A stretch of DNA of 64,000 bases from Bosea sp. 685. Lineage in GTDB: Bacteria > Pseudomonadota > Alphaproteobacteria > Rhizobiales > Beijerinckiaceae. The notes below the pieces were generated by a model, which saw nothing but the letters and a program-made list of their open reading frames with translations, was not told where the DNA came from and made no database searches. Below are positions 1 through 64,000 of the stretch, piece after piece. A program made the translations under genes and the position numbers. The stretch covers positions 6,482,001-6,546,000 of the forward strand of contig NZ_CP134779.1 of assembly GCF_031884435.1 (NCBI RefSeq). The letters are read 5' to 3'. The stretch's first letter is position 1; each line of letters begins with the position of its first letter.

Positions 1-96
1 GACCATGACGAAGGGCGCGACGGCCCCTATTCGTTGCCCCGCGAGGGGAGAAGGAATGAGAGCCGCATTGCCCTTCCGCGCCCGTCCCACTACTGA

Positions 97-1146
<1,050 letters not shown>

Positions 1147-1159
1147 TGGCGAGAGCCAG

Positions 1160-1203
1160 ATGCGAAAAAATGGGAACCGGTTTTTCGCATTGATCCTGCT
1201 CTA
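1160..1203. repeat. dispersed palindromic repeat, family D copy 1
   Basis: Imperfect palindrome in which GCGAAAAA and TTTTTCGC flank GGGAACC, followed by TTGATCCTGCTCT. Related copies lie at 38075-38128 and 38780-38829, with a weaker relative at 15354-15405. It lies just after obgE and could fold at the 3' end of that transcript, but it lacks a clean terminator T-run. Confidence 0.75.
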
Positions 1204-1313
1204 ACCGGTGACAGGATTGCGAACCGCCGTTCCCAAGATGGCGGCGGCCCTTGCGCAAGGGCATGGCGTCGCGTCAATAGTGTTTCCAACGAAATCTCTG
1301 GAAACGCCGCGAC

Positions 1314-1901
1314 ATGAAGAAGCTCACTTCCCCGACCGTGTTGCTGGCCCTGATCTGCGCCGGCTCGGCCTTCGCCCAGGCGCAACGCAGCCCGGCGGCG
1401 GCCCAAGGGCAGCAGCGCCCGGCTGCAGCGGCTCCCGCGCCCGGCGGCGTTTCGCAGCCCGACAACACCACCGCGACCTATGGTGACTGGACGCATCGCT
1501 GCCAGCAGGGCGTCGGCACCCGCATCTGCGAGGTCGTGCAGACCTTGCAGGTCCAGGGCCAGCAGGGTCCGGTGGCGCTCGTCGCGGTCGGCCGACCGGT
1601 CAAGACCGAGCCCTATAAGCTCGTCGTGCAGGTTGCGCCGAATGTGACGCTGGGACCCAATGCCGGCGTGCGCGTCGCGCTGGGCGAGAAGGACGAGGGC
1701 ACGTTGGCTGCGTTCTCGCGCTGCATTCCCGGCGGCTGCTTCGCCGAGGTCGCGATGAGCGAGGATCTGCTGAAGCGCTGGCGCGGCTATTCGGAAGGCG
1801 GGCAATTGCGCTTCCAGGACGCGGCGAACCGGCCGGTGACGCTGCCCTTCTCCTTCCGCGGCTTCCAGGCGGCGGCCGATGCGTTGGCGCGGGAGCCTTG
1901 A
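1314..1901 (+). CDS. IalB-family (invasion-associated locus B) secreted protein
   Basis: Exported protein of the IalB family, which is widespread in Hyphomicrobiales; its biochemical role is poorly defined. An N-terminal signal peptide (MKKLT, hydrophobic stretch, AFAQA cleavage region) leads into an Ala/Pro/Gln-rich linker to about residue 50. The IalB domain starts with YGDWTHRC. Paired cysteines (HRCQ...RICE and SRCIPGGC) fit periplasmic disulfides, and the FSFRGFQAA segment near the C-terminus is typical of the family. The gene stands alone between two palindromic repeats and probably has its own promoter in 1204-1313. Confidence 0.88.
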   Translation: MKKLTSPTVLLALICAGSAFAQAQRSPAAAQGQQRPAAAAPAPGGVSQPDNTTATYGDWTHRCQQGVGTRICEVVQTLQVQGQQGPVALVAVGRPVKTEPYKLVVQVAPNVTLGPNAGVRVALGEKDEGTLAAFSRCIPGGCFAEVAMSEDLLKRWRGYSEGGQLRFQDAANRPVTLPFSFRGFQAAADALAREP

Positions 1902-1931
1902 GCAGTTCCTGACCACACACGGAAACACCGT

Positions 1932-2036
1932 GTCATCCCGGGCGACCGAAGGGAGACCCGGGATCCATTCCTGAACCTTTCCGAATAGCGCTCCGGAATG
2001 GATCCCGGGTCTTCGCTGCGCTACGCCCGGGATGAC
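1932..2036. repeat. dispersed palindromic repeat, family A copy 1
   Basis: A 105-base element bounded by the inverted ends GTCATCCCGGGCG and CGCCCGGGATGAC, with inner arms GGATCCATTC and GGAATGGATCC. Relatives lie at 6039, 14462, 17630, 30894 and 36159. It sits between convergent genes and may act as a bidirectional transcript end. Confidence 0.85.
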
Positions 2037-2083
2037 GGGGTGGTTCAGCGAAAAATTTCGATCTGGAGCGGGGTGCTGACGCC

Positions 2084-3904
2084 TCAGCTCTCGACGAATT
2101 GCAGCCGGTGCAGCCGGGCATAGCTGCCATCGCGCGCCAGCAGGGCGTCGTGGCTGCCGGTCTCGACGATCTTGCCTTCCTCCAGCACGACGATGAGGTC
2201 AGCCTCGCGCACGGTCGAGAGACGATGCGCGATCACCAGCGTGGTACGGTTCTGCATCAGGCGGGCCAGCGCCTGCTGGACGAGACGCTCGGATTCGGTG
2301 TCGAGCGCGCTGGTGGCTTCGTCGAGCAGCAGGATCGGCGCGTCCTTCAGGATGGCGCGGGCGATCGCGATGCGCTGGCGCTCGCCACCCGAAAGCTTCG
2401 AGCCGCGCTCGCCGACCTGACTGTCATAGCCCTCCGGCATCGCCATGATGAAGTCATGCGCGGCGGCGCCCTTGGCAGCGGCGACGATCTCGTCTTCGGT
2501 CGCGTCGGGCCGGCCAAAGCTGATATTGGCGCGCACCGTATCGTCGAACAGCACGACATCCTGGCTGACCACGCCGATCTGGCTGCGCAGGCTGGCGAGC
2601 GAGAGGTCGCGCAGATCCTGCCCGTCGATCTCGACGCGACCCTCGCTGGGGTCGTAGAGCCGCGGCACCAAAGCGAGCAAGGTCGATTTGCCGGAGCCGG
2701 AGCGGCCGACAAGCGCCGTCATCTTGCCGCCCTGGACGACGAGATCGATGCCCTCCAGCGCGCGGGCATCGTCGCGATAGCGGAAGCGCAGGCCCTTGAA
2801 GGCGATCTCGCCGGCCCCGACTGCGAGCGGTTTGGCGTCGGGGCGCTGCGTGATCACCGGCTTGTCGTCGATCAGGGCGTAATAGCGCTTCAGCGAGGCG
2901 CCGGCCTCCTGGACGATGGCGTTGAGGTTGCCGAGCGAGCGCATCGGCTGCGCCGCCAGCAGCAGCGCCGAGACATAGCCGGTGAAATCGCCGACCGTCG
3001 AGCCGCCCGAGGTGATGCGCACGCCGATCGCGGCGAGCACGCCCGCCACCGCCATGCCGCCCGCGACCTCGAGCAGCGGATCGAGCCGGCCGCGCGCATT
3101 GGCCGACTTCATCTTGACGGCGCGGATCGATTCGAAGGCGGCCGCCGCGCGCGCCTTGAGATAGGGCTCGAGTGAATCGGTCTTGGCGGCGCGCGCGCCC
3201 TGCAGGCTCTCGGTGACGAGGCTTGCCATCACGCCGGTCTGTTCCTGCTGCGACACCGCCATACGGCGCAGCTTCTTGCCGATACGGCCGATCGGCCGCG
3301 CCACGATCGGCGCGATCAGCAGCACGACCAAGGTCATCTGCCAGTCGATCCAGAGCAGGGCGCCGACCAGCGCGATGGCGGTCAGCACGTCGCGCACAGC
3401 GATGTTGACCAGCCGCGTCAGCGCCTCCTTGACGAAGGTGAAGTCGGTGGTGAAGCGCTGCGTCAGGGAGGCGGGATTCTCTTTTTGAAGCTGGGCGAGG
3501 TCGGCGTCGATCAGATGAGCATAGAGCTGCGTCTGCATGTCGGCTTCGATGCGGCTGACGACGCTGTTGGTCATCACGGTCTGCGTCAGCAGGGAGAAGC
3601 CCTTGATCGCGGTGACGATGACGACGACGATCGCGACGGCGTTGACGACGCCGATCTCGATGGCGATCGATTTCGAGACGAGGCGCTCCATCCGGCGCAC
3701 GAAACCGGTCGCCTCGGCGCTGAGCGGGTCGGCGAAAGCGTCGAACGCCGCCTTGATCAGCAGTGGATAGAAGCTCGTCGTCGCGGCGATCACGACCACG
3801 AGGCCCATGATCATCGCCATTTGCGGCAGGTAAGTCTTGCCCTGCTCGCGCCAGACGCGGGCGAAAAGCGCGAAAGTGTCGTCGGTAACGCGGCCGATCT
3901 TCAT
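2084..3904 (-). CDS. ABC exporter, fused permease and ATPase (MsbA-like)
   Basis: Half-size ABC exporter of about 606 aa that should work as a homodimer in the inner membrane, probably on lipids or hydrophobic compounds. The N-terminal transmembrane domain covers roughly residues 20-320. The ATPase domain has Walker A GRSGSGKST, signature LSGGERQR, Walker B ILLLDEATSALD and the H-loop histidine in VIAHRLST. I place the start at the ATG giving MKIGRVTDD; an in-frame start 30 bases upstream is possible but adds an Arg-rich leader. The substrate cannot be read from sequence, and MsbA-like is a family-level label. The gene stands alone and is divergent from the next one. Confidence 0.92.
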   Translation of the reverse strand: MKIGRVTDDTFALFARVWREQGKTYLPQMAMIMGLVVVIAATTSFYPLLIKAAFDAFADPLSAEATGFVRRMERLVSKSIAIEIGVVNAVAIVVVIVTAIKGFSLLTQTVMTNSVVSRIEADMQTQLYAHLIDADLAQLQKENPASLTQRFTTDFTFVKEALTRLVNIAVRDVLTAIALVGALLWIDWQMTLVVLLIAPIVARPIGRIGKKLRRMAVSQQEQTGVMASLVTESLQGARAAKTDSLEPYLKARAAAAFESIRAVKMKSANARGRLDPLLEVAGGMAVAGVLAAIGVRITSGGSTVGDFTGYVSALLLAAQPMRSLGNLNAIVQEAGASLKRYYALIDDKPVITQRPDAKPLAVGAGEIAFKGLRFRYRDDARALEGIDLVVQGGKMTALVGRSGSGKSTLLALVPRLYDPSEGRVEIDGQDLRDLSLASLRSQIGVVSQDVVLFDDTVRANISFGRPDATEDEIVAAAKGAAAHDFIMAMPEGYDSQVGERGSKLSGGERQRIAIARAILKDAPILLLDEATSALDTESERLVQQALARLMQNRTTLVIAHRLSTVREADLIVVLEEGKIVETGSHDALLARDGSYARLHRLQFVES

Positions 3905-4084
3905 GGCGCGGGGCCTATCACGACGCTGGCGCAAGCGCTACCGGGCTTCGTGTTTCCGAAGGATTCGCAGCCTCGCAAGGCAGGCACGCGCAGCGCGGAA
4001 GGTAGGCACGCGCAGCGAGGTCTTGCTCCAGACACGAAGCTGGCGTCCGATAGCCACAACCGATTCAGGAGATTGCGACAGCCC

Positions 4085-5221
4085 ATGCCCTTGCATCCGC
4101 CGGCCCAAGCCGGCCAGAGATTCAGCGAGATCGACACCCCTGCTTTGGTGCTCGACCTCGATGCCTTCGAACGCAACCTCGTCGCGATGGCGGCCTATAC
4201 GCAGGCCCACGGCATTCGCCTGAGGCCGCACGCCAAGACGCATAAGAGCCCCGAGATCGCCTTGCGCCAGATCGCCCATGGCGCCGTCGGGCAGTGTTGT
4301 CAGAAGGTCTCGGAGGCCGAGATCCTGGTCGCGGGCGGCGTGCAGGACGTGCTGGTTTCCAATGAAGTCGCGGGTGCCGCCAAGCTCGACCGGCTGGCGC
4401 AGCTCGCCCGCAGCGCCAAGATCAGCCTCTGTGTCGATCATCTCGACGGCGTGCGCGAGGCTGCGGAAGCCGCCGCGCGCCATGATGTCGTGTTCGATGT
4501 CCTGGTCGAGATCGATGTCGGCGGGCGGCGCTGCGGCGTCGCGCCCGGGGAGGCGGCGGTCAGGATCGCCGAGGCGGTTTCGCGCAGCAACACTTTGCGC
4601 TTCGGCGGCCTGCAGGCCTATCACGGCACGGCCCAGCATATGCGTTCGATCGACGAGCGGCGCGAGGCGATCGAGCGCGCCGGCCTCTCGGCCCGCAACA
4701 CGGTCGAACGCCTGGCCCAGGCCGGCTTGACCTGCGGCGTCGTCAGCGGGGCCGGCACCGGCACCTATGAGATCGAGACCGGGTCGGGCATCTGGAACGA
4801 GATCCAGGCCGGCTCCTACATCTTCATGGACGCCGATTACGCCCGCAACCGGCAGGCGGACGGCACGCCGTTCCGCGCCTTCGAGCACGCGCTCTTCATC
4901 CTGACCGGGGTGATGAGCAAGCCGGTGCCCGACCGCGCCATCGTCGATGCCGGGCACAAGGCGGCGGCGATCGATTCCGGCATGCCGATGCCGTTCCGGC
5001 GCGAGGGCGCGGTCTACACGAAACCCTCCGACGAGCATGGCGTGCTGACCGGCGACCCGATCGCGCTGCCGCATCGCGGCGAGCATATCCTGCTCGTGCC
5101 GGGCCATTGCGACCCGACGGTGAACCTGCACGACTGGTATGTCTGCGTGCGCGGGATGCACGGGCCTGACGCCCATGTCGAGGCGCTCTGGCCGGTGGCG
5201 GCGCGCGGCGCATTGACCTGA
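4085..5221 (+). CDS. DSD1-type PLP enzyme (D-threonine / 3-hydroxy-D-aspartate aldolase-like)
   Basis: Fold-type III PLP enzyme with an alanine-racemase-like barrel that cleaves or dehydrates D-3-hydroxy amino acids. RPHAKTHK near residue 48 holds the likely Schiff-base lysine (K51). GHCDPT near the C-terminus supplies His341 and, two residues on, Asp343, the metal-binding pair of D-threonine aldolases; D-serine dehydratases carry a Cys at the second position. The 378 aa length is normal. The start is the ATG opening MPLHPPAQAG; the open frame continues upstream but is antisense to the ABC exporter. The following unknown gene starts 19 bases downstream and may be co-transcribed. Exact substrate unknown. 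Confidence 0.88.
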   Translation: MPLHPPAQAGQRFSEIDTPALVLDLDAFERNLVAMAAYTQAHGIRLRPHAKTHKSPEIALRQIAHGAVGQCCQKVSEAEILVAGGVQDVLVSNEVAGAAKLDRLAQLARSAKISLCVDHLDGVREAAEAAARHDVVFDVLVEIDVGGRRCGVAPGEAAVRIAEAVSRSNTLRFGGLQAYHGTAQHMRSIDERREAIERAGLSARNTVERLAQAGLTCGVVSGAGTGTYEIETGSGIWNEIQAGSYIFMDADYARNRQADGTPFRAFEHALFILTGVMSKPVPDRAIVDAGHKAAAIDSGMPMPFRREGAVYTKPSDEHGVLTGDPIALPHRGEHILLVPGHCDPTVNLHDWYVCVRGMHGPDAHVEALWPVAARGALT

Positions 5222-5240
5222 ACCCATCCCGGAGCATGCG

Positions 5241-6020
5241 ATGCTCGCCGAACTCGCGCTCAGGCTGATCACACCGGCCGGGCGGATGACGCGGCGGCTG
5301 GGTTTGTTGTCGGAGAGCACGGCGCTATGGGCGCGCGGTCTTCGCCATCGCAAGGCCTGGGCCGCGCATCATGGCCACTGCCGTGCTGTGGTGACTGAGG
5401 TGGTCGCGGCGCTGCCATCCCGGCGCTGCGTCGTCGTGCTTGGCTCGGGGCTGGTGCGTGACGTGCCGCTCGAGCTGCTCTGCGCGGGCTTCCAGCGCGT
5501 GCTGCTGGTCGACGCCGTGCATCTGCCGCCGGTCAGGCTGCGCATGGCCCTTCGCCGCAAGGTCACGCTGATGACGCGCGATCTCAGCGGCGTGATGGGC
5601 TGGCTCGCCGGCGAGCGCGAGGGGCGGACCGACCCCGTTGCCGACCTCGTCATGGATGCGGGCATCGACCTCGTGATTTCGGCCAATCTGCTCTCGCAGC
5701 TCGCTTGGCCGGTGGAGGATTGGCTGGAGGAGAATCCGGGGCGGGCTGCCGCCTTCCCAGTCGATCTGCCGGCGCGCTGCATCGCCTGGCATCTCGACGA
5801 TCTCGCGCGCTTTCAGGGGCGCGTCGTCCTGCTCAGCGATGTCGAGATGGTCGAGCGCGACCGGGCCGGGGCGGTGATCGGGCGGCTCGATTTGATGCGC
5901 GGCGTCGCGCTCCCCGAAGCGGATGAGAGCTGGGACTGGCCGGTCTCGCCATTCGGGGAGGCCGGGCCGGATCGGGAAGCGGTGCACCGGGTCGGCGCCT
6001 GGCGGAATTTTGGGACGTGA
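5241..6020 (+). CDS. unknown protein with Rossmann/methyltransferase-like motifs
   Basis: I do not recognise this 259 aa protein. VVVLGSGLVRDVPLE (about residue 64) followed by VLLVDAVHLP resembles the glycine-rich loop and the second acidic strand of a SAM-dependent methyltransferase, and DLVISANLLSQL looks like a motif IV strand. No signal peptide or membrane segment is evident. It closely follows the DSD1-type gene on the same strand, so it is probably in the same transcription unit. A methyltransferase-like fold is inference only; the role is unknown. Confidence 0.75.
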   Translation: MLAELALRLITPAGRMTRRLGLLSESTALWARGLRHRKAWAAHHGHCRAVVTEVVAALPSRRCVVVLGSGLVRDVPLELLCAGFQRVLLVDAVHLPPVRLRMALRRKVTLMTRDLSGVMGWLAGEREGRTDPVADLVMDAGIDLVISANLLSQLAWPVEDWLEENPGRAAAFPVDLPARCIAWHLDDLARFQGRVVLLSDVEMVERDRAGAVIGRLDLMRGVALPEADESWDWPVSPFGEAGPDREAVHRVGAWRNFGT

Positions 6021-6038
6021 GGGGGTAGCTATTATGCC

Positions 6039-6115
6039 GTCATGCTCGGGCTTGACCCGAGCATCTCCTGGTCGAGATTCTCGGGTCTACGCTGCGCTTC
6101 GCCCGAGAATGACGG
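6039..6115. repeat. dispersed palindromic repeat, family A relative
   Basis: Two nested hairpin arms: ATGCTCGGG against CCCGAGCAT, then ATTCTCGGG against CCCGAGAAT. The ends GTCAT and ATGAC are shared with the other family A copies. It lies between two converging genes. Confidence 0.75.
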
Positions 6116-6125
6116 GCCCGCCCCC

Positions 6126-7065
6126 TTAGCGATTCAGCCTGACCTCGCCGCTCCGCGCCAGATCATAGCCGCCGAGTTCGCGCGCCCTTGCTGCCATGTC
6201 GGGCCTGCGCATCCAGGCGAGCAGGGTTTGCGTCGCCGGTTCGAAATAGGTCCGGCGGCGCATCACCAGATCGACATGCTCCCAGACCAGCGGCAGGAAA
6301 TCGAGGCCGAAGGCGGCAGCGATAGCGCGCGAGGCGATGCCGCAATCGGCGCGGCCGGTGCGGATCGCCAAGGCGAGGTCCTGGCCCGTGGCGCAGACGC
6401 CCTCGGCCATGACCATGCGGCCGTCGGGGACGTCGTCGCGCGCCATCAGGCTCGTCAGCAGCAATTGCGCGCCGGCGCCCTGCTGGCGGCGGGCGAAGCG
6501 GGCACGCTTCTCGACGGCCGAGGCGATGCCGGCAAGGGCGAGCGGATTGCCGGGCGCCATCAGCAGGCCCTGCTCGCGCCTGGCGAACCCGATCACCACC
6601 GCGTCGAACAGGCCAGGCTCCGCCCGGATCGCGGCCGGGTTGGCCGCGTCATCATCGGGCGTCGCATGGAGATGGATCGCGGCGATGGCGACCTCGCCGC
6701 GCGTCAGCCGGTCGAGCCCGGCCTGCGAGCCTTCCGCCAACAGAGCGAGACCGCAGCCGGAATCACGCACGGCGACCTCGAGCAGCGAGATCCTGGCTGC
6801 CGCCGATGATCGGCGGCGGGTTTGCGGGCTGCATGCCCTCGGGCCGCGCCAGCCCGGCCTCGAGCCAGCGGTCGAGCGCCGCACGCGGGAACAGCCATTT
6901 GCCGCTGACCTTTGTGCAGGGCACGGCACTATGGGCGACGAGCTCGTAGAGCTTGCGTTCCTTGAGCCGCAGATAGGCAGCGGCCTCCTCGGTGGTCAGG
7001 TAAATCCGGTCCTGCATCTGACTGCGCTGGGCTGTTTCTGTTCCAAGATTGGCAATTGGTCGCAT
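6126..7065 (-). pseudogene. frameshifted HTH regulator with periplasmic-binding-like domain (tup/mod regulator type)
   Basis: Two overlapping reading frames together make one familiar protein. The first part (MQDRIYLTTEEAAAYLRLKE onward) is an excisionase/MerR-type helix-turn-helix domain ending in the Trp-rich KVSGKWLFPRAALDRWL. The second part, from LLEVAVRDSGCGLALL to the C-terminus, is a binding-protein-like domain as found in molybdate/tungstate regulators. The frame changes near 6795: removing one base in the minus-strand run GATCTCGCTGCTCGAG restores a continuous protein, so a +1 insertion or a sequencing error is likely. The start may be 7065 or the ATG at 7017. It is divergent from tupBCA, which it probably controls. 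Confidence 0.8.
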
Positions 7066-7087
7066 TGAACTCTAGAAATCACAAGTG

Positions 7088-7115
7088 TCTGCAGGTCTTG
7101 TATCTGCAGGTCTTG
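7088..7115. promoter_or_regulatory. tandem 13-base direct repeat in tup promoter region
   Basis: TCTGCAGGTCTTG occurs twice with a two-base spacer (7088-7100 and 7103-7115), between the divergent regulator and tupB. The 15-base period would not place both copies on exactly the same DNA face, but the location suggests an operator for the adjacent HTH regulator. It could also be chance slippage. Confidence 0.4.
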
Positions 7116-7174
7116 GCTGTTCGCAGGCTTTGAGCTTTCAGGCAGGTTTGGCTTTCGGGGGAGCGCGACGGACG

Positions 7175-7876
7175 GTGGACTTCGCGGCGATCTTCAAGGC
7201 GGCCTTCGCGCTGGTGGTCGGGCTCGATCCCGGTTTCCTGGCGATTGTGGGCCTGTCGCTCAGGGTGACGCTGACCGCCGTGCTGATCGCGGGGCTGATC
7301 GGCCTGCCGCTCGGGGCGGCCCTGGCGCTGGCGCGCTTTCCCGGCCGCTCGGTCGTCATCGTCTGCCTCAATGCGCTGATGGGCCTGCCGCCGGTCGTGG
7401 CCGGGCTTTTCGTCTTCCTGCTGCTCTCGCGCTCTGGCCCGCTCGGCCCGCTCGGGCTGTTGTTCACGCCGACCGCGATGATCGCGGCTCAGGTGATCCT
7501 GGTCCTGCCGATCGTGATCGCGCTGACACGCCAGACGGTCGAGGACCTGTGGAGCGAGTATCGCGACCATCTGCGCTCGGTCGGGTTGGAGGGGATGCGC
7601 GCGATCCCGACCCTGCTCTTCGATGGGCGCTTTGCGCTGGCGACCGCGCTGCTCGCCGGTTTCGGCCGGGCGAGCGCCGAGGTCGGCGCGGTGCTGATCG
7701 TCGGCGGCAACATCGCCGGCTACACCCGCACCATGACGACGACGATCACGCTGGAGACCTCCAAGGGCGACCTGCCGCTGGCGCTGGGGCTCGGGCTCGT
7801 GCTGATCGCGCTGACGCTGGCGATCAATGCGGTCGCCTTCGGGGCGAGCCGCATCGGCGCCCGCTATGCCGGATGA
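7175..7876 (+). CDS. tupB: tungstate ABC transporter permease TupB
   Basis: Inner-membrane permease of the TupABC importer, about 233 aa with five or six hydrophobic segments. The inner loop EVGAVLIVGGNIAGYTRTMTTT is characteristic of TupB/WtpB-type permeases. I chose the GTG at 7175 because CGGGGGAG lies just upstream and MDFAAIFKAAF leads directly into the first membrane segment; an in-frame start at 7085 would add a Gly/Ala-rich leader lying in the promoter repeats. The stop overlaps the ATG of the ATPase gene. Tungstate rather than molybdate is inferred mainly from the TupA neighbour. Confidence 0.88.
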   Translation: MDFAAIFKAAFALVVGLDPGFLAIVGLSLRVTLTAVLIAGLIGLPLGAALALARFPGRSVVIVCLNALMGLPPVVAGLFVFLLLSRSGPLGPLGLLFTPTAMIAAQVILVLPIVIALTRQTVEDLWSEYRDHLRSVGLEGMRAIPTLLFDGRFALATALLAGFGRASAEVGAVLIVGGNIAGYTRTMTTTITLETSKGDLPLALGLGLVLIALTLAINAVAFGASRIGARYAG

Positions 7877-8604
7877 GCATGATGCGTGACGTGACCTCGA
7901 TCCTGCCGCTCAGCCTCGAGACCGTCTCCTTCCTCGGGGAGGGACGCAGATTGGTCGATGCGGTCAGCCTCGACCTGCCCGCGGGCGGGGTCACCGTGCT
8001 GCTCGGGCCCAATGGCGCCGGCAAATCGCTGATGCTCAGGCTCTGCCACGGCCTGCTGACGCCGAGCGAGGGCCGCGTGCACTGGGCGGCGAGCGTGACC
8101 GGGGGCGCGAAACGCCACGCCATGGTGTTCCAGAAGCCGATCATGCTGCGCCGCTCGGTCGAGGCCAATATCGATCATGCGCTGGCGTCGGCGGGCGTCG
8201 CGCGCGTCGAGCGGCGCGAACGCGCCCAGGCCGCGCTGCAGCGCTTCGGCCTGTCCGAGCGCGCGACGCAGCCGGCGCGGTTGCTCTCGGGTGGCGAGCA
8301 GCAGCGCCTGGCCATCGCGCGCGCCTGGAGCTTGAGGCCCGAACTGCTCTTCCTGGACGAACCGACCTCGCAGCTTGATCCCGCCGCGACGCGGCAGATC
8401 GAGGAGTTGCTGACCGGTCTCGTGGCGGAGGGCATCACGGTCTTGATGTCGACGCATGATCTCGGCCAGGCGAAGCGGCTGGCCGATCGCGTGCTGTTCC
8501 TGCACCGGGGCCGGCTGATCGAGGATTCCCTCGCCGAGTACTTCTTTGCCGAGCCGCAGACGATCGAGGCCCGCGCCTTCCTTGCCGGGGACTTGATCTG
8601 GTGA
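7873..8604 (+). CDS. tupC: tungstate ABC transporter ATPase TupC
   Basis: Cytoplasmic ATPase that energises the TupB permease. Walker A is GPNGAGKS, the signature LSGGEQQR, Walker B LLFLDEPTSQLD and the H-loop STHDLGQA. At 243 aa it lacks the C-terminal MOP domain of ModC, which fits the shorter Tup-type ATPases. The ATG at 7873 overlaps the tupB stop, implying translational coupling. The same open frame extends further upstream but only inside tupB. Confidence 0.92.
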   Translation: MSMMRDVTSILPLSLETVSFLGEGRRLVDAVSLDLPAGGVTVLLGPNGAGKSLMLRLCHGLLTPSEGRVHWAASVTGGAKRHAMVFQKPIMLRRSVEANIDHALASAGVARVERRERAQAALQRFGLSERATQPARLLSGGEQQRLAIARAWSLRPELLFLDEPTSQLDPAATRQIEELLTGLVAEGITVLMSTHDLGQAKRLADRVLFLHRGRLIEDSLAEYFFAEPQTIEARAFLAGDLIW

Positions 8605-8660
8605 GGCGCTCTTCCCGAGAAACCGATTGCTGCCAAAACCAGAAATCCGAGGAGACGACC

Positions 8661-9539
8661 ATGATCATGACCAGACGCCTCTTGCTCACGGCTGGCTTCT
8701 CGGCCGCCTTTGCCGGCCTTGCGCTTGCCCAGACGACCACAGTCGCGCCGCCGGCGGCATCGACCCCTGCAGCAGCGGGCGCGCGCTTCATCACCGTCTC
8801 CTCGACGACCTCGACGCAGGATTCCGGGCTGTTCGGGCATATCCTGCCCTTGTTCCAGGCCAGGACCGGCATCGAGGTGCGGGTGGTGTCGCAAGGCACC
8901 GGCCAGGCGCTCGACACCGGGCGGCGCGGCGATGCCGATGTCGTCTTCGTCCATGCCAAGGCGCAGGAGGAGAAGTTCCTGGCTGAGGGTTTCGCGCTCG
9001 AGCGCAAGCCGGTGATGTATAACGACTTCGTCCTGATCGGCCCGAAGAGCGACCCGGCCGGCGTCGCCGGCACGAAGGACATCGTCGCAGCGCTGAAGGC
9101 GATCCAGGAGAAGGGCACGCCCTTCGTCTCGCGCGGCGACAAATCCGGCACTCACTCCGCCGAACTGGCGCTCTGGAAGGTCGCGGGCATCGATCTCGAT
9201 CAGAAGAAGGGCTCCTGGTATCGCGATGTCGGCCAGGGCATGGGGGCTGCGCTCAACACGGCCGGCGGCATGGGGGCCTATGTGCTCTCCGATCGCGGTA
9301 CCTGGATCTCGTTCAAGAACCGCGGCGATCTCACGATTGCGGTCGAGGGTGACCGGCGCCTGTTCAACCAATATGGCGTCATGGCGGTGAACCCGGCCAA
9401 GCACCGGCATGTGAAGGTCAATGACGGCCAGGCCTTCGTGAACTGGCTGGTCAGCCCGGAAGGCCAGAAGGCGATCGCCGACTACAAGATCGACGGGCAG
9501 CAATTATTCTTCCCGAATGCGACGCAGGCGGGAGCCTGA
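8661..9539 (+). CDS. tupA: tungstate-binding protein TupA
   Basis: Periplasmic binding protein that delivers tungstate to TupBC. A signal peptide (MIMTRRLLLTAGFSAAF...ALAQ) is followed by an Ala/Pro linker and the diagnostic ligand-loop STTSTQDSGLFGHILP; TupA proteins carry TTTSTxDSGLL at this position. The FVSRGDKSGTH and VLSDRGTW segments are also family hallmarks. The start at 8661 has GAGGAGA about eight bases upstream; an in-frame GTG at 8601 is possible but less likely. It ends four bases before the first ModA-like gene, extending the operon. Confidence 0.93.
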   Translation: MIMTRRLLLTAGFSAAFAGLALAQTTTVAPPAASTPAAAGARFITVSSTTSTQDSGLFGHILPLFQARTGIEVRVVSQGTGQALDTGRRGDADVVFVHAKAQEEKFLAEGFALERKPVMYNDFVLIGPKSDPAGVAGTKDIVAALKAIQEKGTPFVSRGDKSGTHSAELALWKVAGIDLDQKKGSWYRDVGQGMGAALNTAGGMGAYVLSDRGTWISFKNRGDLTIAVEGDRRLFNQYGVMAVNPAKHRHVKVNDGQAFVNWLVSPEGQKAIADYKIDGQQLFFPNATQAGA

Positions 9540-9543
9540 ATCG

Positions 9544-10353
9544 ATGCGCCGTCTGATCCTTGCCGCCCTGTTCGGGCTCTCCTGCTCCGTCGCGCAGGCC
9601 GAGCAACCCGTGCTGCTCCATGCTGCCGGCAGCCTGCGCAATGCGCTGACCGAAGTCGCCCAGGCCTTCGAGGCGACGGCCAAGCTGCCGGTCAAGACCA
9701 GCTTCGGACCCTCTGGCCTGTTGCGCGAGAACCTGTCCAAAGGTGAGGCGGCCGAGGTCTTCGCTTCCGCAAACATGTCGCATCCGCTTGCCCTGACACA
9801 CGAGGGCAAGGCCGGGCCCGTCGTGCTCTTCGCCCGCAACGAGACCTGCGCCTTTGCCCGCGCCGGGCTGGAGGTGACGACTGAAACGCTGCTGGCGCGC
9901 ATGCTCGATCCCGCGATCAAGCTCGGCACCTCGACGCCGAAGGCCGATCCGTCCGGCGATTATGCCTGGCAGATCTTCGCCAAGGCCGAGGCGCTGAAGC
10001 CCGGCGCCAAGGCGGCCCTGGAGGCCAAGGCACTCCAGCTCGTCGGCGGTCCCGACAGCGCGCCGACCCCGGCCGACAGGAACGGCACGGGCCATCTGCT
10101 GGCGACGGGGGCGGCCGATCTGTTCCTGGGCTATTGCACCAATGCCTTGCCGATCGCGCGCGAACAGCCGGGCCAGCACATGGTCAGGCTGCCGCCGGCG
10201 CTTGCCGTGGGCGCCGATTACGGGATGACCGTGATGAACGGCGCCTCGAACAATGCCTTCCGCTTGGCGATGTTCATCCTGTCGCCTGAAGGCCAGCGCA
10301 TCCTCGCCAAGCACGGCTTCACCGCCCCGACCGCGCCGCACGAGGGCAGTTGA
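9544..10353 (+). CDS. ModA-like oxyanion-binding protein, copy 1 (secreted)
   Basis: Extracytoplasmic binding protein of the ModA/WtpA superfamily. A clear signal peptide (MRRLILAALFGLSCSVAQA) leads to LLHAAGSLRNALTEVA, whose AAGSL loop is the usual oxyanion contact. It is 269 aa and starts at the ATG four bases after tupA. It is highly similar to the next gene along its whole length, for example LGTSTPKADPSGDYA and LAKHGF in both, so the two are tandem duplicates. No dedicated ModBC lies beside it; it may share TupBC or the downstream importer, or act as a scavenger. Ligand unproven. Confidence 0.85.
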   Translation: MRRLILAALFGLSCSVAQAEQPVLLHAAGSLRNALTEVAQAFEATAKLPVKTSFGPSGLLRENLSKGEAAEVFASANMSHPLALTHEGKAGPVVLFARNETCAFARAGLEVTTETLLARMLDPAIKLGTSTPKADPSGDYAWQIFAKAEALKPGAKAALEAKALQLVGGPDSAPTPADRNGTGHLLATGAADLFLGYCTNALPIAREQPGQHMVRLPPALAVGADYGMTVMNGASNNAFRLAMFILSPEGQRILAKHGFTAPTAPHEGS

Positions 10354-10358
10354 CGGCG

Positions 10359-11123
10359 ATGGCTGCGGCCCTTCCACCGATCCGGCTCCTGGCCGCGGGC
10401 AGCCTGCGCGCGGCGCTGGGCGAGGTCGCGGCGGCGTTCGACGCCAGGACCGGACTGGCGGTCGAACTGGTCTGCGGCGCGTCGGGCCTGCTGAAAGAGC
10501 GGATCGCCCAGGGCGAGGTGGCCGATCTCTTCGCCTCGGCCGATCTCGGCAACCCCGAAGCTTTGGCGAAAGCGGGGCTGGCGGGGCCGGTCGTCTTGTT
10601 CGCGCGCAACGAGCTTTGCGCCTTCGCGCGGCCGGAGGTCACGGTTTCTCCCGAGACGCTGCTTGAACGCATGCTCGATCCGGCGATCCGGCTCGGCACC
10701 TCGACGCCGAAGGCCGACCCCTCCGGCGACTACGCCTTCCAGGTTTTTGCCCGGGCAGAGGCCTTGCAAGCCGGGGCGAAAGCGGCGCTGGAGGCCAAGG
10801 CGCTGCAATTGACCGGCGGGCCGGCGAGTATCGCGGCGCCCTCCGGCGTCAATGTCTACGGTCACAAGCTGGCGACAGGGGCGGCGGATCTGTTCCTGGC
10901 CTATCGCACCAATGCCGAAGCGATCGCGCGGGAACAGCCCGGCCTCCAGCTGGTGCGCTTGCCGGCCGGGCTGTCGGTCGGGGCCGATTACGGCCTGACC
11001 GTGATGGCCAAGGCCTCGCCAAATGCCGGGCGGCTCGCCATGTTCATCCTCTCGCGGGCCGGGCAGGAGATCCTGGCGAAGCATGGCTTCGCCGCGCCGA
11101 CCTTGCCGCGCGACACGAACTGA
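10359..11123 (+). CDS. ModA-like oxyanion-binding protein, copy 2 (no signal peptide)
   Basis: Tandem paralogue of the preceding gene, with the same AAGSL ligand loop and the shared LGTSTPKADPSGDYA block. The striking point is the N-terminus: MAAALPPIRLLAAGSL goes straight into the first beta strand with no signal peptide. The upstream copy ends at 10353, and a TTG at 10350 adds only three residues. The protein is therefore expected to stay in the cytoplasm unless secreted by another route. It could be an intracellular oxyanion sink or sensor, or a decaying duplicate. The reading frame is intact for 254 codons, which argues against simple decay. Confidence 0.82.
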   Translation: MAAALPPIRLLAAGSLRAALGEVAAAFDARTGLAVELVCGASGLLKERIAQGEVADLFASADLGNPEALAKAGLAGPVVLFARNELCAFARPEVTVSPETLLERMLDPAIRLGTSTPKADPSGDYAFQVFARAEALQAGAKAALEAKALQLTGGPASIAAPSGVNVYGHKLATGAADLFLAYRTNAEAIAREQPGLQLVRLPAGLSVGADYGLTVMAKASPNAGRLAMFILSRAGQEILAKHGFAAPTLPRDTN

Positions 11124-11138
11124 ACGGAGCAAGCGCGG

Positions 11139-11618
11139 ATGGATTGGCAGGCGACGCGACCGGGCGAGACATCTGCGCCCCTGCCCGAGAGGCAGGACGC
11201 ACATCTTGTCTTCATCGGCCGGATCTGCACGCCTTTTGCGACGCGCGACCAGTGCCCGCGCCAGGGCGACAGCGAAAATGGTCCGGAATGCCGCGTCGAG
11301 ATCGACGCACCCTGGCATGCGGCCTTGATCGGGATCGCGGCCTTCGCCCATCTCGACCTGCTCTACTGGATGCATCAGGCGCGGCGCGATCTCGGGACCC
11401 AGACGCCGCGCGGGGCCGAGCCGCTCGGCACCTTCGCCCTGCGCTCGCCGGTGCGGCCCAATCCGATCGCGCTGTCGCGGGTGCGGCTGCTGCGCGTCGA
11501 GGAGGGCGCGCTGATCGTGCGCGGGCTCGACTGTCTCGACGGCACGCCCCTGCTCGATGTGAAGCCGAATCGCTGCGCCCAGTCGCCAGCGCAGGAGCAT
11601 CGCCATGCCACATCCTGA
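11139..11618 (+). CDS. TrmO/TsaA-like protein, cysteine-rich variant
   Basis: 159 aa TsaA-fold protein. TrmO uses SAM to methylate N6 of the t6A37 base in tRNA-Thr. The family motif SPVRPNPIALS and the HLDLLYW strand are present. Unlike canonical TrmO as I remember it, this copy has three cysteines in the N-terminal SAM-binding part (C30, C39, C51 in ICTPF...QCPRQG...ECRVE) and two more near the C-terminus (C132, C146). It lies inside a run of oxyanion/metal transport genes and overlaps the next binding-protein gene by 14 bases, so it is probably co-expressed with transport. A metal-linked role is inference. Confidence 0.8.
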   Translation: MDWQATRPGETSAPLPERQDAHLVFIGRICTPFATRDQCPRQGDSENGPECRVEIDAPWHAALIGIAAFAHLDLLYWMHQARRDLGTQTPRGAEPLGTFALRSPVRPNPIALSRVRLLRVEEGALIVRGLDCLDGTPLLDVKPNRCAQSPAQEHRHATS

Positions 11619-12636
11619 CCGCCGCCTGGTTCTGGCCGGGCTTGCCACGCTCGCGGTTCCGCGCGGGGCCTGGGCGGCCGCCATCCGCGACGGGGCCGGA
11701 CGCGAGATCGCGATACCGGCCAAGGTCGAACGCGTCTTTCCCGCCGGGCCGCCGGCCGCGATCCAGCTCTACACGCTTGCGCCGGACCTGCTGTTGGGCT
11801 GGCCGCGCGCCAACCGACCGGAGGAACTGCCCTTCCTGCTGCCGGGCATCGGCGACAAGCCCGAAATCGGCCGCATCACCGGGCGTGGCAACAGCGCCAA
11901 TCTGGAGGCGGTGCTGACGCTGAAGCCCGACCTCATCGTCGATGCCGGCTCGACCGGGCGCAGCTATGTCGAGCTCGCCGAGCGCGTGCAGGGCCAGACC
12001 GGCATTCCCTATGCGCTGCTCGACGGGCGTTTTGAGGCGATCCCTGCGAGCTATCGCATTCTTGGCCAGCTCACCGGGCGCACCGAGCGGGCCGAGACGC
12101 TGGCGCGCTGGTGCGAGAGCGCGATGACGGCGATCAAGGGCCGCATCGCGACGATTCCCGCAGAACAGCGCCCCTCGGTCTATTACGCACGCGGGCCGCG
12201 CGGGCTCGAGACCGGCCTGGGCGGTTCAATCAATGTGGAGACGCTGAGCTTTCTGGGCGCGCGCAATGTCGCGGCGGATCAGCCCGGCAATGGTTTGGCG
12301 CAGGTCTCGCTCGAACAGGTCATGGCCTGGGATCCGGAGGTGATCGTCACCATCGATCTCGGCTTTGCCGAAAGTGTGCGCGCCGATCTGGCCTGGTCAA
12401 GTATCCGGGCGGTGAAGGCGGGGCGCGTGCATCTTTCGCCGAAATTGCCCTTCGGCTGGGTCGATTTCCCGCCCTCGGTCAACCGCATGGTCGGCCTGTG
12501 GTGGCTGGCGAAGCTGCTCTATCCGGCGCAGTTCCCCGAGGACATTCGCGCCATTGCGCGCGAGTTCCACACATTGTTCTATCAGGTCACGCCGAGCGAG
12601 GCGCAGCTCGACCTGATCCTGTCGGGACGGGGGTGA
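11605..12636 (+). CDS. Fec/Btu/MolA-type ABC substrate-binding protein
   Basis: Class III periplasmic binding protein (two lobes joined by a helix), 343 aa. The twin-Arg-free signal MPHPDRRLVLAGLATLAVPRGAWA precedes IRDGAGREIAIPAKVERVF, the standard opening strand of the FecB/BtuF/MolA group. LKPDLIVDAGST and WDPEVIVTIDLGF are the two paired ligand-facing strands. It forms a transporter with the following permease and ATPase genes. Ligands of this family include siderophores, corrinoids, haem, molybdate and tungstate; the neighbouring tup and ModA-like genes make an oxyanion plausible, but sequence alone does not decide it. Confidence 0.85.
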   Translation: MPHPDRRLVLAGLATLAVPRGAWAAAIRDGAGREIAIPAKVERVFPAGPPAAIQLYTLAPDLLLGWPRANRPEELPFLLPGIGDKPEIGRITGRGNSANLEAVLTLKPDLIVDAGSTGRSYVELAERVQGQTGIPYALLDGRFEAIPASYRILGQLTGRTERAETLARWCESAMTAIKGRIATIPAEQRPSVYYARGPRGLETGLGGSINVETLSFLGARNVAADQPGNGLAQVSLEQVMAWDPEVIVTIDLGFAESVRADLAWSSIRAVKAGRVHLSPKLPFGWVDFPPSVNRMVGLWWLAKLLYPAQFPEDIRAIAREFHTLFYQVTPSEAQLDLILSGRG

Positions 12637-12674
12637 CGGCGTGTTTCACTGCCGACCGGATCGGTCCTGACGCC

Positions 12675-13688
12675 ATGTCGCCATCCTCCCTTCGCGGAAA
12701 CGCCATTGCGCTTGGCCTGCTCGGCGTCGCCGTGCTGCTCGCTTTCGGGCTCGGGCGCTTTCCTGTCGGGCCCGCCGATCTGGCGCGGCTCGTCTGGGCG
12801 GGCCTGAGCGGTCAGCCTTCGGGCCTGTCGCCGCAGATCGAGGCCGTGATCTGGAACATTCGCGGGCCGCGCGTGGTTGCCGCTTTGCTTTGCGGGGCGG
12901 CGCTGGCGGTCGCGGGCACGGCCTTCCAGGGGCTGTTCCGCAATCCGCTGGTCTCGCCCGATATCCTGGGCGCGTCCTCGGGTGCAGCGCTGGGGGCGGT
13001 CGTCGGGATCTATTTTTCGCTGGGTCTGTTTGCGATCCAGCTCGCGGCCTTCACGGGTGGGCTGGTCGCGGTCGGCGCGGTCTATGCGATCGGCTCGACC
13101 ATCCGGCGCGGCGATCCGGTGCTGGTCCTGGTGCTGACCGGCGTCGTCGTCGGCTCGCTCCTGGGGGCGGGCATCGGGCTGGTGAAATACTGGGCCGATC
13201 CTTACAACCAATTGCCCGCCATGACCTTCTGGCTGCTCGGCAGCCTCGCCGGAACGGCCAAGCCGGACCTCGCTCCGCTGCTCGGCCCGGTGCTGCTGGG
13301 CACGGCCGTGCTTGTCGCCCTGCGCTGGCGGATGAATGTGATGTCGCTGCCGGAGGAGGAGGCGCGGGCGCTCGGGCTCAATACCGGCCCCTTGCGCATC
13401 GCGATCGTGACGGCGGCGACGCTGGTGACGGCGGCGAGCGTCGCGGCGGCCGGCATCATCGGCTGGGTCGGGCTCGTCGTGCCGCATCTGGCGCGTTTTC
13501 TGGTCGGTCCCGATTTCGGCAAGCTCCTGCCGACGGCGGCGCTCCTTGGCGGCGGCTATCTCCTGATCATCGACACGCTGGCGCGCACCGCGGCGCCGGT
13601 CGAGACGCCGCTTGGCATCCTCACCGCCGTGATCGGCACGCCCTTCTTCATCTGGTTGCTGGCCTCGGCGCGCGGAGGCTGGTCGTGA
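12675..13688 (+). CDS. FecCD/BtuC/MolB-type ABC permease
   Basis: Polytopic inner-membrane permease of about 337 aa and some ten hydrophobic segments. Hallmarks are RGPRVVAALLCGAALAVAGTAFQGLFRNPLVSPDILG in pieces: the RxPR entry, the GxxFQ turn and the NPLxxPDxLG loop, all typical of FecCD permeases. IGWVGLVVPHLAR matches the cytoplasmic coupling region. I chose the ATG at 12675; a GTG at 12633 that overlaps the previous stop is an alternative and would add 14 residues. Its stop overlaps the ATPase start. Confidence 0.9.
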   Translation: MSPSSLRGNAIALGLLGVAVLLAFGLGRFPVGPADLARLVWAGLSGQPSGLSPQIEAVIWNIRGPRVVAALLCGAALAVAGTAFQGLFRNPLVSPDILGASSGAALGAVVGIYFSLGLFAIQLAAFTGGLVAVGAVYAIGSTIRRGDPVLVLVLTGVVVGSLLGAGIGLVKYWADPYNQLPAMTFWLLGSLAGTAKPDLAPLLGPVLLGTAVLVALRWRMNVMSLPEEEARALGLNTGPLRIAIVTAATLVTAASVAAAGIIGWVGLVVPHLARFLVGPDFGKLLPTAALLGGGYLLIIDTLARTAAPVETPLGILTAVIGTPFFIWLLASARGGWS

Positions 13689-14452
13689 GCCTGAGCGCGG
13701 CTGACCTCGCCTATGGCTACCCTGAGCGCCGGATCGGCCGCGATATCGGGCTCGTTCTGAAGGCCGGCGAGGTCCTGGCGCTGCTCGGGCCCAATGGCGG
13801 TGGCAAGACCACGCTGCTCAAGACCCTACTCGGCCTGCTGCCACCCCATGGCGGAACGCTGACGCTCGATGGCCGGCCGCTGGCGGTGCTTTCGGTCGAG
13901 CAGCGGGCGCGGGCGCTGGGCTATGTGCCCCAGGCCCATGCCGGCACCTTCGCCTTCACGGTGTTCTCGGTGGTGCTGATGGGGCGGACCGCGCATGGCG
14001 GGCTGTTCGCCGCGCCGTCCAGCCATGACCGCGAAGTCGCGCAGGCCATGCTGGAGCGGCTCGGCATCGCAAAGCTGGCGCAGCGCCCCTATACGCAGAT
14101 CTCGGGCGGCGAACGCCAACTCGTGCTGATCGCCCGCGCGCTGGCGCAGGAGCCGGCCTATGTCATCCTGGACGAGCCGACGGCGAGCCTCGATTTCGGC
14201 AATCAGGGCAAGGTGATGAGCCAGATCAGGCGGCTCGCGGCGGAGGGACTCGGCGTGCTCTTCACCACGCATGATCCCAACCAGGCGCTGGCCCATGCCG
14301 ACCGGGTGATGCTGCTGCGCGAGGGGCAGGCGATCGCGACGGGCGAAGCCGCCGCGATGCTGACGCCGGAGCGGCTAAGCGAGCTTTACGGGGTCGCGAT
14401 CGAGACCGTGCGGGACGCGGACGGGCGGGTCGCGTTCCTGCCGGGTGGGTGA
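13685..14452 (+). CDS. Fec/Btu/MolC-type ABC ATPase
   Basis: ATPase partner of the preceding permease, 255 aa. Walker A is GPNGGGKTT, signature ISGGERQL, Walker B YVILDEPTASLD, H-loop TTHDPNQA. The GTG start at 13685 overlaps the permease stop by four bases, so the two are translationally coupled. The family closes the oxyanion/metal operon that appears to begin at tupB. Confidence 0.92.
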   Translation: MSLSAADLAYGYPERRIGRDIGLVLKAGEVLALLGPNGGGKTTLLKTLLGLLPPHGGTLTLDGRPLAVLSVEQRARALGYVPQAHAGTFAFTVFSVVLMGRTAHGGLFAAPSSHDREVAQAMLERLGIAKLAQRPYTQISGGERQLVLIARALAQEPAYVILDEPTASLDFGNQGKVMSQIRRLAAEGLGVLFTTHDPNQALAHADRVMLLREGQAIATGEAAAMLTPERLSELYGVAIETVRDADGRVAFLPGG

Positions 14453-14461
14453 GGACTGGGC

Positions 14462-14544
14462 GTCATTCTCGGGCTTGTGCCCCGAGAATCTCATGACCAG
14501 AGCACTCTGGTTTACGAGATGGTCGGCTCAAGCCCGACCATGAC
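14462..14544. repeat. dispersed palindromic repeat, family A relative
   Basis: GTCATTCTCGGGCTTGTGCC pairs with a CCCGAGAAT arm, and a second hairpin (GGTCGGGCTT type, seen as GGTCGGCTCAAGCCCGACC) ends in ATGAC. It separates the transporter operon from the converging acetoacetate decarboxylase gene. Confidence 0.75.
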
Positions 14545-14565
14545 GCGCTCCGGAGACCTGCCGCC

Positions 14566-15312
14566 TCACCCCTTCATGTAATCATGGATCTTCCGGCCGA
14601 AGGGCAAGGTCAGGTCGGCGATGAAGTGGTGCGCGCCGATGACCTTTCGCACCGGCAGGTCGGCGACCGGCGCGTTGACATGCGGGATCAGATGGAGACG
14701 GCCGGGGCCGATCCAGGAGCCTTTCACCGTGATGTCGGTGAGGTTCAGCGCCACGAGCTGGCAGATTTCGGGCTCGCCGTCGACGCCGGGGATGATCTTG
14801 AGGTTGACCTGCGTCTTGGTCAGCATCGCCGTGGTCTTGACGCCGTTGCCGGCCAGGCTCTCATGCTTGTAGCCCATCGTGCCCATGGCGACCTGCTGGC
14901 CGGCATACTCGAGCGTGCCGGTGAGCGTGTCCTTGACCACTTCCAGCTTGGGATGGGCGTATTTCTTGGGAAAGCCCCAGATCTCGCGGCCGGCCGCGAT
15001 CGGCGGCTCGTCGTCGAGATACATCTGCGAGACGAAGGAGACCTCCTCCTCGCCGAACTTGCAGGGGATGACGATGCCGCTCTCGGTGTAGCTGCCGAAA
15101 CCGGAGGAATCGGGCATCTTGATCCATTCATAGCTGACGATCGGCGTCGCCAAAGGCATCAAGGGCTCGGGCAATTGATGGCGGATCGCCTCGGGATCGG
15201 TCTCGTAGCTGATGATCATGTATTCGCGGTCGACGAAGCGGTAGGGCCCGGCCGGGTAGCTCGGCCCCGCCAGCGGCATCGAGGGCAGATCGAGGATGTC
15301 CTTGCGATTCAT
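14566..15312 (-). CDS. adc: acetoacetate decarboxylase
   Basis: Cytoplasmic enzyme that decarboxylates acetoacetate to acetone and CO2 through a Schiff base. The active-site block GREIWGFPKKYAHP carries the tandem lysines K116-K117: the first is the catalytic lysine and the second lowers its pKa, as in the clostridial enzyme. The acidic partner stretch GEEEVSFVSQMYLDDEPP is also present. The 248 aa length is standard. The gene follows bdhA on the same strand, so acetoacetate made from 3-hydroxybutyrate could be removed by this enzyme. Confidence 0.95.
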   Translation of the reverse strand: MNRKDILDLPSMPLAGPSYPAGPYRFVDREYMIISYETDPEAIRHQLPEPLMPLATPIVSYEWIKMPDSSGFGSYTESGIVIPCKFGEEEVSFVSQMYLDDEPPIAAGREIWGFPKKYAHPKLEVVKDTLTGTLEYAGQQVAMGTMGYKHESLAGNGVKTTAMLTKTQVNLKIIPGVDGEPEICQLVALNLTDITVKGSWIGPGRLHLIPHVNAPVADLPVRKVIGAHHFIADLTLPFGRKIHDYMKG

Positions 15313-15353
15313 GGCGATGTCGCCCCTTAGCTCACGTCGCTTCTAAAAGTTGA

Positions 15354-15405
15354 GAGCACTGCTCACGCGAAAAAACGATAGCCATTTTTCGCGCAATGCT
15401 CTGGC
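15354..15405. repeat. hairpin between bdhA and adc, weak family D relative
   Basis: Arms AGAGCA and CGCGAAAAA pair with TTTTTCGCG and TGCTCT. It resembles the family D elements in its GCGAAAA/TTTTCGC core. Located between two co-directional minus-strand genes, it could attenuate read-through from bdhA into adc. Confidence 0.5.
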
Positions 15406-16188
15406 CTATTCAGCGGTCCAGCCGCCATCGATCGGGAGGATGACGCCGGTGATCGATTTCGCGGCGTCCGAGGCGAGGAAGACGGCAAGCGCCGCGACCT
15501 CCTCGCTGGTGACGAATTGCTTGGTCGGCTGGGCGTGCAGCAGCACGTCGTTGATGACCTGCTCCTTGGTGAGACCGCGTGCCGCCATGGTCTCAGGTAT
15601 CTGCTTCTCGACCAGCGGCGTCCAGACATAGCCCGGGCAGATCGCGTTCGCCGTGACGCCGAAGGTCGCGGCTTCGAGCGCGACCGTCTTGGTCAGGCCG
15701 GCGATGCCGTGCTTGGCGGCGACATAGGCCGATTTGAACGGCGATGCGACCAGGGCATGGGCCGAGGCCGTGTTGATGATGCGGCCCCATTTGCGCGCCT
15801 TCATGCCCGGAAGCGCGGCGCGGATGGCGTGGAAGGCGGCCGAGAGGTTGATCGCGATGATCGCGTCCCATTTCTCGACGGGGAAGTCTTCGATCGGCGA
15901 GACGAACTGGATGCCGGCATTGTTGACCAGGATGTCGACCGAGCCGAACTCGCTTTCGGCCTCGGCGATCATCGCTGCGATGGCGCCGCCATGGGCCATG
16001 TCGGCGGGGGAATAGCGCGCGGCAACCCCGAAATCGGCCTCGATACCGGCGCGCTCCGTCTCGATGGCGTCTGGCGCGCCGAAACCGTTGATGACGATGT
16101 TGGCGCCCTCAGCCGCATAGGCGCGGGCGATGGCGAGGCCGATTCCGGAGGTCGAGCCGGTGACGACGGCGGTCTTGCCCTTCAGCAT
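15406..16188 (-). CDS. bdhA: 3-hydroxybutyrate dehydrogenase
   Basis: Short-chain dehydrogenase that interconverts 3-hydroxybutyrate and acetoacetate with NAD. The nucleotide loop TGSTSGIG lies at residues 10-17, NNAG at 89-92, and the catalytic triad is S142, Y155 and K159 in ASAHALVASPFKSAYVAAKH. At 260 aa from MLKGKTAVV it is the typical size; an upstream in-frame ATG would add six residues. Together with adc and the divergent patatin-like gene it suggests storage-polymer or ketone-body turnover. Confidence 0.94.
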   Translation of the reverse strand: MLKGKTAVVTGSTSGIGLAIARAYAAEGANIVINGFGAPDAIETERAGIEADFGVAARYSPADMAHGGAIAAMIAEAESEFGSVDILVNNAGIQFVSPIEDFPVEKWDAIIAINLSAAFHAIRAALPGMKARKWGRIINTASAHALVASPFKSAYVAAKHGIAGLTKTVALEAATFGVTANAICPGYVWTPLVEKQIPETMAARGLTKEQVINDVLLHAQPTKQFVTSEEVAALAVFLASDAAKSITGVILPIDGGWTAE

Positions 16189-16433
16189 GCTGCTCTCTCC
16201 CTCCAAAGCCCGGACTGGTCCGCCGGCGCATGCTGCGCCGCAAAATCCGTGCCTGAGGCGTGACGGAGGAAGCTGACGCAGCGATGAAGCTTGCCTGACG
16301 GGACGATGACGGTCGCTTGGTCAGCCTTCGCCCGCATGTGCGCGTCATATCGCTGTCACTCGATAGCGCTGTTTCCTGAGCGAGATCGGCATTATCATTG
16401 TTGCAGTGCGATCAGCTTGAGGACATCCGCGCC

Positions 16434-17600
16434 ATGAACGCTCCTCCCTCCGTCTCCCTCTCGGAAAGCCGCTATCTCGGCTGGCGGCCCGAGCGCTGCG
16501 ACCGCGTCGCGCTCGTGCTCCAGGGCGGTGGGGCGCTCGGCGCCTATCAGGCCGGAGTCTATCAGGCGCTGCATGAGGCCGATATCGAGCCGGACTGGGT
16601 CTCGGGCGTCTCGATCGGCGCGATCAATTCGGCCTTGATCGCCGGCAACCCGCGCGAGCGCCGGCTGGAGCGCCTCAAGGCGTTTTGGGACCGCATCACC
16701 GATCGCAAGGTCTGGTGGTTCACGCCTGAGGGCGACATCTACCGCCAGGCGCGCAACGCGACCTCGTCCTTCTTCACCACCTTGCTGGGCCAGCCCGGCT
16801 TCTTCGAGCCACGCCGGACGAGCCCGCTCTTCGCGGCGGCCGGCGCGAGCGACGCGACCAGCTATTATGACACCTCGCCTTTGCGCGAGACCCTGCTGGA
16901 GCTGGTCGATTTCGACCTGATCAATCGCAAGGCGGTCCGGTTCTCGGTCGGTGCGGTCAATGCGGCCTCGGGCAATTTCGTCTATTTCGACAACGCCCAG
17001 GAGACTATCGGGCCCGAGCATGTGATGGCGTCTGGCGCGCTGCCGCCGGCCTTCCCGACCGTGCAGATCGGCACCGAACATTACTGGGATGGCGGCATCG
17101 TCTCCAATACGCCGCTGCAGCATCTCCTGGCGCAGGAGGACACGCTGAATTCACTGATCTTCCAGGTCGATCTGTTCTCGGCGCGCGGCGCACTGCCGCG
17201 CACGCTGCAGGATGTGATGGGCCGGCAGAAGGACATCACCTATTCCTCGCGCACGCGCCTGACGACCGATCTGTTCGCGCTGATCCAGAACTGGAAGAAG
17301 AAGACGCATCAGGCGCTCTCGAAAGTGCCCGATGGCAGCCTGAGCGAGGAGGAGCGGACGCTGCGCGACGAGCTCGCGCTGATGCCCGAGCACACCATCC
17401 TGCAACTGATCTATCAGCAGAAATCCTATGAGGGCCACGCCAAGGATTACGAGTTCTCGCGCACCTCGATGCAGGAACACTGGAAGTCAGGCTATGAGGA
17501 CACCAAGCAGACGCTGACCCGCAAGGACTGGCTGACGATCCCGCCCGACGGCGCCGGAATCGTGGCGCATGACGTGCACAGGGATTTCGAGCGGCGGTAA
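16434..17600 (+). CDS. patatin-like phospholipase with DUF3734 tail
   Basis: Serine hydrolase of the patatin family, 388 aa. The oxyanion hole is GGGALG (31-36), the nucleophile elbow GVSIG puts Ser60 at the active site, and the catalytic aspartate is D219 in YWDGG. The C-terminal ~100 residues match the DUF3734 type tail that follows many bacterial patatins. There is no signal peptide, so it is likely cytoplasmic. It is divergent from bdhA-adc across a 245-base region that may hold shared regulation. A role in lipid or PHB-granule turnover is inference from neighbours. Confidence 0.88.
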   Translation: MNAPPSVSLSESRYLGWRPERCDRVALVLQGGGALGAYQAGVYQALHEADIEPDWVSGVSIGAINSALIAGNPRERRLERLKAFWDRITDRKVWWFTPEGDIYRQARNATSSFFTTLLGQPGFFEPRRTSPLFAAAGASDATSYYDTSPLRETLLELVDFDLINRKAVRFSVGAVNAASGNFVYFDNAQETIGPEHVMASGALPPAFPTVQIGTEHYWDGGIVSNTPLQHLLAQEDTLNSLIFQVDLFSARGALPRTLQDVMGRQKDITYSSRTRLTTDLFALIQNWKKKTHQALSKVPDGSLSEEERTLRDELALMPEHTILQLIYQQKSYEGHAKDYEFSRTSMQEHWKSGYEDTKQTLTRKDWLTIPPDGAGIVAHDVHRDFERR

Positions 17601-17629
17601 AGTCTGTCGTCCTGGCTCTGAACCACGCC

Positions 17630-17732
17630 GTTATCCTGGGCGACCGAAGGTCGTCCCGGGATCCATCGTAGGGAACTGCGCTCTACGATGGATCCCGGAT
17701 CTGCGCGGCTTCGCCGCTTGTCCAGGATGACG
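17630..17732. repeat. dispersed palindromic repeat, family A copy
   Basis: Same design as the copy at 1932: CCTGGGCGACCGAAGG at the left, inner arms GGGATCCATCGTAG and CTACGATGGATCCC, right end TCCAGGATGAC. It lies between the converging patatin and MFS genes. Confidence 0.82.
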
Positions 17733-17773
17733 GCGTGTTTCCCAGCCTAACTGCGGCGCTAGCGGAGCGGCCC

Positions 17774-19123
17774 TCAGGCGAGCTTGCCCGCAGCCGGCAG
17801 GCGGGCGCGGACCACGGCGCCGATCGCCGCCAGGGCCGCGGCGGTGAGCAGCGCGCCGAGCGTGAGATACCAGCCGACGGCCGACAGCCCGTAATTGCTG
17901 GCGAGCCAGGTCGCGATATAGGGCGCGAGCGATGCGCCGACGATGCCGCCGAGATTGAAGGTCAGCGAGGCGCCGGTATAGCGCACGGCGGTCGGGAAGA
18001 GTTCGGCCAGCGCGGTGCCGAGCGGGCCATAGGTGAAGCCCATCAAGCCGAAGCCGAGCACGAAGAAGAGCGTGATCGCGGTCAGGTTGCCGGCAACGAA
18101 CAGCGGCGTGAACAGGAAGCCGTAGGCGGCGATCGCCAGCGTGGTCCAGAACAGCACCCGGCGATTGCCGAAACGGTCGGCGAGCAGTGCCGAGAGCGGG
18201 ATCGCCAGTCCGAAGAAGACGACGCCGACCATCTGCACCGGCAGGAACTGCCCGCGCGCATAGCCCAACGCTGTCGTGCCCCAGCTCAGCGAGAACACGG
18301 TCATCAGGTAGAACAGCACGAAGGTCGCCAGCGCCGCGATGGTGCCGAGCAGGAGATGAGCCTTGTGCTGCGACACCACCGCGACAATCGGCATGCGGAC
18401 GCGCTCATGCTTGTCGATCGCCTTCTGGAATTCGGGCGTCTCGGTCAGGCGCAGCCGGACATAGAGCCCGACGAAGACCAGAAGCGCGCTGGCCAGGAAG
18501 GGAATGCGCCAGCCGAAGGAGTAGAACTGCGCGTCGCTGAGCAGGTCGGTAAGCAGAAGGAAGCTGCCGGTGGCGCAGATGAAGCCGATCGGCGCGCCGA
18601 GCTGCGGGAACATGCCGTACCAGGCCTGCTTGCCGGGAGGGGCGTTCTCGGTGGCGAGCAGCACGGCTCCGCCCCATTCGCCGCCGAGCCCGAGGCCCTG
18701 GCCGAGACGGCACAGCGCCAGCAGCAGCGGAGCCATGACGCCGACGCTGGCATAGGTCGGCAGCAGGCCGATCAGAACCGTCGAGAGGCCCATCGTCATC
18801 AGGGCGGCGACGAGCGTGGCCTTGCGCCCGATCCTGTCGCCGAAATGCCCGAAGATCGCCGCGCCGATCGGCCGCGCGAAGAAGGCGATCGCGAAGGTCG
18901 CCAGCGATTGCAGCATCGCCGAGGTTGCGTCCCCGCCGGGGAAGAACAGCTTTGGGAACACCAGCACGGCGGCGGTGGCGTAAATATAGAAGTCGAAGAA
19001 CTCGATCGTCGTGCCGATGAGGCTGGCGAAGAGAATGCGGGCCGGCGAATTGGCGGCGGGAGCGGCAACGGGGGACGACACGGGGATACTTTCGATGATC
19101 GAGCTTGCGAAGCTGGCGGCCAT
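17774..19123 (-). CDS. MHS-family MFS transporter (ShiA/ProP-like)
   Basis: Twelve-segment major facilitator of the metabolite:H+ symporter group, about 449 aa. The N-terminal GTTIEFFDFYIYATAA, the GDRIGRKATL loop between segments 2 and 3 and GEWGGAVLLATENAP are MHS hallmarks. Substrates in the family include osmolytes, shikimate and dicarboxylates, and this one is unassigned. The ATG at 19123 is preferred; a TTG at 19156 would add 11 residues. It is transcribed in the same direction as the Lrp gene about 140 bases away, but separate promoters are possible. Confidence 0.9.
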   Translation of the reverse strand: MAASFASSIIESIPVSSPVAAPAANSPARILFASLIGTTIEFFDFYIYATAAVLVFPKLFFPGGDATSAMLQSLATFAIAFFARPIGAAIFGHFGDRIGRKATLVAALMTMGLSTVLIGLLPTYASVGVMAPLLLALCRLGQGLGLGGEWGGAVLLATENAPPGKQAWYGMFPQLGAPIGFICATGSFLLLTDLLSDAQFYSFGWRIPFLASALLVFVGLYVRLRLTETPEFQKAIDKHERVRMPIVAVVSQHKAHLLLGTIAALATFVLFYLMTVFSLSWGTTALGYARGQFLPVQMVGVVFFGLAIPLSALLADRFGNRRVLFWTTLAIAAYGFLFTPLFVAGNLTAITLFFVLGFGLMGFTYGPLGTALAELFPTAVRYTGASLTFNLGGIVGASLAPYIATWLASNYGLSAVGWYLTLGALLTAAALAAIGAVVRARLPAAGKLA

Positions 19124-19260
19124 AGCGGAAAGCCGATTGGCAATCAATGCGCGCAACGCATGTCTGTCGTCATATAATTGCGCCGATATGCTGTCTCTGC
19201 ATCACTTCGTTGCCGATGGCAGCTTCCTCCTCAGGCACCTCTGCCTCAGGCGTCCTTGCC

Positions 19261-19746
19261 TCAGACGCCCTTGCCCAGTTCCACCGGGACCGAGAAGGAA
19301 CGCTTCACCTGTCCGAGCGCGAAGCTCGATTCGATCGAGGCGACATTGTCGAGCCGGGTCAGCTTGTCCTTAAGGAAGCGCTCATAGGCGGCGAGGTCGC
19401 TGACGATGATGCGCAGCAAGTAATCGCGTGGCCCGGTCATCAGATAGCAATCGGCGACCTCGGGCCAACGGGCGACGATGGCCGCGAAGCGGTCGAGCTC
19501 CTCCTCACGCTGGCGCTCGAGCTTGATCGAGGCGAAGACCGAGACCGGCAGGCCGAGCTTGTCCTGGTCGACGACCGCGACATAGCCCTTGATCACGCCC
19601 GCCTCCTCCAGCAGCCGGACGCGCCGCGCGCAAGGCGAGGGCGAGAGCCCGACCTTGCCGGCGAGATCCTGAATGCTCATGCGCCCGTCGGCCTGGAGAG
19701 CCTGGACGATGCGGCGGTCGATGTCGTCGAGTTTGTGATCTGGCAT
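19261..19746 (-). CDS. Lrp/AsnC-family transcriptional regulator
   Basis: 161 aa feast/famine regulator. The N-terminal helix-turn-helix runs from LDDIDRRIVQALQADGR through LSPSPCARRVRLLEEAGVI. The C-terminal RAM domain includes VADCYLMTGPRDYLLRI, the usual effector pocket. Such regulators often control a divergent amino-acid or 2-oxoacid gene, here perhaps the E1-type dehydrogenase at 20785. The 94 bases encoding its N-terminus are duplicated at 20568-20661, so the link to that target has been interrupted by an intervening lipoprotein gene. Confidence 0.93.
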   Translation of the reverse strand: MPDHKLDDIDRRIVQALQADGRMSIQDLAGKVGLSPSPCARRVRLLEEAGVIKGYVAVVDQDKLGLPVSVFASIKLERQREEELDRFAAIVARWPEVADCYLMTGPRDYLLRIIVSDLAAYERFLKDKLTRLDNVASIESSFALGQVKRSFSVPVELGKGV

Positions 19747-19937
19747 GGTTTTCTGCTTCCGGTCGGGTGATAGCACGGGCCGATGAGCGCGGCAGCATCC
19801 CGCGTGTCAGTGCCTTGGGTGCGAAGGCTGTCGCTTTCCCGCAACAGTTGTAGGAACTCGGCGTTGCCGATGTGAGTGCAGGTTGTTCGGAAGGGGCGGC
19901 TCAACTACCGGCGGTGTCTCCATTTCCGGGAGGCCAC

Positions 19938-20552
19938 ATGCTCGTCCGTCTGATCGTCGCAACCTTTCTCGCTGTCGGGCTTGCCGGCTGCGTCACCGTC
20001 TCGAACCCGCTGACGCTGGAACAGCGCGAGGCGCTGCGACTGGCCTCCGTCGCCGTCGAGGTCGATCCGGCCGCGACCTTGTGGTGGGGCGATGGCGACC
20101 GGGCCTATGCCCGCAGCAAGAGCCTGCCGGAAACGGAGTCGGAGGCGTTGTCGAAGACGCCGGAGGCGCGCGCCTTCATCGCCAAGGCCGCTTCGGGCAA
20201 GATTGCCGCTGCGCTTGAACGCGAGCTCAGGCCGGCGCTCACCGGCCAGCAACCTGTCAAGGTCATGGTGACCTTGCGCAATCTGCGCGTGACTTCGATC
20301 ATCCAGCGTATCCTGGTCGGTGGACCTCATGAGATGACGGCGGATGTAACAGTCGTCGACGCGAAGAGCGGCCGGCCGGTCCTGTCCTACCCAGGGTTGC
20401 GGGCGGTCGCACGCGCCGGCGAGGGGATTGGCGGCACGCTTGTCGATGCGGCCTTCATGCCCGATCCGATAGACAGGCTGACGGGAAATTTCGCCGAGGA
20501 CTTCACGAGCTGGCTCCTGCAGCGGCCGGGCCCGACGCCGCCGCCCAAGTGA
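19938..20552 (+). CDS. predicted lipoprotein, unknown function
   Basis: 204 aa protein with a lipoprotein signal: MLVRLIVATFLAVGLAGC, the Cys of LAGC being the lipidation site. The remainder is a mixed alpha/beta domain that I cannot assign firmly. GREGAGGCC-like spacing before the ATG (GGGAGG about seven bases upstream) supports the start. It sits alone between the intact lrp gene and a partial copy of lrp, both on the other strand, which suggests arrival or rearrangement with that duplication. Confidence 0.75.
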   Translation: MLVRLIVATFLAVGLAGCVTVSNPLTLEQREALRLASVAVEVDPAATLWWGDGDRAYARSKSLPETESEALSKTPEARAFIAKAASGKIAAALERELRPALTGQQPVKVMVTLRNLRVTSIIQRILVGGPHEMTADVTVVDAKSGRPVLSYPGLRAVARAGEGIGGTLVDAAFMPDPIDRLTGNFAEDFTSWLLQRPGPTPPPK

Positions 20553-20567
20553 TTGGCGAGATCCCGG

Positions 20568-20661
20568 CCTTGCCGGCGAGATCCTGAATGCCCATGCGCC
20601 CGTCGGCCTGGAGAGCGTGGACGATGCGGCGGTCGATGTCGTCGAGTTTATGATCTGGCAT
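20568..20661 (-). pseudogene. duplicated 5' fragment of the lrp gene
   Basis: About 94 bases match the 5' coding end of the intact lrp gene (19653-19746) with three differences that I count, in the same orientation. Read on the minus strand it gives MPDHKLDDIDRRIVHALQAD and continues RMGIQDLAGKAG before the match ends. The bases beyond the start codon differ between copies. It lies directly upstream of the divergent E1 gene, so it may mark the ancestral lrp position. Confidence 0.85.
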
Positions 20662-20784
20662 TGTCTCTCGCTTTCAGGGCCGGGATTAGCGGAAACCACC
20701 AATTGGGGAAGTCGCGGCTCACGTCTTTAGCTGCCAACGCCGCGGAAACCATGCATGATCACGGCCTCTTTTGGAGGCACATGC

Positions 20785-23178
20785 ATGTCCGATCCGCGCC
20801 TGCCCATTCTCGCCGAGCTGGAAAAGAAGATTCTCTGGCTCGCCTCATGGACGATCCACAACGCCAATCATATCCGCGCCAGCGAGGACGGCATGAAGGT
20901 GGGCGGGCATCAGGCCTCCTCGGCCTCGCTCGCCACCATCATGACGGCGCTGTATCTCGGCGTGCTCAGGCCGCAGGACCGGGTCGCGGTGAAGCCGCAT
21001 GCCTCGCCGATCTTCCACGCCATCAACTATCTGATGGGGCTGCAGACGCGCGAGAAGCTGGAGAATTTCCGCGGCTACAAGGGCGCGCAGAGCTATCCCT
21101 CGCGCACCAAGGACATCGACGACGTCGATTTCTCGACCGGCTCGGTCGGCCTGGGCGTCGCGCAGACGCTGTTTTCCTCGCTGGTGCAGGATTACGTCAA
21201 GGCGCATGGCTGGGGCGAGAAGCGCCAGGACGGCCGCATGGTCGCGCTGATCGGCGATGCCGAGCTCGACGAAGGCAATATCTTCGAGGCCCTGATGGAG
21301 GGCTGGAAGCACGGCCTGCGCAACACCTGGTGGGTGATCGACTATAATCGCCAGTCGCTCGACGCCGTCATCCGCGAAGGGCTCTATGACCGCTTCGAGC
21401 AGATGTTCAGGAATTTCGGTTGGGACGTCGTCACGCTGAAATACGGCTCTTTGCAGCAGGCCGCTTTCAAGGAGAAGGGCGGCGAGCGGCTGAAGGCCTG
21501 GATCGATTCCTGCCCGAACCAGCTCTATTCCGCCCTGACTTTCCAGGGCGGGGCGGCCTGGCGCAAGCGCCTGATGGACGATCTCGGCGATCAGGGGCCG
21601 GTCACCAAGCTGATCGAGAGCCGCTCTGACACTGAGCTGTCCAGGCTGATGTGCAATCTCGGTGGGCATGACCTGCCGTCGATCCTAGAAGCCTTCGAGG
21701 CGATCGACCATGACCGCCCGGTCTGCTTCCTGGCCTATACCGTCAAAGGGTTCGGCCTGCCGCTCGCCGGGCACAAGGACAACCATGCCGGGCTGATGAC
21801 CAAGGATCAGATGGAGGGCTTCAAGACCGCCAATGCGGTCCGGCTCGGCCATGAGTGGGATCTGTTCGAAGGGCTGTCGCTGCCGCAGAGCGAGCTTCGC
21901 GCCTTCCTCGACAAGGTGCCGTTCTTCGCAGAGGGCCGGCGCCGTAAGAGCGCGCCGAAATTGCCGGTGCCCAAGGTGCTGGAGGCTGGCATCCAGGCGA
22001 CGATGTCCACCCAGATGGGCTTCGGCAAGATCCTGGACGATCTCGCCAAGCGCGGCGGGCCCTTGGCCGACCGCATCGTCACGACCGCGCCCGACGTCAC
22101 CGTCTCGACCAATCTCGGGCCCTGGGTCAACCGGCGCGGCCTGTTCGCCAGGGCGGAGATGGCCGACACCTTCAAGGATGAGCGCATCCCCTCGATGCAG
22201 AAATGGGAGTTCTCGCCCAAGGGCCAGCATATCGAGCTGGGCATTGCCGAGATGAACCTGTTCATCAATCTCTCGGCGCTGGGCCTGTCGCATTCGATCT
22301 TCGGCGAGCGCCTGATCCCGATCGGCACGCTCTACGACCCGTTCATCTCGCGCGGCTTGGATGCGCTGAACTATGCCTGTTACCAGGATGCGCGCTTCAT
22401 GGTGGTGGCGACGCCCTCGGGCGTCACGCTGGCGCCTGAGGGCGGCGCGCATCAGTCGATCGCCACGCCCCTGATCGGGATGAGCCAGGATGGGCTTTGC
22501 GCCTTCGAGCCGGCTTTCGTCGACGAGCTTTCGGTGATGATGCGCTGGTCCTTCGACTATCTGCAGAGGGATGGCGAGGGCGACCCCAATGAGCGGACCT
22601 GGCTGCGCGACGAGACCGGCGGCTCGGTCTATTTGAGGCTCTCGACGCTGCAGCTCGAGCAGCCGAAGCGGGCGATGACGCCGGAGCTCGAGCACGCGAT
22701 CATCGACGGCGCCTATTGGCTGCGCAAGCCCGGCCCCAACGCCTCGGTGGTGGTCGCTTATACCGGCGCGGTCGCGGCGGAGGCTATCGAGGCCGTCGGG
22801 CTGCTGGGTGAGGACCGGCGCGATGTCGGCCTGCTCGCGATCACTTCCGCCGATCGGCTCAATGCCGGCTGGCAGGCGGCCGAGCGGGCGCGCCAGCGCG
22901 GCAACCAGCAGGCGACGAGCCATATCGAGCGCCTGCTCGGCGAGCTGTCCCGCGATTGCGGCATCGTCTCGGTGCTGGACGGGCATCCCGCCACGCTGGC
23001 CTGGCTCGGCAGCGTGCATGGCCACAAGCAGAAGGCGCTCGGCGTCGAGCATTTCGGCCAGACCGGCACGGTCGCCGACCTCTACCGCCATTTCGGCATC
23101 GATGCGAATGCGATCGTGCATGCCGCGCAAGCGGCGGCGCCAGGCCGGCCGGTGCGCTATCTGAAGGCGCTGCCGTAG
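20785..23178 (+). CDS. homodimeric E1-type 2-oxoacid dehydrogenase (AceE/MdeB-like)
   Basis: TPP-dependent E1 component, 797 aa, related to AceE and to the 2-ketobutyrate dehydrogenase MdeB. The TPP/Mg motif is GDAELDEGN (157-165) followed by the downstream asparagine in WWVIDYNRQS. EGGAHQSIATP in the C-terminal half is typical of the AceE type. The start at 20785 follows TTTGGAGGC; an in-frame ATG at 20755 lies upstream of that ribosome site. There is no E2 or E3 gene beside it, so it must borrow those subunits. The Lrp remnant at its 5' side recalls Pseudomonas mdeR-mdeB, which supports a role in amino-acid-derived 2-oxoacid oxidation. Confidence 0.85.
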   Translation: MSDPRLPILAELEKKILWLASWTIHNANHIRASEDGMKVGGHQASSASLATIMTALYLGVLRPQDRVAVKPHASPIFHAINYLMGLQTREKLENFRGYKGAQSYPSRTKDIDDVDFSTGSVGLGVAQTLFSSLVQDYVKAHGWGEKRQDGRMVALIGDAELDEGNIFEALMEGWKHGLRNTWWVIDYNRQSLDAVIREGLYDRFEQMFRNFGWDVVTLKYGSLQQAAFKEKGGERLKAWIDSCPNQLYSALTFQGGAAWRKRLMDDLGDQGPVTKLIESRSDTELSRLMCNLGGHDLPSILEAFEAIDHDRPVCFLAYTVKGFGLPLAGHKDNHAGLMTKDQMEGFKTANAVRLGHEWDLFEGLSLPQSELRAFLDKVPFFAEGRRRKSAPKLPVPKVLEAGIQATMSTQMGFGKILDDLAKRGGPLADRIVTTAPDVTVSTNLGPWVNRRGLFARAEMADTFKDERIPSMQKWEFSPKGQHIELGIAEMNLFINLSALGLSHSIFGERLIPIGTLYDPFISRGLDALNYACYQDARFMVVATPSGVTLAPEGGAHQSIATPLIGMSQDGLCAFEPAFVDELSVMMRWSFDYLQRDGEGDPNERTWLRDETGGSVYLRLSTLQLEQPKRAMTPELEHAIIDGAYWLRKPGPNASVVVAYTGAVAAEAIEAVGLLGEDRRDVGLLAITSADRLNAGWQAAERARQRGNQQATSHIERLLGELSRDCGIVSVLDGHPATLAWLGSVHGHKQKALGVEHFGQTGTVADLYRHFGIDANAIVHAAQAAAPGRPVRYLKALP

Positions 23179-23184
23179 GGTGCT

Positions 23185-23316
23185 GTCATCCCGTGCGCGC
23201 TGCGGCATTCATGCCGCTGCGCAGACACGGGACCGTCACCAGAAAGAGGTGCCTTTTCGTCGCGCGGTCCCGCATCTGCGCAGCAACACTTCGTGCTGCA
23301 GCGCGTGCGGTATGAC
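23185..23316. repeat. dispersed palindromic repeat, family B copy 1
   Basis: Long imperfect palindrome beginning GTCATCCCGTGCGCGCTGCG and ending with a GCAGCGCGTGCGGTATGAC arm. The interior GGTGCCTTTTCGTCGCG is also related between copies. The second copy is at 34409-34541. It follows the E1 gene and may form its transcript end. Confidence 0.78.
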
Positions 23317-23324
23317 ACCCGCGC

Positions 23325-23630
23325 TCAGAAGCGGGGGGTCGAGAAGCTGTTGGCGAAGGGGTTGACGCCGGAGCCGATGCGGCCCGGCAAGGTGCCCTCG
23401 CCGTAGAATTCGCCGGTGCTGGCATAGACCGGCGTGGCGGCGAAATGCTGGCTGGCGTAATTGTTCATCGAGCCGACCGGCACGACATTGCCGAGGTCGA
23501 AGTAGCTGCGCTTCTGCACGGTGACGCGCAGCGGGGCGCGGCGGTTCTGCGCCTCGGCGATCGTCGTCGCGACGGTCAGCGCCACGAGCGAGAGGCCGAA
23601 GCCGGCGGCGAAACGCTGGAAGGAACGCAT
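23325..23630 (-). CDS. small secreted protein of unknown function
   Basis: 101 aa from MRSFQRFAAGFGLSLVALTV, with a plain signal peptide ending near IAEAQ. The mature part is rich in Asn, Ser, Phe and Gly (NNYASQHF, GSGVNPFANSF) and has no cysteine. I do not recognise a family. An in-frame extension upstream to 23822 has no good ribosome site and looks like chance. Confidence 0.6.
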   Translation of the reverse strand: MRSFQRFAAGFGLSLVALTVATTIAEAQNRRAPLRVTVQKRSYFDLGNVVPVGSMNNYASQHFAATPVYASTGEFYGEGTLPGRIGSGVNPFANSFSTPRF

Positions 23631-23817
23631 GACGAAAGGTCTCCTGAGGCGACGGGCGGCGGGGCATCTATCACGATGCGGGATGACGCGACGATACTCC
23701 CTCGTAGTTAACGCTTTTGTTTGCCTTCGCCAGAGGCGAAGCACGCGAAAGTGAGATTTTGCGCGGTGAGTGCCCGCAGCTCTTCGAGGCCGAGTGTCCT
23801 GGCGCGGAAACATCCCC

Positions 23818-23857
23818 GTCATTCCGGGGCGATCCGTGGGGTCGAGCTCGGAATGAC
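23818..23857. repeat. short palindromic repeat, family A relative
   Basis: A 40-base hairpin: GTCATTCCGGGGCG against CGAGCTCGGAATGAC, with the same GTCAT/ATGAC ends as the longer elements. It looks like a core-only version. Confidence 0.6.
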
Positions 23858-23864
23858 GCGGTGG

Positions 23865-24974
23865 TTAGCGCCTTGCCACCGTCTTCAGCGCGGGGGCGGA
23901 GCCGTCGGCGTCGAGCCAGGAGGCCTTGCGGCCGGTGGCCGAGAGGCGCGGCGGCGCGCAGGCCGGCTGGCGGGCGAGCTCGGTGCGCGAGAAGGCTGAG
24001 CGCAGGGCCTTGTCCTCGCCGGCGGCGAGCAGGTCGATCCGGTCGATCAGGCAGACCAGTTGCTGGCGGTCGGCCGGTCGGCCGGGCGCGCCACACCACC
24101 AGCCGCTGAGGCCGAGCGGCAGGTCGCCTGCGCTCTTGTCGCCTGGGCTCTTGCGGAAGGCGATGCAGGGGCGGCTGGCATCGCCGTCGCTCAGCGTCGT
24201 ATCGGCGGTCTCGACCGTGCCGAAGCGGGTCTCGATCGAGGTCGGAACGCCGCTGCGCTGGATCGACATGCCGCGCTCGGAGGCCTCGCGCACCAATGCG
24301 ATGACGAAGGGGTGGGGCCGCGCCTCATTGTTATGGGTGACGAGCAGGCGCAATCGCAGATGCGGCTTGTCGGTCTCAAAAGCGCCGAAGCTTAGCGTGT
24401 CCTGACGGCGGGCGCCGTCCTGGCTGCGCATCGCCTCATAGGCCGGCTGCTGGCGCTCGAGTTCGGGCGATTCCAGGCCGAACATCGCGATCGGCTTGGC
24501 AATCTTGAACCAGCTGTCGCCAATGAGCGCCTGCTGGCGCGGCTCCAGGAGCACGTCGCGGACCGGGCGGCTCTCGCTGGCGGCGGGAATTGTCAGGCTG
24601 GCGAGGCTGGGCTCGCTGTCGCCGGCGGCGGACAAGGCGGTGACGAGGCTCGCCGTCAGGCCGATGCCGGTCAGGGCGGCGATCCCGCGCCAGACCAGCC
24701 CGCCGGTCAGGCCCAGGCCGCTACTCAGGGCCGAGCCGCGACGGCCGAAAGCGGCGAAGGCGCCGCGCAGCAGCATGGCGAAGCCGGTTTCGATCGCGTC
24801 GGCACAGCGGATCAGCGTCGTGACGCCGTCGAAGCGCACAAGACGAGGCTTGACCCGAACGATCGCGGCGTTGGCGGCGGCTGCCATCGCCGGCCAATGC
24901 GAACGGGCCGCGCTGAGCAGGATCGATGAGACATTACGCGACACGACCGGAACTCGCCTTAATGGCCGTGTCAT
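23865..24974 (-). CDS. unknown protein with N-terminal membrane region
   Basis: 369 aa. A hydrophobic, glycine-rich segment around residues 85-120 (GLTGGLVWRGIAALTGIGLTASLVTA, quoted in part) suggests a single or double membrane pass or an uncleaved signal. The C-terminal part beyond residue 130 is soluble and contains Cys residues (PCIAFRKS, WWCGAPG, LVCLIDRIDLL) that could pair in the periplasm. I do not recognise the family. The start at 24974 is preferred over a GTG two codons upstream. Confidence 0.6.
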   Translation of the reverse strand: MTRPLRRVPVVSRNVSSILLSAARSHWPAMAAAANAAIVRVKPRLVRFDGVTTLIRCADAIETGFAMLLRGAFAAFGRRGSALSSGLGLTGGLVWRGIAALTGIGLTASLVTALSAAGDSEPSLASLTIPAASESRPVRDVLLEPRQQALIGDSWFKIAKPIAMFGLESPELERQQPAYEAMRSQDGARRQDTLSFGAFETDKPHLRLRLLVTHNNEARPHPFVIALVREASERGMSIQRSGVPTSIETRFGTVETADTTLSDGDASRPCIAFRKSPGDKSAGDLPLGLSGWWCGAPGRPADRQQLVCLIDRIDLLAAGEDKALRSAFSRTELARQPACAPPRLSATGRKASWLDADGSAPALKTVARR

Positions 24975-25392
24975 GTGCACGGCTCGTCTTCACCCGCGCG
25001 GACACTGGCCGGCTGTGAGTCAGCGCCGGGTTACCGCCGGCGGGCAATCCGCGAACAGCGTAAATCCGAGGTCAAGGAGCAGGGTTAACAGCGGGGGACG
25101 TTGACTTTTGGCCGCCTTGGGTGTTTTGACTTGGCGCAAGGCGCGCGGGGCAACCCGCCTAGCGCCGACGCGAAGCCTTCAGCCCTTCGGGATTGGCCCT
25201 GTGAACGTCCGTCAGACGACGAAACGCACGACCAAAACGGCGACCGGTAAAACGGTTACGTCGCGCTGACCTTCGCCTCGGTTCCGGGTTCTCTCCCCCC
25301 GGCGGGGATAATCGCCGAACCTGCTTCACATTATCGAGCGGGCCGGCATCCCGGGGGAGACCAAACCGGTTTCATCCAAAAGGACCATCACA
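24975..25392. other. 418-base gap upstream of asd, with a strong hairpin
   Basis: No gene seen. At 25133-25166 GGCGC-A-AGGC pairs with GCCT-A-GCGCC around an inner GGG-GCAA-CCC stem with a GNRA-type loop. Further partial stems follow, such as GACCGGT...ACGGTTACGTC near 25238-25260. This could be a structured leader of asd or a small RNA, but I cannot match it to a known family. AAAAGGACC just before 25393 serves as the asd ribosome site. Confidence 0.4.
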
Positions 25393-26427
25393 ATGAGCTT
25401 CAAGGTCGCGATTGTCGGCGCCACGGGTAATGTGGGCCATGAGATGCTCGATATCCTGGCCGAGCGCGCTTTCCCGGTCAGCGAGGTCGTAGCACTCGCC
25501 TCTTCCCGGTCTATCGGCACCGAGGTCTCCTTCGGCGACAGGGTCCTGAAGGTGAAGGCGCTGGAGCATTACGACTTCTCCGACACCGATATCTGCCTGA
25601 TGTCGGCCGGCGGCGAGGTCTCCAAGGAATGGTCGCCCAAGATCGGCGCGCAGGGCTGCGTCGTCATCGACAACTCCTCGGCCTGGCGCATGCATCCCGA
25701 CGTGCCGCTGATCGTGCCGGAGGTGAACGCGGCGGCTGCCGCAGGCTTCACCAAGATGAACATCATCGCCAACCCGAACTGCTCGACCGCCCAGCTCGTC
25801 GTGGCCCTGAAGCCGCTGCACGACAAGTATGTGATCAAGCGCGTCGTCGTCTCGACCTATCAGTCGGTCTCCGGCGCCGGCAAGGAGGCGATGGACGAGC
25901 TCTTCAACCAGACGCGCTCGATCTTCGCTGCCGGTGAGATGACCACGAAGAAGTTCCCCAAGCGCATCGCCTTCAATCTCATCCCGCAGATCGACGTCTT
26001 CATGGAGGACGGCTTCACCAAGGAAGAGTGGAAGATGATGGCGGAGACCAAGAAGATCCTCGATCCGAAGATCAAGCTGACCGCGACCTGCGTGCGCGTG
26101 CCGGTCTTCATCAGCCATTCCGAGAGCGTCAACATCGAGTGCGAGAAGCCGATCACGGCCGATGAGGCGCGCGAGGTGCTGCGCACCGCTCCCGGCATCC
26201 TCGTCATCGATAAGCACGAGCCTGGCGGCTACATCACCCCGCATGAGGCGGCCGGCGAGGACGCGACCTATATCTCGCGCATCCGCGAGGACAGCACGGT
26301 CGAGAACGGCCTCGCCTTCTGGTGCGTCTCCGACAATCTGCGCAAGGGCGCGGCGCTGAACGCGGTGCAGATCGCCGAGGTGCTGATCAACCGCAAGCTG
26401 ATCCAGCCGCGCAAGCAGGCGGCGTGA
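25393..26427 (+). CDS. asd: aspartate-semialdehyde dehydrogenase
   Basis: NADPH-dependent enzyme that reduces aspartyl phosphate to aspartate semialdehyde, the branch point to lysine/diaminopimelate, threonine and methionine. NADP loop GATGNVG is at residues 9-15 and the catalytic cysteine is C130 in NPNCSTAQ. The 344 aa length is normal. It is monocistronic, with a strong terminator right behind it and a long untranslated leader in front. Confidence 0.97.
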   Translation: MSFKVAIVGATGNVGHEMLDILAERAFPVSEVVALASSRSIGTEVSFGDRVLKVKALEHYDFSDTDICLMSAGGEVSKEWSPKIGAQGCVVIDNSSAWRMHPDVPLIVPEVNAAAAAGFTKMNIIANPNCSTAQLVVALKPLHDKYVIKRVVVSTYQSVSGAGKEAMDELFNQTRSIFAAGEMTTKKFPKRIAFNLIPQIDVFMEDGFTKEEWKMMAETKKILDPKIKLTATCVRVPVFISHSESVNIECEKPITADEAREVLRTAPGILVIDKHEPGGYITPHEAAGEDATYISRIREDSTVENGLAFWCVSDNLRKGAALNAVQIAEVLINRKLIQPRKQAA

Positions 26428-26453
26428 CGCGAGGCGCAGTTATCTGCTGATCG

Positions 26454-26478
26454 AGGCGGGCCAAAAGCCCGCCTTTTT
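26454..26478 (+). terminator. rho-independent terminator of asd
   Basis: Stem AGGCGGGC / GCCCGCCT with loop CAAAA, followed by TTTTTC. It lies 27 bases after the asd stop. Confidence 0.93.
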
Positions 26479-26603
26479 CTTGATGGGTCTTGTTGCTGTG
26501 CCGATGCCTTGGCGCGGCCATGCATGGTCGCCGTTCGATCTTTGCGCAACGCGGGACCGATCAAATCGATTAGCGTCGCGTTTCAATCCCGCGCGTCGAT
26601 GAT

Positions 26604-27539
26604 TTGCCAAACGCTCCCCACCCAGAACCGACACCCTTGCCGCCTGTGACGGCGGCGTTGCCGCTGCGTCGCGACAATGCCTTTCGCGGCATCGGGCTGA
26701 TCCTGCTGTCGACCTTCTTCCTGACCGCGTCGGACGTGGTCTCGAAGCTGCTCACCACGACGGTGCCGCCCCTGCAGATCACCTGGCTGCGCTACAGCGT
26801 CTTCACCGTGATCATGCTCGCCATCGTGGCGCGCAGCGGCGGCCTGGAGCGGTTGCGGACGCGCAAGCCGATGCTGCAGTTCCTGCGCGGCCTCGGAGTC
26901 ACGGGCTCCTCGATCCTGTTCGTGATCGGGCTCAAATATCTGCCGATCGCCGATGCCACGGCGACGAGCTTCATCGCGCCCTTGTTCGTCACGGCCTTGT
27001 CGATCCCGATCCTGGGCGAAACCATCGGCTGGCGGCGCTGGACCGCGACGCTGGTCGGGCTGCTCGGCGTGCTGATCGTGGTGCGGCCGGGCGGGGCCGG
27101 CTTCCAGCTCGCCTCGCTGCTGCCGGTCGTCTCGGCCTCGACCTGGGCCTTCGCGCTGATCGTGACCCGCATGATGAGCCGGACCGAGAGCCCGCTGACG
27201 ACCTTGGCCTATTCGGCGATGATCGGCTTTGCGATCGTCAGCGCGGTGATGCCCTTCACCTGGCAGCCCTTGACGGCGGAGATGGTCTGGCTCGGCGTCT
27301 TCGTCGGCGCCACCTCGACGATCGGCCACTGGCTGGTGGTGCAGGCCTTCCGCCACGCCGACGCTTCGCTGCTGGCGCCGTTCTCCTATATGCAGTTGCT
27401 CTGGGCCGCGATCTTCGGCTTTTTCCTGTTCGCCGTTCTGCCCGATATTTGGACGCTGGTCGGTGCGGTGATCATTGCGGGGTCGGGCCTCTACACCGCG
27501 CATCGCGAGCGCATCAAGGCGCGGCTGCTGAGCGCCTGA
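26604..27539 (+). CDS. DMT-superfamily (EamA) transporter
   Basis: Inner-membrane protein with ten predicted helices in two EamA repeats, 311 aa. The first repeat begins FRGIGLILLSTFFLTASDVVSK and the second around SLLPVVSASTWAFALIVTRM. Members export or import metabolites, and the substrate here is not predictable. The start is uncertain: TTG at 26604 gives a Pro-rich leader, while GTG at 26646 starts closer to the first helix. Confidence 0.85.
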   Translation: MPNAPHPEPTPLPPVTAALPLRRDNAFRGIGLILLSTFFLTASDVVSKLLTTTVPPLQITWLRYSVFTVIMLAIVARSGGLERLRTRKPMLQFLRGLGVTGSSILFVIGLKYLPIADATATSFIAPLFVTALSIPILGETIGWRRWTATLVGLLGVLIVVRPGGAGFQLASLLPVVSASTWAFALIVTRMMSRTESPLTTLAYSAMIGFAIVSAVMPFTWQPLTAEMVWLGVFVGATSTIGHWLVVQAFRHADASLLAPFSYMQLLWAAIFGFFLFAVLPDIWTLVGAVIIAGSGLYTAHRERIKARLLSA

Positions 27540-27679
27540 GACAGGAGTGCTTCCGGCATCCTGCTCGCCCCGGGACGCGAGCTTCCCCAGCGAGGCGCAG
27601 GGTTAGGCGGATGCCGTACGGTCTTGTAGTATGCGGGGCCGGCGTGAAAAGCGGGCACCCTCTCTCAAGGACAGTCTCG

Positions 27680-28183
27680 ATGCCATCCGCTTTCATCCGC
27701 ACCGTTCTGACGGCCACCTGCCTCGTCGCATTTCCGCTACTCGCAGCGGCCAAGACCTATTCGATCCCCGACCCCAATCCGGTCGCGGTGATCACGCTGC
27801 CGGATGGTTGGGAATCGAGCGAGATCGACAAGGGCGTCCAGTCGACCTCGGAGGACGAGACCGTCTATGTCTCCGTCGAGGTCACCGAGCTCAAGGATGC
27901 GGCGCAGGCGATCGCCGACGCGGTCACATGGCTGAAGAGCAAGGATGTCGTCATCGACCAGGCGAGCCAGGAGCAGAAGCCTTTCTCGATCAACGGGCTC
28001 GAAGGTGTCCAGGTCAAATGGAACGGCAAGGACGAGGACGGTCCGACGCATGTCAGCCTGACGCTGCTGCAGGTGACCGATACCAAGGGCCTCGTCCTGA
28101 CCTATTGGGCTTCGCCCGAGGGCGAGACCGAGAATCTCAAGGACCTCTCCAGCATCATCAATAGCCTCAAGGGCCTGAAGTAG
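27680..28183 (+). CDS. secreted protein, DUF1795/DcrB-like
   Basis: 167 aa with a signal peptide (MPSAFIRTVLTATCLVAFPLLAAA). The mature domain begins KTYSIPDPNPVAVITLPDGWESSEID and ends YWASPEGETENLKDLSSIINSLK. A P-x-x-W strand followed by VSVEVTEL and a terminal helix resembles DUF1795/DcrB-type domains, though that match is by eye. No operon partner. The ATG at 27680 follows CTCAAGGACAG. Confidence 0.65.
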   Translation: MPSAFIRTVLTATCLVAFPLLAAAKTYSIPDPNPVAVITLPDGWESSEIDKGVQSTSEDETVYVSVEVTELKDAAQAIADAVTWLKSKDVVIDQASQEQKPFSINGLEGVQVKWNGKDEDGPTHVSLTLLQVTDTKGLVLTYWASPEGETENLKDLSSIINSLKGLK

Positions 28184-28395
28184 TATGCGCTAATCTCACG
28201 CCTCGATGCGTTCATGGCGCAGCGAGGCTTCCGGCCCCTGAAGCTGGGCGCGCGACGAGACATAATTGGCGATGGCGCGCTCCAGGCGGCACACGCCCTC
28301 AGGCCGAAACCTCGACGATGGTCATTCTGGAAGCGACGACGTCGAACCGGCTTCTGTCGGTGCCCGGCAAGGGGAAGCCCAGGACCTAGAGGTTG

Positions 28396-29493
28396 TCAGG
28401 GCGCTGCCCGCCCGGCGATGGCCGGGAGGTCGGTCGCTGGTACCGGCGGGGAAAACCAGCGGCGGCCGAGCCAGAGCGCGACATGGACGAGCAGGACGAG
28501 GACCGGCACCTCGACCAGGGGGCCGATCACGGCAGCAAAAGCGACCGGCGAGGCGAGGCCGAAGCTGGAGATCGCAACCGCGATGGCGAGCTCGAAATTA
28601 TTGCCCGAGGCGGTGAAGGCGACGGCCGTGGTGCGGGGATAGTCGGCCTCGATCCATTTACCCATGGCGAAGCTGATCAGGAACTGCAGCACGAAATACA
28701 GCGCCAGCGGGATTGCGATCCGCACCGCGTCGAAAGGCAGGCGCAGCAGATCGCTACCTTTAAGCCCGAACATTGCGACGATGGTGAACAGCAGCGCGGC
28801 CAGCGTGACCGGCCCGATGCGCGGTAGGAAGGTTTCCTCGTACCATTCCTGGCCTTGGCGCGCGGTCAGGATGCGCCGTGTCAGATAGCCGGCCAGGAAG
28901 GGGATGCCGAGATAGATCGCAACCGCTTGCGCGATCGTCCAGAAGCTGACCGCGACGACGCTGCCCTCCAGCCCGAACAGCGGCGGCAGAACACTGAGGA
29001 AGAACCAGGCATAGACGCTGAAGAACAGGATCTGGAAGAGCGAGTTGAAGGCGACGAGGCCGGCGACATATTGGTTGTCGCCCTTGGCGAGCTGGTTCCA
29101 GACCAGCACCATGGCGATGCAGCGCGCGAGGCCGATCAGGATCAGCCCGGTCATGTAATGCGGCTGATCGCGCAGGAAGATCACCGCCAGCGCGAACATC
29201 AGGACGGGGCCGATCAGCCAGTTCTGGACCAGCGACAGCGCCAATACGCGCTTGTCGGCGAAGACGGCCGGCAATTCCTCATAGCGGACGCGCGCCAGCG
29301 GCGGGTACATCATCAAGATCAGGCCGATCGCGATCGGGATGTTGGTCGTGCCGATCGAGAGGCTCTCGAGCGCGGCGGGCAGGCCGGTGAAGACTGTGCC
29401 AAGCGCGATGCCGAGCGCCATCGCCGCAAAAATCCAGAGCGTCAGGTAGCGATCGAGGAAGGAGAGCCTTTCGGGCGCAGGCGCGGTCGTCAT
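28396..29493 (-). CDS. acr3: arsenite efflux permease ACR3
   Basis: Ten-helix inner-membrane carrier of the ACR3 family that extrudes arsenite, 365 aa. [22 protein letters not shown] sequence (seen as [19 protein letters not shown]) contains the conserved cysteine in the fourth helix needed for metalloid transport. [19 protein letters not shown] is the other family signature. Its start overlaps the arsC stop by four bases, giving an arsR-arsC-acr3 operon. Confidence 0.95.
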
Positions 29494-29921
29494 GCCGAAA
29501 TCCTCGTTCCGGTCTCGTCGATGACGCGCTCGCCATCCTCCTTGGCGAAAGCGCCCTGCTGGGAGGCGGGCAGCAAGTCCAGCACGGCTTCGGAGGGCCG
29601 GCAGAGCTTGACGCCGAGCGGTGAAACCACCAGCGGCCGGTTGATCAGGATGGGGTGCGCCAGCATCGCGTCGATCAGCGCATCGTCGGGCAAGGACATC
29701 TCGCCAAGGCCGAGCTCGGCATAGGGCGTGCCCTTCTCGCGCAGCAGATCGCGCGGCGCCAGGCGCGCGCGGGCGATCAGCTGGACCAGCAGCGCCCTGA
29801 CTGGGGGCGTCTTCAGATATTCGACGACATGCGGCTCGATGCCGGCATTGCGGATCATCGCCAGCGTGTTGCGCGAGGTGCCGCAGGCCGGGTTGTGGTA
29901 GATGACGATGTCGGTGCTCAT
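29490..29921 (-). CDS. arsC: arsenate reductase ArsC (glutaredoxin-coupled)
   Basis: Thioredoxin-fold arsenate reductase of the Spx/ArsC type, about 143 aa. [12 protein letters not shown] places the nucleophile at C13. [20 protein letters not shown] holds the arginine pair that binds arsenate. It reduces arsenate to arsenite with glutaredoxin, and the product leaves by ACR3. Starts at 29921 and 29927 are both possible (MHM); the gene begins within a few bases of the arsR stop. Confidence 0.95.
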
Positions 29922-29932
29922 GTGCATTCCAG

Positions 29933-30265
29933 TCAGCAGCACGGGGTCAGTTCGGCGATCAGCGGTGCGCAAAGCTCGGGCTTTCCGGCGCAGCAATCCT
30001 TGACGAGGAAGAGGGTCAGCCCGCGCAAACCATCCAGATCGGCGCGGTAGACGATCGAGCGGCTGCGCCTTTCCGATGTGACGAGGCCTGCGCGCGACAG
30101 CGTCGCCAGATGCGCCGACATGGTGTTCTGCGGCACGTCGAGAAGGCGGGCGATCTCGCCGGCGGCCAGGCCTGCGGGCTCATGGCGAACCAGCAGACGG
30201 AAGCTGTCGAGGCGGGTCGCCTGCGCCAATGCGCCGAGCGCGGTGATGGCTGTTTCGATTTCCAT
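29933..30265 (-). CDS. arsR: ArsR-family metalloregulator
   Basis: 110 aa winged-helix repressor. The recognition helix is in [22 protein letters not shown]. The canonical ELCVCD motif of helix alpha3 is absent. Instead cysteines cluster at the C-terminal end ([11 protein letters not shown] and TPCC), as in the ArsR type with a C-terminal As(III) site. It probably represses the arsR-arsC-acr3 operon by binding the palindrome immediately upstream. Confidence 0.92.
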
Positions 30266-30285
30266 ATATCCAGATTAATGGATAT
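30266..30285. promoter_or_regulatory. probable ArsR operator
   Basis: Inverted repeat ATATCCA-N6-TGGATAT (ATATCCAGATTAATGGATAT), directly against the arsR start. AT-rich compared with its surroundings. Position and symmetry fit an ArsR dimer site. Confidence 0.7.
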
Positions 30286-30414
30286 TACGAATCATGCAAG
30301 CCCGTCATTCTCCGGACGACGGCTGTCTCGGTTTGCCGATGCGGTTTTGCGGCGGCCGCCCTTGCCTGACGCCCTGCCGGTCATGCTAGCCTCATGGACT
30401 TGCAGGAGGGCGGA

Positions 30415-30864
30415 ATGGACAGCGCATCACTATCGGCGAAAGAGGCCTTCGGGGTTGCCCTCGACGTGCTGAAAACGGCACTCGCCCATGTCGCCAATGG
30501 CGATGTCGAGCCGATCAAGGCGCTCTATTCGCATCGCGACGACGCGACCAGCTTCTATGGCTGGGGCGGATATGAAAAGGGTTGGGACGAGGTCTCGCGG
30601 CGCTGGGACTGGGCGGCGGAACGCTTCAAGGGCGGCACGGTCAGCCACAGCAACATCACCACCGTGGTGGGGGCCGATCTCGCCTACACGACCGATATCG
30701 AGACCTTCAGCGTGACAATGTCGGGCATGGAGCAGCCGACGCAATGGTCGAACCGGGTCACCCATGTGTTCCGGTTCGAGGATGGCGGCTGGCGCCTGCT
30801 GCACCGACATGCGAACCGGCTCGAGGAACAATACGAGCCGTCGAAGCGATTGGGCGCGGGTTAG
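30415..30864 (+). CDS. NTF2/SnoaL-like domain protein
   Basis: 149 aa single-domain protein with the NTF2-like cone fold: an N-terminal helix (VLKTALAHVANGDVEPIKALYS), a WDEVSRRWDWAAERF helix, then strands ending VTHVFRFEDGGWRLLHRHAN. Members include small ketosteroid isomerase-like enzymes and stress proteins, so the function is open. The ATG at 30415 has AGGAGG five bases upstream; an in-frame ATG at 30394 lies before that site and is less likely. Monocistronic. Confidence 0.82.
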   Translation: MDSASLSAKEAFGVALDVLKTALAHVANGDVEPIKALYSHRDDATSFYGWGGYEKGWDEVSRRWDWAAERFKGGTVSHSNITTVVGADLAYTTDIETFSVTMSGMEQPTQWSNRVTHVFRFEDGGWRLLHRHANRLEEQYEPSKRLGAG

Positions 30865-30893
30865 CGCGGGGTGTTTGGGTTCGGAAACGCGCC

Positions 30894-31091
30894 GTCATCC
30901 CGGGGCTTTGCGTAGCGAAGAGCCCCGAACCCATGAACCTGACGTCATGCTCGCCCTTGTGGCGAGCATCCACGTCTTGAACACAGGCTTCGGTCCACGA
31001 AGACGTGGATGGTCGGGACAAGCCCGACCATGACGGATGACGTGGTGTTCATGGGTTCCGGGCTCAAGCCTGCGGCCTGCCCCGCAATGAC
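30894..31091. repeat. nested palindromic repeats (one element inside another)
   Basis: The outer element has arms GAACCCATGAAC and GTTCATGGGTTC with GTCAT and ATGAC ends. An inner element at 30944-31034 (GTCATGCTCGCCC left end, CCCGACCATGAC right end, inner arms CCACGTCTT and GAAGACGTGG) splits the outer one at its centre. It fills most of the gap between the NTF2-like gene and purC. Confidence 0.78.
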
Positions 31092-31160
31092 GGCGCGGCC
31101 TCGAGCCAGAATGTCATGCTTTAGCGGGCGGATGTCAGCGCCCGTCAAACGCCCCGCCGA

Positions 31161-32114
31161 TCAGGCGAAATAGGGTGCGAGGTTCGCCCGGATGCGGTCC
31201 AGGACGGTTGCGCCGGAGAGATCGGGCGCAAAGCTCTCGCCCGTGATCATCTCATAGGCCTGGATATAGACACGCGAGGTCTGCTCGACGAGCGCGGCGG
31301 GAATCGCCGGGATCGGGTCCTTATAGGGGTCGCAGCGCGCCGCGACCCAGGCGCGGACGAAGTCCTTGTCGAAGCTGACCGGTCGCGTGCCCTCGGTCAG
31401 GCTCTTCTCATAGCTCTCAGTGACCCAGTAGCGGCTGCTGTCGGGGGTGTGGATCTCGTCGGCGAGGATGATGGCGCCGGTCTTGTCCGTACCGAATTCG
31501 TATTTGGTGTCGACGAGGATCAGGCCGCGCTCGGCGGCGCGGGCCTGGCCGCGTGCGAACAACGCCAGCGCATAGCGCGAGACGCTTTCCCATTGTTCCT
31601 GGCTCAACAGCCCCTGCGACAGAATCTCGGTGCCCGACAAAGGCTCGTCATGGCCGCCGTCGAAGGCCTTGCTGGTCGGGGTGATGATCGCTTCGGGCAG
31701 TTTTTCGTTGTCGCGCAGACCGTCGGGCAGGCGCATGCCGTACATCTCGCGTTCGCCGTTCCTGTACTTCGTCAGGATGGAGGTGCTGGTCGTGCCGGCG
31801 AGATAGCCGCGCACGACGATCTCGACCGGGAGGATGTCGAGCCTGGTGCCGATCACGACATTGGGGTCGGGATAGGCCAGCACATGGTTGGGGCAGATAT
31901 CGGCGGTTTCCTCGAACCAGTAGCGCGCCGTCTGGGTCAGCACCTGCCCCTTGAACGGGATAGCGGTCAGGATCAGGTCGAAGGCGCTCAGGCGGTCGGT
32001 CGCGATGATGATGCGGCGGCCATCGGGCAGATCGTAATTCTCGCGGACCTTGCCGTTGTAGCGGTTAGGCAGTTCCGGAATGAACGCATCTGACAGAACG
32101 CGGGAATCGCTCAT
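31161..32114 (-). CDS. purC: SAICAR synthase PurC
   Basis: ATP-dependent enzyme joining aspartate to CAIR in purine synthesis, 317 aa. [26 protein letters not shown] (quoted in part) is the N-terminal ATP-binding strand pair. VDTKYEFG and [13 protein letters not shown] are family signatures for the catalytic site. It is the longer, yeast-like form rather than the ~250 aa form usually placed near purS/purQ. It stands apart from other pur genes here. Confidence 0.95.
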
Positions 32115-32252
32115 CGGGGGTCTTTCGCTGGAGCGCAGGCTTGGGAGCGCAAGGCTTGCAACCGCTTAAAATCGCGCAAGCCTGCGGGGTCAAGCGGGAT
32201 CTGGCGGCGAGGCCTCGTGGCAAATCGGCTCAAGGACAATTGGAAAGATGAG

Positions 32253-32362
32253 CCCTCATCCTGAGGAGCCGCGTAGCGGCGTCTCGAAGGATGGTTCAGG
32301 AGGCTCTGGAACCATCTGGAGCATCCTTCGAGACGCGCCTGCGGCGCTCCTCAGGACGAGGG
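32253..32362. repeat. dispersed palindromic repeat, family C copy 1
   Basis: Palindrome bounded by CCCTCATCCTGAGGAGC and GCTCCTCAGGACGAGGG, with inner arms GTCTCGAAGGATG and CATCCTTCGAGACGC. A related copy at 61935-62038 lies inside a permease coding sequence. Confidence 0.85.
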
Positions 32363-32372
32363 CTGAGGGGGC

Positions 32373-33050
32373 TCAAGCCTTCGATTTTCCAGCGTCTCGC
32401 GCATAGCGGGCGAGGAACATCGTGACGGCCGAGGTAACGACGCGCTTGATCTCGGCCTCGGGGGCGGGGCTGCGCTTGGCGTTGAACAGGCGCGGGCGCA
32501 CCAGGGTCGACTGGCAGAGATCGACGAACTGCACGGCTGCGAGCTCGGTGTCGTCGATGTCGAGCACGCCCTTCTCGACCTGGCGGCCGAGGTAACCCGC
32601 GAGGCATTGGGTGCCGTATCCGGGGCCGCGCTCGTAGAACTCCTTGCCGAGATCGGGCATGCGCTCGGCGACGCCGAGCACGATGCGGTGGGCGCTGACG
32701 GCGAAATCGCTGGTCAGCATGCGCGCCAGCCCCTCGCCGAAGCCCGCCAGCCCATGGGCGAGATCGAGATCGTTGTTCAGGATCTCGTAAAGGCCGCGCT
32801 TCTGCGCCTCGCGCTCGCGCTCGATCAGGGCGACGAAGAGATGCTCCTTATCCTCGAAATAGACATAGAGCGTGCTCTTGGAGACATTCGCAGCGGCCGC
32901 GATGTCGCTCACGCTCGCCGCGTCGAAGCCGCGCGCCGTGAAGACCTCGAGCGCGCCGTCGAGGATCTGGCGGCGCTTGTCGGGGTCAGCTCCCGCGATG
33001 CGCCGATTCCGCGATGTCGACTTAATGGCTCGCTCAAGTATTTCGCTCAT
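32373..33050 (-). CDS. TetR/AcrR-family repressor
   Basis: 225 aa. The TetR DNA-binding domain covers residues ~25-70: RRQILDGALEVFTARGFDAASVSDIAAAANVSKSTLYVYFEDK (quoted as motif, with the YVYF turn after the recognition helix). The variable ligand domain follows. It is divergent from the emrA/emrB-type pair and is probably their repressor, acting at the two palindromes in the intervening 156 bases. Confidence 0.92.
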   Translation of the reverse strand: MSEILERAIKSTSRNRRIAGADPDKRRQILDGALEVFTARGFDAASVSDIAAAANVSKSTLYVYFEDKEHLFVALIEREREAQKRGLYEILNNDLDLAHGLAGFGEGLARMLTSDFAVSAHRIVLGVAERMPDLGKEFYERGPGYGTQCLAGYLGRQVEKGVLDIDDTELAAVQFVDLCQSTLVRPRLFNAKRSPAPEAEIKRVVTSAVTMFLARYARDAGKSKA

Positions 33051-33101
33051 AATGTCCGTTTGGTGCTGCCGCCCGGCGGCCCTCGGCCGCCCTTGAAAAA
33101 G

Positions 33102-33123
33102 AATCGAACCAGCTGGTTCGATT
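33102..33123. promoter_or_regulatory. TetR operator 1 (perfect palindrome)
   Basis: AATCGAACC-AGCT-GGTTCGATT, a perfect 22-base inverted repeat between the divergent tetR and emrA genes. A second site lies at 33163. A perfect 16-base palindrome GCGCCATCGATGGCGC (33135-33150) sits between them. Confidence 0.75.
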
Positions 33124-33162
33124 CCTCTTGATATGCGCCATCGATGGCGCTATTTCAACCGA

Positions 33163-33184
33163 AATCGAACCTACCGGTTCGAAT
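33163..33184. promoter_or_regulatory. TetR operator 2
   Basis: AATCGAACC-TACC-GGTTCGAAT, matching site 1 in 17 of 18 half-site positions. It is 61 bases from site 1, about six helical turns. It lies just before the preferred emrA start at 33207. Confidence 0.72.
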
Positions 33185-33206
33185 TGACTATCGCCAGGAT
33201 GTTTCC

Positions 33207-34400
33207 ATGTCCGCCGAGACCATCACCGACCAGCGTCGCGACCGGCTCAAGCTGGTCGACCCCGCGATGGATACCACACAGCCCGCCCATGCCCGCCAGC
33301 CCGGCGAGGCTGCGCCCCAGGACGCGGCCGAGACGGCTGCGGCGCCGAAGGCGAAGCGCGGTGGGGTGCGCCGGGCCGGCCTGCTGCTGCTGGTGACGGC
33401 GGCGGTGGGCGTCGGCGCCTGGTACGGCGTCGAGTGGTGGAAGAATGGCCGCTTCATCGTCTCGACCGACGACGCCTATGTCGGCGCCGAGATGGCGACG
33501 ATCTCGGCCAAGCTCGCGGCCAATATCGCGACGGTCTCCGTGGTGCAGAACCAGGAGGTCAAGGCCGGCCAACCGCTGGTGGCGCTCGATGATGGCGACT
33601 GGCGTCTTGCGCTGGGCAGCGCCAAGGCCAAGAGCGCGACCGCCACCGCGACGCTGCTGCGCATCGACAGCCAGATTGAAGCCGGCCGTGCCGCGCTGGT
33701 GCAGGCGCGCGCCCAGCAGACTTCGGCCGAGGCGGCCGTCACCCGCACGGCTGCCGATTTCGATCGTGCCAACAGCCTTGCCGCCAAATCCTACGGTTCG
33801 CAGGCCACGCTCGACGCCGCCAGGGCGGGGCGCGACCAGGCTGTCGCCTCTCTGGCGAGCGCCAAGGCCGGCGTCGTGCAAGCTGACGCCAATGTCGAGG
33901 TGCTGAAGGCGCAGAGCGTCGAGGCGGCTCGCCAGGCCGACGAACTCAAGGTGGCCGAGCAGAAAGCCGAGCGCGACCTCACCTTCACCAAGATCGCCGC
34001 GCCGATTGACGGCCTCGTCGCCAACACCAATGTCCAGCTCGGCGATCTCGTCAGCGCCGGCAAGCGCCTGATGTCGATCGTCCCGCTCGACCAGGTCTAT
34101 GTCGATGCGAACTTCAAGGAGACGCAGGTCGGCCCGCTGAAGATCGGCGACAAGGCCTCGATCACGGTCGATGCGCTGCCCGGTCAGGTCTTCGAGGGCA
34201 AGGTCAGCGGCATCGCCGGCGGCACGGGCTCGGTCTTCACGCTGCTGCCGCCCGACAATGCGACGGGCAACTTCACCAAGATCGTCCAGCGCGTGCCGGT
34301 GCGCATCGCGCTTGCGCCGGAATCGGCCGGCAAGCATGTGCTGCGCCCGGGCATGTCGGTCGTGGTGAGCATCGATCCGCGGCCTGCTTCGCAGCGCTGA
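33207..34400 (+). CDS. emrA: HlyD/EmrA-family membrane fusion protein
   Basis: Periplasmic adaptor of a tripartite multidrug pump, 397 aa. A cytoplasmic Ala/Pro-rich tail leads to one membrane anchor (AGLLLLVTAAVGVGAWYGV). STDDAYVGAEMATISAKLAANI is the lipoyl half, followed by the alpha hairpin and the second lipoyl half at LTFTKIAAPIDGLVANTNVQLGDLV. The ATG at 33207 is preferred because an upstream in-frame ATG at 33144 would place operator 2 within the coding region. It pairs with the following MFS pump. Confidence 0.9.
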   Translation: MSAETITDQRRDRLKLVDPAMDTTQPAHARQPGEAAPQDAAETAAAPKAKRGGVRRAGLLLLVTAAVGVGAWYGVEWWKNGRFIVSTDDAYVGAEMATISAKLAANIATVSVVQNQEVKAGQPLVALDDGDWRLALGSAKAKSATATATLLRIDSQIEAGRAALVQARAQQTSAEAAVTRTAADFDRANSLAAKSYGSQATLDAARAGRDQAVASLASAKAGVVQADANVEVLKAQSVEAARQADELKVAEQKAERDLTFTKIAAPIDGLVANTNVQLGDLVSAGKRLMSIVPLDQVYVDANFKETQVGPLKIGDKASITVDALPGQVFEGKVSGIAGGTGSVFTLLPPDNATGNFTKIVQRVPVRIALAPESAGKHVLRPGMSVVVSIDPRPASQR

Positions 34401-34408
34401 GGCATCGG

Positions 34409-34541
34409 GTCAGCCCGCACGCGCTGCGGCGCGCAGTGTCGCGGTGCAGATGCGGGATCGCGTGACGAGAAGGCGCCTCTTTCCGATGACGATCCCGTGT
34501 CTGCCCAGCGGCACTGCGCGCCGCAGCGCGCACGGGATGAC
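34409..34541. repeat. dispersed palindromic repeat, family B copy 2
   Basis: Begins GTCAGCCCGCACGCGCTGCG and ends GCAGCGCGCACGGGATGAC, with the middle GAGAAGGCGCCTCTTTCCG close to the interior of the 23185 copy in reverse orientation. It lies inside the presumed emrA-emrB operon, between the two genes. Confidence 0.8.
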
Positions 34542-34565
34542 ACCCACGATGAAAGGCGGGCCGCC

Positions 34566-36152
34566 ATGGCCACCGCGACGCTGACCAGTCCAGCCGGCGC
34601 CCCTCCGAAAGAGGACGCCATTCCGAGGCGGCGGATCTTCGCCTTCATCGCCATGGTCTTCGGCATGTTCATGGCGATCCTGGACATCCAGATCGTCTCG
34701 GCCTCGCTCGCCGAGATCCAGGCCGGCCTGTCCGCCTCCTCGGACGAGATCGCCTGGGTCCAGACCGCCTATCTGATCGCCGAAGTGATCATGATCCCGC
34801 TTTCGGGCTATCTGAGCCGCGCCTTCTCGACGCGGGTGTTCTTCTCGATCGCGGCAGCAGGCTTCACAATGGCCAGCGTGCTTTGCGCGATGTCGTCCTC
34901 GATCAACGAGATGATCCTGTGGCGCGCCGTCCAGGGCTTCATCGGCGGCGGCATGATCCCCGGGGTGTTCGCCGCAGCCTTCACCATCTTCCCGGCGTCC
35001 AAGCGGCCGATCGTCTCGCCGATCATCGGGCTGGTGGCGACGCTGGCCCCGACGATCGGGCCGACCGTCGGCGGCTATCTCAGCCATGCCTTCTCCTGGC
35101 ACTGGCTGTTTCTGGTCAATGTCGTGCCGGGCATCTGCGTCTCGATCGCGGCCTGGACGCTGATCGATTTCGACAAGCCGCAGGCCGGGCTGCTGAAGCG
35201 TTTCGACTGGCTCGGCCTGATCGGCATGGCCTCCTTCCTCGGCAGCCTCGAATATGTGCTGGAGGAAGGTACGCGGCTCGACTGGTTCGAGAGCCATGAG
35301 ATCGTGTTCTTCTCCTTTGTGATGGTCGCCGGCGCGATCCTGTTCTTCTGGCGGGCGCTGACGCGGGACGACCCGCTGGTCGACCTCTACGCCTTCACGA
35401 ACCGCAACTTCGCCTTCGGCTCGCTGTTCTCCTTCTGCATGGGTATCGGCCTCTACGGGCTGACTTATCTCTACCCGGTCTATCTCGGGCGCATCCGCGG
35501 CTATGACGCGCTGATGATCGGCCAGACGATGTTCGTCACCGGCCTGTGCATGTTCCTGACCGCGCCGATCGCCGGGCGGCTCTCGACCAAGCTCGACCCA
35601 CGCGTGATGATGATGATCGGCTTCGGCGGTTTTGCGCTGGGAACCTATATCGCCTCCGCGATCACGGCGGATTGGGATTTCTACGAGTTGCTGGTTCCGC
35701 AGATCCTGCGCGGCTGCTCGCTGATGCTGTGCATGGTGCCGATCAACAATCTCGCACTCGGCACCTTGTCGCCGCATCAGCTCAAGAATGCGTCGGGCCT
35801 CTACAACCTGACCCGCAATCTCGGCGGCGCGGTGGGCCTGGCCCTGATCAACACGGTGCTGAACACGCGCACCGACCTGCACATCACGCGGCTGCATGAG
35901 ATGGTCGCTGCGGGTCGCCAGATCGCCGAAGAGAACATCGCGGCGCTGACGCAGCGTTTTTCCGATTTCGGTGATGCCGCCCAGTCGATGGCCTTAGCCA
36001 TGATCAACCAGCGCGCCCATAAGCAGGCGTTGATCATGGCCTTCGGCGACGTCTTCCTCGGGCTGACCCTGATCTTCGGCGCGCTCGTGCTGATGGCGCT
36101 GTTCATGAGCAAGCCGCCCAAGGCCGCGCCGGCCGGCGGCGGAGGGCATTGA
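34566..36152 (+). CDS. emrB: DHA2-family multidrug MFS transporter EmrB
   Basis: Fourteen-helix drug:H+ antiporter, 528 aa. FMAILDIQIVSASLAEIQAGL is motif D1 of the DHA2 group, WVQTAYLIAEVIMIPLSG the next helix, and GFIGGGMIPGVF carries the motif C-like glycine run. It should combine with EmrA and a TolC-type channel to export hydrophobic compounds. The start at 34566 follows AAAGGCGGG; the frame is open upstream only through the repeat. Expected to be induced when the TetR repressor is released. Confidence 0.93.
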   Translation: MATATLTSPAGAPPKEDAIPRRRIFAFIAMVFGMFMAILDIQIVSASLAEIQAGLSASSDEIAWVQTAYLIAEVIMIPLSGYLSRAFSTRVFFSIAAAGFTMASVLCAMSSSINEMILWRAVQGFIGGGMIPGVFAAAFTIFPASKRPIVSPIIGLVATLAPTIGPTVGGYLSHAFSWHWLFLVNVVPGICVSIAAWTLIDFDKPQAGLLKRFDWLGLIGMASFLGSLEYVLEEGTRLDWFESHEIVFFSFVMVAGAILFFWRALTRDDPLVDLYAFTNRNFAFGSLFSFCMGIGLYGLTYLYPVYLGRIRGYDALMIGQTMFVTGLCMFLTAPIAGRLSTKLDPRVMMMIGFGGFALGTYIASAITADWDFYELLVPQILRGCSLMLCMVPINNLALGTLSPHQLKNASGLYNLTRNLGGAVGLALINTVLNTRTDLHITRLHEMVAAGRQIAEENIAALTQRFSDFGDAAQSMALAMINQRAHKQALIMAFGDVFLGLTLIFGALVLMALFMSKPPKAAPAGGGGH

Positions 36153-36158
36153 GACCAC

Positions 36159-36342
36159 GCCATCATTCCGGGGCGCCGCAGCGGCGAGCCCGGAACCCGT
36201 GACCATGGGATTTGCCAGATAGCGCGTTACCGCTGCCGCGCTTTGCCCGTCTCCGACTGAGGATATGGGTTCCGGGCTCTACGCGGAGTTTATCCTTGGG
36301 CCGACCACAGGTCGGACCCGGGGCGAAGCCCCGGAATGACGG
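36159..36342. repeat. composite palindromic repeat, family A relative
   Basis: Outer ends CATTCCGGGGCG and CCCCGGAATGAC with inner arms GAGCCCGGAACCC and GGGTTCCGGGCTC. Two shorter hairpins, including CCGACCACAGGTCGG, occupy the right half. It lies downstream of emrB. Confidence 0.7.
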
Positions 36343-36438
36343 CGGAGGTTGCGCGATTTGACCTTGCCTGATGCGTCATGTCGCACCTGCTCAGATTGAC
36401 ATTTCCCTGTCGCTACGACAAATATAACAACAATATCA

Positions 36439-36463
36439 GTAGTTTAGATGTTTTCTAAACTAC
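36439..36463. promoter_or_regulatory. ICE-like Irr operator upstream of irr
   Basis: Perfect inverted repeat GTAGTTTAGA-N5-TCTAAACTAC. The core TTTAGA/TCTAAA matches the iron control element recognised by Irr in rhizobia. It lies about 40 bases before the irr start, in an unusually AT-rich patch, which suggests autoregulation. Confidence 0.8.
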
Positions 36464-36500
36464 GAGGCCGGTTAGCTGGCATTGTTGGAAGGCGTTATTG

Positions 36501-37034
36501 ATGAGTGTTTTGCCTGCAAAGGACCTGGGTCAGCCCCGCATTATCGCGGACCATATCCCGTGGCCGCAGAAAAGCCCGACGTCCTGCCCGATCAGCGCGG
36601 TGAAGGCGCGCCTGCGCACCGCGGGCCTGCGGCCGACGCGCCAGCGCATGGCCTTGGGCTGGCTGCTTTTCGCCAAGGGCGACCGCCATGTCAGCGCCGA
36701 GATGCTCTATGAGGAGGCGATCCGCGCCCGCGAGCCGCTTTCGCTTGCCACCGTCTACAACACGCTGCGCCAGTTCTCGGAAGCCGGGCTGCTGCGCCAG
36801 GTCTCGGTCTCGGGGCCGAAGACCTTCTTCGACACCAATGTCTCCGAGCACCACCATTTCTACAATGAGGACGACGAGACGGTCGTCGACATCCCGGGCT
36901 CGATGATCCAGGTCGCCGGCCTGCCGCAGGCGCCGGAAGGCATGGAGATTTCCTCGGTCGAAGTCATCGTGCGGCTGCGCCGCGCCGATGGCGAGGAGAT
37001 CGAGACGCGCATGACTGGGGGCCGTCACGCGTGA
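36501..37034 (+). CDS. irr: iron response regulator Irr (Fur superfamily)
   Basis: 177 aa Fur-family regulator. Irr senses haem status and, under iron limitation, represses iron-using and iron-storage genes. The winged helix spans LRTAGLRPTRQRMALGWLL to SLATVYNTLRQFSEAGLL. The histidine cluster SEHHHFYNEDD is the haem-responsive HxH region of Irr and replaces the classical Fur metal site. The protein ends with a short Arg-rich tail. The ATG at 36501 is used; a TTG one codon upstream is possible. Overlaps bfd by four bases. Confidence 0.94.
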   Translation: MSVLPAKDLGQPRIIADHIPWPQKSPTSCPISAVKARLRTAGLRPTRQRMALGWLLFAKGDRHVSAEMLYEEAIRAREPLSLATVYNTLRQFSEAGLLRQVSVSGPKTFFDTNVSEHHHFYNEDDETVVDIPGSMIQVAGLPQAPEGMEISSVEVIVRLRRADGEEIETRMTGGRHA

Positions 37035-37318
37035 TCGTCTGCTCCTGTAACGTCTTGTCGTGCCGCCAGATCAAGGGCACGATCGCTCCTGATGGCAGTG
37101 GCCCGGCAACGGCGAACCAGGCTTATGACTGCCTTGGCTGCAGCGCGAGCTGCGGTGGTTGCGCCCGGCAGGTCCGCGCGATCCTGGCCGAGGCGCGCGC
37201 CGTTTGCATGAGCCAGTGCGGCTCCTGCGCCAGCCGCGACATCGAATGCGCGGTACATGTCTCCGTTGGCCAGATGATGGACGGGCTGGAGATCGCGAGC
37301 GACCGCGTCGCGGCCTGA
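37031..37318 (+). CDS. bfd: bacterioferritin-associated ferredoxin Bfd
   Basis: 95 aa [2Fe-2S] protein that reduces and releases iron from bacterioferritin. CSC (C4, C6) and the paired CGGC (C41, C44) fit the usual cluster ligands; C34 and C37 lie just before. The C-terminal part has four extra cysteines (VCMSQCGSC and IEC) that the short Bfd of E. coli lacks. The GTG start overlaps the irr stop, so irr and bfd are co-translated under the same ICE-like site, 100 bases before bfr. Confidence 0.9.
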   Translation: MIVCSCNVLSCRQIKGTIAPDGSGPATANQAYDCLGCSASCGGCARQVRAILAEARAVCMSQCGSCASRDIECAVHVSVGQMMDGLEIASDRVAA

Positions 37319-37384
37319 GTCGCCCGCGCAGAAAAGCGCCTTTCGCGCGACTTACGGCCTTTCCTTCTGAGAAAGCTCCAGCTA

Positions 37385-37403
37385 CATTAGGATCATTCTA
37401 ATG
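37385..37403. promoter_or_regulatory. ICE-like Irr operator upstream of bfr
   Basis: Inverted repeat CATTAG-N7-CTAATG with TTCTAA in the right half, close to the ICE core. It ends 20 bases before the bfr start, where a bound repressor would block transcription. GAGGAG at 37411 is the bfr ribosome site. Confidence 0.7.
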
Positions 37404-37423
37404 TGATGCCGAGGAGCTCCGCC

Positions 37424-37909
37424 ATGAAGGGTGACAAGAAGGTCATCGAATATCTCAACAAGGGGCTTCGCTCGGAGCTCACCGCGATCAACCAGTATTG
37501 GCTGCATTACCGGATTCTCGACAATTGGGGTCTGAAGGAGATGGCCAAGACCTGGAAGAAAGAATCGATCGAGGAGATGGTCCATGCCGACCGCTTCGTC
37601 GACCGCATCCTCTTCCTCGAAGGTTTCCCGAACATGCAGACGCTGGATGCGCTGCGGATCGGTGAGACCGTCCCCGAAGTGATCGAGTGCGATCTCAAGG
37701 CCGAGATCGAGGCGCGCGCGCTCTATCAGGAAGCGGCGAAGTACTGCCGCGAGGTCGGTGATTATCCGACCGAAGAATTGTTCAAGGCGCTGATGAAGGA
37801 TGAGGAAGGCCATATCGACTTCTTGGAGACGCAGCTCGAACTGATCGGGCGCATCGGGCTGGAACTCTACACCCAGAAGCATGTCGGCGGGCTCGACGAA
37901 GGGCACTGA
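37424..37909 (+). CDS. bfr: bacterioferritin
   Basis: Haem-containing 24-mer iron-storage protein, 161 aa. Ferroxidase ligands are all present: E18, E51, H54, E94, E127 and H130. Met52 is the axial haem ligand. It oxidises and stores Fe(II) and is served by the adjacent Bfd for release. The spacing of irr, bfd and bfr with two ICE-like sites gives a compact iron-storage regulon. Confidence 0.97.
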   Translation: MKGDKKVIEYLNKGLRSELTAINQYWLHYRILDNWGLKEMAKTWKKESIEEMVHADRFVDRILFLEGFPNMQTLDALRIGETVPEVIECDLKAEIEARALYQEAAKYCREVGDYPTEELFKALMKDEEGHIDFLETQLELIGRIGLELYTQKHVGGLDEGH

Positions 37910-37939
37910 GCCTTCGTCCTTTCCAGCCTCTCGATCCTG

Positions 37940-37970
37940 CGCCGGATCCGCCATGCGGGTCCGGCGTTTT
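37940..37970 (+). terminator. rho-independent terminator of bfr
   Basis: Twelve-pair stem CGCCGGATCCGC / GCGGGTCCGGCG with a CAT loop and one T-G pair, followed by TTTT. It begins 31 bases after the bfr stop. Confidence 0.85.
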
Positions 37971-38074
37971 CGTGCTTGGAGCAGGGGCTCTTGCGCGGGT
38001 CGTCTTGGAGGCGGAGCGGGTTCGGGCCCTGGATTTCCTCATTTTCCACCGTCATTCCGGACAAGCCATATTAG

Positions 38075-38128
38075 GAGCAGGATCAAAGCGAAAACCGATT
38101 CCCACCTATTCGCATTGATCCTGCTCTT
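38075..38128. repeat. dispersed palindromic repeat, family D copy 2
   Basis: GAGCAGGATCAAAGCGAA at the left pairs with TTCGCATTGATCCTGCTC at the right around CCGATTCCCACC. It is the most symmetrical copy. Flanking GTCATTCCGGACAAGCC and CCATTGCGGGGCAAGC arms suggest that it sits inside a family A-like element. Confidence 0.8.
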
Positions 38129-38195
38129 GCGGCTCGCCAATGCCCGAGCGCCGTGGCAGAAGGCGGGCCATTGCGGGGCAAGCGGAGGTCTGGTC

Positions 38196-38768
38196 GTGGC
38201 AGCGCAGGTTTTGGCAGCGCAGGTTTTGGCAGCGAAAGTCATCGCGGTGAGCGCGGCTTTGGGCCATGCCTTCAGTAAGCCGAACCTGTCTTCGATCCGC
38301 CTGCTCGCCGGCCTCGGCGTCGAGGGTGACGCCCATTGCGGCGAGACGGTGAAGCATCGCTCGCGCGTCAAGGTCGATCCGACGCAACCCAATCTGCGCC
38401 AGGTCCATCTGCTCCAGGCCGAACTGCTCGACGAATTGAATGCGGCGGGTTTCGACGTCGCGTCGGGGCAGATGGGCGAGAACGTGCTGACGCGCGGGCT
38501 CGATCTGCTCGGCCTGCCGGTCGGGGCGCGATTGCAGTTGGGACCTGACGCGCTCGTCGAGGTCACAGGCCTGCGCAATCCTTGCGCGCAGATCGAGGCG
38601 TTCCGGCCAAAGCTTCTCGCCGCCGTGCTCGGCCGCGACGAGAACGGCAAGCTCATCCGCAAGGCCGGCATCATGGCGATCGTGCTGGCAGCCGGCGAGA
38701 TTCGCCCCGGCGATGCGATCGAAGTCACGCTGCCGGCGCAGCCGCACCGGGCGCTGGAGCGGGTCTGA
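38196..38768 (+). CDS. MOSC-domain protein
   Basis: 190 aa protein with a single MOSC domain, related to the C-terminal part of molybdenum cofactor sulfurase. LLAGLGVEGDAHCGETVKHRS and VTGLRNPCAQIEAFRPKLL (conserved Cys) are hallmarks. MOSC proteins handle sulfur for Mo enzymes or take part in N-hydroxylated compound reduction. I chose the GTG at 38196 behind AGCGGAGG. The first codons contain a 15-base unit GCAGCGCAGGTTTTG repeated nearly three times (VLAAQVLAAKV). Monocistronic and bracketed by family D repeats. Confidence 0.85.
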   Translation: MAAQVLAAQVLAAKVIAVSAALGHAFSKPNLSSIRLLAGLGVEGDAHCGETVKHRSRVKVDPTQPNLRQVHLLQAELLDELNAAGFDVASGQMGENVLTRGLDLLGLPVGARLQLGPDALVEVTGLRNPCAQIEAFRPKLLAAVLGRDENGKLIRKAGIMAIVLAAGEIRPGDAIEVTLPAQPHRALERV

Positions 38769-38779
38769 ATTCGTCTCCC

Positions 38780-38829
38780 GAGCAGGATGCGGAAAAGTGG
38801 GAACCGGTTTTTCGCATTGAACCTGCTCT
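38780..38829. repeat. dispersed palindromic repeat, family D copy 3
   Basis: GAGCAGGATGCGGAAAA, GGGAACC, then TTTTTCGCATTGAACCTGCTC. It differs from the copy at 1160 by a few bases. It lies between the MOSC gene and the converging LysR gene. Confidence 0.8.
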
Positions 38830-38868
38830 CACTTTTAGACGAGAGACGGATTCAGATGTCAGACGGAG

Positions 38869-39786
38869 TCACTTTGTGACGCCGTCTGACATCATCCGGC
38901 TCTCGGTGCCGGTTTTCTCGAGTTCGGCCTTGAGCCAGGCGATGAACACACGGCCTGGCTCCTGGCTGGCTCTATCCGAAAGCGGAATCACCGCGAAACC
39001 GCCAGAAAATGCGATCCACCCGCAAGGCGCCACGAGCTTGCCCTGCTCGATCTCCGACTGAACGAGATAGCGTTCCGCCAAAGCGACGCCGATACCAGCC
39101 AAGGCGGCTTCGATGCAGAGATAGGTGTGCGGAAAAGACTGCTCGCTCGCCGACGTGGTCTGGAAGCCGGAAACCGCCTCCCAATTCTCCCATGAGCGCG
39201 GGTTGTATTCATGCGCTATGCGAGCGGGCATGGCGAAGCGCCCGGCCTCGATCGCGATTGCGCAGCCAGGTGCGCAGACCGGCCCAAAAGCGACATCCGC
39301 CAGACTCACCGCCTGGTCCATGTCGCAGATCGGCGATGCTAGGCGGTCCCAGGTCAGCGCGATGTCGGCATCGTCATCGCGTGAGTCACGTGGTGACGTC
39401 ATCGACAGGCGGATCAGGATACCGGGGTGCTCGCGATAGAAATTGCCGAGATGCGGCACCAGCCAGCGCATGGCGAAGGTCGCGGAACAGGCCACGTGAA
39501 TGCTCGGGCCCCTCGCATCGTCCCTCAGCCTTCGATAGCCGTTCGCCAGCGTATCGAGCGCCTCCGAGACCGTGCGCTGGAAAGCCTGTCCCGAGGGCGT
39601 CAGCTGCAGGCCCGTTCCCTTCCTCTCGAACAGGGTGACGCCGGCATGCTGCTGCAAGGTGCTCAGTTGGCGGCTGACCGCTCCATGTGTTCTCCCGATC
39701 TCGCGCGCGGCGCGACCGACAGAGCCCAGCCGCGCCGTGGCTTCGAACGCCTTCAAGGCCGAGAGAGGCGGCAGCGAGCGAACCAT
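38869..39786 (-). CDS. LysR-family regulator (GcvA-like)
   Basis: 305 aa. The N-terminal helix-turn-helix (LSALKAFEATARLGSVGRAAREIG, quoted in part) is of the GcvA/AmpR sort, with the recognition helix in THGAVSRQLSTLQQH. The effector domain begins near residue 95 at IHVACSATFAMRWLVP. It is divergent from the DUF1127 gene and the FAD oxidoreductase, so it may control one or both. Confidence 0.9.
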   Translation of the reverse strand: MVRSLPPLSALKAFEATARLGSVGRAAREIGRTHGAVSRQLSTLQQHAGVTLFERKGTGLQLTPSGQAFQRTVSEALDTLANGYRRLRDDARGPSIHVACSATFAMRWLVPHLGNFYREHPGILIRLSMTSPRDSRDDDADIALTWDRLASPICDMDQAVSLADVAFGPVCAPGCAIAIEAGRFAMPARIAHEYNPRSWENWEAVSGFQTTSASEQSFPHTYLCIEAALAGIGVALAERYLVQSEIEQGKLVAPCGWIAFSGGFAVIPLSDRASQEPGRVFIAWLKAELEKTGTESRMMSDGVTK

Positions 39787-39888
39787 TGCAGGGGCGTCCT
39801 TCGTGAGCTTATCTCACCAAAAGGTGCGAATTAGTCGATGGCGCGATCAGCCCCGGCAGGCGCATAAGCCTCCCAGGAGAACAAGGCA

Positions 39889-40227
39889 ATGGTACGCGCC
39901 ATCGAAAACACGCAGCCGCGCTTGGATCTGATGCCATCTGCGGCCAGGAGCTATCCAGCGAGACGCCTTCGCGTCGTGTGGACGCGACCCTTTAGTGAGC
40001 CTTGTTCACCGCAGGCGCTCCGGCGCGGCGCTGACGATCCCCGACATGTGCAAGCGGATATGGCGACGGGCCTGATCGCGCTGCTGCTAACCTGGCAGCG
40101 GCGACGTCAGCAGCGACGGGCCTTCGGGCGGGAGCTGATCTCGATGCCGAAGGAGGCCCTCGCCGATTTCGGCTTGACCCGGCGCGAAGCCGAGATCGAA
40201 GTCGCGAAGCCGTTCTGGAAAGCGTGA
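39889..40227 (+). CDS. DUF1127 (YjiS-like) small protein
   Basis: 112 aa, with a C-terminal DUF1127 module: WQRRRQQRRAFGRELISMPKEALADFGLTRREAEIEVAKPFW (key points are the Arg-rich start and the L-x-D-x-G-L-T-R core). Small DUF1127 proteins affect RNA metabolism and phosphate/carbon responses in alphaproteobacteria. The first ~55 residues are unconserved to my eye. It lies just upstream of the FAD oxidoreductase on the same strand. Confidence 0.78.
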   Translation: MVRAIENTQPRLDLMPSAARSYPARRLRVVWTRPFSEPCSPQALRRGADDPRHVQADMATGLIALLLTWQRRRQQRRAFGRELISMPKEALADFGLTRREAEIEVAKPFWKA

Positions 40228-40254
40228 TTCCCAGTCGAAACGCCGAGCCTTCCA

Positions 40255-40286
40255 TGACACGACGGAATTCATGACACGACGGAATA
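40255..40286 (+). repeat. tandem 16-base duplication over the start of the FAD oxidoreductase
   Basis: ATGACACGACGGAATTC at 40255 is repeated as ATGACACGACGGAATAT at 40271. The first copy opens a six-codon frame that ends in a TGA overlapping the second ATG. This looks like a slippage duplication of the original start, leaving a mini-ORF coupled to the gene. Confidence 0.7.
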
Positions 40287-41329
40287 TCCGCGTCGGCATC
40301 GTCGGAGCCGGCATCATCGGCGCCTCGGTTGCCTATCACCTCGCTCGACGCGGCATCGAGGTCTGCGTCTTCGAGCGTGGAGCGGGTCCGGCCGTGGGCA
40401 CGACCGGCAAAAGTTTCGGCTGGGTCAACACGCTCTTTGTCGACCCGGCCGATGCGCGGGTTTTTTCGCTGCGCCGCGCGGCCGTCGAGGAATACGAACG
40501 GCTTGCTGCGGAGCTGCCTGGCGCCTTCCGCGACGCATCGCGCGGCTCGCTGTTGTGGAAGGCCACGCCCGGCGAGACCGAGAACCTCTTCCGGACGTTC
40601 CGCAATGCAGGGCTCGATGTGGAGCTGATCGCGGGCGCCGAGCTTGCAAGGCGCGAGCCGTTCCTCCGAAGCGTACCGCCATGTGCGCTCTCGTCGCCCA
40701 AGGACATCGCCCTGCAACCGCCTGCCCTGGCGGCAACCCTGTTGGCGGCTGCGGTCGAGCGCGGCGCGAAGCTCTTCACCAACACGCAGGTCATCAGCCT
40801 GTGCGCCTCGGACGGCGCCGTGACCGGTCTGGTCACGGCTTCCGAAGCCATCGCATTTGATCTCGTCGTCCTGGCTGCCGGGCCTTGGACCGAGGAGCTG
40901 CTGCGGCCGCTCGGGCTGTCCTTCGGCCTCCTCATTTCGCCGGCGCTGCTGCTGCGCTATTGCTCTGATCGGCGCCTGCTCTCGCACATCGTCAAGAGCC
41001 CGGAGCTGGAGGTCAGGCAGTTGCCGGACAATGCGATGATCGTCGCCAGGAGCCTGAAAGATCCACTGCCGGATGCCGGGGCCATCGATGTGATGGGACG
41101 GGAGATGCTTAGACGCATTCGCGCGCTCGTCATGGATAGCGAGCGCATCGGGTTCGAGGCGGGCGTGATCGGCCAACGCCCGATGTTCCCGGACGAGCTT
41201 CCCAGAACGGGTCATGCCGCCGGCTGCAAGGGGCTCTACCTTGCCATTGGTCACCCAGGCGTGATCCTTGCGCCGCTCCTGGGCCGCCTCGCCGCATCAG
41301 AAATCGCCGGTGGCGCCGCTCCCTGGTGA
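40271..41329 (+). CDS. FAD-dependent oxidoreductase (DAO/glycine oxidase type)
   Basis: 352 aa flavoenzyme of the D-amino-acid oxidase superfamily. The Rossmann FAD motif GAGIIGASVAYHLARRGIEV opens the protein, and the C-terminal GLYLAIGHPGVILAP is the second FAD contact. Likely oxidises a secondary amine or amino acid. No other subunit is adjacent. The nearby LysR gene could be its regulator. The ribosome site before the second ATG is weak, so the upstream duplicated ATG may matter for initiation. Confidence 0.85.
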   Translation: MTRRNIRVGIVGAGIIGASVAYHLARRGIEVCVFERGAGPAVGTTGKSFGWVNTLFVDPADARVFSLRRAAVEEYERLAAELPGAFRDASRGSLLWKATPGETENLFRTFRNAGLDVELIAGAELARREPFLRSVPPCALSSPKDIALQPPALAATLLAAAVERGAKLFTNTQVISLCASDGAVTGLVTASEAIAFDLVVLAAGPWTEELLRPLGLSFGLLISPALLLRYCSDRRLLSHIVKSPELEVRQLPDNAMIVARSLKDPLPDAGAIDVMGREMLRRIRALVMDSERIGFEAGVIGQRPMFPDELPRTGHAAGCKGLYLAIGHPGVILAPLLGRLAASEIAGGAAPW

Positions 41330-41392
41330 CCGTTCGCGGGAGCTCGACGGGGACATTCGTCAGCTCAGGTGGCGTAAACCTTGCCGCCAATC

Positions 41393-41418
41393 AAAAAGGC
41401 CCGCCGATGAGGCGGGCC
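41393..41418 (-). terminator. rho-independent terminator of the cold-shock gene
   Basis: On the minus strand GGCCCGCC-TCATC-GGCGGGCC followed by TTTTT. It lies 58 bases after the stop of the double cold-shock gene. Confidence 0.88.
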
Positions 41419-41475
41419 TTGTTCATGTCGCGCGCTTGGGTAGCTCAGATCTTGGTCCGTTCAGATCTGGGCCGC

Positions 41476-42135
41476 TCAGATGAAGCTGACATCGGCCGCT
41501 TCGGGGCCTTTCTTGCCGGCGCGGATCGAGAAGCGCACGCGCTGCCCGTCCATCGGCGGCTGCAGGCCGCTGCGGCCGAGCGAGGAGACGTGCAGGAACA
41601 CGTCCGGCCCGCCCTTGTCGGGGGCGATGAAGCCAAAACCGCGATCGGAGTTGAAGAACTTCACGGCGCCGTCGAAGGGGCCTTCCATCGGCCCGCTGTC
41701 GCGGCTGGCGAAGCCGCCGCGATCACCGCCGCGGTCGCTGTAGCCACCACGATCGCCACCGCGATCATTGTAGCCACCGCCGCCATATCCACCGCCGCCG
41801 CCGAAATCGTCACGCGGCGGGCGGGCTGAGAAGGGACGGGACGCGCGCTCGGAGCGGGGCGCTGCCGGCTGCGCGGTCGAGGCGTCGATCTCGTGAACGG
41901 CGACGACCTGCAGGCCGCGCCGGCCCTCGCCGAGATCGGCGATGATCGTCGCGCCGGGCTGGAGGTCCTGCTGGTCGAGCGGGCCGAGGGCCGAAACATG
42001 CAGGAAGACGTCGCCGGAGCCGTCGGCCGGCGACGCAAAACCGAACCCCTTTTCGGGGTCGAACCATTTGACCTTGGCTTCGATATTCTCGTGGGTGACG
42101 AAAGGCTGGGCAGCGGGGGGCTTGCGATCGAACAT
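41476..42135 (-). CDS. double cold-shock-domain protein with Gly/Arg-rich linker
   Basis: 219 aa protein with two cold-shock domains. Each carries RNP1/RNP2: VKWFDPEKGFGFASPADGSGDVFLH near residues 22-47 and VKFFNSDRGFGFIAPDKGGPDVFLH near 156-180 (quoted for motif positions only in part: KGFGF, DVFLH, RGFGF, DVFLH). Between them lies a disordered stretch of GGGGYGGGGY and repeated NDRGGDRGG/SDRGGDRGG units. Such proteins bind single-stranded RNA/DNA as chaperones. The RGG-like linker is more elaborate than in most bacterial CspD-type double-domain proteins that I know. Confidence 0.9.
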   Translation of the reverse strand: MFDRKPPAAQPFVTHENIEAKVKWFDPEKGFGFASPADGSGDVFLHVSALGPLDQQDLQPGATIIADLGEGRRGLQVVAVHEIDASTAQPAAPRSERASRPFSARPPRDDFGGGGGYGGGGYNDRGGDRGGYSDRGGDRGGFASRDSGPMEGPFDGAVKFFNSDRGFGFIAPDKGGPDVFLHVSSLGRSGLQPPMDGQRVRFSIRAGKKGPEAADVSFI

Positions 42136-42269
42136 GGAGCTTCAAGAGTGCGGTGATCGGAAGGCAGCAATCTAGCGCAAGCCGGCCCAGCCGTCATCGG
42201 GGGCGCGAGAGGAATTTATCGCACCCAAAGTCGCATTGATTCACCCGACGCGTCGCCTGCGCGAGGCTC

Positions 42270-42971
42270 TCAGCCCGGCTCGTCGCAGCGGATCATCTGA
42301 ACCTTCTTCGGCATCTCCCCGACCGCCGGGACGAACTGCCCGGTCGCCGGATCGAGCAGCATCAGCACGCCGGTCGCAACCGCGAAATAGGCGCCGTGCA
42401 ATTGCAGGCGGCCCTTGCCTTCCAGGATCTGCACGCAAGGGAAGGTGCGCAGATTGGCCAGCGATTGCTGGATCGAAGCGAGCGAGAGCCGCTCGACATA
42501 ATCCTCGAAACTCTCATTGCGGCCGCGTCCGCCGGTGCGCTGCGCGGCGGGGCCGATCAGCGTGATCCATTTGCCGATGAAGTCGCCGGGCGAGAGCGGG
42601 CCTTGCGTATCGTCGGCGAAGGCGCGGATGCCGCCGCAGCGGCCATGGCCGAGCACGACGATATGCTCGACCCGCAGTGCCTGCACCGCGTATTCGAGCG
42701 CCGCCGAGGTGCCGTGGAGCTGGTCGTCGGGCGAAAATGGCGGCACCAGATTGGCGACGTTGCGGGCGACGAACATCTCGCCGGGGCGCGCATCGAAGAT
42801 GATCTCGGGCGAAACGCGCGAATCGCAGCAGCCGATCAGCATGATCTTCGGCGTCTGCCCGCTATCGGCGAGTTCCTCGTAACGGCTCTTCTCGCGGTCG
42901 AACCGGTCGTCGAGGAAAGCGCGATAACCTTCGGTCAGGCGCTCGGGGAATGGGGCCGCTGGCGTGTCCAT
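42270..42971 (-). CDS. beta-class carbonic anhydrase
   Basis: 233 aa zinc enzyme converting CO2 to bicarbonate. Zinc ligands are C49, H109 and C112 (CCDSRV and GHGRCGG), with the D50-R52 dyad intact. It starts at the ATG for MDTPAAPFPERL; the frame is open further upstream but would overlap the yggU-type gene. Last gene of a yggT-yggU-carbonic anhydrase run on the minus strand. Confidence 0.93.
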   Translation of the reverse strand: MDTPAAPFPERLTEGYRAFLDDRFDREKSRYEELADSGQTPKIMLIGCCDSRVSPEIIFDARPGEMFVARNVANLVPPFSPDDQLHGTSAALEYAVQALRVEHIVVLGHGRCGGIRAFADDTQGPLSPGDFIGKWITLIGPAAQRTGGRGRNESFEDYVERLSLASIQQSLANLRTFPCVQILEGKGRLQLHGAYFAVATGVLMLLDPATGQFVPAVGEMPKKVQMIRCDEPG

Positions 42972-43041
42972 GCCCCTCTCGAACAGGATGCGGCGGCTTT
43001 CGTCAAGCGCATGTTGCGTCGCAGCGTTGGGCAAAAACCGG

Positions 43042-43356
43042 TCACCCGGCTGCGAGAAATGCCTCCAGCCGTGCCAGAAGCACTGGCGCATCGCCCTCCA
43101 GGAGCACGGTCTTCAGCCGGGCCGAGGCACCTGCGACCAGCCTCACCCGCGAGCGCGGCACGTCCATGAGCCTGGCCAGCAGCGCGACCAGCGCCGCATT
43201 GGCTTGCCCCTCCCTGGGTGCGGCGCGGACCCTGATCTTCAGGACCTCGCGGCCTTCAGTCAGGGTTTCGACGCCGTCGAGCCCATCGCGCCCGCCGCGC
43301 GGCGTCAGCCTGACGGAGAGGAGGAGGCCGGTTTGCGATTCCCGCCAGGCCGGCAC
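43042..43356 (-). CDS. DUF167/YggU-family protein
   Basis: 104 aa. The DUF167 core is VRLTPRGGRDGLDGVE, KIRVRAAPREGQANAALVALLA (as motif) and VRLVAGASARLKTVLLEG. Function unknown, although it is widely conserved after yggT. The GTG start at 43356 lies 14 bases after the yggT stop; upstream in-frame sequence overlaps yggT. Confidence 0.88.
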   Translation of the reverse strand: MPAWRESQTGLLLSVRLTPRGGRDGLDGVETLTEGREVLKIRVRAAPREGQANAALVALLARLMDVPRSRVRLVAGASARLKTVLLEGDAPVLLARLEAFLAAG

Positions 43357-43370
43357 GCAACCTCTGAACT

Positions 43371-43661
43371 CTAGAAGACGGCCGGGTAGATATAGCGGAC
43401 GATGACGCTCTGGATGAAGAAGATCAGCAGCAGCAGGATGATCGGCGAGATGTCGATGCCGCCGAGATTGGGCAGGCGTTCGCGGATCGGCCGCAGCACC
43501 GGCTCGGTGATCTTGTAGAGCGAATCCCAGACAGTGGCGACGAACTGGTTGCGCGTGTTGACGACATTGAAGGCGATCAGCCAGCTCAGCACGGCCGATG
43601 CGATCAAGAGCCATGTGTAGATGTTCAAGGCGAGCATCACCACATCGAGAACGGCACGCAT
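43371..43661 (-). CDS. YggT-family membrane protein
   Basis: 96 aa inner-membrane protein with two hydrophobic segments ([20 protein letters not shown] and [18 protein letters not shown]) around the conserved [18 protein letters not shown]. YggT proteins are linked to division/envelope and osmotic functions. AAGAGGA six bases ahead supports the ATG at 43661; a second ATG two codons upstream overlaps that site. Confidence 0.88.
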
Positions 43662-43793
43662 CGGCATTCCTCTTGGAATCAGTGTTGACCGGCAGCGCGA
43701 TGCGCCCGCCCACCCCGCGACGATGTCATGCGCGAAGTCGTGGTGCGGGTGATTGACATCCACGCGACGCACAGCCTAGAAGGCCAGCGCCTT

Positions 43794-43869
43794 GGGGCTG
43801 TAGCTCAGATGGGAGAGCGCTGCAATCGCACTGCAGAGGTCAGGGGTTCGATTCCCCTCAGCTCCACCA
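43794..43869 (+). tRNA. tRNA-Ala, anticodon CGC
   Basis: Full 76-base cloverleaf with encoded CCA. Acceptor GGGGCTG pairs with CAGCTCC, D arm GCTC/GAGC, anticodon stem CTGCA/TGCAG with loop ATCGCAC (anticodon CGC, reading GCG), T arm AGGGG/CCCCT with TTCGATT. It is divergent from the yggT operon. Confidence 0.95.
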
Positions 43870-44218
43870 GGCTTTTCTCGTAGATCGTTGAAAGGCCTGG
43901 TGGATGTCCAGGCTGTGGCGCAGGCTGCGGGCCGCGCCTCTTGGGGTAAGCCGCCTCTCGGGCAAGCCTCTCGCCCAATGCTTTGGCTCATCCGCGTTTC
44001 ATTGTCAGCGCGCGCGAATGGCGCTGTATTTCCTGCATGTTGGTGGTGTCGCGGCGGGTAACGGCGTTCCGCGCAAGCAGGTTGCTCCCGCGTTGGGCCA
44101 TCTGCATTTGCGGCTAGAGTTTTCAGACAGCTAAAGATGCGGCTTCTCTATAAGGCCTTGCTTCTGCCTTGATGCGGAGTAATATTGCCGTTAACTTTCT
44201 CAAGTCTAAGGTCGAAGA
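43870..44218. other. gene-free gap between tRNA-Ala and mucR
   Basis: I see no convincing gene. The final ~100 bases before mucR are less GC-rich (AGTAATATTGCCGTTAACTTTC) and likely hold the mucR promoter; MucR proteins often bind AT-rich repeats in their own upstream region. Confidence 0.5.
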
Positions 44219-44665
44219 ATGTCCGACGATAGCGAAGCGCTTATTGGCCTCTCGGCGATGGTCGTCGCAGCCTATGTCGCGCATAACAATGTTCCGCGTG
44301 CCGATCTGCCCGGTTTGATCGCCAGCACCCATGCCGCCCTGGCTGGTCTTGGCGAGGAGCCGGCTGCCGCTCCCGCAGGGCCGCTCGTGCCCGCCGTGCC
44401 GATCAAGAAGTCCGTGACGCCTGACGCCATCATCTGCCTGGAGGATGGCAAGGCATTCAAGTCGATGAAGCGGCATCTCGGCGTCTCCTACGGCATGACG
44501 CCGGCCGAATACCGCACGAAATGGGGCCTGCCGGCGGATTATCCGATGGTCGCGCCGAACTACGCCGAGGCGCGTTCTGCTTTGGCCAAGACGATGGGCC
44601 TCGGCCGCAAGGCCGCCGCCGCGCGCTCGGCCCAGCCGGCCCGTCGCAAGAAGATCCTAGCCTGA
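44219..44665 (+). CDS. mucR: MucR/Ros-family transcriptional regulator
   Basis: 148 aa. The prokaryotic zinc-finger region is ICLEDGKAFKSMKRHLGVSYGMTPAEYRTKW: here the second Cys of the Ros finger is replaced by Asp, as in MucR of rhizobia. A basic tail (GRKAAAARSAQPARRKK) follows. MucR silences exopolysaccharide, motility and cell-cycle genes. It is monocistronic with its own terminator. Confidence 0.94.
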   Translation: MSDDSEALIGLSAMVVAAYVAHNNVPRADLPGLIASTHAALAGLGEEPAAAPAGPLVPAVPIKKSVTPDAIICLEDGKAFKSMKRHLGVSYGMTPAEYRTKWGLPADYPMVAPNYAEARSALAKTMGLGRKAAAARSAQPARRKKILA

Positions 44666-44713
44666 TCGGCCACTCTCGCGTGAGCGAGAGTGGCAAGGTT
44701 TAGTCTGATGCAG

Positions 44714-44744
44714 ACGCCGCGCTCCTTGCGCGGCGTTTTGTTTT
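44714..44744 (+). terminator. rho-independent terminator of mucR
   Basis: ACGCCGCGC-TCCTT-GCGCGGCGT stem followed by TTTGTTTT, about 50 bases after the mucR stop. Confidence 0.92.
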
Positions 44745-44800
44745 GATGGGCGGATTTGCTTGCGGCTCTGCCGATATCTTGGCGGCTCTGCTGATAGGTG

Positions 44801-45397
44801 TCACCGGCCGGGTGGAATGGCGCCCTCGAAGCCGATCGTCATCACGGCCTTCATGTCGCCGGTGTTGTAGGGCCCGACAGGCTGGAGCCTGAGGTCGCGG
44901 AGCTTGAAGTACAAAAACCCGTTGATCTCGGACACGGTGACGATGCCGGCATTATCCGCGCTGGCCCAGCCTCTGATCTTCTTGTCCGTCAGGTCGTCGA
45001 AGGTAACCTTGACCGCCTTCGCTGACGGGGCAGCCTTGCTCCCGGCCTTGTAGTCGCCGGCAGCCGGACGTTCGATGCCGAAATCCATGGTCATGATCGT
45101 GAGCTTGCCGGCCTCGACGCCGACGAATGTCTGGTTGGTCGAGACGAAACTCGCCTTGTAGTCATAGCGGGTCCTGGATGGATTGGCGATCTCGGCCACC
45201 ACCCGGCCTGTGCCGAACCAGCCATTGGGGCCGTTGTAAAGCTTGCTCTTGGGGTTCGTGTAGCGGTCGTCCGGCGCGGGCAGATTGTTGTTCCAGCTCT
45301 CGGCTGCCAGCTCTCGCTTGATTGTGGGGCCGGGCGTCTGGGCATGCGCACTGGTACAGGCGAGCGTCAGCAGGACGAGAAGGGTCAGCGGCTTCAT
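44801..45397 (-). CDS. secreted protein of unknown function
   Basis: 198 aa with a signal peptide (MKPLTLLVLLTLACTSAHAQ). The mature protein is beta-rich with few cysteines: GWFGTGRVVAEIANPSRTRYDY, KLTIMTMDFGIERP and YFKLRDLRLQPVGPYN (key segments). I do not recognise the family. It lies alone between mucR and the LysR gene of the formate dehydrogenase locus. Confidence 0.7.
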   Translation of the reverse strand: MKPLTLLVLLTLACTSAHAQTPGPTIKRELAAESWNNNLPAPDDRYTNPKSKLYNGPNGWFGTGRVVAEIANPSRTRYDYKASFVSTNQTFVGVEAGKLTIMTMDFGIERPAAGDYKAGSKAAPSAKAVKVTFDDLTDKKIRGWASADNAGIVTVSEINGFLYFKLRDLRLQPVGPYNTGDMKAVMTIGFEGAIPPGR

Positions 45398-45623
45398 GCG
45401 TGTATCTCCACTGGATTGCCGTCCCGTCAGCCTACACCGAAAACCACGACAGGATCGGGCCGCTGTCCAATCGCTGCCTGCGCGCTTCGGGAGGGCGAGC
45501 TTGCACGCGGGCGCGCGGACACAGTAGCTCTTGGTGCGTCAGAAGCTCTTGGTCCGTCAGATTTTGGGCGTGCGCCTGTTTCCGCTCGCCGCGCCGCCAA
45601 CCCATCGGGGCTCTTCCGCCGCC

Positions 45624-46538
45624 ATGATCATCCGCCAATTGATCTATCTCGATGCGCTGGCCCGCGAGAAGCATTTCCGCCGGGCGGCCGAGGCCTGCCA
45701 TGTCTCGCAGCCGACCTTGTCGGCGGCCATCGTCCAGCTCGAGGAGGAGCTCGGCGTGCTGATCGTCGAGCGCGGGCGGCGCTTCCAGGGGCTGACCAAG
45801 GAGGGCGAGGTCGTGCTCGCTCATGCAAGGCGCATCCTCGCCGAAGCCGACATGATGAAGGAATCGATCGCGGAATTGAAGGAAGGCGTCAGCGGGCGCA
45901 TCAGGTTGGGCGCGATCCCGACCGCCCTGCCGATGATCGCCCATATCACCGCGCCGTTCTCCTCGCGCTATCCGGCTGTCTCCCTGACCGTGCTGTCGCT
46001 GACCTCGAACGAGATCCAGGATCGCATCGACAATTTCGAGCTCGATGTCGGGCTGACCTATCTCGACAACGAGCCGCTCGACCGGGTGATCTCGAAGCCG
46101 ATTTATCAGGAATCCTATGTCCTGTTGACGCGGGAGGACGGCCCGCTCGGCGGCCAAGAGACCATCTCCTGGGCCGAAGCCGGTGAGCTCAAACTCTGCC
46201 TGCTGACCGCCGACATGCAGAACCGGCGCATCATCGACGGTATCTTCCGCTCGGTCGGGCTCGCGCCACGGCCAGCGATCGAGACCAATTCGATCTTCAA
46301 TCTGTGCTCACATGCCGGCATCCAGGGCGTCTCCAGCATCGTCTCGCTGCAATTGCTGGAGTTCTTCGGCGTGCCCCTGGGCACCAAGGCCCTGCCGCTG
46401 GTCGAGCCCGAGACGCGGCGCACGATCGGCTTGATCGTCGCCGACCGCCAGCCCTTCGCGCCGCTGGCCAGAAACCTCTTGATGATGTCGCGGCCGGTCC
46501 CCGAGGCGGCGCTGCCGCGGCAGCCGATCGTGAGATAG
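45624..46538 (+). CDS. LysR-family regulator of the fds operon
   Basis: 304 aa. The helix-turn-helix is EKHFRRAAEACHVSQPTLSAAIVQLEEELG (motif in pieces), and the effector domain starts at GRIRLGAIPTALPMI. It precedes fdsG in the same direction with 228 bases between, the same layout as fdsR-fdsGBACD in Cupriavidus. Two matching T-N11-A palindromes lie in that gap. It probably activates formate dehydrogenase when formate is present. Confidence 0.88.
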   Translation: MIIRQLIYLDALAREKHFRRAAEACHVSQPTLSAAIVQLEEELGVLIVERGRRFQGLTKEGEVVLAHARRILAEADMMKESIAELKEGVSGRIRLGAIPTALPMIAHITAPFSSRYPAVSLTVLSLTSNEIQDRIDNFELDVGLTYLDNEPLDRVISKPIYQESYVLLTREDGPLGGQETISWAEAGELKLCLLTADMQNRRIIDGIFRSVGLAPRPAIETNSIFNLCSHAGIQGVSSIVSLQLLEFFGVPLGTKALPLVEPETRRTIGLIVADRQPFAPLARNLLMMSRPVPEAALPRQPIVR

Positions 46539-46589
46539 CCGAGGCCTATCGTTCCCTGCCGGCGAAACGATGCCGCGCCGCTGAATGAG

Positions 46590-46610
46590 GCGATAACCCA
46601 AGATTATCGC
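46590..46610. promoter_or_regulatory. LysR-type operator 1, upstream of fds
   Basis: GCGATAA-N7-TTATCGC, a perfect inverted repeat that contains the LysR signature T-N11-A (TAA...TTA). It lies about 180 bases before fdsG. Confidence 0.65.
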
Positions 46611-46658
46611 AAGCCGATTGAAGATACTGCCCTTCTCAAAGGGTTGTCTGGCGATTTT

Positions 46659-46677
46659 TGATAGCTACAGACTATCA
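46659..46677. promoter_or_regulatory. LysR-type operator 2, upstream of fds
   Basis: TGATAG-N7-CTATCA, with the same T-N11-A spacing and a GATA core like site 1. The centres of the two sites are about 68 bases apart, fitting a recognition plus activation site pair. Confidence 0.62.
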
Positions 46678-46769
46678 TTCAGTTGGAACAAACGATTTGA
46701 AATCATTCCAGTATGGACCACCATTCATCAAAAGCGATCGTCGGGTGAACCGCGTCGAATGGAGGAATG

Positions 46770-47267
46770 ATGGCCGGATACCCCGCCTGGGACCAGGACA
46801 GCGCGCGTTCGATCATTGCGGGCCTTGCGCATCTCGAAGGCGCGACGCTGCCGATCCTGCATGCGCTGCAGGAGGAGTTCGGCCATGTCGATCCGCAGGC
46901 GGTGCCCTTGATCGCGGAGGCGCTGAACCTGTCGCGGGCCGAAATCCATGGCGCGATCTCGTTCTATCATGACTTCCGGACGGTGCCGCCGCCGCGGCGC
47001 GTGATCAAGCTCTGCCGCGCCGAGGCCTGCCAGGCGCTCGGCTGCGAGGCGCTGGTCGCGCATCTGGCGCATGATCATGGCATCGTGGTCGATGATCATT
47101 CGGGCGCGGCGGATATCGCGGTCGAGACGGTCTATTGCCTCGGCAATTGCGCGCTCGGGCCGGCCGCGCTGGTCGATGGCGAATTGATCGGGCGCGTCGA
47201 TGCCGGCCGGCTCGCCGAGCTCTGCGGCTCACAAGTGGGCAGTTCTCATGCGGGAGCCCGCGCATGA
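46770..47267 (+). CDS. fdsG: NAD-dependent formate dehydrogenase, gamma subunit FdsG
   Basis: About 165 aa NuoE-like subunit with one [2Fe-2S] cluster: CRAEACQALGC and CLGNCALGP give the four cysteines. It passes electrons between the FdsA chain and FdsB. The ATG at 46770 has GGAGG four bases upstream; the ATG one codon earlier would crowd it. The gene overlaps fdsB by four bases. Confidence 0.92.
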   Translation: MAGYPAWDQDSARSIIAGLAHLEGATLPILHALQEEFGHVDPQAVPLIAEALNLSRAEIHGAISFYHDFRTVPPPRRVIKLCRAEACQALGCEALVAHLAHDHGIVVDDHSGAADIAVETVYCLGNCALGPAALVDGELIGRVDAGRLAELCGSQVGSSHAGARA

Positions 47268-48829
47268 ACCCGGTCGCCATCAAGATCTTCGTGCCGATCG
47301 ATGCCGCCGCCCTGTCGGTCGGGGCCGAGGGTGTCGCGCAGGCGGTCCTTCGCGAGGCGCAGGCGCGTGGCGTCGCAATCGAGCTCGTCCGCAACGGCTC
47401 GCGCGGCATGCTCTGGCTGGAGCCTTTGGTCGAGGTCGAGACGGCGGAGGGGCGTATCGCCTATGGCCCGGTTGCGGCGAGGGATATCGCTGCTCTGTTC
47501 GAGGCGGGGTTCCAGTCCGGCGGCACTCATGCGCTACGATTGGGCGTCACTGAAGAGCTCGACTGGATGAAGCGCCAGCAGCGCCTGACTTTTGCGCGCA
47601 TCGGCGTCACCGACCCGCTCTCGCTTTCGGATTATAGCGCCCATGGCGGCCTGGCCGGGCTCAAAGCTGCGCTGGCGATGACCGGAGAGGCGATCGTCGA
47701 GACGGTGAAGGCCTCGGGTTTGCGCGGGCGCGGCGGCGCGGGCTTCCCGACCGGCATCAAGTGGAAGACGGTGCACGACGCGCCAGCGGAGCAGAAATAC
47801 ATCGTCTGCAATGCCGATGAGGGCGACAGCGGCACCTTCGCCGACCGGATGCTGATGGAGGGCGACCCCTTCCTGCTGATCGAGGGCATGGCGATCGCCG
47901 CCGTCGCGGTCGGCGCAACCAAGGGCTTCATCTATCTGCGCTCGGAATATCCGCATGCGCATCGCACCCTGCAGCGCGCCATCCTGAAGGCGGAAAACGC
48001 GGGCATCCTGGGCGACAGCGTGCTGGGCTCGGGCCACGCTTTCCGCCTCGAAGTGCGATTGGGCGCCGGCGCCTATATCTGCGGCGAGGAGACCTCGCTG
48101 CTCGAGAGCCTGGAGGGCAAGCGCGCGCTGGTGCGGGCCAAGCCGCCGCTGCCGGCCCTGCAAGGGCTCTTCGGCAAGCCGACCGTCGTCAACAACGTGC
48201 TCTCCTTTTCGGCCGTGCCCTGGATTCTCCAGCATGGCGCAAAGGCCTATGCCGATTACGGCATGGGCCGCTCGCGCGGTACCTTGCCGGTACAGCTCGG
48301 CGGTAATGTCAGGCGCGGCGGTTTGATCGAGCTCGCCTTCGGCATCTCGCTGCGCGAGATTATCGAGGATATGGGTGGCGGCACATTGTCGGGCCGGCCG
48401 ATCCGCGCCGTGCAGGTCGGCGGGCCACTCGGCGCTTACCTCACCGCGGGCCAGCTCGACGTCGCCATGGATTACGAGGCGCTGGCGAGCATGAAAGCCA
48501 TGCTCGGCCATGGCGGTATCGTCGTCTTCGACGACACGGTCGACATGGCCAGGCAAGCCCGCTTCGCCTTCGCATTCTGCGCCAAGGAATCCTGCGGCAA
48601 GTGCACGCCCTGCCGCATCGGCGCGGTGCGCGGTGTCGAGGTGATGGACCGCATCATCGCCGGCACCGAACGCCCGAAGAACATCGCGGTCCTGCGCGAT
48701 CTCAACCGCCTGATGACCGACGCTTCGCTCTGCGCCATGGGCGGCTTGACCCCGATGCCGGTGATGAGCGCGCTGAACCATTTTTCCGAGGATTTCGACC
48801 GGCCGCTCCCTGCTTTGGCCGCCGAATGA
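47264..48829 (+). CDS. fdsB: NAD-dependent formate dehydrogenase, beta subunit FdsB
   Basis: 521 aa flavin subunit that reduces NAD+. An N-terminal thioredoxin-like domain (NuoE-type) precedes the NuoF-like core. The core carries the NADH/FMN loop GRGGAGFPTGIKWK and the FMN loop ADEGDSGTFADR. ESCGKCTPCRIG and the later SLCAMGG supply the four [4Fe-4S] cysteines. Coupled to fdsG and followed 10 bases later by fdsA. Confidence 0.95.
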   Translation: MNPVAIKIFVPIDAAALSVGAEGVAQAVLREAQARGVAIELVRNGSRGMLWLEPLVEVETAEGRIAYGPVAARDIAALFEAGFQSGGTHALRLGVTEELDWMKRQQRLTFARIGVTDPLSLSDYSAHGGLAGLKAALAMTGEAIVETVKASGLRGRGGAGFPTGIKWKTVHDAPAEQKYIVCNADEGDSGTFADRMLMEGDPFLLIEGMAIAAVAVGATKGFIYLRSEYPHAHRTLQRAILKAENAGILGDSVLGSGHAFRLEVRLGAGAYICGEETSLLESLEGKRALVRAKPPLPALQGLFGKPTVVNNVLSFSAVPWILQHGAKAYADYGMGRSRGTLPVQLGGNVRRGGLIELAFGISLREIIEDMGGGTLSGRPIRAVQVGGPLGAYLTAGQLDVAMDYEALASMKAMLGHGGIVVFDDTVDMARQARFAFAFCAKESCGKCTPCRIGAVRGVEVMDRIIAGTERPKNIAVLRDLNRLMTDASLCAMGGLTPMPVMSALNHFSEDFDRPLPALAAE

Positions 48830-48839
48830 GGAGCCTGTC

Positions 48840-51722
48840 ATGAGCCTGATCAAGGAGATCGATTTCGGCACGCCGATCCGCGTTTCCGAAAAGCAGGTCA
48901 CGCTGACGATCGACGGGCAGAGCGTCACGGTCCCGGCCGGGACCTCGGTGATGGCGGCTGCGATGAGCGCGGGAACCAAGATCCCCAAGCTCTGCGCCAC
49001 CGACATGCTCGAGCCCTTCGGCTCGTGCCGGCTCTGCCTCGTCGAGATCGAGGGAAGGCGCGGCACGCCTTCCTCCTGCACCACCCCGGCCGAAGAGGGC
49101 ATGGTGGTTCGCACGCAGACCGAGCAGCTCTCGACGCTGCGCAAGGGCGTGATGGAGCTCTATATCTCCGACCACCCGCTCGACTGCCTGACCTGCTCGG
49201 CCAATGGCGATTGCGAATTGCAGGACATGGCGGGCGCGGTCGGCCTGCGCGAGGTGCGCTATGGCTATGAGGGCGAGAACCACGTCTTCGCCAAGACAGC
49301 GGACGGCCTCGCCAATGAGAACTGGTTGGCCAAGGACACCTCCAACCCCTATTTCACCTATGATCCGACAAAATGCATCGTCTGCAATCGCTGCGTGCGC
49401 GCCTGCGAGGAGGTGCAAGGCACCTTTGCGCTGACGATCACGGGCCGCGGCTTCGATTCGCGCGTCGCCCCGGGGCCGACCGATTTCCTGGGTTCCGAAT
49501 GCGTCTCCTGCGGCGCCTGCGTGCAGGCCTGCCCGACGGCGACGCTGATGGAGAACAGCGTCATTGAGATGGGCCAGCCCGAGCATTCCAAGGTCACGAC
49601 CTGCGCCTATTGCGGCGTCGGCTGCTCGTTCAAGGCCGAGATGCAGGGCGACAAGGTCGTCCGGATGGTGCCCTACAAGGACGGCAAGGCCAATGAGGGC
49701 CATTCCTGCGTCAAGGGCCGCTTCGCCTGGGGTTATGCGACCCATAAGGACCGCATCACCAAGCCGATGATCCGGGAGAAGATCACCGATCCCTGGCGCG
49801 AGGTGTCGTGGGAGGAGGCGATCAACCATGCGGCCTCCGAGTTCAAGCGCATCCAGTCGCGCTATGGCCGGGAATCGCTTGGCGCCATCACCTCGTCGCG
49901 CTGCACCAATGAGGAGGTTTTCCTCGTCCAGAAACTGGTGCGCGCCGGTTTCCGCAACAACAATGTCGATACCTGCGCCCGCGTCTGCCATTCGCCGACA
50001 GGCTATGGCCTGAAGACGACGCTGGGCACCTCGGCCGGCACGCAGGATTTCAAATCGGTCGCCAAGGCCGACGTCATCCTGGTGATCGGCGCGAACCCGA
50101 CCGACGGCCACCCGGTCTTCGCCTCACGGATGAAGAAGCGCCTGCGTCAGGGCGCCAAGCTGATCGTCGCCGATCCACGCCGGATCGACATGGTGAAGTC
50201 GCCCCATATCAAGGCGGAACACCATCTCCAGCTCCTGCCCGGCACCAATGTCGCGCTGATCAACGCGCTCAGTCATGTCGTCGTCACCGAAGGGCTGATC
50301 GCCGAGGATTATGTCCGCGAGCGCTGCGACCTGGCCGATTTCGAGATCTGGGCCCGCTTCATCGCGCAGGAGCATAATTCGCCCGAGGCGAGCGAGCAGT
50401 TCACCGGCGTGCCGGCGGCCGATGTCCGCGCCGCGGCGCGGCTCTACGCCACCGCCGATAATGGCGCGATCTTCTATGGGCTTGGCGTCACCGAGCACAG
50501 CCAGGGCTCGACCATGGTGATGGGCATGGCCAATCTCGCCATGGCGACGGGCAATATCGGGCGCGACGGCGTCGGCATCAATCCGCTGCGCGGCCAGAAC
50601 AATGTCCAGGGCGCCTGCGACATGGGCTCCTTCCCGCACGAGTTCACCGGCTACCGCCATGTCTCGGACGATGCGACGCGCCAGATCTTCGAGATGATGT
50701 GGGGCGTGCCGCTGGACGTGGAGCCGGGCCTGCGCATCCCCAACATGCTCGACGAGGCGGTCGGCGGCACCTTCAAGGCGCTCTATGTCCAGGGCGAGGA
50801 TATCGCCCAGTCCGACCCAAACACGCAGCACGTTACGGCCGGCCTGTCTGCGATGGAATGTGTCGTGGTGCAGGATCTCTTCCTGAACGAGACGGCGAAA
50901 TACGCCCATGTCTTCCTGCCGGGCTCCTCCTTCCTGGAGAAGGACGGCACCTTCACCAATGCCGAGCGCCGCATCAACCGCGTCCGGCAAGTGATGGCGC
51001 CGCTCTCGGGCAAGGCCGAATGGCAGGTCACGATCGATTTCGCCCGGGCGCTCGGCTACGAGATGGCCTATGCGCATCCCAGCGAGATCATGGACGAGAT
51101 CGCGCGGCTGACGCCGAGCTTCGCTGCGGTAAGCTATGACAAGCTCGACAAGCTCGGCTCCGTGCAATGGCCCTGCAATGAGAAGGCGCCGACCGGCACG
51201 CCCTTGATGCATGTCGACCGCTTCGTGCGCGGCAAGGGCAAGTTCATGATCACCGAATTCGTGCCCACCGAGGAGCGCACTGGCGCGCGCTTCCCGCTGA
51301 TCCTGACGACGGGGCGCATCCTCTCGCAATATAATGTCGGCGCGCAGACACGGCGCACGGCCAACTTCGCCTGGCATGACGAGGACGTGCTCGAGATCCA
51401 CCCCTTCGACGCCGAGAATCGCGGCATCAAATCAGGCGATCTCGTCGCGCTCGCCAGCCGCTCCGGCGACATCTCCTTGCGCGCCGAGGTCTCGGAGCGG
51501 ATGCAGCCGGGCGTGGTCTACACGACCTTCCATCATGCCGAGACCGGCGCCAACGTCATCACCACGGATTTCTCGGACTGGGCGACCAATTGCCCGGAAT
51601 ACAAGGTGACGGCGGTCGAGGTCAGGCGGACGAATTATTATTCGCAATGGCAGGAGCGCAACCGCGAGGAAGACATCTCGCTGCGCCAGATCGCGGGGCG
51701 TTTGCCCGATGCCGCGGAATAG
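48840..51722 (+). CDS. fdsA: NAD-dependent formate dehydrogenase, alpha (molybdenum) subunit FdsA
   Basis: 960 aa catalytic subunit that oxidises formate to CO2 at a bis-MGD metal site. The N-terminal NuoG-like part has a [2Fe-2S] domain (CRLCLVE, CLTCSANGDCELQ) and ferredoxin cysteines (CIVCNRCVRAC and CVSCGACVQAC). A [4Fe-4S] site (CAYCGVGC) opens the molybdopterin part. The metal ligand is C383 followed by H384 in RVCHSPTGYG; Cys, not selenocysteine. The family is usually Mo-dependent, but tungsten forms exist, which matters given the tupABC genes. Confidence 0.96.
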   Translation: MSLIKEIDFGTPIRVSEKQVTLTIDGQSVTVPAGTSVMAAAMSAGTKIPKLCATDMLEPFGSCRLCLVEIEGRRGTPSSCTTPAEEGMVVRTQTEQLSTLRKGVMELYISDHPLDCLTCSANGDCELQDMAGAVGLREVRYGYEGENHVFAKTADGLANENWLAKDTSNPYFTYDPTKCIVCNRCVRACEEVQGTFALTITGRGFDSRVAPGPTDFLGSECVSCGACVQACPTATLMENSVIEMGQPEHSKVTTCAYCGVGCSFKAEMQGDKVVRMVPYKDGKANEGHSCVKGRFAWGYATHKDRITKPMIREKITDPWREVSWEEAINHAASEFKRIQSRYGRESLGAITSSRCTNEEVFLVQKLVRAGFRNNNVDTCARVCHSPTGYGLKTTLGTSAGTQDFKSVAKADVILVIGANPTDGHPVFASRMKKRLRQGAKLIVADPRRIDMVKSPHIKAEHHLQLLPGTNVALINALSHVVVTEGLIAEDYVRERCDLADFEIWARFIAQEHNSPEASEQFTGVPAADVRAAARLYATADNGAIFYGLGVTEHSQGSTMVMGMANLAMATGNIGRDGVGINPLRGQNNVQGACDMGSFPHEFTGYRHVSDDATRQIFEMMWGVPLDVEPGLRIPNMLDEAVGGTFKALYVQGEDIAQSDPNTQHVTAGLSAMECVVVQDLFLNETAKYAHVFLPGSSFLEKDGTFTNAERRINRVRQVMAPLSGKAEWQVTIDFARALGYEMAYAHPSEIMDEIARLTPSFAAVSYDKLDKLGSVQWPCNEKAPTGTPLMHVDRFVRGKGKFMITEFVPTEERTGARFPLILTTGRILSQYNVGAQTRRTANFAWHDEDVLEIHPFDAENRGIKSGDLVALASRSGDISLRAEVSERMQPGVVYTTFHHAETGANVITTDFSDWATNCPEYKVTAVEVRRTNYYSQWQERNREEDISLRQIAGRLPDAAE

Positions 51723-52551
51723 CCCGCCCGCCCAGCCGCCGGCCTCCTGCGCCGTGCCGGCCGAGCCGGTCCGCTTCGATGGCGGCCGGGGCCCGGCAGT
51801 GAGCGCCGAGGTCGCCGTCGAGGCGCCGGTCAGCATCGTCTATGGCAACCTGCCCTATGCGGTGATGATGGCGACGCCGTCGGATCTCGAGGATTTCGTC
51901 GCCGGCTTCAGCCTGACCGAGGGCATCGTCACCGGCATCGACGAGATCAGGGGCATCGCGATCCAGCCGCAGCCGGACGGCATCGTCGTCACCGTCGATC
52001 TCGCGCCCGGCCGTTTCCGCGAGCATCTGGCGCGGCGGCGCAATCTCTCGGGCCGGACCTCATGCGGGCTCTGCGGCGTCGAGACGCTGAGCGAACTGCC
52101 GATGGCGCGGGCAGGAGCGAGGGAGGGGCAACCGATCTCGCGAAACGCCATTCATGCGGCGTTGGCGAGCCTGGAGCGCCACCAGCCATTGAACCGGCTC
52201 ACCCATGCCGTCCATGCCGCCGTCTGGTGCGATGCAACAGGGGCGATCCTGGCGGCGCGCGAGGATGTCGGCCGGCACAACGCGCTCGACAAGCTGATCG
52301 GTGCGCGGCTGCGCGCCGGCCATGAGGCCGGCAGCGGTTTCGTGCTCGTCACCAGCCGCGCCTCCTTCGAGATGGTCGAGAAGGCCGCGATCTTTGGGGC
52401 CAGCACACTGGTTTCGATCTCGGCGCCGACCTCATTTGCGATCGAGCGGGCGAAGCGGCTCGGCTTGAATCTTGTCTGCGTCGCCCGTGACGATGGCTGC
52501 ATCGTCTTCGCCGGCGCACTGGCACCTGAACTGGAGACGCAGGCACGATGA
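51709..52551 (+). CDS. fdhD: formate dehydrogenase accessory sulfurtransferase FdhD/FdsC
   Basis: 280 aa maturation protein that adds sulfur to the bis-MGD cofactor before insertion into FdsA. The CxxC-type pair lies at C119 and C122 in TSCGLCGVE. AREDVGRHNALDKLIG and VTSRASFEMVEKA are the cofactor-binding signatures. It begins inside the end of fdsA (14-base overlap) and its stop overlaps fdsD. Confidence 0.95.
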   Translation: MPRNSPPAQPPASCAVPAEPVRFDGGRGPAVSAEVAVEAPVSIVYGNLPYAVMMATPSDLEDFVAGFSLTEGIVTGIDEIRGIAIQPQPDGIVVTVDLAPGRFREHLARRRNLSGRTSCGLCGVETLSELPMARAGAREGQPISRNAIHAALASLERHQPLNRLTHAVHAAVWCDATGAILAAREDVGRHNALDKLIGARLRAGHEAGSGFVLVTSRASFEMVEKAAIFGASTLVSISAPTSFAIERAKRLGLNLVCVARDDGCIVFAGALAPELETQAR

Positions 52552-52820
52552 GCGAAGCTGCGTTGTCGACGACAGAGGCGCGGGACGCCCACAAGGCCGA
52601 GCAGTGCGAAAAGCTCGCGCGCATGGCCGGGCAGATCGCCGATTTCTTCAAATCCTATCCCGACGCGCAGGCGGTGCCCGCCATCGCCGACCACATCAAC
52701 CAGTTCTGGAGCCGGCGCATGCGCGAGGATTTCCTCGCCGCATTCACCAGCGATTCCCAGGAGCTCCAACCCCTTGTGCGGCGCGCCTTGGCGCTGATCA
52801 GGCCGGCGCGGGGCGGATAG
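52548..52820 (+). CDS. fdsD: formate dehydrogenase delta subunit FdsD
   Basis: 90 aa helical subunit found only in Fds-type enzymes; in Rhodobacter it is needed for stable assembly. IADFFKSYPD and HINQFWSRRMREDFLA are the recognisable segments. Overlaps fdhD by four bases. Confidence 0.92.
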   Translation: MSEAALSTTEARDAHKAEQCEKLARMAGQIADFFKSYPDAQAVPAIADHINQFWSRRMREDFLAAFTSDSQELQPLVRRALALIRPARGG

Positions 52821-52917
52821 CGGAGCAGAGCGCGCCTGAAAAAGGCGTGCACAAGGCGATTTCAACGAGCCGGGAGCAACCCGGCCCGATTAGAGAATCT
52901 TGGGGAAAGGGACTGAC

Positions 52918-54576
52918 ATGAGCATCGCACAGGATATAGGGCAGGTCGCGCCTGCCTCGGGACTGCTGGACCGAGAGAGGATCATCGCGAAGGCCGGCTT
53001 CAACCGTTGGCTGGTGCCGCCTGCAGCGCTTTGCATCCATCTCTGCATCGGCATGGCCTATGGCTTCAGCGTGTTCTGGCTGCCGCTCAGCCAGGCCATC
53101 GGCGTCACCAAGCCGGTCGCTTGTGCGGCCGATGTCGGGCTGATCGGCTCGCTCTTCACCACGGCCTGCGACTGGAAGGTCGCCGATCTCGGCTGGATGT
53201 ACACGCTGTTCTTCGTGCTGCTCGGCTCCTCGGCTGCGATCTGGGGCGGCTGGCTCGAACGCTCGGGTCCGCGCAAGGCCGCCTTCGTCTCGGCGCTGTG
53301 CTGGTGCGGCGGCCTCCTGATCTCGGCGCTCGGCGTCTACACCCACCAGCTCTGGCTGATGTGGCTGGGTTCGGGCGTCATCGGCGGTATCGGGCTGGGC
53401 CTGGGCTATATCTCGCCGGTCTCGACCTTGGTGAAATGGTTCCCCGACCGGCGCGGCATGGCGACCGGCATGGCGATCATGGGTTTCGGTGGTGGCGCGA
53501 TGATCGGCTCGCCCTTGGCCGACATCCTGATGAACGCGTTCAAGACCCCGACCTCGGTCGGTGTCTGGCAGACCTTCGTGGTGATGGCGGCGATCTACTT
53601 CGTCTTCATGATGGCGGGCGCTTTCGGCTACCGCATCCCGCCCTCGGGCTGGCGCCCGGATGGCTGGACGCCGCCGGCGACCCAGAACGCGATGATCACC
53701 TCTGGTCATGTGCATCTCAAGGACGCGCATAAGACGCCGCAGTTCTGGCTGATCTGGGCCGTGCTCTGCCTCAACGTCTCGGCCGGCATCGGCGTGCTCG
53801 GCATGGCCTCGCCGATGCTGCAGGAGATCTTCGCCGGCTCGCTGATCGGCAAGCCCGAGATCGGGTTCGCCGCGCTCGACGCCGAGCAGAAGAAGCAGAT
53901 CGCCACGATCGCTGCCGCCTTCGTCGGCCTGCTCTCGCTGTTCAACATCGCCGGCCGTTTCTTCTGGGCCTCGCTCTCGGACAAGCTCGGCCGCAAGCTG
54001 ACCTATGCGACCTTCTTCGGCCTGGGCATCGTGCTTTACGGGCTCTCGCCCTGGGCCGCCCATGCCGGGTCGCTGGCACTGTTCGTCGCCTTTTTCTGCA
54101 TCATCCTGTCGATGTATGGCGGGGGCTTTGCCACCGTGCCGGCCTATCTCGCCGACATGTTCGGTACCCAGTTCGTCGGCGCGGTTCATGGCCGGCTGCT
54201 GACGGCGTGGTCGACGGCGGGCATCATTGGTCCGGTCGTGGTCAACTATATCCGCGAGGCTCAAATCAATGCGGGCGTGCCGCGCGCACAGGTCTATGAC
54301 CGGACGATGTATATCCTCGCCGGCATGCTGGTGGCGGGTTTCATTGCCAATCTGCTCGTCCGTCCGGTGGTGCAGAAATGGTTCATGAGGGATGCGGAAG
54401 TCGCAGCCCTCCAGGCCAAGTCCGCCAGCGCCGCGGCGAGCGGCCCGCATGGCTCCTTCGGCATCGGCAAGGGCGGCTTCGATGGTACGGCGCTGCTCGC
54501 CTGGGCCGTTGTCGGCATTCCGCTGGCCTGGGGCGTCTGGATCACCCTGTCCAAATCGCTGGCGCTGTTCCGCTGA
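52918..54576 (+). CDS. OFA-family MFS transporter (oxalate/formate antiporter-like)
   Basis: Twelve-helix carrier of the oxalate:formate antiporter group, 552 aa. AYGFSVFWLPLSQAIG in the first helix, YISPVSTLVKWFPDRRGMATGMAIMGFG (key motif KWFPDRRGMATG) and the two long helices near the end are typical. Longer than OxlT because of an extended loop after helix 6 and a C-terminal extension with two more hydrophobic segments. It lies 97 bases after fdsD and ends with a terminator, so it may import formate or exchange it for oxalate for the Fds enzyme. Confidence 0.88.
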   Translation: MSIAQDIGQVAPASGLLDRERIIAKAGFNRWLVPPAALCIHLCIGMAYGFSVFWLPLSQAIGVTKPVACAADVGLIGSLFTTACDWKVADLGWMYTLFFVLLGSSAAIWGGWLERSGPRKAAFVSALCWCGGLLISALGVYTHQLWLMWLGSGVIGGIGLGLGYISPVSTLVKWFPDRRGMATGMAIMGFGGGAMIGSPLADILMNAFKTPTSVGVWQTFVVMAAIYFVFMMAGAFGYRIPPSGWRPDGWTPPATQNAMITSGHVHLKDAHKTPQFWLIWAVLCLNVSAGIGVLGMASPMLQEIFAGSLIGKPEIGFAALDAEQKKQIATIAAAFVGLLSLFNIAGRFFWASLSDKLGRKLTYATFFGLGIVLYGLSPWAAHAGSLALFVAFFCIILSMYGGGFATVPAYLADMFGTQFVGAVHGRLLTAWSTAGIIGPVVVNYIREAQINAGVPRAQVYDRTMYILAGMLVAGFIANLLVRPVVQKWFMRDAEVAALQAKSASAAASGPHGSFGIGKGGFDGTALLAWAVVGIPLAWGVWITLSKSLALFR

Positions 54577-54601
54577 GACAGCCGCAGCAGTGAGGATACC
54601 G

Positions 54602-54632
54602 AGGCCCGCATCATCCGATGCGGGCCTTTTTC
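54602..54632 (+). terminator. rho-independent terminator after the OFA gene
   Basis: AGGCCCGCATC-ATCC-GATGCGGGCCT stem followed by TTTTTC. It closes the formate locus. Confidence 0.93.
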
Positions 54633-54680
54633 TTGGCGGGGTGGGCGGGCCCGTGATTTCGCGGGTTGACAGAAAGGTTA

Positions 54681-54695
54681 TGTTATAATGTAACA
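54681..54695. promoter_or_regulatory. Zur-box-like operator
   Basis: TGTTA-TAATG-TAACA inside the AT-rich stretch GTTATGTTATAATGTAACA, which resembles the alphaproteobacterial Zur consensus with GTTATA/TATAAC arms. It includes a TATAAT hexamer and lies 30 bases before the COG0523 gene. Zinc control is inferred from the site and from the gene types behind it. Confidence 0.7.
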
Positions 54696-54724
54696 GAATT
54701 CTTCTGCAATCACCCGAGCCCATC

Positions 54725-55954
54725 ATGCTTCCTGCCTCGCTCCTGACCGACCGTCGCCTGCCGGTGACCGTGCTCTCCGGCTTCCTCGGGGCCGGCAAGA
54801 CCACCTTGCTCAATCACATCCTCAGCAATCGCGAGGGCAAGCGCGTCGCGGTCATCGTCAACGATATGAGTGAGGTGAATATCGACGCCGATCTGGTGCG
54901 CGAGGGCGGGGCGGACCTGTCCAAGACCGACGAAAAGCTCGTCGAGATGAGCAATGGCTGCATCTGCTGCACCTTGCGCGACGATCTCCTGAGCGAGGTG
55001 CGCCGGCTCGCGGCCGAGAACCGCTTCGACTACCTGCTGATCGAAGGCACCGGCATCGCCGAGCCGTTGCCGATCGCCGCGACCTTCTCCTTCCGCGACG
55101 AAGAGGACCGCTCGCTCGACGATGTCGCGCGACTCGACACGATGGTGACGGTGGTCGACGCCATCAACCTGCTCGCCGATTACGACAGCCGCGATTTCCT
55201 CGGCGATCGCGGCGAGACCGCCGGCGAGGGCGATGCGCGCACGCTGGTCGATCTCCTGGTCGAGCAGATCGAATTCGCCGATGTCGTGGTGATCAACAAG
55301 GCCGGCGAGGTCTCTGCCGGGGAGCGCGACAGGGTGCGCCGCGTCGTGCGCGGGCTCAATGCCGATGCCCGGATCGTCGAGGCCGATTTCGGCCGGGTGG
55401 CGCTCGACCAGGTGCTGAACACGCGCCTGTTCAACGAGGAGAAAGCGGAGACGCATCCGCTCTGGCACAAGGAGCTGTTCGGCTTCCGCGACCATGTGCC
55501 GGAAACCGAGGAATACGGCATCCGCTCCTTCGTCTACCGGGCGCGGCGGCCGTTCCATCCACGCCAGCTCCACGCGCTGATGAATAATCGCTTTCCCGGC
55601 GTGATCCGCGCCAAGGGGCATTTCTGGCTGGCGACGCGGCCGCATTGGGTCGGCGAATACTCGCTCGCCGGGCGGATCACGCGCACCGAGGGGCTGGGCA
55701 GCTGGTGGGCGGCGGTGCCGAAGGAGCGCTGGCCGCGTTCGGAGGAGTTCGCCTCGCTGATGCGGCGCCACTGGTCGCAGATCTGGGGCGATAGACGGCA
55801 GGAGCTGGTCTTCATCGGCGGGCCGGAGATGGACGAGGCCGCGATCCGTGCCGCGCTCGATGCCTGCCTGACCGGGAGCCCGACGACCGGCCTCTCGAAA
55901 GCCCTGCTCGCGCTCGAAGATCCGTTCCCCGCCTGGGACCGGCAGGCGGCTTGA
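54725..55954 (+). CDS. COG0523 (CobW/ZigA-like) GTPase metallochaperone
   Basis: 409 aa. P-loop [12 protein letters not shown] (residues 19-30), then the metal-binding CxCC motif NGCICC at 79-82 and the GTPase strand [14 protein letters not shown]. The usual NKxD guanine motif reads NKAG ([10 protein letters not shown]), a departure worth noting. The C-terminal CobW_C domain ends before DPFPAWDRQ. Zur-regulated COG0523 proteins help supply zinc to key enzymes during starvation. The receptor gene follows at once, so the two probably form one zinc-responsive operon. Confidence 0.9.
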
Positions 55955-56010
55955 TCACCCTCTCGCCGCCCTCGGGCGGTCGTATAGCCCTTATCGAATC
56001 GGATCTTCTC

Positions 56011-58215
56011 ATGACCATCGACCTTGCGGCGGCGCGCCGCGCCGGCATCCTCAGTGCCGGCGTCGCGCTTGGCGCCATCATTGCGACCAGTGCGCGAGCG
56101 CAAACGCCGATCGAACTGCCCGAGATCACCGTGACGGCGCCAAGCCCGATCCAGCCGCGCAGCCTGCCTGATGCCGGGGCTGCGCCGAGCGGCGACGCGG
56201 TTGCGGTCAACCGTAGCTTCTCCTCGGTCACCTTCCTGACCGCCGGCGAACTCCTCCGCAATGGCGGCCATACGCTCGGCGACCAGCTCGCCAACCAGCC
56301 GGGCATCACCAATTCGGGCTTTGCGCCGGGCGCGGCCGACCGTCCGATCATTCGCGGCCTCGATAATTTCCGCGTCCGTATCCAGGAAAACGGCATCGGC
56401 TCGCAGGATGTCTCCGATCTCGGCGAGGATCACGGCGTGCCGATCGATCCCCTCGCAGCGCAGCGCGTCGAGGTCATCCGCGGGCCGGGCACCTTGCGCT
56501 ATGGTTCGCAGGCGATCGGCGGCGTCGTCAGCGTCGACAACAACCGCATCCCGTCATTCCTGATCGCGCCGGGCTTCCATGCCGAGACGCGCTCCTCGGT
56601 GTCCTCGGTCGATCGCGGCATCGAGAATTCAGCGCTGATCGATGCGCGCTCGGGCCAGTTCGTCGTCCATGGCGACATCTACCACCGCAATGCCGAGGAT
56701 TATCACATCCCCGGCGGGACCCAGTTCAACAGCTATGTCCGCTCCGACGGCCAGGCGATCGGCGGTTCCTATTTCCTGCCCGATAATCGCGGCTTCATCG
56801 GCGTCTCGCTGTCGCATTTCACCAGCCTCTACGGCATCCCCGGCGCCGATGCGCGAGCGACGCGCACCCGCATCGACCTCGAACAGACCAAGCTTGCGGG
56901 CAAGGGCGAGTTCCAGATCGATGGCGGCTTCATCGACACCTTGCGCTTCTGGGTCGGCGGTTCCGTCTACAGGCATCAAGAGCAGGGGCTGAACGAGGGC
57001 GGCGGCTTCGAGACCGCCGCCGTGTTCAAGAATCGCGAGATCGAGGGGCGCGTCGAGGCGCAGCTCAAGCCGCTCGAAACCGGCATCGGCCGCCTGACCT
57101 CGGCTTTCGGCCTGCAGCTCGGCCGCCAGGAGATCGGCACCTCCGGAGAAGCCGGTGGGCTGCTGCCGCCAGCCGACACCAACAGCGCCGGCGTCTACAA
57201 TTTCAACGAATTGCAGCTGCAGCCCGGCACGAAGCTGCAGGCCGCCGGCCGTGTCGACTATGTCGACGTCAAGGGCACCGCGACGAACTTCCCGACCGGC
57301 TACCTGCCTGGTTCCACGACCGCTGGGGGCATCGACCCCGAGACCGGCGCGGCGACGCAAGTGGCGACGGCGGACGATCCGGCTGCCTCGGCACGGCGGC
57401 GGCGCTTCATGCCGGTGAGCGCGAGCCTCGGCCTGTTGCAGGATCTGCCCTTCGGCTTCACTGGCAGCCTGACCGGCTCTTATACCGAGCGCGCGCCCAA
57501 GGCTTCCGAACTGTTCTCGCGCGGCGCGCATGATGCACCCGGCACCTTCGAGATCGGCGATCCCAATCTGAAGAAGGAGACCGCCAAGACGGTCGAGCTC
57601 GGCCTGCGCCGCACGGCAGGTCCCTGGCGCTTCGATGCCTCGCTCTATGCGACGCGCTATGAGGGCTTCATCTATCGCCGCGTCACAGGCGTGCGCTGCG
57701 ATGATGATTTCGCCAGCTGCGGCACCGGCAACGAATTGACCCAGGTGGTCTATACCCAGCGCAACGCCACTTTCCTCGGCGGCGAACTCAAGACGCAATA
57801 CGACCTCTTCGAGATCGGCCCGAACGTCTTCGGGGTCGAGGGGCAATACGACATCGTCCGCGCGAAGTTCTCCGGCGACGAGAATGTGCCGCGCATTCCG
57901 CCGCAACGCCTTGGCGGCGGGCTGTTCTGGCGCGGCGGCGATGCCTGGTTCGCCAAGGTCAGTTTGATCCATGCCTTCTCGCAGAAGCGGATCGCGCCCG
58001 AGGAGACGCCGACCAGCGGCTACAACCTGCTCAACGCCGAGCTCAGCTACAAGGTCAAGCTCAAGGACGGGCCGCTCGGGCCGATCGAGCTCACCGCCGG
58101 CGTCAACGGCACCAATCTGCTCAATGAGACGATCCGTAACGCCGTGTCCTTCCGCAAGGACGATGTCGTAGCGCCCGGACGCGGCGTGCGCGCCTTCCTG
58201 AGCGCGAAGTTCTGA
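56011..58215 (+). CDS. TonB-dependent outer-membrane receptor (ZnuD-like)
   Basis: About 734 aa beta-barrel receptor. Signal sequence MTIDLAAARRAGILSAGVAL...ARAQ, then a plug domain with LPEITVTA, PGITNSGFAPGAADRPIIRGLDNFR (motif) and the hallmark VEVIRGPGTLRYGSQAIGG. The barrel ends in AFLSAKF with the terminal Phe needed for insertion. The GEDHGVPIDP stretch and the gene context resemble ZnuD zinc receptors. I prefer the ATG at 56011; a TTG at 55951 overlaps the COG0523 stop. No cobalamin riboswitch precedes it; that element lies downstream of it. Confidence 0.85.
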   Translation: MTIDLAAARRAGILSAGVALGAIIATSARAQTPIELPEITVTAPSPIQPRSLPDAGAAPSGDAVAVNRSFSSVTFLTAGELLRNGGHTLGDQLANQPGITNSGFAPGAADRPIIRGLDNFRVRIQENGIGSQDVSDLGEDHGVPIDPLAAQRVEVIRGPGTLRYGSQAIGGVVSVDNNRIPSFLIAPGFHAETRSSVSSVDRGIENSALIDARSGQFVVHGDIYHRNAEDYHIPGGTQFNSYVRSDGQAIGGSYFLPDNRGFIGVSLSHFTSLYGIPGADARATRTRIDLEQTKLAGKGEFQIDGGFIDTLRFWVGGSVYRHQEQGLNEGGGFETAAVFKNREIEGRVEAQLKPLETGIGRLTSAFGLQLGRQEIGTSGEAGGLLPPADTNSAGVYNFNELQLQPGTKLQAAGRVDYVDVKGTATNFPTGYLPGSTTAGGIDPETGAATQVATADDPAASARRRRFMPVSASLGLLQDLPFGFTGSLTGSYTERAPKASELFSRGAHDAPGTFEIGDPNLKKETAKTVELGLRRTAGPWRFDASLYATRYEGFIYRRVTGVRCDDDFASCGTGNELTQVVYTQRNATFLGGELKTQYDLFEIGPNVFGVEGQYDIVRAKFSGDENVPRIPPQRLGGGLFWRGGDAWFAKVSLIHAFSQKRIAPEETPTSGYNLLNAELSYKVKLKDGPLGPIELTAGVNGTNLLNETIRNAVSFRKDDVVAPGRGVRAFLSAKF

Positions 58216-58254
58216 AAGGGTGGCGAGCGCCGGATCGCGTCTTGTGCGGCGCAA

Positions 58255-58480
58255 GGCGGTGTGCTTCCTTGGCGGGGTCGGTTCTCGAAAGAGATCAAAG
58301 GGAATCCGGTGAGCGCGCGCCAGCGCGCGATTCCGGAGCTGCCCCCGCAACTGTCAGCGGCGAGCGACGTTCGATCATGCCACTGGGCTTGCCCCGGGAA
58401 GGCCGAACGAAGCTTGGACCCGCGAGCCAGGAGACCTGCCGACGTCGTGAAGCCATGCAACCGGGCGGGGTGCCCCGGAA
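58255..58480 (+). promoter_or_regulatory. cobalamin (adenosylcobalamin-type) riboswitch
   Basis: All main blocks are in order: GGTGTGCTTCC at the 5' side, GGGAATCCGGTG near 58310, CCGGAGCTGCCCCCGCAACTG at 58333-58353 (the B12 box core, quoted in part as GCTGCCCCCGCAACTG), GCCACTG at 58379, GGGAAGGC at 58396 and GAGCCAGGAGACCTGCC near 58424. A CCGGGCGGGGTGCCCCGG hairpin (58461-58478) abuts GGAAGGAG, so B12 binding could hide that ribosome site. It controls the small ORF, methyltransferase and ABC genes downstream. Confidence 0.95.
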
Positions 58481-58489
58481 GGAGCTCTG

Positions 58490-58597
58490 ATGACGGTCGC
58501 TCACTTGCGCGTTCTGGTCGCGCAACCGGGTTCGAACGGCGCCGAAGCACCGGCCGCGTCCCATCCATGGGAAGCCGGTGACGGATGTCGAACGTAG
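58490..58597 (+). CDS. 35-aa ORF behind the riboswitch, coupled to the methyltransferase
   Basis: ATG at 58490 with a strong GGAAGGAG six bases upstream opens a 35-codon frame (begins MTVAHLRVLVAQPGSNG, ends EAGDGCRT). Its TAG at 58595 lies beyond the methyltransferase ATG at 58585, a 13-base overlap. The methyltransferase start has no strong site of its own, so ribosomes finishing this frame could reinitiate there. It may be a regulatory leader rather than a functional peptide. Confidence 0.55.
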   Translation: MTVAHLRVLVAQPGSNGAEAPAASHPWEAGDGCRT

Positions 58598-59397
58598 CGC
58601 CCCTAGACGCCGAGGCGGTCGCCTCCGGAGGAACGAATTTCGGCCTGAAGGACGAAATCCGCGCCTATTGGAGCAAACGCGCCGAGACCTTCGATCTCTC
58701 CTATGGCCACAGGATCCGCTCCGATGCCGAGCTCGTGGCCTGGGCGCGATTGATCGCGAGCCATGCCCCGGTTGCTGCCGGGGCCAGGGCGCTGGAGCTT
58801 GCCTCGGGCACCGGCGAGATCACGCGCGTGCTGCTTTCGCTTGGCTGCAGCGTCGATGCGATCGATCTCTGCGAGCCGATGATCGCCCGTGCCCAAGTGA
58901 AGCATGCGAATGCGGCCGTTCGCTTCCACCTCGGCGACGCCGAGAACACGATGATGGCGGATGAGGCCTATGACCTCGTCATCTGCCGGCATCTGGTCTG
59001 GACGCTGATCGATCCCGCCCGCGCCTTGGCCGATTGGCTGCGCGTGCTCAAGCCCGGCGGGGTGCTCATCGTCGTTGATGGCGACTGGGTCACGCTTTCG
59101 CGCAGATCGGTGCTGTTGAAGCGGCTCTCGGGATTGATCGACAGGCTCGCTGGTGTCGCCTCCACCTGGGATCAGGCGACGCATCAACGCATCCTGGACG
59201 GCGTGCATTTCCGCAACGGCCTGCGCGCGCCGGCGCTCGAGGCGATGCTGCGCGAGGTTGGCTTCGAGGTCCAGCGCATCGGGCCGCTCAGCGGCATCGC
59301 GCGCCGGCAATTCGCGACCGCCTCCTGGAGCGAGCGGCTGCGCCTGCTCGCGGCCCAGGGCCAGTCCTTCATCCTGTCCGCCCGCAAGCCGGGCTGA
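58585..59397 (+). CDS. class I SAM-dependent methyltransferase in a B12-regulated operon
   Basis: 270 aa. Motif I is ARALELASGTGEITRVLLSLG with the glycine-rich LASGTGE, motif II ends VDAIDLCEPMI, and motif IV is DLVICRHLVWTL. The insertion after residue 170 (SRRSVLLKRLSGLIDRL) is longer than in small-molecule methyltransferases such as UbiE. No signal peptide. It is the first conventional gene after the cobalamin riboswitch and lies 24 bases before the binding-protein gene. A substrate linked to a cobalt-binding metabolite is my inference; the family alone does not say. Confidence 0.85.
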   Translation: MSNVAPLDAEAVASGGTNFGLKDEIRAYWSKRAETFDLSYGHRIRSDAELVAWARLIASHAPVAAGARALELASGTGEITRVLLSLGCSVDAIDLCEPMIARAQVKHANAAVRFHLGDAENTMMADEAYDLVICRHLVWTLIDPARALADWLRVLKPGGVLIVVDGDWVTLSRRSVLLKRLSGLIDRLAGVASTWDQATHQRILDGVHFRNGLRAPALEAMLREVGFEVQRIGPLSGIARRQFATASWSERLRLLAAQGQSFILSARKPG

Positions 59398-59421
59398 ACC
59401 GCCTTAACCGGAGATCTGATC

Positions 59422-60957
59422 ATGACATCGTGGGGCCTGACCCGCCGCCTCCTGCTTGCCGGCGCATTCGTGCCGCTCGCGGCCATGCCGTCCCTGGCCC
59501 AGCAGGGCGAGCCTGTCCTGCGCGTCGTCGCGCCTTGGGAGTACACTTCGAACGACCCGGCCGACACAGGCTATATCCTGACCCGCCTCGGGGTCGCGGA
59601 GACGCTGGTACAGGTCGAGCCGGAAGGCCAGCTCGTTGGCGGCATTGCCGAAAGCTGGTCGGTCTCCGAGGACAAGCTGAGCTGGCGCTTCAAGCTGCGC
59701 GCGGGCTTAAGCTTCCATGACGGCAGCCCGGTGACGGCGCAGGCCGTGGCCGCCAGCCTGAAGCAGTCCTTCATCGGCGAGAGCCTCTCGGCCGTGCCGC
59801 TCGACAGCGTGTCGCTCGATGGCGCCGATGTGGTGATCCGCACCAGGACGCCTTTCAGCGTGCTGCCGGCTTTCCTGTGCGATTACGCCTCGATCGTGCT
59901 CGCGCCCTCCGCTTACGGCACTGAGGGCAAGGTCATCAAGATCGTCGCAACCGGGCCCTATAAGCTCACCGCGATCGACGGCAAGACGACGCTGGAGCTC
60001 GACCGCTTCGAAGGCTATGCGCGGACCAAACCCGCCATCGCCAGGCTGCGCTACACGGCGGTGGTCAATGGCGACACCCGCGCCAATATCGCGATCGCTG
60101 GGGACGCCGACCTCGTCTATACGCTGAGCCCCACCGCGACGCCGCGGATCAATGCCGCCGGCCAGATGAAGGTCGAGAGCCTGACCATTCCGCGGATCCG
60201 CGCGCTGTTTTTCGACAGCGGATTGCCGCAATTCTCCGATGTTCGCGTCCGTCGTGCCATCGCCATGGCTGTCGATCGCGACGGCATCGCCAAGGCGATC
60301 CTGCGCGATCCGGATTCGAGCGCCTCGCAGCTGCTGCCGCCGATCATGACGGGCTGGCATCGCCAGGGTCTGCCCGCCATCGCCCATGATCCCGCGGCGG
60401 CGCGCAAGCTGCTCGACGAAGCCGGCTGGATCGCGGCAGGCGACGGCATCCGCGTCAAGGACGGCGTCCGGCTCGCGGCCAAGCTCCTGACGCTGGTCAA
60501 CCGGCCGGAGCTGCCGGTCATGGCTTCAGCCATCCAGGCGCAACTGCGTGGGATCGGCATGGACGTCGCGATCGAGGTCGGTCCGGGCAACAGCGTTCCC
60601 GCCGCGATCAAGGACGGGACCATGCAGTTCACGCTGGTCTCGCGCACCTATGTCAATGTGCCCGAGCCGATCGCGACGATCATCCCCGATTTCGCGCGCG
60701 AGCGCTCGGTCTGGGGGACGGTGCGCTGGGATGGCCGGGATCAGGTCAAGGCCCTGGCGGACGCCTATCTCGCGAGCTTCGACGACGCCCGCAAGGACGA
60801 ACTGCGGGGGCAGATCATCGCCCTGCTGCACGACCAGATGCCCGTCGTGCCGGTCTCCTGGACCGAGCACAGCGTCGCGGTCTCCGGGCGGATCAAGAAT
60901 GTCGCGATCGACCCCTATGAGATGCGCTACCTCGTCGAACGGATGGCCTGGAAGTGA
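59422..60957 (+). CDS. Nik/Opp-type ABC substrate-binding protein
   Basis: 511 aa solute-binding protein family 5, as in NikA, CntA and OppA. A signal peptide (MTSWGLTRRLLLAGAFVPLAAM) is followed by NDPADTGYILTRLGVAETLV, a stretch resembling NikA/CntA rather than peptide-binding OppA. WRFKLRAGLSFHDGSPVTA is the family hallmark. Under a B12 riboswitch the likely ligand is cobalt or a chelated cobalt. The stop overlaps the GTG start of the permease gene. Confidence 0.9.
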   Translation: MTSWGLTRRLLLAGAFVPLAAMPSLAQQGEPVLRVVAPWEYTSNDPADTGYILTRLGVAETLVQVEPEGQLVGGIAESWSVSEDKLSWRFKLRAGLSFHDGSPVTAQAVAASLKQSFIGESLSAVPLDSVSLDGADVVIRTRTPFSVLPAFLCDYASIVLAPSAYGTEGKVIKIVATGPYKLTAIDGKTTLELDRFEGYARTKPAIARLRYTAVVNGDTRANIAIAGDADLVYTLSPTATPRINAAGQMKVESLTIPRIRALFFDSGLPQFSDVRVRRAIAMAVDRDGIAKAILRDPDSSASQLLPPIMTGWHRQGLPAIAHDPAAARKLLDEAGWIAAGDGIRVKDGVRLAAKLLTLVNRPELPVMASAIQAQLRGIGMDVAIEVGPGNSVPAAIKDGTMQFTLVSRTYVNVPEPIATIIPDFARERSVWGTVRWDGRDQVKALADAYLASFDDARKDELRGQIIALLHDQMPVVPVSWTEHSVAVSGRIKNVAIDPYEMRYLVERMAWK

Positions 60958-61906
60958 GGCCGGCGCTCACGCTGCTCGGGACGCGGGCCGTGCAGGCTGC
61001 GCTGACGGCCTGGCTGCTGGCGACGCTGTGCTTTGCCTTCGTCCATGCCTTGCCCGGCGACATGGCGCTTCGCGTCGCTGCGGCCCGCGTTGGCGATGAG
61101 CGGGTGACGGTCGAGACGACTGAGCGCATCCGCCGCGAGGAGGGGCTCGACCGGCCATTGGCCGTGCAATACGCCGCCTGGCTCGGCAGCATTGCGACCG
61201 GCGATCTCGGCCAGTCGCTGGTCTCGCGCCAGCCGTGCGGCAGGAGATCGCCTATCACGGCCGCTTCACGCTCGGCCTGGGCGCGCTCGGCTGGCTGGTC
61301 TCCTATCTCATCGCCCTGCCGCTCGGCATCGCCTGCGGTTTTGCGCCGGGAGGATGGCTCGACCGCGTAACGACGGGCATCGCGGTCGCGCTCGCCTCGC
61401 TGCCGAGCTTCCTCGTCGGCATCGGCTTGATCTCGGTCTTCGCGCTCAGCCTGCGCTGGTTGCCGCCGGCCGGCTACCGGACGGGCGCGCATATGGTCTT
61501 GCCGGCCTTGACGCTGGCGCTGGGCCTGGCGGCCTTCTCGGTCAGGATCATCCGCAACGCCGTGGTCGAGGTGCGCGGCGCTTTCTACATGACCTTCGCC
61601 CGGATCAGGGGGCGCTCGGCCGCATCGGCCTTCCGCCATCACGGCCTGCGCAATGCGGCGATCCCGGTCGCGACTTTTGCGGCGCTGCAATTCGCCTACA
61701 TGGTCGATGGCTTCGTCGTGGTCGAGATGCTGTTCAACTATCCGGGGCTGGGCGAATTGCTGGTCAAGGCGCTGCTCGCCCGCGACGTGCCGGTGGTGAT
61801 GGGCGCGGGGCTGGTGATCGGGCTGGTCTATGCGGGCGTCAACCTCCTAGCCGATCTCGCCTGCCTCGCGCTGGATCCGCGCCAGGCCGCGAGGGTTGCG
61901 GCATGA
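60954..61906 (+). pseudogene. NikB/DppB-type permease with a single-base frameshift
   Basis: The GTG start at 60954 begins MRPALTLLGTRAVQAALTAWL and reads through LGQSLVSRQP, where it leaves the permease frame near 61235. A second frame resumes at once with RQEIAYHGRFTLGLGALGW and continues to the end with the EAA-like loop. One added G in AGCCGTGCGG (to give CCGGTGCGG) restores an uninterrupted ~317 aa permease. As written the protein would be cut after ~138 residues, mostly before the core helices, which would disable the importer unless this is a sequencing error or slippage. Confidence 0.85.
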
Positions 61907-62862
61907 GCGGGCAGGCGGTTTCCGAACTCATCGACCCTCGTCCCGAGGAGCCGCGCAGTGGCGCCTCGAAGGATGATCCGGAGCCTGCCGGCGCAGTCTT
62001 CGAGACGCGTTCATTCCCAACGCTCCTCGGGATGAGGGCTGAGAAGGGAGATGGGCTGAAGGCCGGCCTCGCTTTGCCGTTTGTCCTGCTGGCTGTTGTA
62101 GCTGGGCTCGCTCTGTTTGGGCCATTGCTGTCGCCGCATGACCCCACAGTGCAGGATCTGCTGCATGCGCTCGAAGGACCCAGCCTGGCGCATCCGCTTG
62201 GCACGGATCATGTCGGGCGCGACGTATTCGCCCGCCTGGCGCATGGGGCGGGCCGCTCGCTGGGAATCGCGCTCGCCTGCGTCGGCGCTGCCACCGGTGT
62301 CGGCCTCGGGCTCGGCCTGATCGCCGCCTATGCCGGGCGCTGGAGCGACATGGCGATCATGCGTCTGGCCGATCTGATGCTGGCTTTTCCCGGCATCCTG
62401 CTGGCGCTGATGATCTCCGGATTTCTCGGCGGTGGCGTGCTGCCGATGCTGATCGGCATCAAATTGACGCTGTGGCCGCAATTTGCCCGGATGGCGCGCG
62501 CCATCGCGCAGGGCGAACTGAAGGAGCCACATGTCGAGGCGGCGCGACTGGCGGGCTTTCCGGCCCGCACCCTGTTGATCCGCCACGTCCTGCCCGCCGT
62601 GCTGCGCCAGACCACGACGCTGGCGACGCTGGGGCTGGGGGCCGCGATCATGTCGATCTCGGCGCTCGGCTTCCTGGGCTTAGGGTTGCAGCCGCCGACG
62701 CCGGAATGGGGCGCGATGATCAGCGAACTCCTGCCTTACATCTCCGAGGCGCCGGTGCAGATGGCGGCGCCTTGCCTGGCGATCTTCGTCTCCGTGCTCG
62801 GTGCGACCCTGCTTGGGCAGGCGCTGTCGGAGCCCGATTCCGGCCCGGAGACCGAACGATGA
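61903..62862 (+). CDS. NikC/DppC-type permease with a repeat-derived N-terminal insert
   Basis: 319 aa inner-membrane permease. The core begins around residue 50 with AGLALPFVLLAVVAGLALFGPL and carries GTDHVGRDVFARLAHGAGRSL and the EAA loop EAARLAGFPARTLLIRHVLP. Residues ~11 to ~46 (DPRPEEPRSGASKDDPEPAG and onward) are encoded by a family C palindromic repeat, not by normal permease sequence. The start overlaps the previous stop, so the original start codon seems retained. The stop overlaps the ATPase start. Confidence 0.88.
   Translation: MSGQAVSELIDPRPEEPRSGASKDDPEPAGAVFETRSFPTLLGMRAEKGDGLKAGLALPFVLLAVVAGLALFGPLLSPHDPTVQDLLHALEGPSLAHPLGTDHVGRDVFARLAHGAGRSLGIALACVGAATGVGLGLGLIAAYAGRWSDMAIMRLADLMLAFPGILLALMISGFLGGGVLPMLIGIKLTLWPQFARMARAIAQGELKEPHVEAARLAGFPARTLLIRHVLPAVLRQTTTLATLGLGAAIMSISALGFLGLGLQPPTPEWGAMISELLPYISEAPVQMAAPCLAIFVSVLGATLLGQALSEPDSGPETER
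61935..62038. repeat. family C palindromic repeat inside a coding sequence
   Basis: CCCTCGTCCCGAGGAGC at the left and CTCCTCGGGATGAGGG at the right, inner arms GCCTCGAAGGATGATCC and AGTCTTCGAGACGCG. It matches the intergenic copy at 32253-32362 in order and sequence. It is read through without a stop in the permease frame. Confidence 0.85.
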
Positions 62863-64000
62863 GCCCTCCGGCCCTGGTCATCCGCGGTCTCGCCATTCGC
62901 GACGGCCATGGCGCATCGGTGGTCGCGGGCGTCGATCTCGAGGTCGAGGCCGGCGGGACGCTGGTCCTGATCGGTGAGACCGGCAGCGGCAAGAGCCTGA
63001 TCGCCCAGGCGGTGATGGGCCTCTTGCCGCAAGGCTTTGCGGCGAGCGGGACGATCGCGATCAATGGTCATGCTCCGGTCGATGCCGGGCAGGCCGGGCT
63101 CCTGCGGCTGTTCTGGTCGCGCGAGACCATGTTGCTGCCGCAGGAGCCGCGCGCCGCGCTCGACCCGACGATGCGCGTTGGCCGCCAGCTCTTCGAGAGG
63201 ACGGGGCAGGGCGATGCCGTGGCGGCGCTGCAGGCCGTCGGGCTCGCGCCGGAGGTTGCGCAGGCCTATCCGCTGACGCTGTCGGGCGGCATGGCGCAGC
63301 GCGTGCTCGTCGCCTCCGTGCTGGTCGGGCGCGCGCCGCTGCTGATCGCCGACGAGCCGACCAAGGGGCTCGATCCCGAAAGGCTCGACCAGACGCGCGA
63401 CCTCTTATTGTCTCTCCGGCAGGCCGGGCGCGCGCTCCTGGTGATCACGCATGACATCGGGCTGGCGCGCGCGCTCGGCGGATGGCTCGCGGTGCTGCGC
63501 GAAGGCCGCATCGTCGAGCAAGGCGAGAGCGAAGCCGTCTTTGCGGCGCCGCGCCAACCCTATACCCGCGCCTGGATCGAGGCCGATCCCTCGCGCTGGC
63601 GGCCGAGCCTGCGCTGCTGTGCGGTCGATGCTCCGGTGCTTGCCGGCCACGGCCTGCGCTTCGGCTTCCGGGGCCGGCCTGCCCTGCTCGAGGGGCTCGA
63701 CATCCATGTCCCGCGCGGCGGCGTGCTCGCACTCACCGGCCCCAGCGGCTGCGGCAAGACCACGCTCGGCAATATCCTGCTCGGGCTGCAGGCGCCTGAT
63801 GCCGGCGAGGTGAGCTGGGCCGGCGTCGACCCCTATCGCGATCGCGCGGCACTGAAACGCCTGCGTCGCCGCTACCAGAAGCTGCATCAGGATCCCGCCA
63901 GCGTCTTCCTGCCCGGCCGCAGCATTGGCCTGCAACTTGCCGACCTCACGGAGATCGCGCCCGATCTCGACCTCACCAGCGATCTGCCGCCCTTGCTCGA
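62859..64000 (+). CDS. fused NikDE/DppDF-type double ABC ATPase (cut by window end)
   Basis: ATG at 62859 overlaps the permease stop and the frame is open to the last base. The first ATPase domain has Walker A GETGSGKS, signature LSGGMAQR and Walker B LLIADEPTKGLD, then an H-loop ITHDIGLA. After a short linker (RPSLRCCAVDAPVLAG) a second domain starts with Walker A GPSGCGKTT near residue 297. So both ATPases of the importer are in one polypeptide, unlike the separate NikD and NikE of E. coli. The C-terminal half lies outside the window. Confidence 0.9.
   Translation, partial: MSPPALVIRGLAIRDGHGASVVAGVDLEVEAGGTLVLIGETGSGKSLIAQAVMGLLPQGFAASGTIAINGHAPVDAGQAGLLRLFWSRETMLLPQEPRAALDPTMRVGRQLFERTGQGDAVAALQAVGLAPEVAQAYPLTLSGGMAQRVLVASVLVGRAPLLIADEPTKGLDPERLDQTRDLLLSLRQAGRALLVITHDIGLARALGGWLAVLREGRIVEQGESEAVFAAPRQPYTRAWIEADPSRWRPSLRCCAVDAPVLAGHGLRFGFRGRPALLEGLDIHVPRGGVLALTGPSGCGKTTLGNILLGLQAPDAGEVSWAGVDPYRDRAALKRLRRRYQKLHQDPASVFLPGRSIGLQLADLTEIAPDLDLTSDLPPLL

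Follow-up and report, generated by a model that had tools for sequence, protein, structure and literature searches.

Bacterial cobalt acquisition and intracellular release are poorly known, and to our knowledge no cobalt-specific chelator is established. The closest described system is CbtJKL, a pSymB-borne cobalt importer of Sinorhizobium meliloti under an adenosylcobalamin (AdoCbl) riboswitch, which the accessible part of its description judges to be a cobalt transporter and not a B12 transporter (PMC7689651). Excerpts of other papers give the published locus as SMb20055/SMb20056, with the riboswitch upstream of smb20056. B12-switched importers of the NikABCDE family were predicted earlier in two other bacteria, as stated in the available section of PMC2667541. 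In Mycobacterium tuberculosis ppe2, according to the accessible text of PMC11260477, a B12 riboswitch is combined with a translated uORF and termination-reinitiation.

On pSymB we detected two RF00174 sites, one preceding genes for a solute-binding protein (SBP), a permease, an ATPase and a methyltransferase, the other a CbiM-family protein; matched by position, the genes directly before the methyltransferase must be cbtJKL. The analyzed window, a stretch of 64,000 nucleotides from the soil bacterium Bosea sp. 685, carries an operon sharing with this locus (SMb20056 onwards) the B12 riboswitch in first position, a short leader ORF, an ABC importer and a methyltransferase of the same family (44% identity; last gene there, first here). 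The importers themselves are of different construction, with a Peripla_BP_2 SBP and a single BtuC/FecD-like (FecCD-type) permease in S. meliloti and an SBP_bac_5 protein with two BPD_transp_1 permeases in the window, where, unlike in the CbtJKL locus, two ATPase domains are fused. The pair represents a case of two unrelated importer types with a common switch and a common accessory enzyme. With the predicted NikABCDE systems the operon shares the transporter class and the riboswitch control predicted for those two bacteria (accessible part of PMC2667541), to which the methyltransferase and the fused ATPase domains are added here.

Operon architecture and its leader

Behind the riboswitch follow the leader ORF, the methyltransferase, a family-5 SBP, permeases B and C and a two-domain ATPase, with several neighboring gene ends and starts overlapping (Table 1). 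The order, the single strand and the overlaps described in the sequence-only reading hold, except that permease B is split over two frames in this strain. The window edge cuts the ATPase gene, its ORF being complete in locus L005 (to position 16277 of that locus). ORF groups c4/c12, lying opposite SBP and ATPase in related loci, were considered as extra genes and rejected as antisense shadows.

Table 1. Features of the riboswitch operon and its upstream neighbors (window positions)
Feature	Position	Strand	Evidence
COG0523 GTPase, ZigA-like, upstream neighbor	54725..55954	+	chaper_GTP_ZigA 597.2 bits, cut-off 600
TonB-dependent receptor, ZnuD-like, neighbor 5' of riboswitch	55951..58215	+	Zn_piracy_ZnuD 236.6 bits, cut-off 950
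Cobalamin (B12) riboswitch aptamer	58262..58457	+	RF00174, 121.4 bits, E 6e-30, full model 1-189
Expression-platform hairpin (P13-like)	58461..58478	+	GCGGGG-type loop after B12 box
Shine-Dalgarno (SD) AAGGAG	58479..58484	+	strong; directly behind riboswitch hairpin
35-codon leader ORF	58490..58597	+	SD and ATG; 13-nt overlap with methyltransferase start
Class I SAM methyltransferase, 270 aa	58585..59397	+	Methyltransf_11 E 2.1e-21
Periplasmic SBP, SBP_bac_5 (cluster C)	59422..60957	+	PF00496 220.8 bits
Permease B, N-terminal part (BPD_transp_1_N)	60954..61370	+	PF19300 E 5e-8
Permease B, C-terminal part (BPD_transp_1), other frame	61235..61906	+	PF00528 E 6.3e-35
Permease C (OppC/NikC type)	61903..62862	+	PF00528 E 1.7e-23
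Fused ATPase, two ABC domains	62859..64000, on to ~64277	+	ABC_tran, 2 stretches

The aptamer is indeed a textbook cobalamin riboswitch, its covariance model score exceeding the gathering score of 31.5 almost fourfold. The loop of the following hairpin, CGGGGTGC, could pair with the C-rich L5 loop of the aptamer, as judged by eye and not by computation. Of 36 leaders, the window counted, 34 have such a hairpin with a GCGGGG-type loop 3' of the B12 box, while its stems vary on both sides (CCGGG/CCCGG, CGTCGAG/CTCGATG, TCCGG/CCGGA). SD and ATG of the leader ORF are retained in seven of the nine leaders compared (window included). Among the best 80 of 531 relatives, 21 of 28 riboswitch loci have them at +51 to +61 past the B12 box, where mononucleotide shuffles give 0.03 on average. 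The leader peptides of different lineages appear dissimilar by eye. The 35-codon ORF has the look of a leader under riboswitch control that runs into the methyltransferase start, and the 13-nt overlap makes translational coupling of the two probable. A riboswitch-controlled short ORF before the main gene is likewise described for ppe2 in the accessible text of PMC11260477, there behind an atypical aptamer, in contrast to the typical one here.

Permease B (60954-61906), frameshifted in the window, forms an unbroken single frame in the close relatives L074, L075, and L076. Compared with L075, every operon piece tested showed a dN/dS between 0.04 (C-terminal part of permease B) and 0.25, with 0.20 for the methyltransferase. 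Since these values are low on both sides of the frameshift, the break is either very recent or a sequencing error; unless the latter applies, the importer may not work in this strain.

The binding protein had been called NikA/CntA-like, which stands at the level of fold and Pfam only. The fold search (Foldseek) returned NikA as top match (E 8e-43), with NikA/NikZ types leading and peptide, opine and glutathione binders nearly tied, the peptide binders lying within about 2 Z units of the metal binders. The protein scored 143.6 and 192.6 against the NikA models (cut-offs 393 and 600). The comparison of its pocket with NikA suggested by the sequence-only reading turned out negative: the columns of the NikA pocket residues, which we take to be Arg97, Trp100, Arg137, Trp398, and His416 (the last appearing in a PDB title too), hold gap, gap, Tyr, Tyr, and Phe/Tyr in 40 of 40 aligned family sequences. 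The remaining Nik models were also missed, by permease B (NikB, TIGR02789; 28.2 and 157.4 of 447, scored as two pieces), permease C (nickel_nikC; 244.8 of 358.45) and the ATPase (NikD 170.6 of 318.7, NikE 153.4 of 332.55, scored as cut at the window edge), and an identity as NikABCDE was rejected on cut-offs and pocket. CntABCDF resembles the system in SBP fold (5yhe/5yh8, E about 1e-37) and in the EamA-family gene found in some relatives; membership in CntA was rejected on the cut-off (101.7 vs 800), and the window operon contains no CntL/CntM-like gene.

A methyltransferase family accompanying metal importers

Profile (Methyltransf_11) and fold (AlphaFold2 model, pLDDT 91.6) place the first enzyme of the operon in the class I SAM methyltransferase superfamily. 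None of the named class I families tried, scored for the best 25 of 29, reached its NCBIfam cut-off; MTase_DVU1556 came first (57.0 vs 155), followed by UbiE-type (56.6 vs 158.35), BioC (50.3 vs 184.95) and CpaM (48.5 vs 180). The structure search returned generic class I neighbors, small-molecule methyltransferases first and protein N-terminal methyltransferases trailing by only ~2 Z; because many neighbors are tied, the fold gives no hint of a substrate, and chemistry and purpose of the enzyme are what we infer below from its company.

This company was surveyed in the best 80 of 531 relatives, drawn from 598 pattern matches; some loci recur as the same contig under two labels (L082/L103, L090/L102, L032/L140, L033/L124, and L180/L186), so the locus sets are not independent. 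The methyltransferase adjoins a metal- or siderophore-type ABC importer in 75 of these 80 loci, with a B12 riboswitch upstream in 25/25 loci of the CbtJ/EitA type, 3/3 of clear Nik type and 0/45 with a siderophore-type importer. The other five (L107, L108, L114, L152, and L157) showed no clear adjoining importer of the tested types; on inspection, the gene in L152 adjoins an apparent zinc-type ABC permease. As a control, none of 41 other Methyltransf_11 matches in the Bosea genome has a FecCD gene at a distance of 5 kb or less, whereas a second copy of the importer-associated methyltransferase does. The methyltransferase, first seen as having no obvious transport role, is thus a standing partner of metal importers across related bacteria. 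A proven cobalt importer is probably among these partners. The enzyme is not cobalt-specific, because 45 of the best 80 of 531 accompany siderophore-type importers that have no riboswitch. The nearest NCBIfam name for the CbtJ-type SBP, the Eit importer, was rejected (332 of 640); EitD, the fourth Eit gene, is described as a solute transporter in the accessible part of PMC2797631. Within the literature accessible to our search, we recognized no report of this methyltransferase as importer partner. The link between riboswitch-controlled importers and one methyltransferase family, including the operon that by position is cbtJKL, offers a concrete gene in a model rhizobium and points to a concrete product for mass spectrometry.

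Conservation within the genus

The Nik-type methyltransferases, including that of the window, form a single clade (100/98). In the four closest operons (window included) the riboswitch is present in all and an intact methyltransferase in two; methyltransferase remnants were found in G304 and G297, which kept riboswitch and importer, and G304 has no member of the family at E 1e-40. The methyltransferase is therefore not strictly needed. Homologues mostly devoid of methyltransferase or riboswitch had been named as counter-evidence to the proposed system, which within the genus applies in part, namely to the methyltransferase in two of these four operons. Across the Nik-type genus loci, whose lineages are not independent, the methyltransferase is present or formerly present in 8/8 with a riboswitch directly upstream vs 1/11 without. 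L082, L084, and L090 possess both riboswitch and methyltransferase, yet their SBP is just 42-45% identical although the permeases reach 65-86%, so that the cargo may differ between relatives. In eight further Nik-type loci (L081, L083, L085-L089, and L091) SBP and permeases are ~41-51% identical, and both riboswitch and methyltransferase are missing.

Possible cargo and role of the methyltransferase

In our reading, the operon is repressed by B12 and takes up cobalt, most likely bound in a chelate; we consider this reading evenly balanced between right and wrong. The cobalt acquisition first proposed from the sequence gains support from the other three riboswitches of the Bosea genome, which precede cbtB/cbtA-cobW-cobN-type genes, class I ribonucleotide reductase (nrdA) and metE, thus B12 or cobalt functions, as well as from the linkage to CbtJ-type loci including that of S. 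meliloti pSymB; cobalt itself is suggested as cargo by analogy. Scarce adenosylcobalamin would let the riboswitch leave the SD of the leader ORF free, the methyltransferase would be translated through coupling to this ORF, and the later genes would be switched via the shared transcript and overlapping starts. Cargo captured by the SBP in the periplasm would be brought into the cell by the permease pair together with the two-domain ATPase. With no signal sequence seen by eye and a class I fold, the methyltransferase is most likely a cytosolic enzyme that methylates the ligand after import. The likeliest purpose would be to weaken the ligand and release Co(II) for corrin synthesis, proposed because Co(II), unlike iron, is not freed by reduction; in those relatives that have an EamA-family transporter, the spent ligand may leave the cell again through it. 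More generally, the cytosolic family might free redox-inert metals (cobalt, perhaps zinc or nickel) by methylating imported chelators, parallel to the reduction or hydrolysis of ferric siderophores, with B12 riboswitches inducing it alongside importers of two unrelated types and with export of the spent ligand by EamA-family transporters, a generalization that we regard as rather speculative.

The methyltransferase could instead make or tailor a secreted cobalt chelator, exported by the EamA protein and re-imported by the Nik-type system in the style of opine metallophores (CntI is an exporter). EamA-family genes fit this doubtful alternative: Pfam identifies one in L075, placed between SBP and permease B, and others were seen in L077 and L079 (on inspection), in L080 (tblastn) and 3' of the methyltransferase in Stappia L105. 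In Rhodobacter capsulatus L051, an annotated DMT-family gene immediately precedes the riboswitch. The accessible parts of two opine metallophore papers also name an EamA-type protein (PMC5719457, PMC7438024). Yet an EamA query across the best 80 of 531 loci matched in L105 only, the gene is absent from the window operon, which also holds no further biosynthetic enzyme, and the methyltransferase is linked far more to importers than to exporters. Opine dehydrogenase (PF10100) had no match in the Bosea genome, though control genomes likewise gave none. A cargo of zinc, nickel or peptides, with the riboswitch merely tying the importer to a B12-related need, appears unlikely. The upstream neighbors, treated here as separate from the operon, would suit it: L074 and L075 have both receptor (96 and 93%) and GTPase, whereas in L076 only the GTPase was found. 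By tblastn, the GTPase was matched in 10 of 18 Nik-type genus loci (two partial, L080 and L091). The eight Nik-type loci devoid of riboswitch and methyltransferase and the apparent zinc-type permease in L152 point the same way; against it stand the 8/8 vs 1/11 distribution of the methyltransferase and the B12 or cobalt nature of the genome's other riboswitch targets.

A corrinoid or corrin precursor as cargo, modified by the methyltransferase, seems very unlikely. In its favor, B12 transporters are frequent among riboswitch targets, the S. meliloti permease resembles the BtuC models, below cut-off (227.9 of 461, 199.7 of 334), and CpaM (corrinoid-protein-associated methyltransferase) matches weakly in the window and in L030 (69.5 bits). 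Against it, the CpaM match stays below cut-off, and CbtJKL is judged a cobalt transporter in the source cited above. In addition, we know of no family-5 SBP that carries corrinoids. Compatible with all these readings, which concern the system, the operon could be decaying and functionless in this Bosea strain. The frameshift, the methyltransferase remnants in G304 and G297 and the EamA gene of L075 missing in the window would agree, but the low dN/dS of every piece tested, on both sides of the frameshift, makes decay quite improbable. Speaking against the reading as cobalt uptake, a CbtAB-like cobalt route appears on inspection to be already present in the Bosea genome. Beyond the loci described, the methyltransferase gave partial matches in G515 and G360 and a second copy in G050.

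Operon layout and cobalamin regulon

The cobalamin riboswitch which the sequence-only reading had placed ahead of the operon was borne out as a full-length site. Its gene order also stood for the leader ORF, methyltransferase, solute-binding protein (SBP), permease C and fused ATPase, but permease B, read there as one gene, occupies two frames.

Features of the B12 operon and of other genes in the window
Feature	Position	Strand	Remark
FecCD-type permease match	12720-13664		no relation to the B12 operon
ZigA-like GTPase and ZnuD-like receptor	54725-58215	+	both score below cut-offs
Cobalamin riboswitch, full-length	58262-58457	+	RF00174, 121.4 bits
Hairpin	58461-58478	+	followed by Shine-Dalgarno AAGGAG
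Leader ORF	58490-58597	+	35 codons
Class I SAM methyltransferase	58585-59397	+
SBP_bac_5 binding protein	59422-60957	+
Permease B	60954-61906	+	two frames, 60954-61370 and 61235-61906
Permease C	61903-62862	+
ATPase with two ABC domains		+	3' end 277 bases past the window edge

A frameshift interrupts permease B in the window's genome. The gene forms a single frame in three close relatives (L074 and L076, judged by anchor distance; L075, as a single ORF). Compared with L075, dN/dS amounts to 0.04 for its C-terminal and 0.25 for its N-terminal part, with 0.14-0.21 for the other four operon genes. As these values are low on both sides of the frameshift, the break would be either very recent or introduced by the assembly. 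Only 46 bases separate the riboswitch from the ZigA-like/ZnuD-like pair on its 5' side, and zinc/cobalt cross-talk or read-through from this pair is possible.

The 6.8 Mb genome carries four RF00174 sites, including that of the B12 operon. A second one precedes a CbtB-like ORF, a CbtA-like ORF, a CobW-type GTPase and CobN (the first three named by inspection of the sequence, CobN by Pfam); the remaining two precede a class I ribonucleotide reductase and metE, respectively. A second copy of the methyltransferase family (G000:C2:3907393-3908190) is flanked by two siderophore-type SBPs, a permease, an ATPase and a TonB-dependent receptor, and none of the four riboswitches lies at this locus.

The methyltransferase family and its importers

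Counting the window's own genome each time, relatives of the methyltransferase were found in 50 of 61 genomes of the genus and 8 of 385 in a class-wide draw (both at E 1e-40), and in 20 of 297 in an order draw (E 1e-20). At all 20 fetched order-draw loci, the second copy described above among them, tblastn placed a FecCD-type permease and an ATPase next to the methyltransferase; the same held for eight of eight further loci (L183-L190). As a background, the window's genome has 41 further Methyltransf_11 matches, and none of them has a FecCD gene at a distance of up to 5 kb. Five of the 20 loci have a same-strand upstream riboswitch, all five with an SBP like CbtJ/EitA (for CbtJKL of Sinorhizobium meliloti, see below). 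In one of the five, from genome G050 (L039, 7513-15685), the riboswitch is followed by both ribonucleotide reductase subunits (large, small), a CbtJ-type SBP, permease, ATPase and methyltransferase.

From a collection of named genomes, the best 80 of 531 relatives were classified by tblastn with hand-set thresholds, counting genes within 6.5 kb, and their riboswitches were located with an nhmmer profile built from 21 Infernal-found sites. In this set, the riboswitch lies upstream in 25/25 CbtJ-type and 3/3 clear Nik-type loci, and in 0/45 siderophore-type, 0/3 weak Nik-type (L104, L106, L108) and 0/4 other loci. "Siderophore-type" is our own label, the SBPs tested matching the ferrichrome/ferrioxamine model below its cut-off. 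Nik-type genes directly adjoin the methyltransferase in L104 and L106 and lie ~4 kb away in L108; linkage to an importer was thus counted as 75/80.

Within the same set, a gene for pseudoazurin, a blue copper protein, adjoins the methyltransferase in 8/25 CbtJ-type loci; such a gene is also seen in L051 (8588-9013) and L053 (9780-10211). In Rhodopseudomonas palustris XCP (L106, 3463-9774), two family methyltransferases flank one Nik-type importer, and no riboswitch was found there. L152 and L157 hold CbtJ-clade methyltransferases with no CbtJ-type importer nearby; by inspection, one has a COG0523 GTPase and an apparent ABC permease of zinc type as neighbours, and urease-like genes lie near the other.

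In a tree of 98 rows, importer type tracks methyltransferase lineage (seven changes for five labels vs a shuffled mean of 40.0), a clustering to which near-copies add and in which several long branches were flagged as unsure. Eight Nik-type rows and L104 form one clade (100/98), which L106 adjoins (99/92). Two MAG contigs labelled Acidobacteria (L130) and Arenimonas (L121) carry methyltransferases very close to that of Labrys (L140) and close to that of Rhizobium (L117), respectively, and are possibly mis-binned.

On pSymB of S. meliloti RCAM1115, the order is riboswitch, SBP, permease, ATPase, methyltransferase; in strain 1021, the same four genes lie at ~66.6-70.3 kb, 3' of a riboswitch at 66246-66475, and the only further pSymB site found precedes a CbiM-family protein. 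Published passages put SMb20055/SMb20056 and a cobalamin riboswitch at this spot (PMC2780559, PMC2245857), place CbtJKL and SmB20072 in one 38.5-kb pSymB region (PMC12239276) and describe CbtJKL as a cobalt importer which is encoded on pSymB and controlled by an AdoCbl riboswitch, and whose mutant needs 1-10 uM CoCl2 for growth (review PMC7689651). From this positional match, we infer that SMb20056-58 are CbtJKL.

Within the genus, our survey yielded 19 Nik-type loci including the window's. A riboswitch lies directly upstream in eight, six with an intact methyltransferase and two with a remnant; of the other 11, only one (L080) has a methyltransferase (Fisher p 1.2e-4, kinship ignored). Both remnants lie between an intact riboswitch and the SBP (L074 9216-9416, L076 9583-9756), and one of the two genomes, G304, has no family member at E 1e-40; the importer is therefore kept without the methyltransferase. 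An EamA-family gene, recognised by Pfam in L075 and by inspection or tblastn in L077, L079 and L080, separates the SBP from permease B in these loci, and one adjoins the methyltransferase in Stappia (L105). The SBPs of L082, L084 and L090 share only 42-45% identity with that of the window, vs 65-86% for the permeases; in these three, the operon with its riboswitch and methyltransferase seems to have had its SBP replaced.

Cargo and role of the methyltransferase

The AlphaFold2 model of the SBP (pLDDT 88.7) finds NikA and NikZ as best matches, with peptide and other binders no more than ~2 Z units behind. At the positions which we take to be the ligand residues of NikA (Arg97, Trp100, Arg137, Trp398, His416), all 40 sequences of the family show gap, gap, Tyr, Tyr and Phe/Tyr. 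The suggested likeness to NikA thus holds for the fold and fails for the ligand residues; the modelled fold is compatible with a metal-ligand cargo, without proving one.

As to the proposal of a cobalt acquisition system, riboswitch, methyltransferase and regulon context agree with it, while the cargo rests on analogy. B12-repressed import, with cobalt or a chelate of it as the cargo, is the most likely function, considering the shared riboswitch, the shared methyltransferase and what the genome's other riboswitches control. The main rival for the role of the methyltransferase is that it makes the chelator. Since the importers with which it is partnered form three groups in two classes, and its sequence shows no signal peptide on inspection, it most likely acts on the imported ligand instead; we propose that methylation of the ligand's donor atoms would release Co(II). 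B12-switched Nik-type importers were predicted earlier (passages of PMC2667541) and are of a known sort; the interest is added by the partner enzyme, of which we found no report in the literature searched.

Leader ORF and hairpin

Among the 28 riboswitch loci within the best 80 of 531 relatives, 21 show a Shine-Dalgarno sequence and ATG 51-61 bases past the B12 box, the mean for mononucleotide shuffles being 0.03. The ORFs that open near this position mostly span 20-62 codons, the exceptions being L103 (none), L130 and L140 (one-codon frames) and L053 (the SBP itself); judged by eye, their peptides are dissimilar across lineages. The leader ORF and the methyltransferase have 13 bases in common in the window, and a gap of 41 bases to the SBP was measured in two CbtJ-type loci (annotated starts). 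We read it as the putative first regulated cistron of the riboswitch, translationally coupled to the methyltransferase, with M. tuberculosis ppe2 as precedent for such a riboswitch-controlled leader ORF (PMC11260477). The metE and nrdA leaders of the window's genome contain no such start within the range scanned, and in its cbtB leader the CbtB-like ORF itself occupies this position. A pattern search detected the hairpin after the B12 box in 34 of 36 leaders; the other two (L171, L179) have by eye a similar hairpin outside the pattern used.
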